Shown here: positions 1 to 31,501 of the stretch, piece by piece | Layout: each line of letters begins with the position of its first letter | How positions within the stretch are numbered: position 1 is the stretch's first letter | DNA from: a virus | Virus record (IMG/VR): IMGVR_UViG_3300023174_000460 | Location: 1 to 31,501 of that record | Reading direction: 5' to 3' (one strand) | Length of the DNA: 31,501 bases | Translations under genes and position numbers: made by a program | The notes under the pieces: model-generated | Seen by the model: only the letters and a program-made list of their open reading frames with translations | Database searches by the model: none | What the model was told of the DNA's origin: nothing

Positions 1-1
1 C

Positions 2-2353
2 ACAGTTATAGCCACAGCAACTCCTTTAATGACAACAACTCCTACGACAGTTGAACAGGTTGCTACAGCAATTGCAGCAGAAGTTGCACAATCTGTAACA
101 GCCTCTACTGCAGTTCAAGCAGCACAGACAGCGGTAACTGCAACTACAACAGCAGTAGCCACTGCAACTACGGCGGTAGCAGCAGTAACACCTGCACGGA
201 CAGAGGCTCAAACACAATTAACTCAAGCAAACGTAGCAATTAATAATGCTCAAGATGCAGTAAACGCTTTGGTTGCAACGATTGGAACAACACGAAATGT
301 TTTAGCAAATACAGACGATGCTGGAGTCAGAATGATCCTTCCATTTAATTTACAAATGGGAGGCGTAACCTATTCAAATGTTTATGTTGGATCTAATGCA
401 ACAATTACATTTGGGGTAAATGAAGGACAAAACTATTATTCAACTCCTAATGCTCCTTCTATTTCTATAGCAGGTTATGACTGGACTACATGGAGTAATG
501 GCTCTGGGGTTACATATTCAACAACTACAAATACACTGTCAGTTGCTTGGGATGTTAGACCATATCCTCAAATGACTGCAGATACACAAATGACACAAAT
601 TAGATTTAATGCTGATGTTAATCCAGCAGATGGAGCATGGGTAGCAGATGTAAGTGTAACTGGACCAATTCCAAATGGTACAAGATTTAATACAAGAGCA
701 ACAACAGGTGGAGCGGTAACAACAATTCAAGACACTAATTCTGGTCCTGGATTTAATGGAGTTATTGCACAGGGAGCACCATTTGTTCCAATCCCAGATC
801 CAAATACAGCAACAGTACAAGCAGCAATTGATACAGCAAATGCACAAATTGCTACATTAAACTCAGCAATTACAACAGTTGTTTCAACAAATACAGCAAA
901 TACAAATACAGTAATTGCTCCTATTGCAACAGTTTCACAAAATACTGTGACCGCATTAGCAACAGCAAACACAACATTAACTGCAAAAGTAGCAGATCTT
1001 GCAATTGTTTCTACAGCAGTAGAAAAAGTAACTACTGCATCTGCAATAATTGCAGAGGCACAAACAGTAATTAATGCAATTCCAACACCACCTCCACCAC
1101 CCGCTCCTGCACCTGAACCTGCACCAGATACATCAGTGCAAGATGCTGCAAACGCAGCAGCAGCACAAGCAGCACAGGAGGCAGCCATAGCAGCCCAAGT
1201 AGCAGCGGAGGCTGCATCACAAGCAGCAGCAGAAGCCCAAGCAGCCCAGGCTGCAGCAGAGGCTCAAGCACAAGCAGACGCTCAAGCAGCACAAGAGGCT
1301 GCTGAGGCACAGGCTGCAGCAGATGCACAAGCAGCGTTAGATGCACAGGCACAAGCAGACGCTCAAGCAGCACAAGAGGCTGCTGAGGCACAGGCTGCAG
1401 CAGATGCACAAGCAGCGTTAGATGCACAGGCACAAGCAGACGCTCAAGCAGCACAAGAGGCTGCTGAGGCACAAGCCCAACAGGATGCACAGGCACAAGC
1501 AGAGGCAGAGGCACAAGCAGAAGCAGATGCACAGGCAGAGGCAGATGCTGAGCAAGCAGCAATAGAAGCAGAACAAGCAGCATTAGATCAAGGTACAGAA
1601 GAAGCGGTAAACAATACTGTTGATGATGCCTTAGCAGATGGCAAACTAGACTTAACAGAAGTGGCAGATATTGCAGATGTTATGGCAGCAGATGGAGAAA
1701 TTGATGCAAAAGAAACTAATCAATTAATTAATGCATTAGCAGCAGATGGCAAAATTTCAGTAGCAGACCAAGAGGCTGTGTTAGAAGCCCTTGCGTCAGA
1801 TGGAGAAGTATCAAAAGAAGATGTTGCAGCAATTGTTGCACTGGCCAGTTCAGATGGTAAATTATCTGAAGCAGAAAAAGATATTGTTGCTGATGCATTA
1901 ATTCAATCAGTTCCAGAAGGTGAAAACCTCACTAAAGAACAGGTAGCCGAGGCTGGAATTAAATTAGCAGACTTGCCACCACAGACACCAGTTGAGGTTC
2001 GTACATCTGAAAATGGTGAAGCAGTTGTTATTACAGCAGAAGTTGCTGTTCAAGTTGAGTTAGTTTCAGACCCAGCAGCATTTGCAGCAGAATTATTTAA
2101 TGATCCAGGAGCAGCATTGGCAGCACTTGGAAGCATTGGAGCAGATATGACTCCAGGTGAAAGAGAAGAAGCAACAAAAATGGTTGTGGCAACAGTTGTA
2201 GCAACAGGCGCAGCATTGAATGCTGTTGGCGCTGCTGCAGGTACCATCGGAGGATCTACAGGAGGATCACGCTCAGGCGGAGGTAATTCTGGAGGATCAG
2301 GTGGAGGAGGAGCCTCTGGCGATTCCAAGGGAATAAGGAGAAGAAGACCATGA
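2..2353 (+). CDS. Large Ala-rich coiled-coil virion protein/adhesin, 5' end outside window
   Basis: The frame is open to the window edge, so the true start probably lies upstream; an ATG at 29 is only an internal candidate. Counting from that ATG: Ala/Thr-rich helix (1-95), a beta-rich domain (about 99-250) resembling a NIDO-like fold with LPFNLQMGGVTYSNVYV, a second helix, a proline linker (PTPPPPPAPAPEPAP), a long Ala/Gln/Glu coiled coil with 27-residue repeats (415-485), five DG-x-(I/L/V)-(D/S) units (about 534-630) like TerB or the second half of an EF-hand loop, and a Gly/Ser-rich tail ending in KGIRRRRP. A tail fibre or host-surface adhesin role is inferred from this architecture and the downstream membrane genes. 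The five acidic repeats could bind Ca2+, which is not shown by sequence alone. Confidence 0.8.
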   Translation, partial: TVIATATPLMTTTPTTVEQVATAIAAEVAQSVTASTAVQAAQTAVTATTTAVATATTAVAAVTPARTEAQTQLTQANVAINNAQDAVNALVATIGTTRNVLANTDDAGVRMILPFNLQMGGVTYSNVYVGSNATITFGVNEGQNYYSTPNAPSISIAGYDWTTWSNGSGVTYSTTTNTLSVAWDVRPYPQMTADTQMTQIRFNADVNPADGAWVADVSVTGPIPNGTRFNTRATTGGAVTTIQDTNSGPGFNGVIAQGAPFVPIPDPNTATVQAAIDTANAQIATLNSAITTVVSTNTANTNTVIAPIATVSQNTVTALATANTTLTAKVADLAIVSTAVEKVTTASAIIAEAQTVINAIPTPPPPPAPAPEPAPDTSVQDAANAAAAQAAQEAAIAAQVAAEAASQAAAEAQAAQAAAEAQAQADAQAAQEAAEAQAAADAQAALDAQAQADAQAAQEAAEAQAAADAQAALDAQAQADAQAAQEAAEAQAQQDAQAQAEAEAQAEADAQAEADAEQAAIEAEQAALDQGTEEAVNNTVDDALADGKLDLTEVADIADVMAADGEIDAKETNQLINALAADGKISVADQEAVLEALASDGEVSKEDVAAIVALASSDGKLSEAEKDIVADALIQSVPEGENLTKEQVAEAGIKLADLPPQTPVEVRTSENGEAVVITAEVAVQVELVSDPAAFAAELFNDPGAALAALGSIGADMTPGEREEATKMVVATVVATGAALNAVGAAAGTIGGSTGGSRSGGGNSGGSGGGGASGDSKGIRRRRP
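1271..1473 (+). repeat. 81-bp tandem repeat inside the adhesin coiled coil
   Basis: Units at 1271-1351 and 1352-1432 are identical at every base, and a third partial unit runs from 1433 to about 1473. The period of 81 bp is 27 codons, so it lengthens the coiled coil in frame. Perfect identity suggests recent duplication or ongoing length variation by slippage or recombination. Confidence 0.95.
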
Positions 2354-2523
2354 TAAAGAAAATAATGCAAGACATGATAGACCAACTTTGGACACTTCTA
2401 GGTATGTTTATTGCCTGGGTAGTCCTTGATGGTTCTGCAAAGACGATAGTGGGGTATGCAATTATATGTACATTAATTGCGTGGGCAATCACATATCCGA
2501 TTAGAAATAGAGATGATAAATAA
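2350..2523 (+). CDS. Small two-helix membrane protein
   Basis: A 57-residue protein starting MIKKIMQDMIDQLW. It overlaps the adhesin stop by an ATGA junction, and its own TAA shares a base with the next ATG, so all three genes are probably translationally coupled. Two hydrophobic stretches (about residues 14-24 and 32-47) are separated by a short LDGSAKT turn, and the C-terminus is charged. I do not recognise a family. Size, topology and position before a holin-like gene suggest a lysis accessory or second holin. Confidence 0.7.
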   Translation: MIKKIMQDMIDQLWTLLGMFIAWVVLDGSAKTIVGYAIICTLIAWAITYPIRNRDDK

Positions 2524-2807
2524 TGACAACTAAAAAAATAGTAGAACCCACAAAAAACGATCACCCACAGAAAGCATTAACAAATATACTTATGAGAATT
2601 TTGGCGGTATTTGCAGCATCAGGACTATCAGTCTTGGGAGCAGGAGCCGTAGTAGGAATTGAAACTGTACAGGCAGTCATGCTTGCAGGACTCTTAGGCG
2701 TAGCCACAGTTATTGAAAGACTGGCAAGGGCTTTTTTGGACGATGGAAGGCTATCATTAACAGAGATAAATGATGCCTTTAAGTCTGTAGACAAAAAGGC
2801 TAATTAG
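2523..2807 (+). CDS. Holin-like membrane protein
   Basis: This 94-residue protein has a polar N-terminus, two closely spaced hydrophobic segments (about 21-40 and 48-65) and a charged C-terminal tail with FLDDGRLSLTEINDAFKSV. The topology fits a class II-type holin. It shares an overall plan with the 101-residue protein at 19204-19509 (Arg, SVLGA, hydrophobic hairpin, Arg, then a D..F....S..E...A.K tail), so the two may be diverged paralogues. The endolysin lies 10 kb away, so the lysis role is inferred from topology only. Confidence 0.6.
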   Translation: MTTKKIVEPTKNDHPQKALTNILMRILAVFAASGLSVLGAGAVVGIETVQAVMLAGLLGVATVIERLARAFLDDGRLSLTEINDAFKSVDKKAN

Positions 2808-2823
2808 TCATTATTGACCTTGT

Positions 2824-2852
2824 TTGACAGCCCTTTCTAGAGGTGATATACT
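2824..2852 (+). promoter_or_regulatory. Promoter with consensus -35 and extended -10
   Basis: TTGACA (2824-2829), 17-bp spacer, TATACT (2847-2852) preceded by TGA, which gives an extended -10. It drives the proteasome-like gene with a short leader containing GGAAAGGG, 9 bases before its GTG. Confidence 0.85.
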
Positions 2853-2878
2853 TATAATATAACCTCTCTGGAAAGGGC
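2830..2878. repeat. Imperfect dyad straddling the promoter -10
   Basis: GCCCTTTCTAGAGGT (2830-2844) is the near-complement of ACCTCTCTGGAAAGGGC (2862-2878), with 8-bp and 6-bp matches separated by a small bulge. The -10 box lies in the 17-bp centre. It could be an operator for a repressor, or a read-through terminator of the upstream operon, although no long T tract follows. Confidence 0.55.
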
Positions 2879-2886
2879 CTTTAACT

Positions 2887-3411
2887 GTGACCTGTATTGC
2901 CGTTGTAAAACATGAAGACAAGATTTATATGGCAGGTGATCGAGGTGCCTCAGATGATGGAACAATCCTAGCACTTGATGCACCAAAAGTTTGGAAGATA
3001 GGTCCCTATCTTATTGGATATGCAGGATCTATGGACGGAGAAAGAATCCGCTACAACTTTAAACCATCTGCCCCAATACTAAAAGATACTGACAAGCACA
3101 TGCAAACAAAGTTTATTAAAGAACTAAAAGAATTTTATAATGAGTTTTGGGTTGACACATCCAAAGATGGCGACCTTGGTTTAATTATTGCAATTCGTGG
3201 CAACATCTATGAACATAGTTCTGCTGATATGTCTTTATCTAAATACACACTTCCATACCTTGCTATGGGCTCTGGAGCAGAGTATGCTTACGGGGTTTTA
3301 TATGCAACAGATAAGCAAAAAAATGCAAGGAATAGAGTAATGCAAGCAGTAAATGCTGCTATCAAATTTAACCCATCTTGCATGGGTCCAGTTGACATTG
3401 TCAGTCTTTAG
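2887..3411 (+). CDS. Proteasome beta/HslV-like Ntn hydrolase
   Basis: Starts at GTG behind GGAAAGGG. After Met removal the protein begins with Thr, and Asp falls at mature position 17 (AGDRGAS) and Lys at 33 (APKVWKIG). These are the catalytic Thr1, Asp17 and Lys33 of proteasome beta subunits and HslV. Later blocks also fit: YLIGYAGS, GDLGLIIAIRG, AMGSGAEYAYG and the C-terminal NPSCMGPVDIV. At 174 residues it is close to HslV in size, with no propeptide. No partner ATPase is seen in the window. It may form a small peptidase ring acting on host or phage proteins, or plug into the host Mpa/ARC system; substrate and partner are unknown. Transcribed from the strong promoter at 2824. Confidence 0.8.
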   Translation: MTCIAVVKHEDKIYMAGDRGASDDGTILALDAPKVWKIGPYLIGYAGSMDGERIRYNFKPSAPILKDTDKHMQTKFIKELKEFYNEFWVDTSKDGDLGLIIAIRGNIYEHSSADMSLSKYTLPYLAMGSGAEYAYGVLYATDKQKNARNRVMQAVNAAIKFNPSCMGPVDIVSL

Positions 3412-3420
3412 GAGTATACT
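3392..3420 (+). promoter_or_regulatory. Consensus promoter placing the start of transcription on an ATG
   Basis: TTGACA (3392-3397), 17-bp spacer, TATACT (3415-3420), then six bases to ATG at 3427. The -35 lies inside the end of the proteasome-like gene. The spacing predicts a leaderless mRNA. Confidence 0.85.
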
Positions 3421-3426
3421 TTTAAT

Positions 3427-3618
3427 ATGCATACAGAAGATGAGACAGAAGACGCAGAATTTGGTATCTGGCTTGAAAACGGTATTGAACGAGGATGGAT
3501 TTCAGATCCATACTGTAATACGCATGATGGCGGATATGAATTTATGGATGAAGATGAGTTGCAAGAATGGGAAGAAGGCGGAGACCCTTGTTGCCATGTA
3601 GTAAGACTAATGATTTAA
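3427..3618 (+). CDS. Acidic microprotein of unknown function
   Basis: A 63-residue, very acidic protein (many Glu/Asp) with four tryptophan/aromatic-rich turns and cysteines near the end (DPCCHVV). No family recognised. The start is fixed by its promoter, which sits so close that the mRNA would be leaderless. The composition resembles DNA-mimic or inhibitor proteins, but that is only a compositional remark. Confidence 0.7.
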   Translation: MHTEDETEDAEFGIWLENGIERGWISDPYCNTHDGGYEFMDEDELQEWEEGGDPCCHVVRLMI

Positions 3619-3628
3619 GGGAGACAAA

Positions 3629-4171
3629 ATGTTTAGCGCTTTAATTAATGAAGAAAACATAAGCAAGTTTAAAAGCAATACGCCTTTTGTTATTCGTGCG
3701 TCCAACTTTCCAGATATATCTTGGCAAACAGTTCTTGAAATACTAAACTATGACATGCTAAATGGAAGACCAACTGGCAGCAAGATGTACAAAGACTACG
3801 GCTTTAGACTTATTGAAGCAACAAGAATTCCAGAAGTTAGACTTCTAGCAGATGCATTGTATTCTGTTTTTGCTAAGTCCCCTCACTTTGAAGATTTAAA
3901 TGAAGAAGATCAGGCTCATCAGATTTACATTAGTCTTACAACACAGAGAGGTTCTTATGCTGATAAGCATCACGAGCCAGAGCATGTTATCTTTTGGCAG
4001 ATACAGGGCAGCAGCACATGGACAATTTTTAAAAATGAAACAGAAGTTGACATTGTAGAAGTACTTAATCAAGGAGATATAATTTATTGCCCACCAAGTC
4101 GTTGGCATCAAGTTGCTGCAAACTCACCAAGATGCGGTATCTCTATGGGGTTTGGATCTTTAGCAGTATAA
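3629..4171 (+). CDS. Cupin/JmjC-like Fe(II) dioxygenase
   Basis: 180 residues; ATG preceded by AAGGGAGA. The C-terminal half has a double-stranded beta-helix pattern: HHEPEHVIFWQIQGSSTW, then LNQGDIIYCPPSRWHQV. This supplies an HxE and a distal His for metal binding, as in JmjC/cupin-8 hydroxylases. Such enzymes use 2-oxoglutarate and O2 to hydroxylate protein side chains (known examples hydroxylate ribosomal proteins). It is one of six putative Fe(II) oxygenases in the window. The substrate cannot be read from sequence, and a non-catalytic cupin is possible. Confidence 0.65.
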   Translation: MFSALINEENISKFKSNTPFVIRASNFPDISWQTVLEILNYDMLNGRPTGSKMYKDYGFRLIEATRIPEVRLLADALYSVFAKSPHFEDLNEEDQAHQIYISLTTQRGSYADKHHEPEHVIFWQIQGSSTWTIFKNETEVDIVEVLNQGDIIYCPPSRWHQVAANSPRCGISMGFGSLAV

Positions 4172-4212
4172 TAGTTTTCACCGTGAAAATTATATTTAAA
4201 AATAGGAGTTGT

Positions 4213-5340
4213 ATGAAAAAGTTTATTGCCTTTCTTTTGATGTTTACTTTCATAAGCCCATCTGCAAATGCAATAATGGGTGGCGAAGACGCAAGCGGTG
4301 ATCCTAAAGTTGTTGCTCTTATTCACTGGAATGAAAGCCAAAGACAGGGCTGCTCTGGAGCACTCATTGAACCAAGAATTGTTTTAACTGCTGCACACTG
4401 CATGTCTCGTATGCCAAAGGATGGCGTATGGAGGCCTGCATATGATTCGTACCTTCCCGTCTCTGGTCCATTGTCAGATAAGACTCCAATGTGGGTTGCC
4501 TTGCCAGGAACAGATGTTTATTCAAGTGGAACAAAGACTGCAAAAGTAATAGCACAGTACGGACCAGAGTACTATGAGGATTCTTTTTATGATAAGGCTG
4601 GGTCAAATAGCCATGGATCTCTTTATGACTTTGCAGTTTTAGTTCTAGACCAACCATTGAGTTCTCAGACTTTTAGAATATCAACAATGGAGGAAACTCT
4701 AAAACTAATAGAGAATGGAACAGAAGCCTTAGCACTTGGCTATGGCTACTCTAACTATAATATGTATTCGAGCCCAACACCACAGAAAAGTAAAACCAAT
4801 ATTAGAAGTCAATTTATTTGGCAGGGTGCAGAAGAAAAAGGAATCTTACAAACTAAGCCCTACTATAAATTAGGAATGATTGTACAAACAAACTTTCCAG
4901 ACAATGTTTACCATGGTGGGGGAGACTCAGGAAGTCCTCTTTGGGCAAATATTTCTGGAGAGTGGGTATATGTTGGTGCATTATCTTCATCACAAGGACC
5001 AACAGCAAACCTTCCAAGCACTGACAACATTTGGAAAGATAAGTTTTGGACCGACAATGCAGGGGGACAATACTATACTGCTTGGTCTTTTGAATTTTTA
5101 ATAGAAGATGCAAAGAGATTTCTGCTTGATACTGAAAAGATTAAAGAAGAAAAGGTAACTATCCCTACAGTTATTCAAGAGCCAAAGCCACAGGTGGTTA
5201 TAGAAGTACCAACAATAACAACAGTAATTGTGCAAAAAAAAATTACAATTCTTTGCACTAAAGGAAAGTTAAAAAAGAAAATAATATCTATTAATCCTAA
5301 ATGTCCCACTGGATATAAGAAGAATAGTATTGGGGTGTAA
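4213..5340 (+). CDS. Secreted trypsin-like serine protease (S1)
   Basis: I place the start at ATG 4213, which has AGGAG 5 bases upstream and begins a signal peptide (MKKFIAFLLMFTFISPSANA). Cleavage after ANA would directly expose IMGGED, equivalent to the IVGG N-terminus of activated trypsins, so no activation peptide is needed. The triad is visible: LTAAHC (His), YDFAVLVL (Asp) and GGGDSGSPLW (Ser). After a Pro/Val linker, the last 30 residues contain ILCTKGKLKKK and PKCPTGYKK, a two-Cys basic motif I associate with surface proteins of small freshwater actinobacteria. That points to acquisition from the host. The last codons and stop lie inside the tRNA-Asn gene. Possible roles are processing of virion or host surface proteins. 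Confidence 0.85.
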   Translation: MKKFIAFLLMFTFISPSANAIMGGEDASGDPKVVALIHWNESQRQGCSGALIEPRIVLTAAHCMSRMPKDGVWRPAYDSYLPVSGPLSDKTPMWVALPGTDVYSSGTKTAKVIAQYGPEYYEDSFYDKAGSNSHGSLYDFAVLVLDQPLSSQTFRISTMEETLKLIENGTEALALGYGYSNYNMYSSPTPQKSKTNIRSQFIWQGAEEKGILQTKPYYKLGMIVQTNFPDNVYHGGGDSGSPLWANISGEWVYVGALSSSQGPTANLPSTDNIWKDKFWTDNAGGQYYTAWSFEFLIEDAKRFLLDTEKIKEEKVTIPTVIQEPKPQVVIEVPTITTVIVQKKITILCTKGKLKKKIISINPKCPTGYKKNSIGV

Positions 5341-5403
5341 CTCAGATGGTAGAGTGCCGAACTGTTAATTCGGATGTCGCAGGATCGATACCTGCCACCC
5401 CAG
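5331..5403 (+). tRNA. tRNA-Asn (GTT)
   Basis: Cloverleaf by eye: acceptor TGGGGTG/CACCCCA (7 bp), D stem ACTC/GAGT, anticodon stem CCGAA/TTCGG with loop CTGTTAA, T stem GCAGG/CCTGC, discriminator G. CCA is not encoded directly after it. The first 10 nucleotides overlap the end of the protease gene, whose TAA occupies positions 8-10 of the tRNA. Confidence 0.95.
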
Positions 5404-5418
5404 CAAATTAGCATGGTG

Positions 5419-5424
5419 TATAAT
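5419..5424 (+). promoter_or_regulatory. -10 box for a leaderless start
   Basis: TATAAT, then six bases to ATG 5431. No -35 match is seen because the tRNA lies there. Suggests an unleadered transcript for the SGNH gene and the cassette that follows. Confidence 0.7.
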
Positions 5425-5430
5425 ATATAA

Positions 5431-6330
5431 ATGAGCAAAAACTATGACGATAAGACACATGCCTTTACAAAGGATGTAGAGTTTTTTCGTTCACCAGAAT
5501 TAAGTCATAATATTGAACCAGCGTTTCAATTTTGGACAAAACCAAATACATCAGTTATAAGAAACTTAGAACATAACTGTATAGTTGATTATGAAACAAC
5601 AAATAAAAATAGCAAAGACATTGTATACAAATTAAACAATTTTTGTCATATTTCTGAAGACTTTGTTTCACTAGATCCCAAAAAAACAAACATTCTTTTT
5701 GCTGGATGCTCTGTGACTGCTGGAGAGTATTTGCCAAAGGGGTATAGTTGGCCCCACCACCTTTACTCACATATGAAAAAAATTATTCCAGACATTGGAC
5801 CGCAACAGATCTTGGCATTTCCTGGAGCAAATGCTTCAAAAATAATAGCAAACATATTTAAATATGTAAATTTATTTGGAAAGCCAGACTATATATTTTT
5901 AATGTTGCCAGATATGTTTAGACTTTACACTGCTTACGAAGATCACTTCAGCCCAGAAATAACTTATGCTGAAGGTGCCACAATAGATGACTTAATGTTT
6001 CCATTTCAAGGTATGTATGAATATCAAATGGCTTATAGGAATTTAGAAATTTTTTGTTCTTCTCTTGGTATAAAACTTTTTTCAACATCTTGGGAGAAGT
6101 GTGCAAATGCAGAAATGGAAAAATTAAATTTTAAAACTTATCGTAAGTTATCTTATTCATCTATGAAAAAAACTAGATTTAGTTCAGCAATAAAAGATAT
6201 TTCAGAAGATAGGTATGAACATTTTAATAAAAAATACTATGTTTATGGCTCAGACAAACTTCACCCTGGCCTAATCTCTCACATCAATTTCGCTGATCAT
6301 TTTATAGAAAGGTTAAAAAATGATATCTAA
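5431..6330 (+). CDS. SGNH/GDSL-like hydrolase, copy 1
   Basis: 299 residues. Block I is LFAGCSVTAGE (about 89-99, Ser in GCS), block III-like is FPGANASKI, and block V is DKLHPG (Asp-x-x-His) near the C-terminus. These are the catalytic features of SGNH esterases/acetyltransferases, which hydrolyse or transfer acyl groups on sugars. No signal peptide, so probably cytoplasmic. It opens the modification cassette. A paralogue with the same block order lies at 22463-23341. Substrate unknown; removing or adding acetyl on a glycan is a reasonable guess. Confidence 0.75.
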   Translation: MSKNYDDKTHAFTKDVEFFRSPELSHNIEPAFQFWTKPNTSVIRNLEHNCIVDYETTNKNSKDIVYKLNNFCHISEDFVSLDPKKTNILFAGCSVTAGEYLPKGYSWPHHLYSHMKKIIPDIGPQQILAFPGANASKIIANIFKYVNLFGKPDYIFLMLPDMFRLYTAYEDHFSPEITYAEGATIDDLMFPFQGMYEYQMAYRNLEIFCSSLGIKLFSTSWEKCANAEMEKLNFKTYRKLSYSSMKKTRFSSAIKDISEDRYEHFNKKYYVYGSDKLHPGLISHINFADHFIERLKNDI

Positions 6331-6400
6331 AATAAAGAAACTTATATTAATCTATAGGCTAAAAAGATTTAACAAAAAACCAAAGAAATATACCTACTAA
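6320..6400 (+). CDS. Possible 26-residue basic peptide
   Basis: ATG at 6320 overlaps the end of the SGNH gene, and its TAA shares a base with the carbamoyltransferase ATG. The peptide is rich in Lys/Arg/Tyr with a short hydrophobic core (KKLILIYRLKR). It may be a coupling leader that carries ribosomes into the next gene, or a small basic protein. Only position and overlaps support it. Confidence 0.45.
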   Translation: MISKIKKLILIYRLKRFNKKPKKYTY

Positions 6401-7821
6401 TGATCATACTTGGAATAAATGAAACATCACACGATGCCTCAGTTTCATTAATCGAAGATGGAAAAATATTATTTGCAGGGCATGCAGAAAGATATAGTAA
6501 GCAAAAAAATGATTGGTATGTGAATGATAATTTAATAAAAGATGCTTTGCAGTATGGCAGACCAGATCATATAGCCTACTACGAGAAACCCCTTCTAAAG
6601 GCCTCCAGGCTGGCATTAAGGGGTGGTCTAGGTGACTGGAAACCAAGGTTTAATATTGACGGCATACCAAGAAAATCTTTTAGTCACCACTACTCCCACG
6701 CAGCAGCAGGATACTATACAAGTGCATTTAATGATGCTGCCATTGTTGTTCTTGATGCGATAGGTGAATACAATACCTCAACAATTTGGGTTGGTGAGGG
6801 CGATAAGATTAAACTTAAGTATAAGCAAAACTATCCTGTTAGTTTCGGTTTGTTTTATTCTGCTTTTACACAACTAATTGGATTAATGCCAAACCAAGAA
6901 GAATATATTATGATGGGTATGGCTGCATATGGAGACTGGCAAAAATATTATAAAAAAGTAGATGATTATTTTCCAAGTTATGATAAACAAAAATATAATT
7001 TTCATAAAGGAATTATTGATTGGGGATGGGTTTCAGAACAAGATAAATTTGATATAGCAGCAGCAGTTCAAGTGGTATACGAGCAAAGGCTAAATCAATT
7101 TATGCGTATGGCAAAATCCTTGACTGGTAAAAATAATTTAGTATTTATGGGTGGATGTGCACTTAACTCATCAGCAAATACATTGCTGTGGAAAATATTT
7201 GATATGATTTGGATTATGCCAAACCCTGGAGATGCTGGGAGTTCTCTGGGCGCTGCTGCTGCACTCTATGGCAAACATGTTGAATGGAAAGATCCATACC
7301 TTGGTTATGATTTAGGTGGAAAATACCCTATTCAGAAAATTGTTGACGGTATATTAAAAGATGGAATAGTAGCAGTAGCAACAGGTAGAGCAGAATACGG
7401 TCCAAGAGCATTGGGAAACAGAAGCATCCTTGCAGATCCAAGAGATCCAAACATTAAAGACAAAGTTAATTTAATTAAACAGAGAGAACTGTTCAGACCT
7501 TTTGCACCAGTAGTACTTGCTGATCACGCACACAAATGGTTTGATATGGATTTTGAAAGCCCATATATGCAATACACGGTTAAGTGTCTTCAACCCGATA
7601 AGATTCCTTCTGTAGTCCACAGAGATGGAACCTCAAGAGTTCAAACAGTAACAAGAGAGCAACATCCAGGTTTATACCGTGCAATAAATAAGTTCTATTT
7701 ACAAACAGGCGTTCCCGTATTGCTAAATACAAGTTTAAATATTAAAGGCCAGCCATTACTAAATGATGAAAATGATATTGTTTTATGGGAACAGACATAC
7801 GGAACAAAGATAATTAGATGA
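6400..7821 (+). CDS. NodU/CmcH-type O-carbamoyltransferase
   Basis: 473 residues. The N-terminal ASKHA/TsaD-like domain opens with ILGINETSHDASVSLIEDG and contains HHYSHAAAGYYTS (metal-binding His cluster), MMGMAAYGDW, GGCALNSSAN and PGDAGSSLGAA. The C-terminal domain has GRAEYGPRALGNRSILADP and GVPVLLNTSLNIKGQP, hallmarks of the family. Members transfer carbamoyl from carbamoyl phosphate to a hydroxyl via a carbamoyl-adenylate. It is somewhat shorter than typical members (about 550). With neighbouring oxygenases that create hydroxyls and a glycosyltransferase, the acceptor may be a hydroxylated or glycosylated molecule of virion or host envelope. Confidence 0.9.
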   Translation: MIILGINETSHDASVSLIEDGKILFAGHAERYSKQKNDWYVNDNLIKDALQYGRPDHIAYYEKPLLKASRLALRGGLGDWKPRFNIDGIPRKSFSHHYSHAAAGYYTSAFNDAAIVVLDAIGEYNTSTIWVGEGDKIKLKYKQNYPVSFGLFYSAFTQLIGLMPNQEEYIMMGMAAYGDWQKYYKKVDDYFPSYDKQKYNFHKGIIDWGWVSEQDKFDIAAAVQVVYEQRLNQFMRMAKSLTGKNNLVFMGGCALNSSANTLLWKIFDMIWIMPNPGDAGSSLGAAAALYGKHVEWKDPYLGYDLGGKYPIQKIVDGILKDGIVAVATGRAEYGPRALGNRSILADPRDPNIKDKVNLIKQRELFRPFAPVVLADHAHKWFDMDFESPYMQYTVKCLQPDKIPSVVHRDGTSRVQTVTREQHPGLYRAINKFYLQTGVPVLLNTSLNIKGQPLLNDENDIVLWEQTYGTKIIR

Positions 7822-8468
7822 TCAAAGATATTAAAAACAATATGATTGGGTCAGATTTTTGGCTTAACTCAGAAGAACTTTCTTTTCCTGAAATTACAAG
7901 AGAGTCTAGAATTCCAGATCGCTGGAGAAGATTCGACATGATAGATGATAGGTATAAAGTTCTTTTACTTAAGCCAATTAACACCTATGTTTCTGAACTT
8001 TATCCAAGACCTGAGATAGTCTTCATGGATAAGATTAGCGGAAGGGTCACACTAAGACAAAAAACTCATGCAGAAATTTGGGTAAGTCCTTCAGAAGAAA
8101 ATCTTTATGCGCTAGACAAGACATGGCAAAGACAGTTCTACCCATCTAGCAACAAATACACAAGAGATGATTGTTTTATTGCAACATATAAATTTTATGT
8201 TCCATGGGTTATAGATTCTGATATTAAAGCAACAGTTTCTTCTGTAGATAATAGTCCATTTAGCGTAGAAAACCAAGAGATTAACTTTAATAGTTTAGAT
8301 GGACTTACTTTGGTAGATACAAACTTTGTAGATTTTAAGATAAAAATTGAGGGTAGTCATATGGTTAATTCTAAATATGGTATCATTGATATAGGTACGC
8401 CAATGTATGATTTTACTTTTATTTTAAATTACAAACAAATGGAAAGGCTAGTTGCTCAATATGGATAA
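7818..8468 (+). CDS. Cassette protein of unknown function
   Basis: 216 residues; the ATG overlaps the carbamoyltransferase stop (ATGA), implying coupling. Soluble, with alternating hydrophobic residues suggesting beta structure, and motifs such as RPEIVFMDKISGRVTLRQ and YKFYVPWVIDSD. I recognise no family. Its place between a carbamoyltransferase and a DUF6065-like protein suggests a role in the same modification pathway. Confidence 0.75.
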   Translation: MIKDIKNNMIGSDFWLNSEELSFPEITRESRIPDRWRRFDMIDDRYKVLLLKPINTYVSELYPRPEIVFMDKISGRVTLRQKTHAEIWVSPSEENLYALDKTWQRQFYPSSNKYTRDDCFIATYKFYVPWVIDSDIKATVSSVDNSPFSVENQEINFNSLDGLTLVDTNFVDFKIKIEGSHMVNSKYGIIDIGTPMYDFTFILNYKQMERLVAQYG

Positions 8469-9195
8469 TGAAAAAGAAATAATCTTTATAACCTCTTTAA
8501 GTGAAGAGCACACCCTTGAGCCTGAGCCAGCGTATAAAAAAATTCCACAATGGTATAGAGATCTTGCAAAGCACTACATGTCAAACGATTTGGCTGACCT
8601 TGATCCAATCAATGACCGTGGGGGTGATGGGTCTAATGTTTCTACCAAACTTTGCCTCCCGTTTCAAGATGCCATGTCTCTTGGATACATGTATTGCTTA
8701 GAAGACGATTTGTTAGTAGAGTTAGATGTTGATGGAAAGCCAAAACTTTCTTGGAATACTCCAGTAATGATGGTAGACAAGAGGCCAAATGTTGATCTTG
8801 CTATTCCAGACGATGTTCACCCAGTACATTTTGGAATTAAGATGCAGTGGTTCTACGAAACACCAGAAGATTATTCTTTGCTTTTTACCATGCCAATCAA
8901 TAGACCAGACCTACCATTCTGGACTCCATCTGGAATAGTAGACTCAGACATCTGGGGCTTGCCAGCATTCCTTCCATTATTTATTAAGAGAAATTTTGAG
9001 GGAATAATTCCAAAAGGAACTCCAATTGCACAGATGATTCCTATTAAGAGAGAACCTTGGAACCTTGTCATAGACAGGTCTCAGGAGTCAGTGGAGAAAC
9101 ACGAACTTAGGTCTGAGAATAGAAGGTCTCATATTACGGCACACTATAGAAAATTTGCATGGCGCAAAAAGCAGTACACCAAAAGCAATATGTAG
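8461..9195 (+). CDS. DUF6065-like protein
   Basis: 244 residues from ATG 8461; an in-frame TTG at 8452, closer to GGAAAGG, is a possible start adding three residues. Features include KKIPQWYRDLAKH, WFYETPEDYSLLF and IIPKGTPIAQMIPIKRE, which resemble the DUF6065 proteins common in marine tailed phages, often beside 2OG-Fe(II) oxygenases and carbamoyltransferases. Function is unknown in that family. Overlaps the preceding gene by 8 bases. Confidence 0.7.
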   Translation: MDNEKEIIFITSLSEEHTLEPEPAYKKIPQWYRDLAKHYMSNDLADLDPINDRGGDGSNVSTKLCLPFQDAMSLGYMYCLEDDLLVELDVDGKPKLSWNTPVMMVDKRPNVDLAIPDDVHPVHFGIKMQWFYETPEDYSLLFTMPINRPDLPFWTPSGIVDSDIWGLPAFLPLFIKRNFEGIIPKGTPIAQMIPIKREPWNLVIDRSQESVEKHELRSENRRSHITAHYRKFAWRKKQYTKSNM

Positions 9196-9201
9196 TATAA
9201 T
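9196..9201 (+). promoter_or_regulatory. -10 box before the first cassette oxygenase
   Basis: TATAAT just after the DUF6065-like stop, followed by a short leader with AGGAG (9217-9221), 5 bases before the GTG at 9227. This decides the start: a longer in-frame ORF would begin upstream of the promoter. Confidence 0.65.
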
Positions 9202-9226
9202 TAATTACCTACCAAAAGGAGAAAAA

Positions 9227-9883
9227 GTGATTGAACAAAATTCACATGAGGTGTCATCTAAACCCCATAAGTTTTTTGAAAGATATCTAGACAATGATCT
9301 AGAAAAACTTTCTAGTTTTTTAGAAGAAAAATATAAACTAATCCAAGAAGCAGAACTTCGTGGCATTGATAAATTGGGCGATGGAGAAATTTGGGTTGAA
9401 TCTGGAAGTCTTTCTACTGTAAAGTGGAGAGAGTACAATGTCTTTCAGTTCTCAAGCCCAGAGATTTATAATATTTTTAAAGCAATATCCTCAGCAACTC
9501 GTGAGGCATGTGAGTATTATGGTATAGACTTTGATGCTCAAAAGTATATGGTACAGGGATGGTTTAATATTAACAATTCAGAAGTTGGAAAGTTAAACTG
9601 GCATGACCATGGTGGTCCTTTTGCTCCACACTTCCACGGATACTACTGTATTAATGCAGAGCCTTCAATCACTCACTATAGAATTAACGATGGGTCAGGA
9701 AGAATTGTTGACAATGTTAACAAAAACAACAGAATGATTATTTCTGAAATGGGTCACCCACATGCTATGGGAGATTGGGAATGGTCTGGGTCACGAATCA
9801 CTTTGGCTTATGACATTGAACCGCTAGATGCACTTATCAATAATGATTTAACAATTGAACAGCACTGGATTCCACTACTTTAA
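9227..9883 (+). CDS. 2OG-Fe(II) oxygenase (PF13759-like)
   Basis: 218 residues from GTG. Metal-site pattern: LNWHDHGGPF (His126, Asp127, His128), HGYYCIN strand, MGHPHAMGDW (distal His) and SRITLAYDI (Arg for 2-oxoglutarate). It resembles the family of small phage 2OG-Fe(II) oxygenases in which WHxH and RI(T/S) are conserved. Expected chemistry is O2-dependent hydroxylation coupled to 2-oxoglutarate decarboxylation. The following gene starts on its stop codon (TAATG). Confidence 0.8.
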   Translation: MIEQNSHEVSSKPHKFFERYLDNDLEKLSSFLEEKYKLIQEAELRGIDKLGDGEIWVESGSLSTVKWREYNVFQFSSPEIYNIFKAISSATREACEYYGIDFDAQKYMVQGWFNINNSEVGKLNWHDHGGPFAPHFHGYYCINAEPSITHYRINDGSGRIVDNVNKNNRMIISEMGHPHAMGDWEWSGSRITLAYDIEPLDALINNDLTIEQHWIPLL

Positions 9884-10725
9884 TGAAAACTATATTTGTA
9901 CATTTTTGGGGATACAAAAGCAAAGAATTGCCAGAGGCAGTCAATGCTCTTATATCAAACCAAAGTGGTCAAAACAAAGTTATTGTTTCCGTATACGATC
10001 AGGTAAATGTTTCTAGAAAAGAAAAGTTTAACTCTGATTTTTATGAGCATGTCAAATGGGACAGGATAAACTCAAGTTACACCTTTTTAAATGATTCTGT
10101 AAATTCTGCAGATACAGACTTTTTTATGTATGTAGATGGGGCAATTTATTTTCAACCAGGATGGGATCTTGAGTTGGTAATGGGTCATGGTGGCAGAGAT
10201 GTTATTATTTCTGGCAGTGCTGGAATACATTTTCAAAAAGAGTCAAATTTTTATCCACCATATAAAAGTTTTGAGTCATCAACTGCTACGATAACAAACT
10301 GGATAAGCCATGATTTTATATTCATGGATACACAGTTATTCAGAAAGTTTCCAGATATTTCTATGCTAAAGTACATAGGGCTAGAAGACATATTTTCTTT
10401 GTACGCAGCAGAGTTAGATATAAGGGTTCAATCAATACCTTCAGCATGGTGCAAAAGAATAGATGGCGGAATATTTAGCGCAGACTATATCCCTTTTTCT
10501 ATAAAGCACAACTACGATAAGGTTATAGATATATACAAACAAAAGAACAATGAGTTCTTTGATGGCAGGTATTGTGTGGAAAGGCTGTCTTCCCTAGTAG
10601 GGTTTGACTTTTCTACCCTAAACTATCTTCCATATGCACATAATGATATTGTTTATGATCCAGACATGGAGATAGACAACATCTCTGCCGAAAGATTTTC
10701 ACAAAATATAAGAAGTATAGGATAG
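9883..10725 (+). CDS. GT60-like GT-A glycosyltransferase
   Basis: 280 residues. The N-terminus (TIFVHFWGYKSKELPEAVNA, then VIVSVYDQVN) and the middle MYVDGAIYFQPGWDLEL resemble the nucleotide-sugar domain and DxD-like/PGWD block of GT60 transferases. Known GT60 enzymes add GlcNAc to hydroxyproline of Skp1 or to mucin-type proteins. It sits directly between a 2OG oxygenase and a prolyl-4-hydroxylase-like gene, which strengthens the idea of hydroxylate-then-glycosylate. Donor sugar and acceptor are not determinable from sequence. Confidence 0.65.
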   Translation: MKTIFVHFWGYKSKELPEAVNALISNQSGQNKVIVSVYDQVNVSRKEKFNSDFYEHVKWDRINSSYTFLNDSVNSADTDFFMYVDGAIYFQPGWDLELVMGHGGRDVIISGSAGIHFQKESNFYPPYKSFESSTATITNWISHDFIFMDTQLFRKFPDISMLKYIGLEDIFSLYAAELDIRVQSIPSAWCKRIDGGIFSADYIPFSIKHNYDKVIDIYKQKNNEFFDGRYCVERLSSLVGFDFSTLNYLPYAHNDIVYDPDMEIDNISAERFSQNIRSIG

Positions 10726-10728
10726 TGG

Positions 10729-10734
10729 TATAAT
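10729..10734 (+). promoter_or_regulatory. Extended -10 promoter before the P4H-like gene
   Basis: TGG-TATAAT immediately after the glycosyltransferase stop; a strong GGAGG (10741-10745) follows, 6 bases before ATG 10752. The start of transcription should lie almost on the ribosome binding site, so the leader is minimal. Confidence 0.7.
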
Positions 10735-10751
10735 TGTTATGGAGGAAAAAT

Positions 10752-11294
10752 ATGAATAGACCAATGATTGTAGAAAACTTTATATCTCAAGAGGATGCAG
10801 ATATTCTTATTCAAGAAATGCAGTCCCCGTCTGAAGTAAACCCATATCCAGAATACTATAAGACAAGGTTCGGTGGTACAGGATATCCCTATAACCGCAG
10901 GGTACTGGACATTCAAAAAAAGTATGCACTAAAATCCAACAAGATACTGCAAGACCTGAATCCAAACGAGACAAAAGAAATAAAAACATTTAAATGTTTT
11001 GGATCAACATGGAATCCTGGTGGTTATGGTTTAGCGCATATTGATGATCAAGATCCAGAAGCATTTATTGAATACAGTACTGTAATTTATTTGAATGATG
11101 ATTTTGAAGGTGGCAAATTGTACTTCCCTAAATTTGGTTTTACTTATGTTCCTCAAAAACTGGCTGGAGTATTTTTTATAAGTGATGGAGAAAAGTGGAG
11201 ACACGGAATAACATCAGTGGAAAGTGGTTCGAGGTCGACACTACTTTATATGCACACCACGCAACACGAGCATGTTGACCCAGACTTGGATTAA
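10752..11294 (+). CDS. Prolyl-4-hydroxylase-like 2OG-Fe(II) oxygenase
   Basis: 180 residues; ATG 10752 chosen because GGAGG precedes it, although an upstream TTG would extend the frame. Iron ligands His96, Asp98 (LAHIDD) and His151 (WRHGI), with Arg161 (SGSRSTL) for 2-oxoglutarate, plus the typical STVIYLNDDFEGGKLYFP strand pair. This is the P4H core. The likely substrate is a proline or other side chain in a protein, though free small molecules cannot be excluded. Confidence 0.85.
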   Translation: MNRPMIVENFISQEDADILIQEMQSPSEVNPYPEYYKTRFGGTGYPYNRRVLDIQKKYALKSNKILQDLNPNETKEIKTFKCFGSTWNPGGYGLAHIDDQDPEAFIEYSTVIYLNDDFEGGKLYFPKFGFTYVPQKLAGVFFISDGEKWRHGITSVESGSRSTLLYMHTTQHEHVDPDLD

Positions 11295-11296
11295 AT

Positions 11297-12121
11297 ATGA
11301 CAATTAATTTTAGAAATACTACTTTTGCGATGTTAGAAAACCATCCAGATGAGAGTATGATTCAGTGGACACACTGCTCAAGAGATCATTACTTAAAGTT
11401 TGAAGAGATGTTTAGAAAAAATGTTCTGTTCTTTGATCCATTTCTTGTTGATACTTTTTTTGAAAAATCAGATTTTGAAGAACTTAAAGGTATCCTAGAG
11501 TCAAAAGATGTAAAGGATATTGCCTATACAAAGCAGATGAATAAGTGGGAAGATGCAATAACAATTCCTCAACACTTCTTTGATAAGGCCATAAAAAGAA
11601 CGCAAGATTTGCTGGGAACAAAAGATGTGGAGTTAGGGTATTACCTATATGCACATCATCAAATAACAGAAGAAGGTCGCAAACCATTCTTACAGGTTCA
11701 CCTAGATTGGTCTCCAGGATGCTATATGGTTGACCTTCATATAGGTGGTAACCGTGACTGGGGATTTGTTGCACATGACAAAGAGTTTATAACAAAGCCT
11801 AATGATGCAATTGTTGTTCAGCCAGAAATGGACTTTCACTATAGACCAGACTGGAATTCTGATGATCCAAAAGAAAATTATAAGGCTTTGTTCTTTCACC
11901 TAATTCGCAAAGATCACTGGAAAAATCTTTATGGTGATAAATTTATAACAGATGCAGACTTTCTTGCTTTTCAGCGTCAAAGATTGGCTATCTGGCAAGA
12001 ACTTTATGTAAAACATGTACAAAGTATTCCTGGGTTGCCATCACCAATTTTTGGGGATGACTCAAAGTTAACTGAGGATGATAAGAGATTGTTCAATGTA
12101 GAGAAAAAGGTGGTAATGTAA
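11297..12121 (+). CDS. Putative 2OG-Fe(II) oxygenase, divergent
   Basis: 274 residues. A jelly-roll-like core holds FLQVHLDWSPG (HxD), VDLHIGGNRDWGF and PEMDFHYRP (candidate distal His). C-terminal 80 residues are helical and acidic. The pattern fits a 2-oxoglutarate oxygenase but the Arg position is unclear, so catalysis is less certain than for its neighbours. It starts 3 bases after the P4H-like stop and ends overlapping the next ATG, so it is part of the same transcript. Confidence 0.6.
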   Translation: MTINFRNTTFAMLENHPDESMIQWTHCSRDHYLKFEEMFRKNVLFFDPFLVDTFFEKSDFEELKGILESKDVKDIAYTKQMNKWEDAITIPQHFFDKAIKRTQDLLGTKDVELGYYLYAHHQITEEGRKPFLQVHLDWSPGCYMVDLHIGGNRDWGFVAHDKEFITKPNDAIVVQPEMDFHYRPDWNSDDPKENYKALFFHLIRKDHWKNLYGDKFITDADFLAFQRQRLAIWQELYVKHVQSIPGLPSPIFGDDSKLTEDDKRLFNVEKKVVM

Positions 12122-12798
12122 TGTTTAAATATGAAAAACTTGGAGATGGTCTTGTATATTATAGAAACATAATTGAAGATCCATACAAGATTATAGAAGA
12201 CATTGAGTCTCTCAATGACCGTGTCGTTAAAGACATTGCAGATGGAGTTAAAGACGCAGAGCATGGAGTAGCAAAGCCATGGCATAACTGGGACCATGCT
12301 CACGGAGACATGACCTTACATTTCTGCAAACAAAGATGGCTACCAAGAAGTGCTGATATGAGAAAAGAAGGCATGTATTATGATGAATACTCATCCATAT
12401 CGGACAGACTTTTTAGCGCACTAGACTCTAGTTTTAATCATTACTCAAAAGAAGTTTATCCATATGCTGCTAGAAGTATCAAAGGTACAGAAGATAACAT
12501 GAGTATTCTAAAATATGAGACTGCTGGATATCTTCCAGCGCACACAGATCATGGAAGCAGCAGCAGAACTCTTTCTGTTGTAATGTATTTAAATGACGAC
12601 TATGTTGGTGGAGAAATTACTTTCCCACATGTTGGTAATGGAATAACAATTAAACCAGAAGCAGGAAGCGCAATATTCTTCCCTTCAATGTTTGTTTATG
12701 TTCATGAGGTTGCTGCTGTAACAAGCGGAACTAGATACGCTTTGCCAAATTGGTATCACAACATGAATGACAAAATATACACAGATGGGACAGAGTAA
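12121..12798 (+). CDS. P4H-type 2OG-Fe(II) oxygenase
   Basis: 225 residues with the complete site: His141 and Asp143 (LPAHTDHG), His195 (VYVHEV) and Arg205 (SGTRYALPNW), and the LSVVMYLNDDYVGGEITFP strand pair. Compared with the gene at 10752 it has an extra 45-residue N-terminal region containing WHNWDHAHGD. The start shares a base with the preceding stop. Two P4H-like enzymes in one cassette suggests different target residues or substrates. Confidence 0.85.
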   Translation: MFKYEKLGDGLVYYRNIIEDPYKIIEDIESLNDRVVKDIADGVKDAEHGVAKPWHNWDHAHGDMTLHFCKQRWLPRSADMRKEGMYYDEYSSISDRLFSALDSSFNHYSKEVYPYAARSIKGTEDNMSILKYETAGYLPAHTDHGSSSRTLSVVMYLNDDYVGGEITFPHVGNGITIKPEAGSAIFFPSMFVYVHEVAAVTSGTRYALPNWYHNMNDKIYTDGTE

Positions 12799-12971
12799 TG
12801 AATAAAGAAGAAGAAGAAGAACTAAGAACAGAAATTAACTTTATGTATAGCCTATATGAAGAACTATGTGTTGCATACAAGAAACTTTCAAAAGAAATGG
12901 CAAATAAAAAACTTACAGAGGTAAATGACATGAGTCATATGACCTTTAAAAATGAAAAGGAGATAATGTAA
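12798..12971 (+). CDS. Small charged helical protein
   Basis: 57 residues (MNKEEEEELRTEINFMYSL...). TAATG overlaps at both ends link it to the oxygenase and the endolysin. Predicted coiled coil with heptad-like Leu/Tyr spacing; no family recognised. Confidence 0.7.
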   Translation: MNKEEEEELRTEINFMYSLYEELCVAYKKLSKEMANKKLTEVNDMSHMTFKNEKEIM

Positions 12972-13603
12972 TGAAAGAAGCAATATCAGGAGGATCCGTT
13001 AAATCAGAAAAGGGATCTCTAAAGTCAATCATTGAGGTTGCAAAAAAAGAAGTTGGGACTATCGAAGGTCCAAAAGACAATGAAACAAAGTATGGTGCGT
13101 GGACAGGTGCAAACTTCCTTCCTTGGTGTCAATCATTTGTTTCTTGGTGTGCATTCACATCAGGTCTAGATGCAAAGAAGTATCCAAAAAGTGCAGCAAC
13201 AATTGCAGCATCAGATTGGTTTAAGAAAAATAATCGTTGGGCAGATGCCCGTAACGATGATCCAACTCCAGGAGATTGGATTTATTTTGATTTTCCAGAT
13301 GATGGTGTAAATCGTATTTCACATGTGGGTCTTTGTATTAAAAATAATGGAGATGGAACAATACAAGTTATTGAAGGAAACACATCAGGAACCGCAAAAG
13401 GAGATCAACGCAACGGCGGAATGTGCGTAGAAAAAACTCGTGCTTATGTAAAAGATAATAAAAAGAAGTTAATTAATGCAGTTGTTGGTTGGGGTCGTCC
13501 AGTTTATGCTGGCGAAGAAGATATTCCTTTGCTTTCTAAAGTTGGTTCTAGTGATGCACCAATTAAATCATCTGGTGGTGGAAAGGGAATGGTTGCTCTA
13601 TAA
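12971..13603 (+). CDS. CHAP-domain endolysin
   Basis: 210 residues. The CHAP cysteine-amidase/endopeptidase site is visible: FLPWCQSFVSWC (Cys53), RISHVGLC (His118) and VIEGNTSG (Glu/Asn). PTPGDWIYFDFPDDG is the usual strand before the His. The C-terminal 25 residues are Ser/Gly-rich, without an obvious cell-wall-binding domain. No signal peptide, so release would depend on a holin. Cleaves peptidoglycan stem peptide or amide bonds for lysis. Confidence 0.9.
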   Translation: MKEAISGGSVKSEKGSLKSIIEVAKKEVGTIEGPKDNETKYGAWTGANFLPWCQSFVSWCAFTSGLDAKKYPKSAATIAASDWFKKNNRWADARNDDPTPGDWIYFDFPDDGVNRISHVGLCIKNNGDGTIQVIEGNTSGTAKGDQRNGGMCVEKTRAYVKDNKKKLINAVVGWGRPVYAGEEDIPLLSKVGSSDAPIKSSGGGKGMVAL

Positions 13604-13803
13604 TGGAATCAACAAGAAGAACACTTCTTAAGACAGCAAGTTGGGAAACATTTCACCTTGTTGGTGTTGCTGGATTAATTTATTTGTTTACTGGTGAGTG
13701 GGAGTATGCTAGTTTAGGTGCTCTTATTTACATTGGTTGGGAAGCGCTTGGATATTTCTTACATGAAAGAGTCTGGGCTAAGTTTGGAAACAAGGTAAAG
13801 TAA
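13603..13803 (+). CDS. DUF2061-like membrane protein, copy 1
   Basis: 66 residues: RTLLKTASWETFHLVGVAG, two membrane segments and GYFLHERVWAKFG. The Arg..K..SWR/E start and (Y/F)xxHERxW end define DUF2061. Follows the endolysin with a TAATG overlap, so a role near the membrane at lysis is conceivable. A second copy lies at 15163-15366. Confidence 0.8.
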   Translation: MESTRRTLLKTASWETFHLVGVAGLIYLFTGEWEYASLGALIYIGWEALGYFLHERVWAKFGNKVK

Positions 13804-13904
13804 TGAGAATTAAACTTATTAAACTATTTGTTTCTCTTTTAGGATATAGACTAGAAGATACAAAAATTAACCTACCAATTTGGCAACTTAAAAAGAAAAA
13901 GTAA
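13803..13904 (+). CDS. 33-residue basic peptide
   Basis: MRIKLIKLFVSLLGYRLED..., starting on the previous stop (TAATG). Hydrophobic N-terminal half and a Lys-rich end (QLKKKKK-like). No family known; supported by coupling and compact spacing. Confidence 0.5.
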   Translation: MRIKLIKLFVSLLGYRLEDTKINLPIWQLKKKK

Positions 13905-13909
13905 ATATT

Positions 13910-14095
13910 ATGCCAGCGTATGAGTATGATTGTATGGTTTGTGCTGTGAGATATTTAAAAACTCGTAGTATTTCTGAAAAAGATCCAGGGTATAAATGTG
14001 AGACTTGCAATAAGCCTCTAGTTCGTGTATACTCTAATATAGGAGCCGTTTTTAATGGCTCTGGATTTTATTCAACTGACAACAGAAAGCGGTAG
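13910..14095 (+). CDS. FmdB-type zinc ribbon protein
   Basis: 61 residues: MPAYEYDCMVC, then YKCETCNKPLVRVYSN and FNGSGFYSTDNRK. Two CxxC pairs and the GSGFYSTD tail are diagnostic of the FmdB regulatory-protein family, often seen in actinobacteria and their phages. Function poorly known; a small nucleic-acid or regulatory zinc protein is expected. Confidence 0.9.
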   Translation: MPAYEYDCMVCAVRYLKTRSISEKDPGYKCETCNKPLVRVYSNIGAVFNGSGFYSTDNRKR

Positions 14096-14101
14096 TATAA
14101 T
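14096..14101 (+). promoter_or_regulatory. -10 box for a leaderless start
   Basis: TATAAT overlapping the end of the FmdB gene, 7 bases before ATG 14109. It argues that the upstream in-frame ATGs (within or before the -10) are not the start. Confidence 0.7.
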
Positions 14102-14108
14102 GTTTACA

Positions 14109-14330
14109 ATGATTAAAGATGAAGTTAAGCAGGAATGGCAACTATCTCCACATGATCGTTGCGATAGGTGCAATGCTGAGGCTTTAGTAAAAGTCACTGG
14201 TATCAGTGGGGACCTTCTATTTTGTGGTCACCACTACAATAAGGTTATGGCTATTCCAGATGGATATAATAGCATGATGTCTTTCATGATTAGCATTGTT
14301 GATGAACGAGAAAAATTAGTTAAGGATTAA
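14109..14330 (+). CDS. DUF7455-like zinc protein
   Basis: 73 residues from ATG 14109, chosen from the promoter. HDRCDRCNAEALVKVTG and GDLLFCGHHYNK match the actinobacterial DUF7455 family (CDRCgaqA...ELLFCGHH). That family is encoded near the principal sigma factor in many Actinobacteria. CxxC plus CxHH would bind zinc. A phage copy could touch host transcription or translation, but the family function is unknown. Confidence 0.75.
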   Translation: MIKDEVKQEWQLSPHDRCDRCNAEALVKVTGISGDLLFCGHHYNKVMAIPDGYNSMMSFMISIVDEREKLVKD

Positions 14331-14332
14331 AA

Positions 14333-15094
14333 ATGATTATTCAGATTATTGGTCTACCTGGTTCTGGCAAAACAGAATTATCAAAGGCCCTAAAAGAGCG
14401 TATTAATGCTATTCATCTAAATGCAGATGATGTTCGTGCAACCGTAAATTCAGATTTAGGGTTTAGTCCTGAAGACAGGATTGAGCAAGCACGACGCATG
14501 GGTGACATGGCAAGACTTATTGCTAAGCAGGGTGTAGCACCAGTAATTGTAGATTTTGTATGTCCAACAGATTTAACTCGTGCTGCTTTTGGCAAGCCAG
14601 ACATTTTGGTATTCATGAACACGATTGAAGAAGGAAGATTTGAAGACACCAACAAGATGTTTGAAATGCCAACAAACTATGACATTGCTTTTATAAGCCA
14701 TGAATGGGATGCAAATGAAAAGGCATCGGTAATCATTAATCAGTTTAACCTACATGACTGGTCTGCACCTACAACTCTTATGCTGGGTAGGTACCAGCCA
14801 TGGCACGAGGGGCACCACGCCCTTTACAAGGAGGCTGGTAAGAGAACTGACCAAGTGCTTCTTGGAGTCCGCAATACCTACAACACAAGCGAAAAGGATC
14901 CTCTTAAATTTGATCAGGTTAAAGAGTATATTTCCAGAGATAAATTCATGGATGATGCATTAGTACTAAGACTACCTAACATTACTAACATTGTTTACGG
15001 TAGAGATGTAGGATACAAAATTGAACAAGTAGATTTGGGGGCAGACATTCATGCTATTAGCGCTACTCAAAAACGTAAAGAACTGGGTATATGA
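14333..15094 (+). CDS. APS-kinase-like / nucleotidyltransferase fusion
   Basis: 253 residues in two domains. Residues 1-140: P-loop GLPGSGKTELSKAL, LNADDVRATVNSDLGFSPEDR and ARLIAKQGVAPVIVDFVCP, a close match to adenylylsulfate kinase CysC. Residues 145-253: MLGRYQPWHEGHHALYKEA (HxGH cytidylyltransferase motif), GVRNTY and ISATQKRKEL, typical of NMN/phosphopantetheine-type adenylyltransferases. Candidate jobs are activation of sulfate or a sugar/nucleoside phosphate followed by nucleotidyl transfer, or an NAD-salvage-like pair in reversed domain order to NadR. A sulfotransferase-like gene at 19510 offers a possible link through PAPS. Confidence 0.8.
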   Translation: MIIQIIGLPGSGKTELSKALKERINAIHLNADDVRATVNSDLGFSPEDRIEQARRMGDMARLIAKQGVAPVIVDFVCPTDLTRAAFGKPDILVFMNTIEEGRFEDTNKMFEMPTNYDIAFISHEWDANEKASVIINQFNLHDWSAPTTLMLGRYQPWHEGHHALYKEAGKRTDQVLLGVRNTYNTSEKDPLKFDQVKEYISRDKFMDDALVLRLPNITNIVYGRDVGYKIEQVDLGADIHAISATQKRKELGI

Positions 15095-15176
15095 GGCTGC
15101 CAATGCCATGGCCGATAATGAAATAAAAATGTATGAGCACTGGTTTAAAAAAAGGGAAGATAATGAACGTAACTAA
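15051..15176 (+). CDS. Possible 41-residue overlapping gene
   Basis: ATG at 15051 opens a frame running through the 69-base gap: MLLALLKNVKNWVYEAANAM..., ending ...EDNERN. It overlaps the fusion gene by 44 bases and the next gene by 14. The residue mix looks like real coding sequence, but there is no clear binding site, so this is tentative. Confidence 0.35.
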   Translation: MLLALLKNVKNWVYEAANAMADNEIKMYEHWFKKREDNERN

Positions 15177-15366
15177 ACAAAGATCAGCACTAAAATCAAT
15201 TACTTGGCGTGTTATAGGTACGGCAGATACTTTTGTCTTGTCATATTTTATAACACATAAGGCAATTACTGCTGCATCAATTGCAGGGTTTGAAGTACTA
15301 ACAAAAACAATCCTTTATTACTTCCATGAGCGTGGTTGGAATAAAGTTAAATGGGGGAGAGAATAA
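15163..15366 (+). CDS. DUF2061-like membrane protein, copy 2
   Basis: 67 residues from ATG 15163 (GGGAAG 6 bases upstream): KQRSALKSITWRVIGTADTF, two membrane helices and ILYYFHERGWNKV. The SITWR start and FHERxWN end define DUF2061. Its TAA shares a base with the thermonuclease ATG. Confidence 0.85.
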   Translation: MNVTKQRSALKSITWRVIGTADTFVLSYFITHKAITAASIAGFEVLTKTILYYFHERGWNKVKWGRE

Positions 15367-15773
15367 TGTATGAATACTATGTAAGAAAAGTAGAGAATGT
15401 CGTAGATGGAGATACCATTGATGTTCTTATTGATTTAGGGTTTGATATTTTGTTTCAATCCCGTGTAAGACTGGCTGGTATTGATACCCCTGAGTCTCGT
15501 ACAAAGGATCTTGCTGAGAAGGCTCTTGGTCTTGAAGCCAAGGAATACTTGAAGAAGTCTCTAAAGGATGCCAAGTCTGTTGTAATTAAGACTGAGAAGA
15601 TGGACTCATCTGAGAAGTATGGTCGCATTTTAGGCTGGGTATATGTAGATGGCAACACAGTATCTCTTAATGACATGATGATCAATGATGGTTATGCATG
15701 GGGCTATCTTGGAGATACCAAGGTTAAAGATTTTGGAGCGCTTGCTAAGGCTAGAAAGAAGTCAGGAAAGTGA
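15366..15773 (+). CDS. Staphylococcal-nuclease-like thermonuclease
   Basis: 135 residues. VVDGDTIDVLIDLGF, RVRLAGIDTPES (Arg and Glu of the active site) and EKYGRILGWVYVDG (second Arg) give the SNase catalytic set, ending in a basic tail. Ca2+-dependent phosphodiesterase on DNA/RNA. No signal peptide, so it acts in the cytoplasm, perhaps degrading host DNA. Its TGA overlaps the thioredoxin GTG. Confidence 0.9.
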   Translation: MYEYYVRKVENVVDGDTIDVLIDLGFDILFQSRVRLAGIDTPESRTKDLAEKALGLEAKEYLKKSLKDAKSVVIKTEKMDSSEKYGRILGWVYVDGNTVSLNDMMINDGYAWGYLGDTKVKDFGALAKARKKSGK

Positions 15774-16027
15774 AACATGTACTATACTTTACCGCAGACT
15801 GGTGCAACCCTTGCAAAAAGGTAAAACCAGTTGTAGATGAGATTAACCGTGAATACTCTGACGCTAAATTTATTACAATTGATGCTGATACAGAATTAGA
15901 GTTAGTCGAGAAGTTTGGGATAAAGTCTGTTCCTACCTTTATACTAGTTGATGATGGAAAAGAAGTATCCAGGACAACTGGTGCAAAAACAAAAGAAGAA
16001 CTACTAAGTTTAATAACTGGAGAATAA
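15770..16027 (+). CDS. Thioredoxin-like protein
   Basis: 85 residues from GTG: FTADWCNPCKKVKPV gives the CxxC active site (Cys12, Cys15), and IKSVPTFILVDDGKEV contains the cis-proline. Slightly shorter than E. coli thioredoxin (109). Reduces disulfides, for example for phage ribonucleotide reductase or oxygenase-rich metabolism. Confidence 0.9.
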   Translation: MKHVLYFTADWCNPCKKVKPVVDEINREYSDAKFITIDADTELELVEKFGIKSVPTFILVDDGKEVSRTTGAKTKEELLSLITGE

Positions 16028-16028
16028 A

Positions 16029-16250
16029 ATGAATCCAAGAACAAGTGCAATGGTTGAGCACCTAGTAGATCAAGGTGCAATCATGATACATAGTATTGAT
16101 GAAGACGGGCAAATGCTTTATAAGATAACTGATAAACTAAGAGAAGTTAATCCAGATATATATAAAAAGTTAGTTAATCAATATAATGATCACATGTTTA
16201 GACTAATAGATAAGGGTCCGATGACCATGGTTTGGAAACTAAATGGATGA
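16029..16250 (+). CDS. Small protein, paralogue A
   Basis: 73 residues with VDQGAIMIHSIDEDGQMLYKITDKLREVNPDI. The next gene repeats this pattern, so both come from a duplication. The winged-helix-like spacing (helix, D-x-D-G-x-MLY strand, helix) suggests a small DNA-binding or structural domain. No family name known to me. Confidence 0.7.
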   Translation: MNPRTSAMVEHLVDQGAIMIHSIDEDGQMLYKITDKLREVNPDIYKKLVNQYNDHMFRLIDKGPMTMVWKLNG

Positions 16251-16575
16251 AGAAAGCATATTCGAAGATTTAATTTTGAGTGGGGCCTTAGAGGTTGCTG
16301 GCGTTGACATTGATACTGGTGAAATGCTTTACAACTTTACAGAAAAATTAAAAGATATTAATCCTAAACTTCATAACGAATTCTCTACATATTTTTCAAC
16401 AGAAATATCTGGACTTTGGGAAAATGGATTTATTGAGATGGACATTACAGAAAAAAATCCTATGGTTTCCTTAACAAAAAAAGCATTAAATGAAAAAGAA
16501 GTAGAGAAACTAGATAAACAGAAACAGTACACCCTAAAAGAAATTATTAGGGTTATCATGAACAACAGGAGATAA
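16243..16575 (+). CDS. Small protein, paralogue B
   Basis: 110 residues, overlapping paralogue A by 8 bases. LSGALEVAGVDIDTGEMLYNF and KDINPKLHNEF align with A. It adds a 40-residue basic tail (KKALNEKEVEKLDKQKQ). A duplication followed by divergence is the simplest reading. Confidence 0.7.
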   Translation: MDEESIFEDLILSGALEVAGVDIDTGEMLYNFTEKLKDINPKLHNEFSTYFSTEISGLWENGFIEMDITEKNPMVSLTKKALNEKEVEKLDKQKQYTLKEIIRVIMNNRR

Positions 16576-16577
16576 CT

Positions 16578-17000
16578 GTGGACTTTATTGCTGGAGCGGT
16601 GACAATAACCATAATACTTTATCTTGCAATGAAGTATTTTGAAAAACTTTATGACATTTCAGAAGAGCCTAAAAGATACAATTTTACACAAAGTTCTTTA
16701 CACGAAATGATAAAACCACTGCTTCCACAAAATATTTTTAAGGTAGAAAATAAAAAAACACAGTCATATGAGTACGAGAAAAGAACTAATGTTCGTGTTA
16801 TTATTTTAGACGGCATGGCTTACTGGATCAAAGACAACCAGTTTTATGAATCAGAGATAAACGAGCAGGGGATAGACAAAGAACGCTCAAGAGTAGTTGA
16901 CACAATAGGTATGGATAAGGTACAATTAGATAAGATGCTGTTCATAATGGACAAGTTGAGAGAGGGGCTATCAAATGATAGTGGGGATTCAGGGGAATAG
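16578..17000 (+). CDS. Membrane-anchored protein of unknown function
   Basis: 140 residues from GTG (GGAG 9 bases upstream). One N-terminal membrane helix (AGAVTITIILYLAMKYF), then a soluble domain with RTNVRVIILDGMAYWIKDN. The 3' end overlaps the next gene by 26 bases. No family recognised. Confidence 0.7.
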   Translation: MDFIAGAVTITIILYLAMKYFEKLYDISEEPKRYNFTQSSLHEMIKPLLPQNIFKVENKKTQSYEYEKRTNVRVIILDGMAYWIKDNQFYESEINEQGIDKERSRVVDTIGMDKVQLDKMLFIMDKLREGLSNDSGDSGE

Positions 17001-17325
17001 CGAGTTTAAGGACTACACAGTTCTTCTTCGTGGTATGGCCGTGGCTATGTCTATGATCAATCCAAAAGACTCAAACTTTGATATCTATTCTGCAGGACCA
17101 GGAAATGTAAATGATATGGTATCTGAGTTTGTAAACTTGTCAGAGCGTGGGTTAAAGTCTCGTGGTAAAAAGATAAAAGTATACAAGGTTGCACCATCAT
17201 GGATCAGTGACAATATTAATGATTTTAATTATATTGCATACTTTGCATCTGGAAATGAGCAAACCTCTAAACTGGTTGATGTAGCAAAAACAAACAATGT
17301 CGAAGTCGGAATTTTTAAATACTAA
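16975..17325 (+). CDS. SLOG/YspA-like Rossmann protein (tentative)
   Basis: 116 residues: MIVGIQGNSEFKDYTVLLRG at the N-terminus, DIYSAGPGNVNDMVSEFVN as a Gly-rich turn, then KIKVYKVAPSW and NYIAYFASGNEQTSK. The order resembles SLOG-type nucleotide-binding proteins (YspA, DprA-related). The Gly-rich loop is weaker than consensus, so the assignment is cautious. Confidence 0.5.
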   Translation: MIVGIQGNSEFKDYTVLLRGMAVAMSMINPKDSNFDIYSAGPGNVNDMVSEFVNLSERGLKSRGKKIKVYKVAPSWISDNINDFNYIAYFASGNEQTSKLVDVAKTNNVEVGIFKY

Positions 17326-17336
17326 GGAGATATAAG

Positions 17337-17546
17337 ATGATTGTAAAAACATTAGAAAAAATGGAAAAGATTGTTGCTTTAAACAAAGAATTAAGTTGGT
17401 CTGGTTGGACTGTTCTACACTCATTTAAGTCTGATTTAGCACAAACATCTAAGCATGGTGTTCGTATTAATAATTCTTGGTATTTGCAAAAGCAGTTTGC
17501 TCCAACACGAGATGGTTGGAATATCCCAGATAGGTTTGTTAGATAA
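17337..17546 (+). CDS. Small protein of unknown function
   Basis: 69 residues, ATG after AAGGAGATATAAG. Aromatic-rich: ELSWSGWTVLHSF and SWYLQKQFAPTRDGWN. No family recognised. Lies directly before the WhiB gene. Confidence 0.7.
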   Translation: MIVKTLEKMEKIVALNKELSWSGWTVLHSFKSDLAQTSKHGVRINNSWYLQKQFAPTRDGWNIPDRFVR

Positions 17547-17549
17547 GAC

Positions 17550-17831
17550 ATGAAGCATGACTGGAAAGATGATGCTGCTTGCCTAGAGTATGACACTAAT
17601 CTGTTCTTTGATAAGTACGAAGAAGATGAGTTACTCAGGCCTGCAATTGACAAACTATGTTCTGAATGTCCAGTCTCCAAAATCTGTTTTGCTGTTGGTG
17701 TCTCGCAAAAAGAGTGGGGTATATGGGGTGGAATATATTTAGAAGGTGGAGAATTGTCTAAGGAATTTAGCAAACATAAGACAAGAAATGATTGGGCAAA
17801 TACATGGAAGTATTTGACTATGGAGAACTAA
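17550..17831 (+). CDS. WhiB-like iron-sulfur regulator
   Basis: 93 residues with Cys11, Cys37, Cys40 and Cys46 (C-x25-C-xx-C-x5-C) and EWGIWGG, the G(V/I)WGG turn. Wbl proteins carry a 4Fe-4S cluster and bind the sigma-A region 4 of actinobacteria. The short C-terminus lacks the usual strongly basic DNA-binding stretch, so it may act mainly on sigma factor. Mycobacteriophage TM4 WhiB is a precedent for a phage copy that represses a host whiB. Confidence 0.93.
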   Translation: MKHDWKDDAACLEYDTNLFFDKYEEDELLRPAIDKLCSECPVSKICFAVGVSQKEWGIWGGIYLEGGELSKEFSKHKTRNDWANTWKYLTMEN

Positions 17832-18083
17832 ATGTATACAGATCAAAACAGAAGAGCATTCAGATCAGTATCACACTTTGCTCCCAGTAACTTTAAACTA
17901 GACATCATTGACAATGATAACTTTTTAACACTTAGGGCAAGTGAGAAAGACTTTATGTCTCTTAATGGGGAAGATAAGGTTCGTGCAGTTGAGTATATGA
18001 TTAGAGCAAAAAAGGCTTTAGAGGATACTGGAGCAATTGTTTTGTTAGTTAGAGAGGGTGGATCAGATGATAATTATAGATGA
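17832..18083 (+). CDS. Small protein of unknown function
   Basis: 83 residues, directly after WhiB with no gap. Contains DNDNFLTLRASEKDF and AVEYMIRAKKALEDTGAIVLLVREG, a strand-helix-strand arrangement. Overlaps the next oxygenase gene by 17 bases. No family recognised. Confidence 0.7.
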   Translation: MYTDQNRRAFRSVSHFAPSNFKLDIIDNDNFLTLRASEKDFMSLNGEDKVRAVEYMIRAKKALEDTGAIVLLVREGGSDDNYR

Positions 18084-18639
18084 TGACTTCTTAATCCCTG
18101 AAGTTAGAGATCAAATAGAAAAAGAAGTTTTTGCAATGCCATTTTATTTTAATCCAAAAACTGGATCGGTAAAAGACAATGTGTCTGGTATTGATGGAGA
18201 CTTTTTAGACTTTCCAATGTTTGTTAGCGGACGCAACAGTGCAAATGTTCCAGAGCCGATTGTTGATGTTGGTAGATATATCCTAGATCAATTTACCAAA
18301 AAACACAATGTGGTTGTTTCTGGTGTTGATAGAATAAAATCAAATATGTCTTTTAGAAGTAATAGAAAAGTTCCAGCAATTCCACATGTTGACACACATC
18401 ATAACTATAATGTTTTGTTATACTATGTTTTTGATAGTGATGGGGACACAATACTTTATGATAAGTTTGGTAGTTTAGATAAGGTAACTGAAGAAAAAGA
18501 TTTAAAAATTGTCAACTCTGTAAGCCCATTAAAGGGTCGTGCAGTTATGTTTGAATCTAATAGGTTTCACTGCTGGGTTCCACCAATAGAATCTGATGCC
18601 AGATGTGTTATTAATATAAACTTTAGAATTGAGGAGTAA
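18067..18639 (+). CDS. 2OG-Fe(II) oxygenase
   Basis: 190 residues; ATG 18067 preferred (AGGGTGG upstream) over an in-frame GTG at 18058. PAIPHVDTHHNYNVLLYYV (HxD), DGDTILYDKFG, GRAVMFESNRFHCWVPP (distal His) and DARCVININF (Arg) complete the pattern. Similar enzymes are widespread in cyanophages. This copy is separate from the 9-13 kb cassette and may have a different substrate. Confidence 0.8.
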   Translation: MIIIDDDFLIPEVRDQIEKEVFAMPFYFNPKTGSVKDNVSGIDGDFLDFPMFVSGRNSANVPEPIVDVGRYILDQFTKKHNVVVSGVDRIKSNMSFRSNRKVPAIPHVDTHHNYNVLLYYVFDSDGDTILYDKFGSLDKVTEEKDLKIVNSVSPLKGRAVMFESNRFHCWVPPIESDARCVININFRIEE

Positions 18640-19037
18640 TGCTTACAATATTTTTATCTTTAATCATTGTGTTTTTTGTTTTGCTATCTGCAGTTCTAGG
18701 AGCAAGACTAATAACCTTGAGAAACGATCTAGAAGAGTTTTCTCTTAGGGCTGCTCTTTTAGAGCAGGGTGTAAAGAAAGCCTTAAATAATGAGATAAAG
18801 CCAATAGAGAATACAGAAGGATTTGTTAAGTTTATCTCTGAATCTAGAGAGTGGGCCTTTGACTACATAGATGATGTACAGGTTGCTATTCAAGAGTTTA
18901 AAGAGGCTGCAGGGCCCGAAATAGAGTACTTCAAGGAGTTTGGCGTCGTGATGGATCTGCCAACAGATGGATTAATCAAAAGAATAACCAGTGCATATGA
19001 TAAACTTATACTAATGTTACCAGAGGAAGAAAAATGA
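18639..19037 (+). CDS. Membrane-anchored coiled-coil protein
   Basis: 132 residues with an N-terminal membrane helix (TIFLSLIIVFFVLLSAVLG) followed by helices (LRNDLEEFSLRAALLEQG). Overlaps neighbours at both ends. A DUF948-like or spanin-like topology is possible; no clear family. Confidence 0.65.
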   Translation: MLTIFLSLIIVFFVLLSAVLGARLITLRNDLEEFSLRAALLEQGVKKALNNEIKPIENTEGFVKFISESREWAFDYIDDVQVAIQEFKEAAGPEIEYFKEFGVVMDLPTDGLIKRITSAYDKLILMLPEEEK

Positions 19038-19192
19038 GAGATGTTCTTTTATCAACACTAACAGGTTTTGGATGTGGCGTCGTGTTTGCTGCATTCAAAT
19101 TGCCAGTACCAGCACCACCAGTTTTTGCGGGAGTCGCAGGAATTATTGGTCTATGGATTGGCTTTACAATACTAACACGAGTTATATCCTAG
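19034..19192 (+). CDS. XapX-domain membrane protein
   Basis: 52 residues starting in an ATGA overlap. Two hydrophobic helices with LPVPAPPVFAGVAGIIGLW in between, the P-x-P-(A/S)-P-P motif of XapX (DUF1427) proteins. Function of the family is unknown. Confidence 0.75.
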   Translation: MRDVLLSTLTGFGCGVVFAAFKLPVPAPPVFAGVAGIIGLWIGFTILTRVIS

Positions 19193-19203
19193 GAGGAATA
19201 AAC

Positions 19204-19509
19204 ATGAATAAACAAATTAAAGCAGCACTAGCGTCATACGGAAGATCAGTACTTGGAGCAGCAACAGCAATGTATGCATCTGGAGTAACAGATCTAAAGA
19301 CACTAGCATACTCACTACTCGGAGCGCTAATCCCCGTAGCATTGAGAGCAGCCAACCCTAACGACAAGGCGTTTGGAAAGATGCCTTCAGTAGATGAGGT
19401 TGATGTAGCACTTAAGACTGCTAAGGTAGTCAAGAAGGCTGTAAAGAAGGCTCCTGCTAAAAAGGCAGCAGCACGAAAAGTCCCAAGAGGCGCAGCAACA
19501 CCTGAGTAA
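19204..19509 (+). CDS. Holin-like/small tail-end phage protein with basic tail
   Basis: 101 residues, AGGAGG upstream. A hydrophobic hairpin (SVLGAATAMYASG, then LGALIPVALRAANPNDKAFGK) is followed by SVDEVDVALK and a histone-like Lys/Ala tail (KKAPAKKAAARK). Similar proteins occur in many phages of aquatic bacteria. The match in layout to the protein at 2523-2807 suggests a shared origin. Holin function is plausible, not shown. Confidence 0.65.
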   Translation: MNKQIKAALASYGRSVLGAATAMYASGVTDLKTLAYSLLGALIPVALRAANPNDKAFGKMPSVDEVDVALKTAKVVKKAVKKAPAKKAAARKVPRGAATPE

Positions 19510-20193
19510 TCAGTTAGATATAGTTAAGGGGGTCAATTCTTTGGCCCTCTTTTCTATTTCTAAATATTGATCCATAAGAATTTTAAACTCTGGAAGTTCT
19601 TTAAATATATTAAAAACTTTATTTTTTATTTCTGGATACTTTTCTTCTCTAGGCAAATGATAGTTTCTATAAAAATCTTCTGAGTCTTTATATATAGAAC
19701 TATCCATTATTAAAAGGTCTTCTTTTATTTTTTCTATATCTATACTGTTCTTATATTCTATTCCAACAGACTTTAATATTTTTTTAACTATAGGGTCTAT
19801 ATTGCTAACAATGTCATCAAATAGTATTACTGTAGCATATCCATACCTTATTTGATTTCTTAGGTATTGGTTGTATTCTGAGCAAACATTCAGTATGCTA
19901 TCTTTAATATCTTTATCACTTAAAGTTTTAATATGATCAATAGAATTATGAAACATAAATAAACTGGGGATAATTTGTTCTGGATTTCTAAAAATTACAA
20001 AATGAACAGTCTCTTTATCTGGATCGTCTAATTTTAGCAAGGCAGCGTTATGTGTATGGTTATGCAAATGATAGTTAGACTTAAAGGAACTAGGATCTTC
20101 TTCGTTTAGATAGATTGCCTCAGCAACACAAAGAGCAAGGTATGTATTTCCACATCTAAACGGACCATTTAAAAGCAAGTCTTTTGTCTTCAT
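19510..20193 (-). CDS. Sulfotransferase-like protein
   Basis: 227 residues. LLLNGPFRCGNTYLALCVAEA resembles the PAPS-binding P-loop-like motif, and VHFVIFRNPEQIIPSLF the 3'-phosphate-binding RxP strand of sulfotransferases. The motif is not canonical (G-x-x-x-CGNT), so another P-loop enzyme is possible. It converges with the plus-strand block, ending at the very next base. With the APS-kinase domain at 14333 it could form a phage sulfonation route. Confidence 0.6.
   Translation of the reverse strand: MKTKDLLLNGPFRCGNTYLALCVAEAIYLNEEDPSSFKSNYHLHNHTHNAALLKLDDPDKETVHFVIFRNPEQIIPSLFMFHNSIDHIKTLSDKDIKDSILNVCSEYNQYLRNQIRYGYATVILFDDIVSNIDPIVKKILKSVGIEYKNSIDIEKIKEDLLIMDSSIYKDSEDFYRNYHLPREEKYPEIKNKVFNIFKELPEFKILMDQYLEIEKRAKELTPLTISN
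19528..19560 (+). terminator. Intrinsic terminator of the long plus-strand block
   Basis: Nine-pair stem GGGGGTCAA (19528-19536)/TTGGCCCTC (19541-19549) with two G-T wobbles, loop TTCT, then TTTTCTATTT. It lies inside the 3' end of the convergent minus-strand gene. Confidence 0.8.
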
Positions 20194-20199
20194 ATTTTA

Positions 20200-20205
20200 A
20201 GTATA
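20200..20205 (-). promoter_or_regulatory. -10 box for a leaderless start
   Basis: TATACT (minus strand), then six bases to the ATG at 20193. Divergent from the plus-strand box at 20217. Confidence 0.7.
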
Positions 20206-20216
20206 TCATATTGTGG

Positions 20217-20222
20217 TATAAT
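20217..20222 (+). promoter_or_regulatory. Extended -10 promoter of a structured transcript
   Basis: TGG-TATAAT; predicted start of transcription near 20229, exactly where a series of hairpins begins. Confidence 0.6.
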
Positions 20223-20228
20223 TAATTA

Positions 20229-20341
20229 TTCCGTCATGATACATGCAGTTGCTTTTAGCAACCCTATTGCTGAGTACGGATAAGCCCAAGATCGCAACTT
20301 GGGGGACCTGAGCAGGTCTATAAACTGCTCATTTTATATGC
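20229..20341 (+). ncRNA. Structured RNA candidate upstream of Hsp20
   Basis: No ORF. Possible closing stem TCCGT (20230-20234)/ACGGA (20276-20280) enclosing hairpin GTTGC-TTTTA-GCAAC (20248-20262); then CCCAAG/CTTGGG (20285-20303); then GAGCAG/CTGCTC (20310-20330) followed by ATTTTAT, a terminator-like end. It could be a small RNA of about 105 nt or a leader with an expression platform. I cannot match it to a known class. Confidence 0.4.
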
Positions 20342-20347
20342 TATAAT
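20342..20347 (+). promoter_or_regulatory. Extended -10 promoter of Hsp20
   Basis: TGC-TATAAT. It gives a roughly 50-nt leader containing a CCC/GGG hairpin (about 20358-20371) and AAAGGGGAATAAC before ATG 20405. The hairpin could be a temperature-sensitive element, but it is short. Confidence 0.65.
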
Positions 20348-20404
20348 ATTAATACCTGCCCAAATGGGGGGTAAATTAACTTATTCGCTTGAAAGGGGAA
20401 TAAC

Positions 20405-20809
20405 ATGGTAAAAACAGCACTGGATCTTTTCAATGATCCATTTTTCAATACCTTCTCAAATTTTCAGAAGGTAACAACAACAACAAACTATCCACCTTAC
20501 AACCAGATTAAACTAAATGATAAAGAATATATTCTTTCATTTGCTTTGGCTGGATTCTCTAAGGATGATGTCTCAGTATCGCTAGACAATCGCAAACTTA
20601 CAATCAAGGGCGAGAAGCAGGATGCTGAGTTACCAGAGGGTGCGGAGTATCTACATAAGGGCATTGCTGCTCGCAAGTTTACTGATATCTTCACTCTTCC
20701 TGAGTTTGTTGAGGTAGTTGGGGCTGAATTTAAGGATGGTATCTTAGATATCAGACTTGAAAAGCAGATCCCAGAAGACAAACTGCCAAAAACAATAGCA
20801 ATTAAGTAG
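20405..20809 (+). CDS. Hsp20/alpha-crystallin small heat-shock protein
   Basis: 134 residues. Alpha-crystallin domain: YILSFALAGFSKDDVSVSLD, RKLTIKGEK, AARKFTDIFTLPEFVEV, AEFKDGILDIRLEKQIPE; the C-terminal IAI matches the I-x-I anchor. An ATP-independent holdase chaperone, also common in cyanophages. Own promoter and leader. Confidence 0.93.
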   Translation: MVKTALDLFNDPFFNTFSNFQKVTTTTNYPPYNQIKLNDKEYILSFALAGFSKDDVSVSLDNRKLTIKGEKQDAELPEGAEYLHKGIAARKFTDIFTLPEFVEVVGAEFKDGILDIRLEKQIPEDKLPKTIAIK

Positions 20810-20823
20810 TACAATATAACAGT

Positions 20824-20905
20824 CCCCACACAGGACCTTAGTGATGGATTAGTTACCCATTGGATAGAGACCGTGGCGCAAGTCAGGTGAATTGCCTGTG
20901 TGGGG
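20824..20905 (+). repeat. 11-bp perfect inverted repeat enclosing a 60-base structured segment
   Basis: CCCCACACAGG (20824-20834) pairs with CCTGTGTGGGG (20895-20905). Inside are smaller potential stems: ATGG/CCAT, and CAGG (20885-20888) with CCTG, which competes with the outer stem. It lies between Hsp20 and the HNH gene without T tract, so a folded RNA is more likely than a simple terminator. Confidence 0.6.
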
Positions 20906-20921
20906 CATTAATATTGCAGGG

Positions 20922-20927
20922 TATAAT
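20922..20927 (+). promoter_or_regulatory. -10 box for the HNH gene
   Basis: TATAAT, seven bases before ATG 20935. This favours the ATG over an upstream in-frame TTG that would lie within the inverted repeat. Confidence 0.7.
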
Positions 20928-20934
20928 AGAAACA

Positions 20935-21207
20935 ATGACTGACAAAGAGTTAGACCATTATAATAAGCAGCAGTATAAGAAGATGCTTGCTAAGATAAAA
21001 GAGGATTCTGGCTGTGTAGACTGTGGAATCAATAATCATATTATATTAGATTTTGACCACATAAGAGACAAGAAGTACAATGTTTCAAGGATGATCCATG
21101 ATGGTTTTTCATGGAAGTCTATTAAGAAAGAGATCGAAAAGTGTGAAGTAGTTTGTGCCAACTGCCATAGGATCAGGACTTATAACAGACTAAACGACAT
21201 GGTATAA
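20935..21207 (+). CDS. HNH endonuclease
   Basis: 90 residues: SGCVDCG (first CxxC), LDFDHIRDKKYNVSRM (DH of the HNH core), CEVVCANCHRIRTYNR (second CxxC and final His). This is a zinc-bearing HNH nuclease of homing type, a mobile element often inserted between phage genes. The start was reset to ATG 20935. Confidence 0.9.
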   Translation: MTDKELDHYNKQQYKKMLAKIKEDSGCVDCGINNHIILDFDHIRDKKYNVSRMIHDGFSWKSIKKEIEKCEVVCANCHRIRTYNRLNDMV

Positions 21208-21208
21208 T
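21203..21208 (+). promoter_or_regulatory. Extended -10 for a leaderless start
   Basis: TGG-TATAAT overlapping the HNH stop, six bases before ATG 21215. Confidence 0.75.
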
Positions 21209-21214
21209 TATTAT

Positions 21215-21802
21215 ATGTTAAAAGAAGGCGACTTTGTCATGGGATCAACCTCTGAGGGGGTTGTACATGGTGTTATAGAGCACATCATGACTGAGGGTGG
21301 GATACTTGGCACTCCTGGATCAGAGTATGCCTTGGTTTCAATGCCACCAGAAAATCCAGCAATGTCAGTTAGAATACACAAAGAAGAAAACGGTACATGG
21401 AAGCCAACAGCATACAGTATTGGCATGATGTACAAGGATGCTGAAAAAGCAGATATGGATAATCACACAATGGATTCAGAAACAGCAATGGCAATGTATG
21501 ACTCATCAATTGGAAAATCAATTAGCAAAGCATACGAAGGTTGCGGATGCCCTATGTGCAAAGAATTAAATGTAACATGCGAAGAGTGTCCTCAGTGTCA
21601 GGCTGGAGAAATGAAATCAGATTGCTGTGGTAATGTAAGTAAGCAAGCACCTTGTTGGGATGGATATGTTCAAAGAGGAATGAAGCCAGGAGACAATGGT
21701 AAGCCAGTTCCTAATTGTGTACCTGCTGCAAAAGCAGAGTCAATACTGTTTGCAGCAAAAGATTACACAAAACAAACTAGAGTAGATAGGTTATTTAGAT
21801 AA
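21215..21802 (+). CDS. Phage protein with Cys-rich C-terminus (head/prohead-type region)
   Basis: 195 residues. N-terminal: KEGDFVMGSTSEGVVHGVIEH and YALVSMPPENPAMSVRIH, a small beta-barrel-like domain. Middle: CGCPMCKELNVTCEECPQC, several CxxC pairs. C-terminal: CWDGYVQRGMKPGDNGKPV followed by PNCVP, a motif I associate with proteins near phage portal/prohead protease genes. Exact function unknown; zinc binding is likely. Confidence 0.65.
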   Translation: MLKEGDFVMGSTSEGVVHGVIEHIMTEGGILGTPGSEYALVSMPPENPAMSVRIHKEENGTWKPTAYSIGMMYKDAEKADMDNHTMDSETAMAMYDSSIGKSISKAYEGCGCPMCKELNVTCEECPQCQAGEMKSDCCGNVSKQAPCWDGYVQRGMKPGDNGKPVPNCVPAAKAESILFAAKDYTKQTRVDRLFR

Positions 21803-21930
21803 TGCCAAAGAAAAAAGCAACAGCATTTAATCCAATGCAAATTAAAGATGGATGGATAGTAAGACTATACAAAGATGGTCGTATTAAGTCTAAGATTGAA
21901 CCATACCAACCAAAACAACCTAAAAAGTAA
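21802..21930 (+). CDS. 42-residue basic protein
   Basis: TAATG overlap with the preceding gene. MPKKKATAFNPMQIKDGWIV..., Lys-rich ends around a short RLYKDGRIKSKI hairpin. No family known. Ends 2 bases before the tRNA array on the other strand. Confidence 0.6.
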   Translation: MPKKKATAFNPMQIKDGWIVRLYKDGRIKSKIEPYQPKQPKK

Positions 21931-21932
21931 AG

Positions 21933-22004
21933 TACCCCTGGCAGGAATCGAACCTGCGACAAACGGATTAGAAGTCCGCTACTCTTCCGCTGAGTTACAG
22001 AGGT
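21933..22004 (-). tRNA. tRNA-Arg (TCT)
   Basis: Acceptor ACCTCTG/CAGGGGT, anticodon stem GCGGA/TCCGT with loop CTTCTAA, T stem GCAGG/CCTGC and TTCGATT loop, discriminator A. Reads AGA/AGG, codons far more frequent in this AT-rich genome than in GC-rich hosts. Third in the minus-strand array. Confidence 0.95.
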
Positions 22005-22008
22005 TTGG

Positions 22009-22081
22009 TATCTCCAACGGGATTCGAACCCGTGTTATTGCCGTGAAAGGGCGATGTCCTAGGCCACTAGACGATGGAGAC
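22009..22081 (-). tRNA. tRNA-Glu (TTC)
   Basis: Acceptor GTCTCCA/TGGAGAT (G1-T72 wobble), CTTTCAC anticodon loop, T stem ACGGG/CCCGT with TTCGAAT. Four bases separate it from each neighbouring tRNA. Confidence 0.95.
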
Positions 22082-22085
22082 ATAG

Positions 22086-22159
22086 TACACCAGATAGGAC
22101 TTGAACCTATGATAACCGAATTATGAGTTCGGGGCCTTAACCAACTTGGCTACTGGTGC
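22086..22159 (-). tRNA. tRNA with CAT anticodon (Met elongator or Ile2)
   Basis: Acceptor GCACCAG/CTGGTGT (G1-T72 wobble), anticodon stem CCGAA/TTCGG with loop CTCATAA, T stem ATAGG/CCTAT with TTCAAGT. Not initiator-like. Whether C34 is lysidinylated (Ile for ATA) cannot be read from sequence. Confidence 0.9.
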
Positions 22160-22165
22160 TAGAAG

Positions 22166-22315
22166 TTATTTAATTAGTAACGCTAACATGACACCAACAA
22201 GAAAAGAAAACAATCCAATAGACCAGTAGTATGTTGTTTGAAGGTAATCTTTTATAATTGCCTTTTTTACTTCTGGTGGTAATTGTTCAACAATTTCTTT
22301 GGTCATTAGTTTCAT
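22166..22315 (-). CDS. 49-residue single-helix membrane protein
   Basis: MKLMTKEIVEQLPPEVKKAI followed by a membrane helix (SIGLFSFLVGVMLALLIK). GGGAG lies 9 bases upstream and the start overlaps the preceding stop (ATGA). Ends 6 bases before the tRNA array, so one transcript probably carries both. Confidence 0.7.
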   Translation of the reverse strand: MKLMTKEIVEQLPPEVKKAIIKDYLQTTYYWSIGLFSFLVGVMLALLIK

Positions 22316-22401
22316 TCTTGATCTACTCCCTTAGTCATAATAAAATAACAGGCAAGATAGCCAGCAATAAAGGCTGGAATTAAAAGCAGTAAGTTCATCA
22401 T
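22312..22401 (-). CDS. 29-residue membrane peptide
   Basis: MMNLLLLIPAFIAGYLACYF then MTKGVDQE: a single membrane helix. The predicted leaderless start at 22401 follows a consensus promoter, and ATGA overlap couples it to the 49-residue gene. Confidence 0.65.
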   Translation of the reverse strand: MMNLLLLIPAFIAGYLACYFIMTKGVDQE

Positions 22402-22407
22402 ATTATA

Positions 22408-22436
22408 AGTATACACCACATAGCCCATATTGTAAA
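22408..22436 (-). promoter_or_regulatory. Promoter of the membrane-peptide/tRNA operon
   Basis: TTTACA (22431-22436), 17-bp spacer, TATACT (22408-22413), then six bases to ATG 22401. Confidence 0.8.
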
Positions 22437-22450
22437 GTCAGCCATCATGC

Positions 22451-22456
22451 TATAAT
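22451..22456 (+). promoter_or_regulatory. Extended -10 for a leaderless GTG
   Basis: TGC-TATAAT, six bases before the GTG at 22463. Divergent from the operon above. Confidence 0.7.
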
Positions 22457-22462
22457 GGATAT

Positions 22463-23341
22463 GTGTATGATATAAACTCAAAAGAATTCTTTGGTGGCAC
22501 CTTTCTTTCTTATAATATAGACCCGTCAGATGAGAGTTTAATCTATTACAATAAAGAAATAATGCTAACCTATGCCGAAGAAAGAGATTTTAAGATCAAG
22601 CCAGATGAAGGTTTGACATATTCTTTAAATAATTATGGACATAGATCAGAAGATTTTAATAAACTAGATAAAGATAACTATAATATTTTATTTTCTGGAT
22701 GTTCAACAACATTTGGAGATGGGCTGCCAGAACAGTTTAGATGGTCAAAACTTATGTATGATGAAATTATCATTGATAACAAAGGACCCTTTCAATGTCT
22801 GTCATTTTTAGGTGGTGGTGCCGATAAGATTGTTGGAAACATTCTGAAGTATTGTAATAAATTTGGAAACCCAGATACGATCTTTGTACTGTTTAATGAC
22901 TTTACAAGACACGTAACTTACGACGAAGATGGTAATAAGTTTTTAAGTAAAATTAATTTAAAGTATTCTAAAGACAAAGCAGAAATATTAGAAGGCTCAA
23001 ACCCCTACAATCTTTTTATTCAAACACAAAACTACATGAGAATTTTAGAAATTTATTGTAATTCAAATAATATAAAACTATTTACTTCTTGCATAGACTC
23101 TAGCACATCTCTTGCTCTTTCTGGAATAGACTTAACAAACTTTAAAGAGTTAAACCTGTCAGATCTAATAAATAAAAATATTAATGATATTGATTTTCCA
23201 ACAAAAGAAACGGTACCAACAGAGTACCATAAATATTTAATTAGGGCTAGAGATGGTCATCATGACGGAATAATAAACAATTTTTTAATAAAAGATTTTT
23301 TTATAAAACAAATGAAAGGGGTAAGCAATGAATCAATGTGA
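22463..23341 (+). CDS. SGNH/GDSL-like hydrolase, copy 2
   Basis: 292 residues from GTG. ILFSGCSTTFGDGLPEQFRW (block I, Ser in GCS), SFLGGGADKIVGNILKY (block II-III), ARDGHHDG (Asp and His) near the end. Parallel to the protein at 5431-6330 throughout (same LNNxxHxSEDF lead-in, same GNIxKYxNxFGxPD helix), so a paralogue. No signal peptide. Substrate unknown. Confidence 0.7.
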   Translation: MYDINSKEFFGGTFLSYNIDPSDESLIYYNKEIMLTYAEERDFKIKPDEGLTYSLNNYGHRSEDFNKLDKDNYNILFSGCSTTFGDGLPEQFRWSKLMYDEIIIDNKGPFQCLSFLGGGADKIVGNILKYCNKFGNPDTIFVLFNDFTRHVTYDEDGNKFLSKINLKYSKDKAEILEGSNPYNLFIQTQNYMRILEIYCNSNNIKLFTSCIDSSTSLALSGIDLTNFKELNLSDLINKNINDIDFPTKETVPTEYHKYLIRARDGHHDGIINNFLIKDFFIKQMKGVSNESM

Positions 23342-23495
23342 ACACGATAATAAGAAGCCTTATGTCTACGGATATATGACTAGTGATTTTATTAAAGAGA
23401 GTTGGGATAGACACTCTTATTACGGTGGAATGCATCACTCTGACGGTCTTCCAACATTCTTTTGTCCAGACTGTTTAGAAGATTTGTTCGAATAG
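23328..23495 (+). CDS. 55-residue small protein
   Basis: ATG behind AAAGGGG, overlapping the SGNH stop by 14 bases. MNQCEHDNKKPYVYGYMTSD..., ending in TFFCPDCLEDLFE; a CxxC and an early Cys/His pair may bind zinc. Overlaps a convergent minus-strand ORF. Confidence 0.6.
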   Translation: MNQCEHDNKKPYVYGYMTSDFIKESWDRHSYYGGMHHSDGLPTFFCPDCLEDLFE

Positions 23496-23613
23496 TTACA
23501 AGAGCATCATTAATAATCTTTGCCCTTATTCTTTCAATCTTTCTTTCAAACTTGGATGTTTTTGGCTTCTTTGATTTTCTTTTAATGTTCTTCTTATGTC
23601 TTTTTTGACTCAA
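23392..23613 (-). CDS. Lys/Arg-rich protein (tentative)
   Basis: 73 residues from TTG at 23613. The N-terminal half is strongly basic (KRHKKNIKRKSKKPKTSKF). TTGA overlap with the upstream zinc protein supports an operon. Its 3' half overlaps the plus-strand gene, so the real stop or existence is uncertain. Confidence 0.4.
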   Translation of the reverse strand: MSQKRHKKNIKRKSKKPKTSKFERKIERIRAKIINDALVTIRTNLLNSLDKRMLEDRQSDAFHRNKSVYPNSL

Positions 23614-23735
23614 GATGCCTCATAGTAATTAGTAGCGTGTTTCTTGCAGACCCCAGTAACAACATAGTTGTCGCCTTCCTTAACCAAGTCATTATACTCG
23701 GCGGTTTTGTCGCAATAGAAACATTTTTGTGCCAT
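23610..23735 (-). CDS. 41-residue zinc-finger microprotein
   Basis: MAQKCFYCDKTAEYNDLV... GVCKKHATNYYEAS: CxxC and CxxH spaced 24 residues apart. Similar short zinc proteins are common in this phage. Start set by the -10 box five bases upstream. Confidence 0.7.
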   Translation of the reverse strand: MAQKCFYCDKTAEYNDLVKEGDNYVVTGVCKKHATNYYEAS

Positions 23736-23740
23736 ACTTT

Positions 23741-23746
23741 ATTATA
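23741..23746 (-). promoter_or_regulatory. -10 box for a leaderless start
   Basis: TATAAT on the minus strand, five bases before ATG 23735. Confidence 0.65.
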
Positions 23747-23752
23747 TCATAT

Positions 23753-24562
23753 CTAATCTGCACTATAAATGATTGCAAAGTTATTGGTGTATATGACTTT
23801 TAGACCATACATGACCATTAAATGATGACCAGAAAAAGCATAGTTGTATATAACTAATGACTTATTTCTTTTAATGTTTTCTATATTGTTATCTAAAAAC
23901 TCTATCATAACATTATTACTAAAAGGATTAAACATAAACACATGAAGTTTTTTGTCTGGCAGTACATAATCTGATCCAGAGCCATGGATTATCTCTAGCC
24001 GATTATCTTTTCTTGCTAGATCAACTAACTCTTTTTGTATTTCTAGTCCCATTACATTCTTATATCCAATATCAGAACCGATCTTTAAAACTTCTCCAAG
24101 ACCACATCCAATATCTATTAAGGTATCGCAGGCAGAAAACTCTAAGGCTTTCTTTAGGAGTTCTTTTGTCATCTCAGGTTCGCTGGCTTGGTATGCAAAC
24201 CAATCCCTGTTCTCTGGTATATGTGTTCTTTTTCTAATCTCTGGAAGTTTATCTGGGTACAGGATTTTGATATCTTGCAGGGTAAAAACAAAGTTAAACT
24301 TGTCTAACTCATGCTTAACGCAACCAGTCTTACCAATCCAACCATGTATTGTTCCAAGAGTAAACCAGTAGTCTACATCGTCTATACTTGAAAACTTAGT
24401 ATCATATATATCTACATTATCATAAACAAACTCATCAATGTACCCGCCAATGACACACTCGCTAGTGTCTGATTGGATCAGTATGTTTTTATTTAATGCA
24501 AAGCCAAGCCATTCTTCTTTGGTTACATTTAAATCATTACTCAAAATCAACCTGTGATTCAA
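23753..24562 (-). CDS. Class I SAM-dependent methyltransferase
   Basis: Up to 269 residues. Motif I DTLIDIGCGLGEVLKIG (about 146-162), VMGLEIQKELVDLA (acidic loop), and HVFMFNPFSNNVMIEF as motif IV-like. The N-terminal 130 residues (with WFTLGTIHGWIGKTG) are unfamiliar. Start uncertain: in-frame TTG codons at 24562 and 24544, no ATG. Target could be DNA, protein or sugar; no DPPY-type DNA motif is seen. Confidence 0.75.
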   Translation of the reverse strand: MNHRLILSNDLNVTKEEWLGFALNKNILIQSDTSECVIGGYIDEFVYDNVDIYDTKFSSIDDVDYWFTLGTIHGWIGKTGCVKHELDKFNFVFTLQDIKILYPDKLPEIRKRTHIPENRDWFAYQASEPEMTKELLKKALEFSACDTLIDIGCGLGEVLKIGSDIGYKNVMGLEIQKELVDLARKDNRLEIIHGSGSDYVLPDKKLHVFMFNPFSNNVMIEFLDNNIENIKRNKSLVIYNYAFSGHHLMVMYGLKVIYTNNFAIIYSAD

Positions 24563-24713
24563 ACATGAGGTCTGTCATGTAGTTGTCTTTACCTCTAGCA
24601 ACCTCTGCAGCGAGCATACGCATACCCACAGCATTTGTTATAGAGGTATCGACAGGAAGGGCTTCAATAGCCCTTGCAATCTCTTCTCGTAATACCATTT
24701 CATCTATACTCAT
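24537..24713 (-). CDS. 58-residue helical protein
   Basis: MSIDEMVLREEIARAIEALP..., amphipathic helices, no family recognised. Predicted leaderless from a consensus promoter. Its end overlaps the methyltransferase start, suggesting coupling. Confidence 0.7.
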   Translation of the reverse strand: MSIDEMVLREEIARAIEALPVDTSITNAVGMRMLAAEVARGKDNYMTDLMFESQVDFE

Positions 24714-24719
24714 ACTTCA

Positions 24720-24748
24720 ATTATACACCTATCCCGCTTGAATGTCAA
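24720..24748 (-). promoter_or_regulatory. Full-consensus leaderless promoter
   Basis: TTGACA (24743-24748), 17 bp, TATAAT (24720-24725), six bases, ATG 24713. Confidence 0.9.
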
Positions 24749-24756
24749 AAAGGTGA

Positions 24757-24762
24757 TATAAT
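24757..24762 (+). promoter_or_regulatory. Extended -10 for a leaderless start
   Basis: TGA-TATAAT, six bases before ATG 24769. Divergent to, and only 8 bp from, the promoter above. Confidence 0.75.
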
Positions 24763-24768
24763 AATCTC

Positions 24769-25188
24769 ATGGTAGCACCAGCAAATAAAAGATTTTCAGG
24801 TTCAGGAACAGTAACAGGCTCAGGAAACATTAATGGAAATCCATTACAGTCATGGTCATTTAACTTTACTGCAAACAATCAAGATGCAATATTTGATGGC
24901 GTAGTCCTTAGTTGGCAAAATTTTTCAGCCCCTTCTTATATAATGGATCACATGCCTACTGGAGAAAACACAATAATTACAATCTCTGGTTTGACTAACG
25001 CAGGTATGGCTTTTAACGGAATGCAATTCCAGGTTATAAATTCAGGTACTTCTTTAATTCCAGGAGTAAACAACTATGGAGAAGTTCCTGGCACAGATCT
25101 TTCATTCCCACAGTGGCAAGCAAATTGGGGATTAACAGGAAATAGCATCCTACTTTATGATGGCTTTACAATTAGTTGGAATTCATAA
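24769..25188 (+). CDS. Beta-rich secreted/virion-type protein
   Basis: 139 residues with few Lys and many Asn/Ser/Gly/Trp. N-terminus contains FSGSGTVTGSGNING; the rest alternates polar and hydrophobic residues, as in jelly-roll virion or lectin domains. No signal peptide. The next gene shares a base with its stop and ends with a like GSG motif, so the two may assemble together. Confidence 0.6.
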   Translation: MVAPANKRFSGSGTVTGSGNINGNPLQSWSFNFTANNQDAIFDGVVLSWQNFSAPSYIMDHMPTGENTIITISGLTNAGMAFNGMQFQVINSGTSLIPGVNNYGEVPGTDLSFPQWQANWGLTGNSILLYDGFTISWNS

Positions 25189-25424
25189 TGGCATTACCAC
25201 CAAATTATCAAGGCGCTTATAACAACGGCGCAGCCTATCCATTAGGAGCCACAGTACTTACAGACGGAAACCCTTACGGCTACGCTGGAGCATACTTTAT
25301 TAGAATTACCAATGGCGGTAACCCAGGCTATGCACCTTTGTACTCAAACAATTGGGAACTATATCCTATGCCTAAGTCAATTGACGGCGCTGGATCAATT
25401 TCTGGTTCGGGCGAAATCGCTTAA
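25188..25424 (+). CDS. CBM5/12-like small protein
   Basis: 78 residues from ATG 25188 (TAATG overlap). NYQGAYNNGAAYPLGATVLTD, GAYFIRITNGGNPG and NNWELY follow the Y..G..Y..G..V......YF......NPG....W pattern of chitin-binding CBM5/12 domains. Ends GAGSISGSGEIA. Likely a carbohydrate-binding virion decoration; family assignment is by pattern only. Confidence 0.55.
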   Translation: MALPPNYQGAYNNGAAYPLGATVLTDGNPYGYAGAYFIRITNGGNPGYAPLYSNNWELYPMPKSIDGAGSISGSGEIA

Positions 25425-25467
25425 TACGTTTTTAAAGTTCGGCGAAAATAGAGATACTTAAACAACT

Positions 25468-25812
25468 CTACGAGTCTTTCGACTCGCTATCTGTTTCTTT
25501 ATCCCAATAGGCCTTACCAAACTCATCATAGTCATCCCAACCAGCACCATCTAAATCTTTTATCATACCCTCTATATCAAGTTGGTAGTAAGTACCCCAC
25601 CATGTATGAGGTTTATTAAGATACTTCCACATTCTGGCATGGTATTTATAACGAAATCCTAAGTTACTATCTAAAGACTCATCTAAATCAATAGCCTTAA
25701 TTAAATGATTACTAGCATAGCCACCAAGAAAATTACCGATCCATCGTAATGGTAGAATTCTAGTCTTCTGAATCGTCTTTGATCTGCTGAGGAACCCATC
25801 TGAGTTTTCCAT
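25468..25812 (-). CDS. Unknown protein with Trp-rich core
   Basis: 114 residues if started at ATG 25812; this overlaps the upstream gene by 53 bases and no other ATG precedes the conserved-looking core. Core: LRWIGNFLGGYASNHLI, HARMWKYLNKPHTWWGTYY, acidic C-terminus. No family recognised. Confidence 0.6.
   Translation of the reverse strand: MENSDGFLSRSKTIQKTRILPLRWIGNFLGGYASNHLIKAIDLDESLDSNLGFRYKYHARMWKYLNKPHTWWGTYYQLDIEGMIKDLDGAGWDDYDEFGKAYWDKETDSESKDS
25471..25500 (+). terminator. Plus-strand terminator
   Basis: CGAGTC-TTTC-GACTCG perfect 6-bp hairpin (25471-25486), then a T-rich run (TATCTGTTTCTTT). It marks the end of plus-strand transcription and overlaps the 3' end of the convergent gene. 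Confidence 0.75.
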
Positions 25813-25876
25813 TTACATACATCCTTTCATATCCTAGTGCTTTCCAGTCCATCTGCATAATCTTAGGTTCTTTCAT
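25760..25876 (-). CDS. 38-residue protein
   Basis: MKEPKIMQMDWKALGYERMY... ending QQIKDDSED. The start overlaps the preceding stop (ATGA). No family recognised. Confidence 0.6.
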   Translation of the reverse strand: MKEPKIMQMDWKALGYERMYVNGKLRWVPQQIKDDSED

Positions 25877-26103
25877 CCCATACTCTCTTTCCACACGACA
25901 AAACAAATTACACACTGAATTCCAGGCTCTCTCATATACCATTTATGTTCACAAGGAACATCTGTTGCCTGTGCCAATAGCCTGTCTTTCCAGCCAGCAG
26001 GAGGAGGCCACGGTACTCCAAGGGATGCAAGTGAAGCCTTGGTCCATCCACCTCTAGCAGTCTTTAAGGACTCTATCTGTGAAAGGATCTCATTGCGTGT
26101 CAT
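25873..26103 (-). CDS. Phage protein with LGVPWPPP motif and zinc knuckle
   Basis: 76 residues from ATG 26103 (TAATG with the upstream gene). LKTARGGWTKASLASLGVPW then PPPAGWKDRLL is a motif I associate with many phage nuclease/HNH-linked proteins; the C-terminus has CEHKWYM...QCVIC for zinc. Possibly a small DNA-binding accessory. Confidence 0.65.
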   Translation of the reverse strand: MTRNEILSQIESLKTARGGWTKASLASLGVPWPPPAGWKDRLLAQATDVPCEHKWYMREPGIQCVICFVVWKESMG

Positions 26104-26327
26104 TAGTATCCACCAAGACATTCGTTGCGTGTGTGAAACAATCTAATCTTTGTCAATATTTTGCGGGACGGACCAAAAAGATCTTCCTTACAAGTAGAGC
26201 AAGTATAAGACCATTCACCGCTAAACCAGTCATGGACATAGCCCTTAGAGTTGGCATATTTTTTAGTTACAAAGGTTTGAAATGGATCAGGAATCTCAAG
26301 ATTTCTTAGCACACCAAATCCAATCAT
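26103..26327 (-). CDS. Small CxxC protein
   Basis: Up to 74 residues (ATG 26327; a GTG at 26312 is an alternative). GYVHDWFSGEWSYTCSTCKED has a CxxC. Overlaps the 36-residue gene upstream. No family recognised. Confidence 0.55.
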   Translation of the reverse strand: MIGFGVLRNLEIPDPFQTFVTKKYANSKGYVHDWFSGEWSYTCSTCKEDLFGPSRKILTKIRLFHTRNECLGGY

Positions 26328-26406
26328 CTGTCATAGTCTGATGTGTCTCCCAAAACAAGGGATCTTTTTTGTGCATCCCACACTTTACGCATTGCTCAGG
26401 TTTCAT
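26296..26406 (-). CDS. 36-residue Cys-rich microprotein
   Basis: MKPEQCVKCGMHKKDPLF... DDWIWCAKKS: a CxxC and a third Cys. Starts in an ATGA overlap with the membrane protein upstream. Likely zinc-binding. Confidence 0.6.
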   Translation of the reverse strand: MKPEQCVKCGMHKKDPLFWETHQTMTDDWIWCAKKS

Positions 26407-26633
26407 TCTTCTCGCTTCCAATGTCTATATGATTTAATATATGTGGCTGCATAGGCAAGGGATGCAAAGATAAAACCATATTGTTGGGTAGTTATGGCAT
26501 AAAACATCCAAAGGCATTCATTGAATAAAAGTACGAACCATCCCCAAATGGTCTTACGACCAACGAAGAAGATGCCTGTGACTCCAATAACAGCGAGCAC
26601 CCAAGAGGCATAGTCTTTTATAAATAGTTCCAT
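26403..26633 (-). CDS. PnuC-like small membrane protein
   Basis: 76 residues, three membrane segments, with WGWFVLLFNECLWMFYAITT and YIKSYRHWKRE. The N...LW..YA and final Trp pattern recalls one repeat of PnuC nicotinamide riboside transporters. Leaderless from a consensus promoter. Confidence 0.6.
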   Translation of the reverse strand: MELFIKDYASWVLAVIGVTGIFFVGRKTIWGWFVLLFNECLWMFYAITTQQYGFIFASLAYAATYIKSYRHWKREE

Positions 26634-26639
26634 ATATAC

Positions 26640-26668
26640 AGTATACCTTAAGTTGAAGGTTTGGTCAA
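26640..26668 (-). promoter_or_regulatory. Consensus leaderless promoter
   Basis: TTGACC (26663-26668), 17 bp, TATACT (26640-26645), six bases, ATG 26633. The -35 lies in the end of the preceding gene. Confidence 0.85.
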
Positions 26669-26767
26669 GTCATGGGTCTTTGTATGGTTATATAAGGTTT
26701 GGGAGGCCATACTAGACCTAGACTCTATTTCTTTCTTGCAGATAGGGCAAATAACGATTTTTGCCAT
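26648..26767 (-). CDS. 39-residue C2H2-type zinc microprotein
   Basis: MAKIVICPICKKEIESRSSM... LYNHTKTH: CxxC and HxxxH spaced like a classical zinc finger. Follows the 48-residue gene by 3 bases. Confidence 0.7.
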   Translation of the reverse strand: MAKIVICPICKKEIESRSSMASQTLYNHTKTHDLTKPST

Positions 26768-26770
26768 ATA

Positions 26771-26917
26771 TTATTTTAGTTGAGATACGAACTTAGAAGC
26801 CATCTTCAAACCCTTAACCAGTCCATCATGGTAGTCTTGGTTCTTGATAACCTTAGCAGTATCCCAAATACGGTAGGATTCTTTGTTTAATAACTCTGAG
26901 ATCTCTTCGTTTGTCAT
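26771..26917 (-). CDS. 48-residue helical protein
   Basis: MTNEEISELLNKESYRIWDT... MASKFVSQLK. No family recognised. Start defined by a full-consensus promoter six bases upstream. Confidence 0.7.
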   Translation of the reverse strand: MTNEEISELLNKESYRIWDTAKVIKNQDYHDGLVKGLKMASKFVSQLK

Positions 26918-26923
26918 ATATCA

Positions 26924-26952
26924 AGTATATCAAAATCTGCACGGTATGTCAA
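26924..26952 (-). promoter_or_regulatory. Full-consensus leaderless promoter
   Basis: TTGACA (26947-26952), 17 bp, TATACT (26924-26929), six bases, ATG 26917. Confidence 0.9.
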
Positions 26953-26953
26953 G

Positions 26954-26959
26954 TATAAT
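26954..26959 (+). promoter_or_regulatory. -10 box for a leaderless start
   Basis: TATAAT, six bases before ATG 26966; overlaps the -35 region of the divergent promoter. Confidence 0.7.
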
Positions 26960-26965
26960 AGAGTA

Positions 26966-27277
26966 ATGACCCTATTGTACATCCTATACAGCCCATTACA
27001 CAAGGCTATTAAGATAGGGATATCAGACATATCAGGCAAGAGGTTTGCAAGCCATAGGACCAAGGGTTGGATCTTAATAAAGTATTGGTCATTTTCCGAA
27101 CGGGATAAAGCGAGAACAGTAGAAACCCTAGTACTAAGAACACTAAGGGCAAAGCATGGTTATTTTCTGGATAAGGCGGATATGCCACAAGGGGGCTATA
27201 CGGAGACATTTGATGCTAGTAAGATCACTAGACGAGGTTTGATCCGTATGGTCAACAAGGCTATAAAGGAGTCTTGA
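26966..27277 (+). CDS. GIY-YIG/T5orf172-like nuclease
   Basis: 103 residues. LYILYSPLHKAIKIGIS (the two strands of GIY-YIG, with KIG), GKRFASHRTKGW (Arg), ARTVETLVLR (catalytic Glu) and GGYTETFD. This order fits T5orf172/MUG113-type GIY-YIG proteins. The only plus-strand gene in the right block, with its own promoter, consistent with a mobile homing-type insertion. Confidence 0.75.
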   Translation: MTLLYILYSPLHKAIKIGISDISGKRFASHRTKGWILIKYWSFSERDKARTVETLVLRTLRAKHGYFLDKADMPQGGYTETFDASKITRRGLIRMVNKAIKES

Positions 27278-27416
27278 TCCCCTGGCATTTTGGACATTGC
27301 TTAGTGGGGTTTGCAGTTTCATAGGATACTTGGAACATACCCCCACAGTCAAAGCATAGGACATCTAACATTAATTTTGCAATAAACTTACCATAGGATG
27401 ATTCGAATCTATCCAT
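27261..27416 (-). CDS. 51-residue zinc ribbon protein
   Basis: MDRFESSYGKFIAKLMLDVL then CFDCGGMF and QCPKCQG: two CxxC pairs. Converges with and overlaps the GIY-YIG gene by 17 bases; TAATG link to the upstream gene. Confidence 0.7.
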   Translation of the reverse strand: MDRFESSYGKFIAKLMLDVLCFDCGGMFQVSYETANPTKQCPKCQGIKTPL

Positions 27417-27604
27417 TACTTACAAGCCAGACAGTAGTATGGAACACGAAGATTAGTGTGATGTGTGTAGATGGTTTGAGCACACTTAGAACAGTTTACA
27501 TGAACCATATCTGGATCTGAAGTAGGCATTGAGAGTTTGAAGTTCTTTGTGTAATATACCTTAGTGGCATACCATGTGATTAGTATTAGAGTTATTGTTA
27601 TCAT
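27416..27604 (-). CDS. Membrane-tethered zinc ribbon
   Basis: 62 residues: N-terminal membrane helix (ITLILITWYATKVYY), then HVNCSKCAQTIYTHH and YYCLACK. Two CxxC pairs on the cytoplasmic or outer face. Leaderless start predicted. Confidence 0.7.
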   Translation of the reverse strand: MITITLILITWYATKVYYTKNFKLSMPTSDPDMVHVNCSKCAQTIYTHHTNLRVPYYCLACK

Positions 27605-27610
27605 AATACT

Positions 27611-27616
27611 ATTCTA
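27611..27616 (-). promoter_or_regulatory. -10 box for a leaderless start
   Basis: TAGAAT, six bases before ATG 27604. Confidence 0.55.
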
Positions 27617-27629
27617 TCACATTGAGTGG

Positions 27630-27700
27630 CTTCAGGTGAAGGAATCGGACCTTCATTATCAGTTTCGGAAACTGCTCTACGACCATTATAGGAACTTGAA
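27630..27700 (-). tRNA. Divergent tRNA-Arg (CCG), CCA end encoded
   Basis: T stem GAAGG/CCTTC, D stem CTAT/GTAG, anticodon stem CAGT/ACTG with loop TTCCGAA (anticodon CCG). Acceptor TTCAAGT/ACCTGAA has one A-C mismatch, and pair 27-43 is mismatched. G73 is followed by CCA (27627-27629), unlike the other tRNAs here. Could be degenerate. Confidence 0.65.
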
Positions 27701-27762
27701 CTACTTAATCAGTGTAGCATAGGTTTTGATGTAAAAAGTTATCCACAATAGTTATTCACAGG

Positions 27763-27882
27763 CTATTCTATTGTATCAAGATTAACAGGTTGGACATCAT
27801 CATCCATAGCCCCACATAGGGTACAGGTTACTTGACCATCAAGGTCTAGTTCATAGTTGCATCCATATTTTGTACATGTCAT
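27763..27882 (-). CDS. 39-residue zinc ribbon protein
   Basis: MTCTKYGCNYELDLDGQVTC then TLCGAMDDD: Cys pairs as a rubredoxin-like knuckle. ATGA overlap with the upstream gene. Confidence 0.65.
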   Translation of the reverse strand: MTCTKYGCNYELDLDGQVTCTLCGAMDDDVQPVNLDTIE

Positions 27883-28040
27883 GGTATATACTCGATTGAG
27901 GTTAGACAAACCACCTTCGTAATGTTCATATGTGGTTCTTCTCTCATAGCCATTTGCTTGGCTTCTTCTTCAGTTGAGGCAAACATTTCTAGATCGAATG
28001 CTCTGTCGTAATCTAACAATGAGATTTTATATATGTTCAT
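27879..28040 (-). CDS. 53-residue protein
   Basis: MNIYKISLLDYDRAFDLEMF, then STEEEAKQMAMRE: strand then helix, like small DUF domains that sense or bind nucleic acid. No family recognised. Leaderless from a consensus promoter beside DnaA boxes. Confidence 0.7.
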   Translation of the reverse strand: MNIYKISLLDYDRAFDLEMFASTEEEAKQMAMREEPHMNITKVVCLTSIEYIP

Positions 28041-28046
28041 ACTTCA

Positions 28047-28075
28047 AGTATACACTGGTTTGGATAGGATGTCAA
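28047..28075 (-). promoter_or_regulatory. Full-consensus leaderless promoter beside DnaA boxes
   Basis: TTGACA (28070-28075), 17 bp, TATACT (28047-28052), six bases, ATG 28040. The first box of the right cluster starts 7 bases beyond the -35, so DnaA binding could affect it. Confidence 0.9.
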
Positions 28076-28092
28076 CGAAAGTTATCCACAGA

Positions 28093-28131
28093 TTCTTAGC
28101 CTTTACTTAAGGTTTCTTAGCCTTTACTTAA
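28093..28131 (+). repeat. 18-bp direct repeat (iteron-like)
   Basis: TTCTTAGCCTTTACTTAA at 28093-28110 and 28114-28131, identical, 21 bp apart start to start (two helical turns), between DnaA boxes. Confidence 0.9.
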
Positions 28132-28192
28132 TACTTATCCACAGGTTTATCCACAGATTAATCTTACTGATTATTTAATTAGATAGTCTAGA

Positions 28193-28219
28193 AGTGGAGT
28201 GAAGTGGAGGATAGTGGAG
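28193..28219 (+). repeat. AGTGGAG triplet at 10-bp spacing
   Basis: AGTGGAG at 28193, 28203 and 28213: one helical turn apart, so three sites on one DNA face. Confidence 0.8.
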
Positions 28220-28445
28220 CATTGAGCATTTATAGAAGGGCGTCGTAATCTTTGACGGCCAAACCTCCCTATCCCCAAACCTTCAAACCTTCTTACCACA
28301 TATTCCCGATATTGTCAAACCTTCTTTCCTATAGTAAGGTTTGGGCATTATACATGCAAAACCATGGTTTGTCAAGTCCTTCTTTGCATGAATATGCCCA
28401 TAAATTTTATATGGATTTTATCCGAATTTGATCAGAAAATAAAAG

Positions 28446-28473
28446 AAACCTTTATAAAATTATATAAAGGTTT
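28446..28473. repeat. Palindrome with 11-bp arms
   Basis: AAACCTTTATA (28446-28456), six-base spacer, TATAAAGGTTT (28463-28473). The right arm contains an octamer. Confidence 0.85.
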
Positions 28474-28569
28474 GATAAAGTTTTAGAAATCAGGAGAAAA
28501 GGTTTGTCTATGTTTTACTACTAGTGGTTTGATATGTCTTCTCTATCCCCTGGCAAAATCGCCTGGTAC

Positions 28570-28606
28570 GGGGAAAAAATTTAGTCCTTCGTAATCTTAT
28601 TTTGAG
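28570..28606 (+). repeat. 37-bp repeat, copy 1
   Basis: Begins GGGGAAAA and ends CGTAATCTTATTTTGAG; overlaps the last codons of the 28581-28796 gene. Confidence 0.85.
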
Positions 28607-28796
28607 GATCTTGAAAACGTCCATCCCCTGGGCCGTAAACTTTGTTGGCAGAAAAATCGGGGGTAAAGGAAAAGAACCTAGACAAACCTATAGTATGAGT
28701 AATAGATACAAAACCATTCCACATGTTATCTGAGAAAGACTGATATTGTTTAGGATATCTTTTTGCATAATCTGCAAAGTGTGATCTTGGACTCAT
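28581..28796 (-). CDS. Unknown protein in the origin region
   Basis: 71 residues from ATG 28796 (leaderless pattern), not from a farther upstream start. MSPRSHFADYAKRYPKQYQS, then THTIGLSRFFSFTPDF. Resembles no family known to me. Its 3' end lies in repeat copy 1. Confidence 0.6.
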   Translation of the reverse strand: MSPRSHFADYAKRYPKQYQSFSDNMWNGFVSITHTIGLSRFFSFTPDFSANKVYGPGDGRFQDPQNKITKD

Positions 28797-28802
28797 ATGA
28801 TT

Positions 28803-28808
28803 ATTATA
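28803..28808 (-). promoter_or_regulatory. -10 box for a leaderless start
   Basis: TATAAT, six bases before ATG 28796. Confidence 0.7.
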
Positions 28809-28862
28809 ACACCGAATACAAAGGTTTGACAAATAAGGTTTGATATGGTATAAGCCATGAAT

Positions 28863-28899
28863 GGGGAAAAGATTTGATGCTACGTAATCTTATTTTGAG
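28863..28899 (+). repeat. 37-bp repeat, copy 2
   Basis: GGGGAAAAGATTTGATGC at its start, CGTAATCTTATTTTGAG at its end; same length as copy 1. Confidence 0.85.
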
Positions 28900-28920
28900 A
28901 AATATGGTTTGTCCACGATT

Positions 28921-28957
28921 GGGGAAAAGAAAAGCCTCTTCGTAATATAGTTCTGAC
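28921..28957 (+). repeat. 37-bp repeat, copy 3 (diverged)
   Basis: Starts GGGGAAAAGAAAAG; the second half is CGTAATATAGTTCTGAC. Copy 2 to copy 3 is 58 bp start to start. Confidence 0.75.
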
Positions 28958-29050
28958 AAATATAAGGTTTGAAAGGTTTGTCCGATATGTCCAATTCGAC
29001 GTCCCATAACCCCAGGCTTTTGTCAAGCCCAGGGATCAAGGATAGTCTTG

Positions 29051-29362
29051 TTACTCTTCTTTGTCTGGTGTTGAGTTCTTCTTCTTGTTATGAGCAAACA
29101 CTAAGATAGCGCCAAGGTTCTTATCTGTAAGAACAGAGTCAATTTCTTCCTCAGTAACATTGATTAGTTCTAGAAACATCTTGAATGTTTCTGTAATCAT
29201 CTCTTCACCGATAGGGGTTAGGTCTTTGATCAAACCTTCTGCCACCATGTACGCCATTGGACAACCTAGGTCGTTGTAGTCCATAAATGCTGAGAAGTCT
29301 TCGTCATTACGGAACTCAATCCATAACTGACCAATGACTCCAGTCTTATCTGCAAAATTCAT
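29051..29362 (-). CDS. Unknown acidic protein
   Basis: 103 residues: IGQLWIEFRNDEDFSAFMDY, helical centre with EEEIDSVLTD, basic-acidic tail (HNKKKNSTPDKEE). Immediately follows the preceding gene (stop then ATG, no gap). No family recognised. Confidence 0.75.
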   Translation of the reverse strand: MNFADKTGVIGQLWIEFRNDEDFSAFMDYNDLGCPMAYMVAEGLIKDLTPIGEEMITETFKMFLELINVTEEEIDSVLTDKNLGAILVFAHNKKKNSTPDKEE

Positions 29363-29587
29363 TTATAATTTACCTTTCATCTCTAACATAAGTTTATCAT
29401 ACTCTTCTTGTGCTGTCAAGGCTAAAACATCAAACCTATGAAATACAATCAAAGGTAGATTTCTAACGAGATAGTATCCAACTCGTTCTAGGTCTATGGA
29501 GAAATCTTCTGTTAGAAGTTTTGCCAACTGTTCTGCTTTTCTTGATTCTTTATTGTGTTGTGCCGTTCTACGAACTGAATACGCCAT
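29363..29587 (-). CDS. Unknown helical protein
   Basis: 74 residues: MAYSVRRTAQHNKESRKAEQ, then FSIDLERVGYYLVRNLPLIV. Strong AGGAGGG before the ATG and a -10 box 17 bases upstream, one of the few leadered starts on this strand. Confidence 0.75.
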   Translation of the reverse strand: MAYSVRRTAQHNKESRKAEQLAKLLTEDFSIDLERVGYYLVRNLPLIVFHRFDVLALTAQEEYDKLMLEMKGKL

Positions 29588-29604
29588 AGTCCCTCCTCTA
29601 TTCC

Positions 29605-29610
29605 ATTATA
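29605..29610 (-). promoter_or_regulatory. -10 box with leader and ribosome binding site
   Basis: TATAAT on the minus strand; start of transcription near 29598, then AGGAGGG before ATG 29587. Confidence 0.65.
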
Positions 29611-29656
29611 CCGCAAAAGTTAGGGGGAGGCAAGCCCCACGCTTACCTCCACCCTT

Positions 29657-29685
29657 AGACATAGTCTGACCCTAGATCTATGTCT
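29657..29685. repeat. 8-bp inverted repeat at a gene end
   Basis: AGACATAG (29657-29664) and CTATGTCT (29678-29685), 13-base loop, starting at the stop of the minus-strand gene. Probably a transcript-end hairpin, without a T tract. Confidence 0.55.
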
Positions 29686-30034
29686 GCTCAATTAAAACTG
29701 GTAGATATGCATCCATAAATTTATCAAATGGTACAGAGACCCTATCAGTAACAGTATTAGTAGTGAAGTCGATGAGGACTGTAGGGTCACCTAGGTCCAG
29801 GCCGTCGTTATCAATTGCGAAGATACCAAACCCTGTCTCCTCTAGAACGCTGTCCTGCATAAGATAACTAATGATCATGCGGGTGCCATATGCTGAATCT
29901 CCTAGACGCGGCTTGGCATGGTTTAAAGCCATGGCTAGGTCCCGCTGCCACTCAGTCTCGCCCCAATGACTGTATAGTGCAACCATAGGGCCCTGCTCAC
30001 TGTCTTTGAATACGTAGTTAATCCGTGCTCCCAT
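29678..30034 (-). CDS. Unknown phage protein
   Basis: 118 residues from ATG 30034 (TAATG with the upstream gene). MGARINYVFKDSEQGPMVAL then SHWGETEWQRDLAMAL and RLGDSAYGTRMIISYLM. Similar proteins occur in actinophage early regions; function unknown. Confidence 0.75.
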   Translation of the reverse strand: MGARINYVFKDSEQGPMVALYSHWGETEWQRDLAMALNHAKPRLGDSAYGTRMIISYLMQDSVLEETGFGIFAIDNDGLDLGDPTVLIDFTTNTVTDRVSVPFDKFMDAYLPVLIEQT

Positions 30035-30180
30035 TACTCTTCTTCCTTCCAAGATACAATTGATAGTTGATTTAATATTTCTCTGCAGAGGTCCTCTTCA
30101 TTATCTGATTCAGCCTCATATTTAAAATTCATATAGTCGCCTGTTGGTTCAAAGATTACTTCAACTTGATACTCGTTCAT
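30034..30180 (-). CDS. 48-residue protein
   Basis: MNEYQVEVIFEPTGDYMNFK..., strand then helix; ends VSWKEEE. ATGA overlap upstream and TAATG downstream. No family recognised. Confidence 0.7.
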   Translation of the reverse strand: MNEYQVEVIFEPTGDYMNFKYEAESDNEEDLCREILNQLSIVSWKEEE

Positions 30181-30695
30181 AGTTGAATAGTTCTTTCTCC
30201 AGTGGTATGAAATACATACTCATCATCATTTGTTTCTAGGTCATCTGTTGGATTTTCGTTCATTGGGTCTCCTTTTTCTATTTGGGTCATTTCTTCAAGT
30301 GTAGCACAATTTGGGCATTTTTCCAAATCGGCTTCCTGAAACTTATCTCTGATTATATTATCAGGGTCCTCAAACTCTGCTCCACAGTTCTCACAGTAGA
30401 ACCAGTTAAAACTAACTCTGACTTGAATGGTCACATTATCTGGGCAAGGTTTATCAGTGATAAAATAACCAAGCCTATTAACAAAGCCCCAACCAGACCA
30501 GATATAACTTCCACCGTCGTCTCCGTCCCCATACATCCATATCTTATTAGGTTCTTGCTGCTTTACAAACTCTACCTCATCGCCATAGGTCTCAAACATC
30601 TCTCCGTCAAAGGAGGCATTTGTATCTATATGGTTTTTGATTGGCTTATAGATAGCGGCCCACTCATCAAGGTCCATTTCAATAAAGTTACTCAC
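30177..30695 (-). CDS. Zinc-ribbon protein, acidic
   Basis: 172 residues from GTG, with GGGAG 7 bases upstream. Trp/Gly-rich N-terminal half (GDGDDGGSYIWSGWGFVNRL), then FYCENCGAEFED and KCPNCATLEE, two CxxC pairs, and an acidic tail. No family recognised. Confidence 0.75.
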   Translation of the reverse strand: MSNFIEMDLDEWAAIYKPIKNHIDTNASFDGEMFETYGDEVEFVKQQEPNKIWMYGDGDDGGSYIWSGWGFVNRLGYFITDKPCPDNVTIQVRVSFNWFYCENCGAEFEDPDNIIRDKFQEADLEKCPNCATLEEMTQIEKGDPMNENPTDDLETNDDEYVFHTTGERTIQL

Positions 30696-30978
30696 CTAGA
30701 ATCTCCCTACGGTTTTTAACATCTTCCTTGGCAAAAGCAATAGCATAAGTTAAAGAATATACCTCAGTAAGGGCGTCTAGGTACCCAGTGGCCTCTGTAC
30801 GAGCCATAGAATCCATAGCCTCACCTGATTCATCTTCAATTGCCTGTGCCTCCGCAAGTTCTTGCTCAGCAATTAGCATGAGGTTTTTTAGTTCCCCGTG
30901 CATGATGTCAAGGCCCGTTACTCCAGCATTGACCATGCGTTGCAAATGGGGCGGGAGACCAATATCTTCTGCATTCAT
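30688..30978 (-). CDS. Unknown helical protein
   Basis: 96 residues: MNAEDIGLPPHLQRMVNAGV, long helix LMLIAEQELAEAQAIEDESG. Overlaps its neighbours. No family recognised. Confidence 0.7.
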   Translation of the reverse strand: MNAEDIGLPPHLQRMVNAGVTGLDIMHGELKNLMLIAEQELAEAQAIEDESGEAMDSMARTEATGYLDALTEVYSLTYAIAFAKEDVKNRREILGE

Positions 30979-31211
30979 TATTCATACCTTTCGTTAGTAG
31001 AGTTCATTATATCAGTAGCCACTGACAACAAATGCCTGGTTGCTATAATCTGTCCATTTAAAGATATGTCTTCAATCTCTAATGACTGATAGTCCTTTGA
31101 ATCCATGTTATATTCAAACTGAGACATTTCCTCTTGAACTAGTTCTGAATCTTGTTCTAAACTAATTAGATGTAACTTCATATACTCTAAAAAGTGTGAT
31201 GATTTAGTCAT
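30978..31211 (-). CDS. Unknown helical protein
   Basis: 77 residues from ATG 31211 (in-frame ATG 31223 possible). FLEYMKLHLISLEQDSELVQ, acidic centre, coiled-coil-like. TAATG overlap with the next gene. Confidence 0.65.
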   Translation of the reverse strand: MTKSSHFLEYMKLHLISLEQDSELVQEEMSQFEYNMDSKDYQSLEIEDISLNGQIIATRHLLSVATDIMNSTNERYE

Positions 31212-31347
31212 TAGGTATACCATATTCCTTCAACATCATAGAAAAGTATTTATCACGCTTTTCATTGTCCCACCCTTTTTCCATGGCGGTAGTTGAAACT
31301 GCTTCTTTTATTTGAGTTATCAACATAACCATTTGTATAGCATTCAT
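31204..31347 (-). CDS. 47-residue protein
   Basis: MNAIQMVMLITQIKEAVSTT... KEYGIPND. TAATG overlap with the gene upstream. No family recognised. Confidence 0.65.
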   Translation of the reverse strand: MNAIQMVMLITQIKEAVSTTAMEKGWDNEKRDKYFSMMLKEYGIPND

Positions 31348-31496
31348 TAGTCAAAGTACCCTTCTGCCCATAGTCCTTGCAAGAAACTAGATACTTCATC
31401 TAGCCCCTTAGCAATACCTGAATTACCCAATTGCTCAGAAGCAATGTTTACATTAGCAATCATCATATTTAAATCAGATAGTTCATAACCTAGCAT
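31347..31496 (-). CDS. Unknown protein, possibly continuing past the window
   Basis: 49 residues from ATG 31496: MLGYELSDLNMMIANVNIAS... WAEGYFD. The frame remains open to the edge, so the start may lie beyond it. Confidence 0.55.
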   Translation of the reverse strand: MLGYELSDLNMMIANVNIASEQLGNSGIAKGLDEVSSFLQGLWAEGYFD

Positions 31497-31501
31497 TATT
31501 A

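Follow-up and report, generated by a model that had tools for sequence, protein, structure and literature searches.

Iteron plasmid origins such as those of P1 (oriR), F and RK2 combine DnaA boxes with an AT-rich stretch and, next to these, iterons that share one orientation. How replication starts in large tailed phages of Actinobacteria that carry their own replisome is poorly known. In bacterial chromosomes, the basal unwinding system (BUS) of oriC (in B. subtilis and others) shows features that recur at the locus described here, namely tandem DnaA boxes 3 bp apart, AT-rich DNA and at least three 3'-NAN-5' trinucleotides (DnaA-trios) nearby, on the strand opposite to the one on which the boxes are read (PMC8287927, PMC10201434). 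The published search for such modules requires tandem boxes no more than 3 bp apart and, within 16 bp, three or more 3'-NAN-5' trinucleotides, and a proximal 3'-GAT-5' trio is a frequency preference and not a rule of that search (PMC8287927). E. coli DnaA prefers box pairs 2–3 bp apart (PMC11317965). As for phages, the terminal-repeat region of T5, which carries repeats, palindromes and DnaA boxes, has been discussed as a signal that stops injection (PMC13250531), and the literature searched, which was covered in part, describes no BUS module in a phage.

The window, i.e. the whole stretch of DNA that was analysed, is one viral contig of 31.5 kb with 37.2% GC overall. An earlier note on this DNA had pointed to four exact TTATCCACA boxes and one variant in a single orientation, flanking two small genes and accompanied by iteron-like repeats and AT-rich DNA. 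This description is accurate. All five boxes lie on the plus strand within 27739–28155: an outer exact box at 27739–27747, the variant TTATTCACA with one mismatch at 27752–27760, a third exact box at 28082–28090, and, 53 bp further downstream, the tandem pair TTATCCACA-GGT-TTATCCACA at 28135–28155 (boxes at 28135 and 28147). The two small genes are there as well, as minus-strand ORFs at 27763–27909 and 27879–28040. No other exact TTATCCACA is present in the 31.5-kb window. The 4 exact boxes compare with a mean of 0.5 in 400 dinucleotide shuffles of the window, and not one of these shuffles (0/400) contained even two exact boxes within 420 bp, where the window has four. Between the third box and the pair there is an 18-nt direct repeat, TTCTTAGCCTTTACTTAA, in two plus-strand copies (28093 and 28114, together 28093–28131); it is also found in L004 with one change and is not general across relatives. 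From the last box to about 29010 the DNA is largely noncoding and contains several repeat families. The iteron-like repeats are real, and three kinds can be distinguished (GTGGAG, TCGTAAT and AAGGTTTG). The AT-richness applies to 28156–28192, with 21.6% GC, but not to the wider noncoding region, which at 35.6% GC is not notably AT-rich.

The core of this cluster is smaller and more structured than the earlier note had reported. It occupies 28135–28219 and is arranged in the order of two boxes 3 bp apart, TTACTG in AT-rich DNA, and three GTGGAG repeats. The AT-rich stretch at 28156–28192 carries TTACTG at 28164–28169 and six T-centred triplets read on the plus strand, corresponding to DnaA-trio-like NAN trinucleotides on the minus strand; the GTGGAG repeats follow on the plus strand at 28194–28219 in 10-bp steps (28194, 28204 and 28214). 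We recruited eight relatives by means of the neighbouring ORF 29051–29362 (63–92% identity), and all eight have the core, with the two TTATCCACA boxes exactly 12 bp apart and, in seven, a further exact box 33–75 bp upstream of the pair. A pattern scan of IMG/VR found the core in at least 119 viral contigs, so conservation in sister phages, which had been named as a check, is strongly borne out. A second scan, which required the pair and the GTGGAG repeats and did not require TTACTG, was combined with the earlier loci and gave 110 distinct cores, which are related by descent, so that the counts below are not independent. The spacer of the box pair is GGT in 93 of the 110 cores, and the two bases AG ahead of the first box have frequencies of 0.98 and 0.91. 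TTACTG lies exactly 8 bases past the second box in 102 of the 110, although the scan was blind to it, and GTGGA-type repeats at 10- and 10-bp steps are present in 94. Moreover, 87 of 108 cores have an extra box in the same orientation within 300 bp upstream, while none (0/108) has one in the opposite orientation.

We then compared the core with the published BUS search, allowing at most two mismatches to the DnaA box and a second box no more than 3 bp away, and reading the 3'-NAN-5' trios as T-centred triplets on the plus strand. Two perfect boxes 3 bp apart are found in the window and in the scanned cores, while the spacing differs in two divergent relatives. Runs of at least three T-centred triplets are found in 107 of the 110 cores, the window having 6. 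Taken by itself, the trio rule says little in DNA this rich in AT; the weight falls on the excess over shuffled sequences and on the fixed position. In the 110 cores the mean T-centred run is 6.15, where dinucleotide shuffles of this stretch give 3.20 (sd 0.12). Among 17 divergent representatives the mean is 4.82, reached by 0 of 1000 shuffles, which average 3.11 (sd 0.30). T stands at 72% of the triplet centres, against 43% and 20% at the other two positions. No trio-like signal was seen for A-centred runs (2.3) or on the upstream side of the boxes (2.3). The proximal 3'-GAT-5', the commonest bacterial form, is not the form conserved here; the conserved triplets are 3'-AAT-5' and 3'-GAC-5' (TTA and CTG on the plus strand). 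Unlike the bacterial BUS, the phage element has an A/T-rich, not a GC-rich, gap from the second box to the trios, and it is followed by GTGGAG and TCGTAAT arrays. A chromosomal BUS is sited in an origin beside dnaA or a similar marker, whereas the phage element has no dnaA nearby and belongs to a phage genome without detectable DnaA, so it would work like a BUS and would not be a chromosomal one.

Downstream of the core, a plus-strand TCGTAAT iteron lies next to it at 28243–28249. Among 87 loci, the first kb downstream of the pair contains 379 copies of TCGTAAT in the orientation of the boxes and 2 in the reverse one, mostly 4–5 per locus, compared with 0.19 and 0.03 per kb elsewhere. Many of them have GGGG and an A/T run 16–19 bases upstream. 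A longer 26-nt form, GGGGAAAA-N12-CGTAAT, has three plus-strand copies in the window (28570–28595, 28863–28888 and 28921–28946) and is confined to this region in the window and in the relatives G001 and G007. GTGGA within GTGGAG is complementary to TCCAC, the core of the box, and the GTGGAG array may thus consist of weak inverted DnaA contacts or be a site for a phage protein. The locus has the DnaA boxes, AT-rich stretch and direct iterons of an iteron plasmid origin. It differs from P1 oriR, F and RK2 in its iteron sequence, in having no recognised rep gene adjacent, and in belonging to a phage that encodes its own polymerase and helicase; no Rep family match was obtained among the neighbouring small ORFs scanned, which are a minority of the genes.

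The third kind of repeat, AAGGTTTG, is found on both strands at 26656, 26694, 28276–28973 and 29231 of the window and in relatives. It is dense in the noncoding region (241 on the plus and 178 on the minus strand, about 6 being expected on each) and is present in other early intergenic DNA too. We rejected it as an iteron or part of the origin core, because it occurs on both strands, is also seen beyond the region and becomes sparse in distant relatives. It is possibly the operator of a phage regulator.

Exactly one full core was found in each of 13 contigs of 91–117 kb, near-full in length and picked because they carry the element. For an independent sample we drew contigs via the major capsid protein. 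All five of these that reach at least 90 kb contain the element; three match the core with 0–1 mismatch, and two (G026 and G028) have divergent versions that include TTACTG and clustered TCGTAAT sites. The shorter capsid-selected fragments gave no match, which is not informative. Further tandem pairs were noticed about 9–13 kb downstream of the core, in G007 at 3327–3347 and in G006 (oriented) at 10332 and 12108; two of these share TTATCCACATAGTTATCCACAGGGCACGT, and they are without trios.

A looser core pattern had six hits among 84,980 bacterial and archaeal genomes, and of these L192 alone (CANGYR010000020.1) contained the full core. L192 is a contig of a phage of this same family within a Chitinophagaceae MAG, where it was probably mis-binned. 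On this basis we rejected the idea that the element is a copy of a host oriC. With the pattern used, no prophage copy was found in the 84,980 genomes, and nothing points to the plasmid-like stage that had been suggested earlier. A blastn search of 26300–31501 against 50,697 phage records gave no match at 1e-5, and with a looser limit the hits of the 141-bp core were chiefly to the box pair of T5-like and of Streptomyces phages.

The use of host DnaA boxes by a tailed phage had been called unusual, which does not hold, as the tandem pair is present in hundreds of records of T5-like phages and in the Loccivirinae. A 141-bp query from the T5-like terminal-repeat region matched 619 records. T5-like phages (Demerecviridae) have one or two tandem TTATCCACA pairs, with the boxes of a pair 12 bp apart, in noncoding terminal-repeat DNA, and the pair is followed by CTACTG and an AT-rich stretch, analogous to TTACTG here. 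They differ from the present family by a one-base shift, by CTACTG in place of TTACTG and by having no TCGTAAT iterons, as well as in the location within a long terminal repeat, the proposed injection-stop role and an unrelated host phylum. The Loccivirinae of Streptomyces (Faust, Wakanda, BillNye and Annadreamy) are the nearest isolates by DNA polymerase. Their box pair is exact in Faust and Annadreamy and has the first box one base off in Wakanda; a lone box is found at a distance of about 255 bp, the DNA there being largely noncoding, one box is inverted in Wakanda and BillNye, and TTCGTAA sites cluster near the boxes in these same two phages. In contrast to the present family, no trio-like stretch and no GTGGAG array were seen in them, and their GC content is about 50–53%.

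The DnaE-type Pol III alpha subunit of the relative G001 is 52–55% identical to those of its closest isolates, the Streptomyces Loccivirinae (Stanwilliamsviridae). Other products of G001 are RecA, a RuvC-like resolvase and a Cas4-like exonuclease; G007 encodes a ribonucleotide reductase. A DnaB-family helicase was found in 10 of 10 relatives, and the DnaE polymerase in the one relative examined (G001). The C-terminal domain of DnaA was detected in none of the 10, although the same search was positive in 10 control bacteria. These results support the earlier proposal of a candidate origin with host-dependent initiation. The window contains a WhiB gene (17550–17831), which has been taken as a mark of actinobacterial phages (PMC6802176). 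From this gene and the 37% GC we infer that the host is likely a low-GC freshwater actinobacterium.

A small leaderless gene of 71 aa (MSPRSHFADY...) lies within the region on the minus strand at 28581–28796, behind TTGTCA-N18-TATAAT-N6-ATG. Many of 87 relatives have a gene that begins near this position with a motif resembling M-S-P-R-H-F, but the remainder of these proteins falls into several unlike types. Only by its position is the product a candidate iteron-binding protein or helicase loader. The sole known RNA family match was a tRNA at 27630–27700, and the element itself matched no Rfam family.

Taken as a whole, the stretch from 28082 to about 28990 is probably where a large tailed phage infecting freshwater actinobacteria begins its replication, an origin opened by the host DnaA. 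Because the element is built like the start site of a bacterial chromosome, these viruses probably borrow the host DnaA despite having their own replication machinery. Host DnaA would bind the tandem box pair with the help of the upstream boxes of the same orientation, and a DnaA filament would then extend onto the adjacent DnaA-trio-like strand and open the AT-rich stretch, as in the BUS. The phage DnaB-family helicase and DnaE polymerase would enter at the opened stretch. The 10-bp GTGGAG array may serve as a second docking array, either by offering DnaA weak inverted contacts or by binding a phage protein, and the one-orientation TCGTAAT iterons probably bind a putative phage initiator or helicase loader, which would add specificity. 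A possible but more tentative proposal, for which the chances appear close to balanced, is that this actinophage family has joined a BUS module opened by host DnaA to 10-bp repeats and one-way TCGTAAT iterons for a putative phage initiator, and that T5-like phages reached the layout of box pair plus trio independently. What appears to be new is that a bacterial-type BUS is joined to iterons of a phage, that this arrangement is strongly conserved, and that T5 offers a parallel.

Several observations weigh against the origin reading. The Loccivirinae, as the nearest isolates, keep the boxes without a trio-like stretch, and about four further boxes per genome lie beyond the element. The helicase of the phage could load without DnaA. 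By analogy, the role discussed for the boxes of T5, an injection-stop signal and not an origin (PMC13250531), would also count against it. GC skew, which had been proposed as a check, tracks gene strand without a sign change at the element and gives no support for an origin, and we dropped it as evidence.

Boxes outside the element lead to the idea that they titrate host DnaA, as E. coli datA does, and switch off host replication instead of forming an origin. The 13 long contigs contain 103 boxes, compared with 8 for a reversed control pattern, and 55 of the 103 are outside the element; pairs spaced 3 bp apart bind DnaA best (PMC11317965), and some relatives have further box pairs elsewhere. 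Such a sink, however, would have no need of a TTACTG placed at constant distance, of GTGGAG repeats in 10-bp steps, of TCGTAAT iterons in one direction or of one composite locus per genome, and we consider it unlikely as the explanation of the element, although titration by the boxes outside could be an added role. Slightly less likely is the explanation that DnaA and phage regulators bind the region to time the early minus-strand genes. The strong predicted promoter of the leaderless gene lies within the region, AAGGTTTG sites are found here and in other intergenic regions, and DnaA regulates transcription too in E. coli (PMC11317965). Yet over 500 bp separate that promoter from the core, in which inspection showed no obvious promoter, and the trio-like periodicity and the AT-rich stretch are left unexplained.

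It is very unlikely that the repeats and boxes halt DNA entry so that early genes act first, as proposed for T5. Comparable pairs are located in the T5-like terminal repeat, a region described as a stop signal (PMC13250531), and the pair of the Streptomyces relatives is 7–8 kb from the right genome end; but the latter is outside their terminal repeat of 0.8–2.3 kb, these phages are not known to deliver their DNA in two steps, and a box-trio unwinding layout is not called for by such a signal. Least credible of all is a structured element, a hairpin for priming or packaging that would form in single-stranded DNA or RNA when the GTGGA repeats pair with the boxes, to which they are complementary. 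Predicted DNA folds pair the two boxes with two GTGGA repeats in the window (z -2.6) and L042 (z -2.1), but for a third relative the fold does not exceed that of shuffled sequence (z -0.3). We set this inconsistent hairpin (2 of 3 sequences folded) aside, and no Rfam family matches here.

If the origin reading is right, the locus offers a precisely bounded putative core of about 90 bp, and with it a testable origin in a phage family that is widespread in fresh water. The unwinding module of DnaA boxes and trios would then be at work outside chromosomes, and phage replication would be tied to the supply of host DnaA. The hundred-plus natural variants are a ready-made mutational scan of DnaA-trio function.

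Elsewhere on the plus strand of the window, we observed a 774-aa protein without a PHROG match and with a long Ala/Gln/Glu-rich repeat region (29–2353), a small heat-shock-like protein recognised by eye (20405–20809), and a kinase-nucleotidyltransferase-like protein with matches to APS kinase and cytidylyltransferase (14333–15094).
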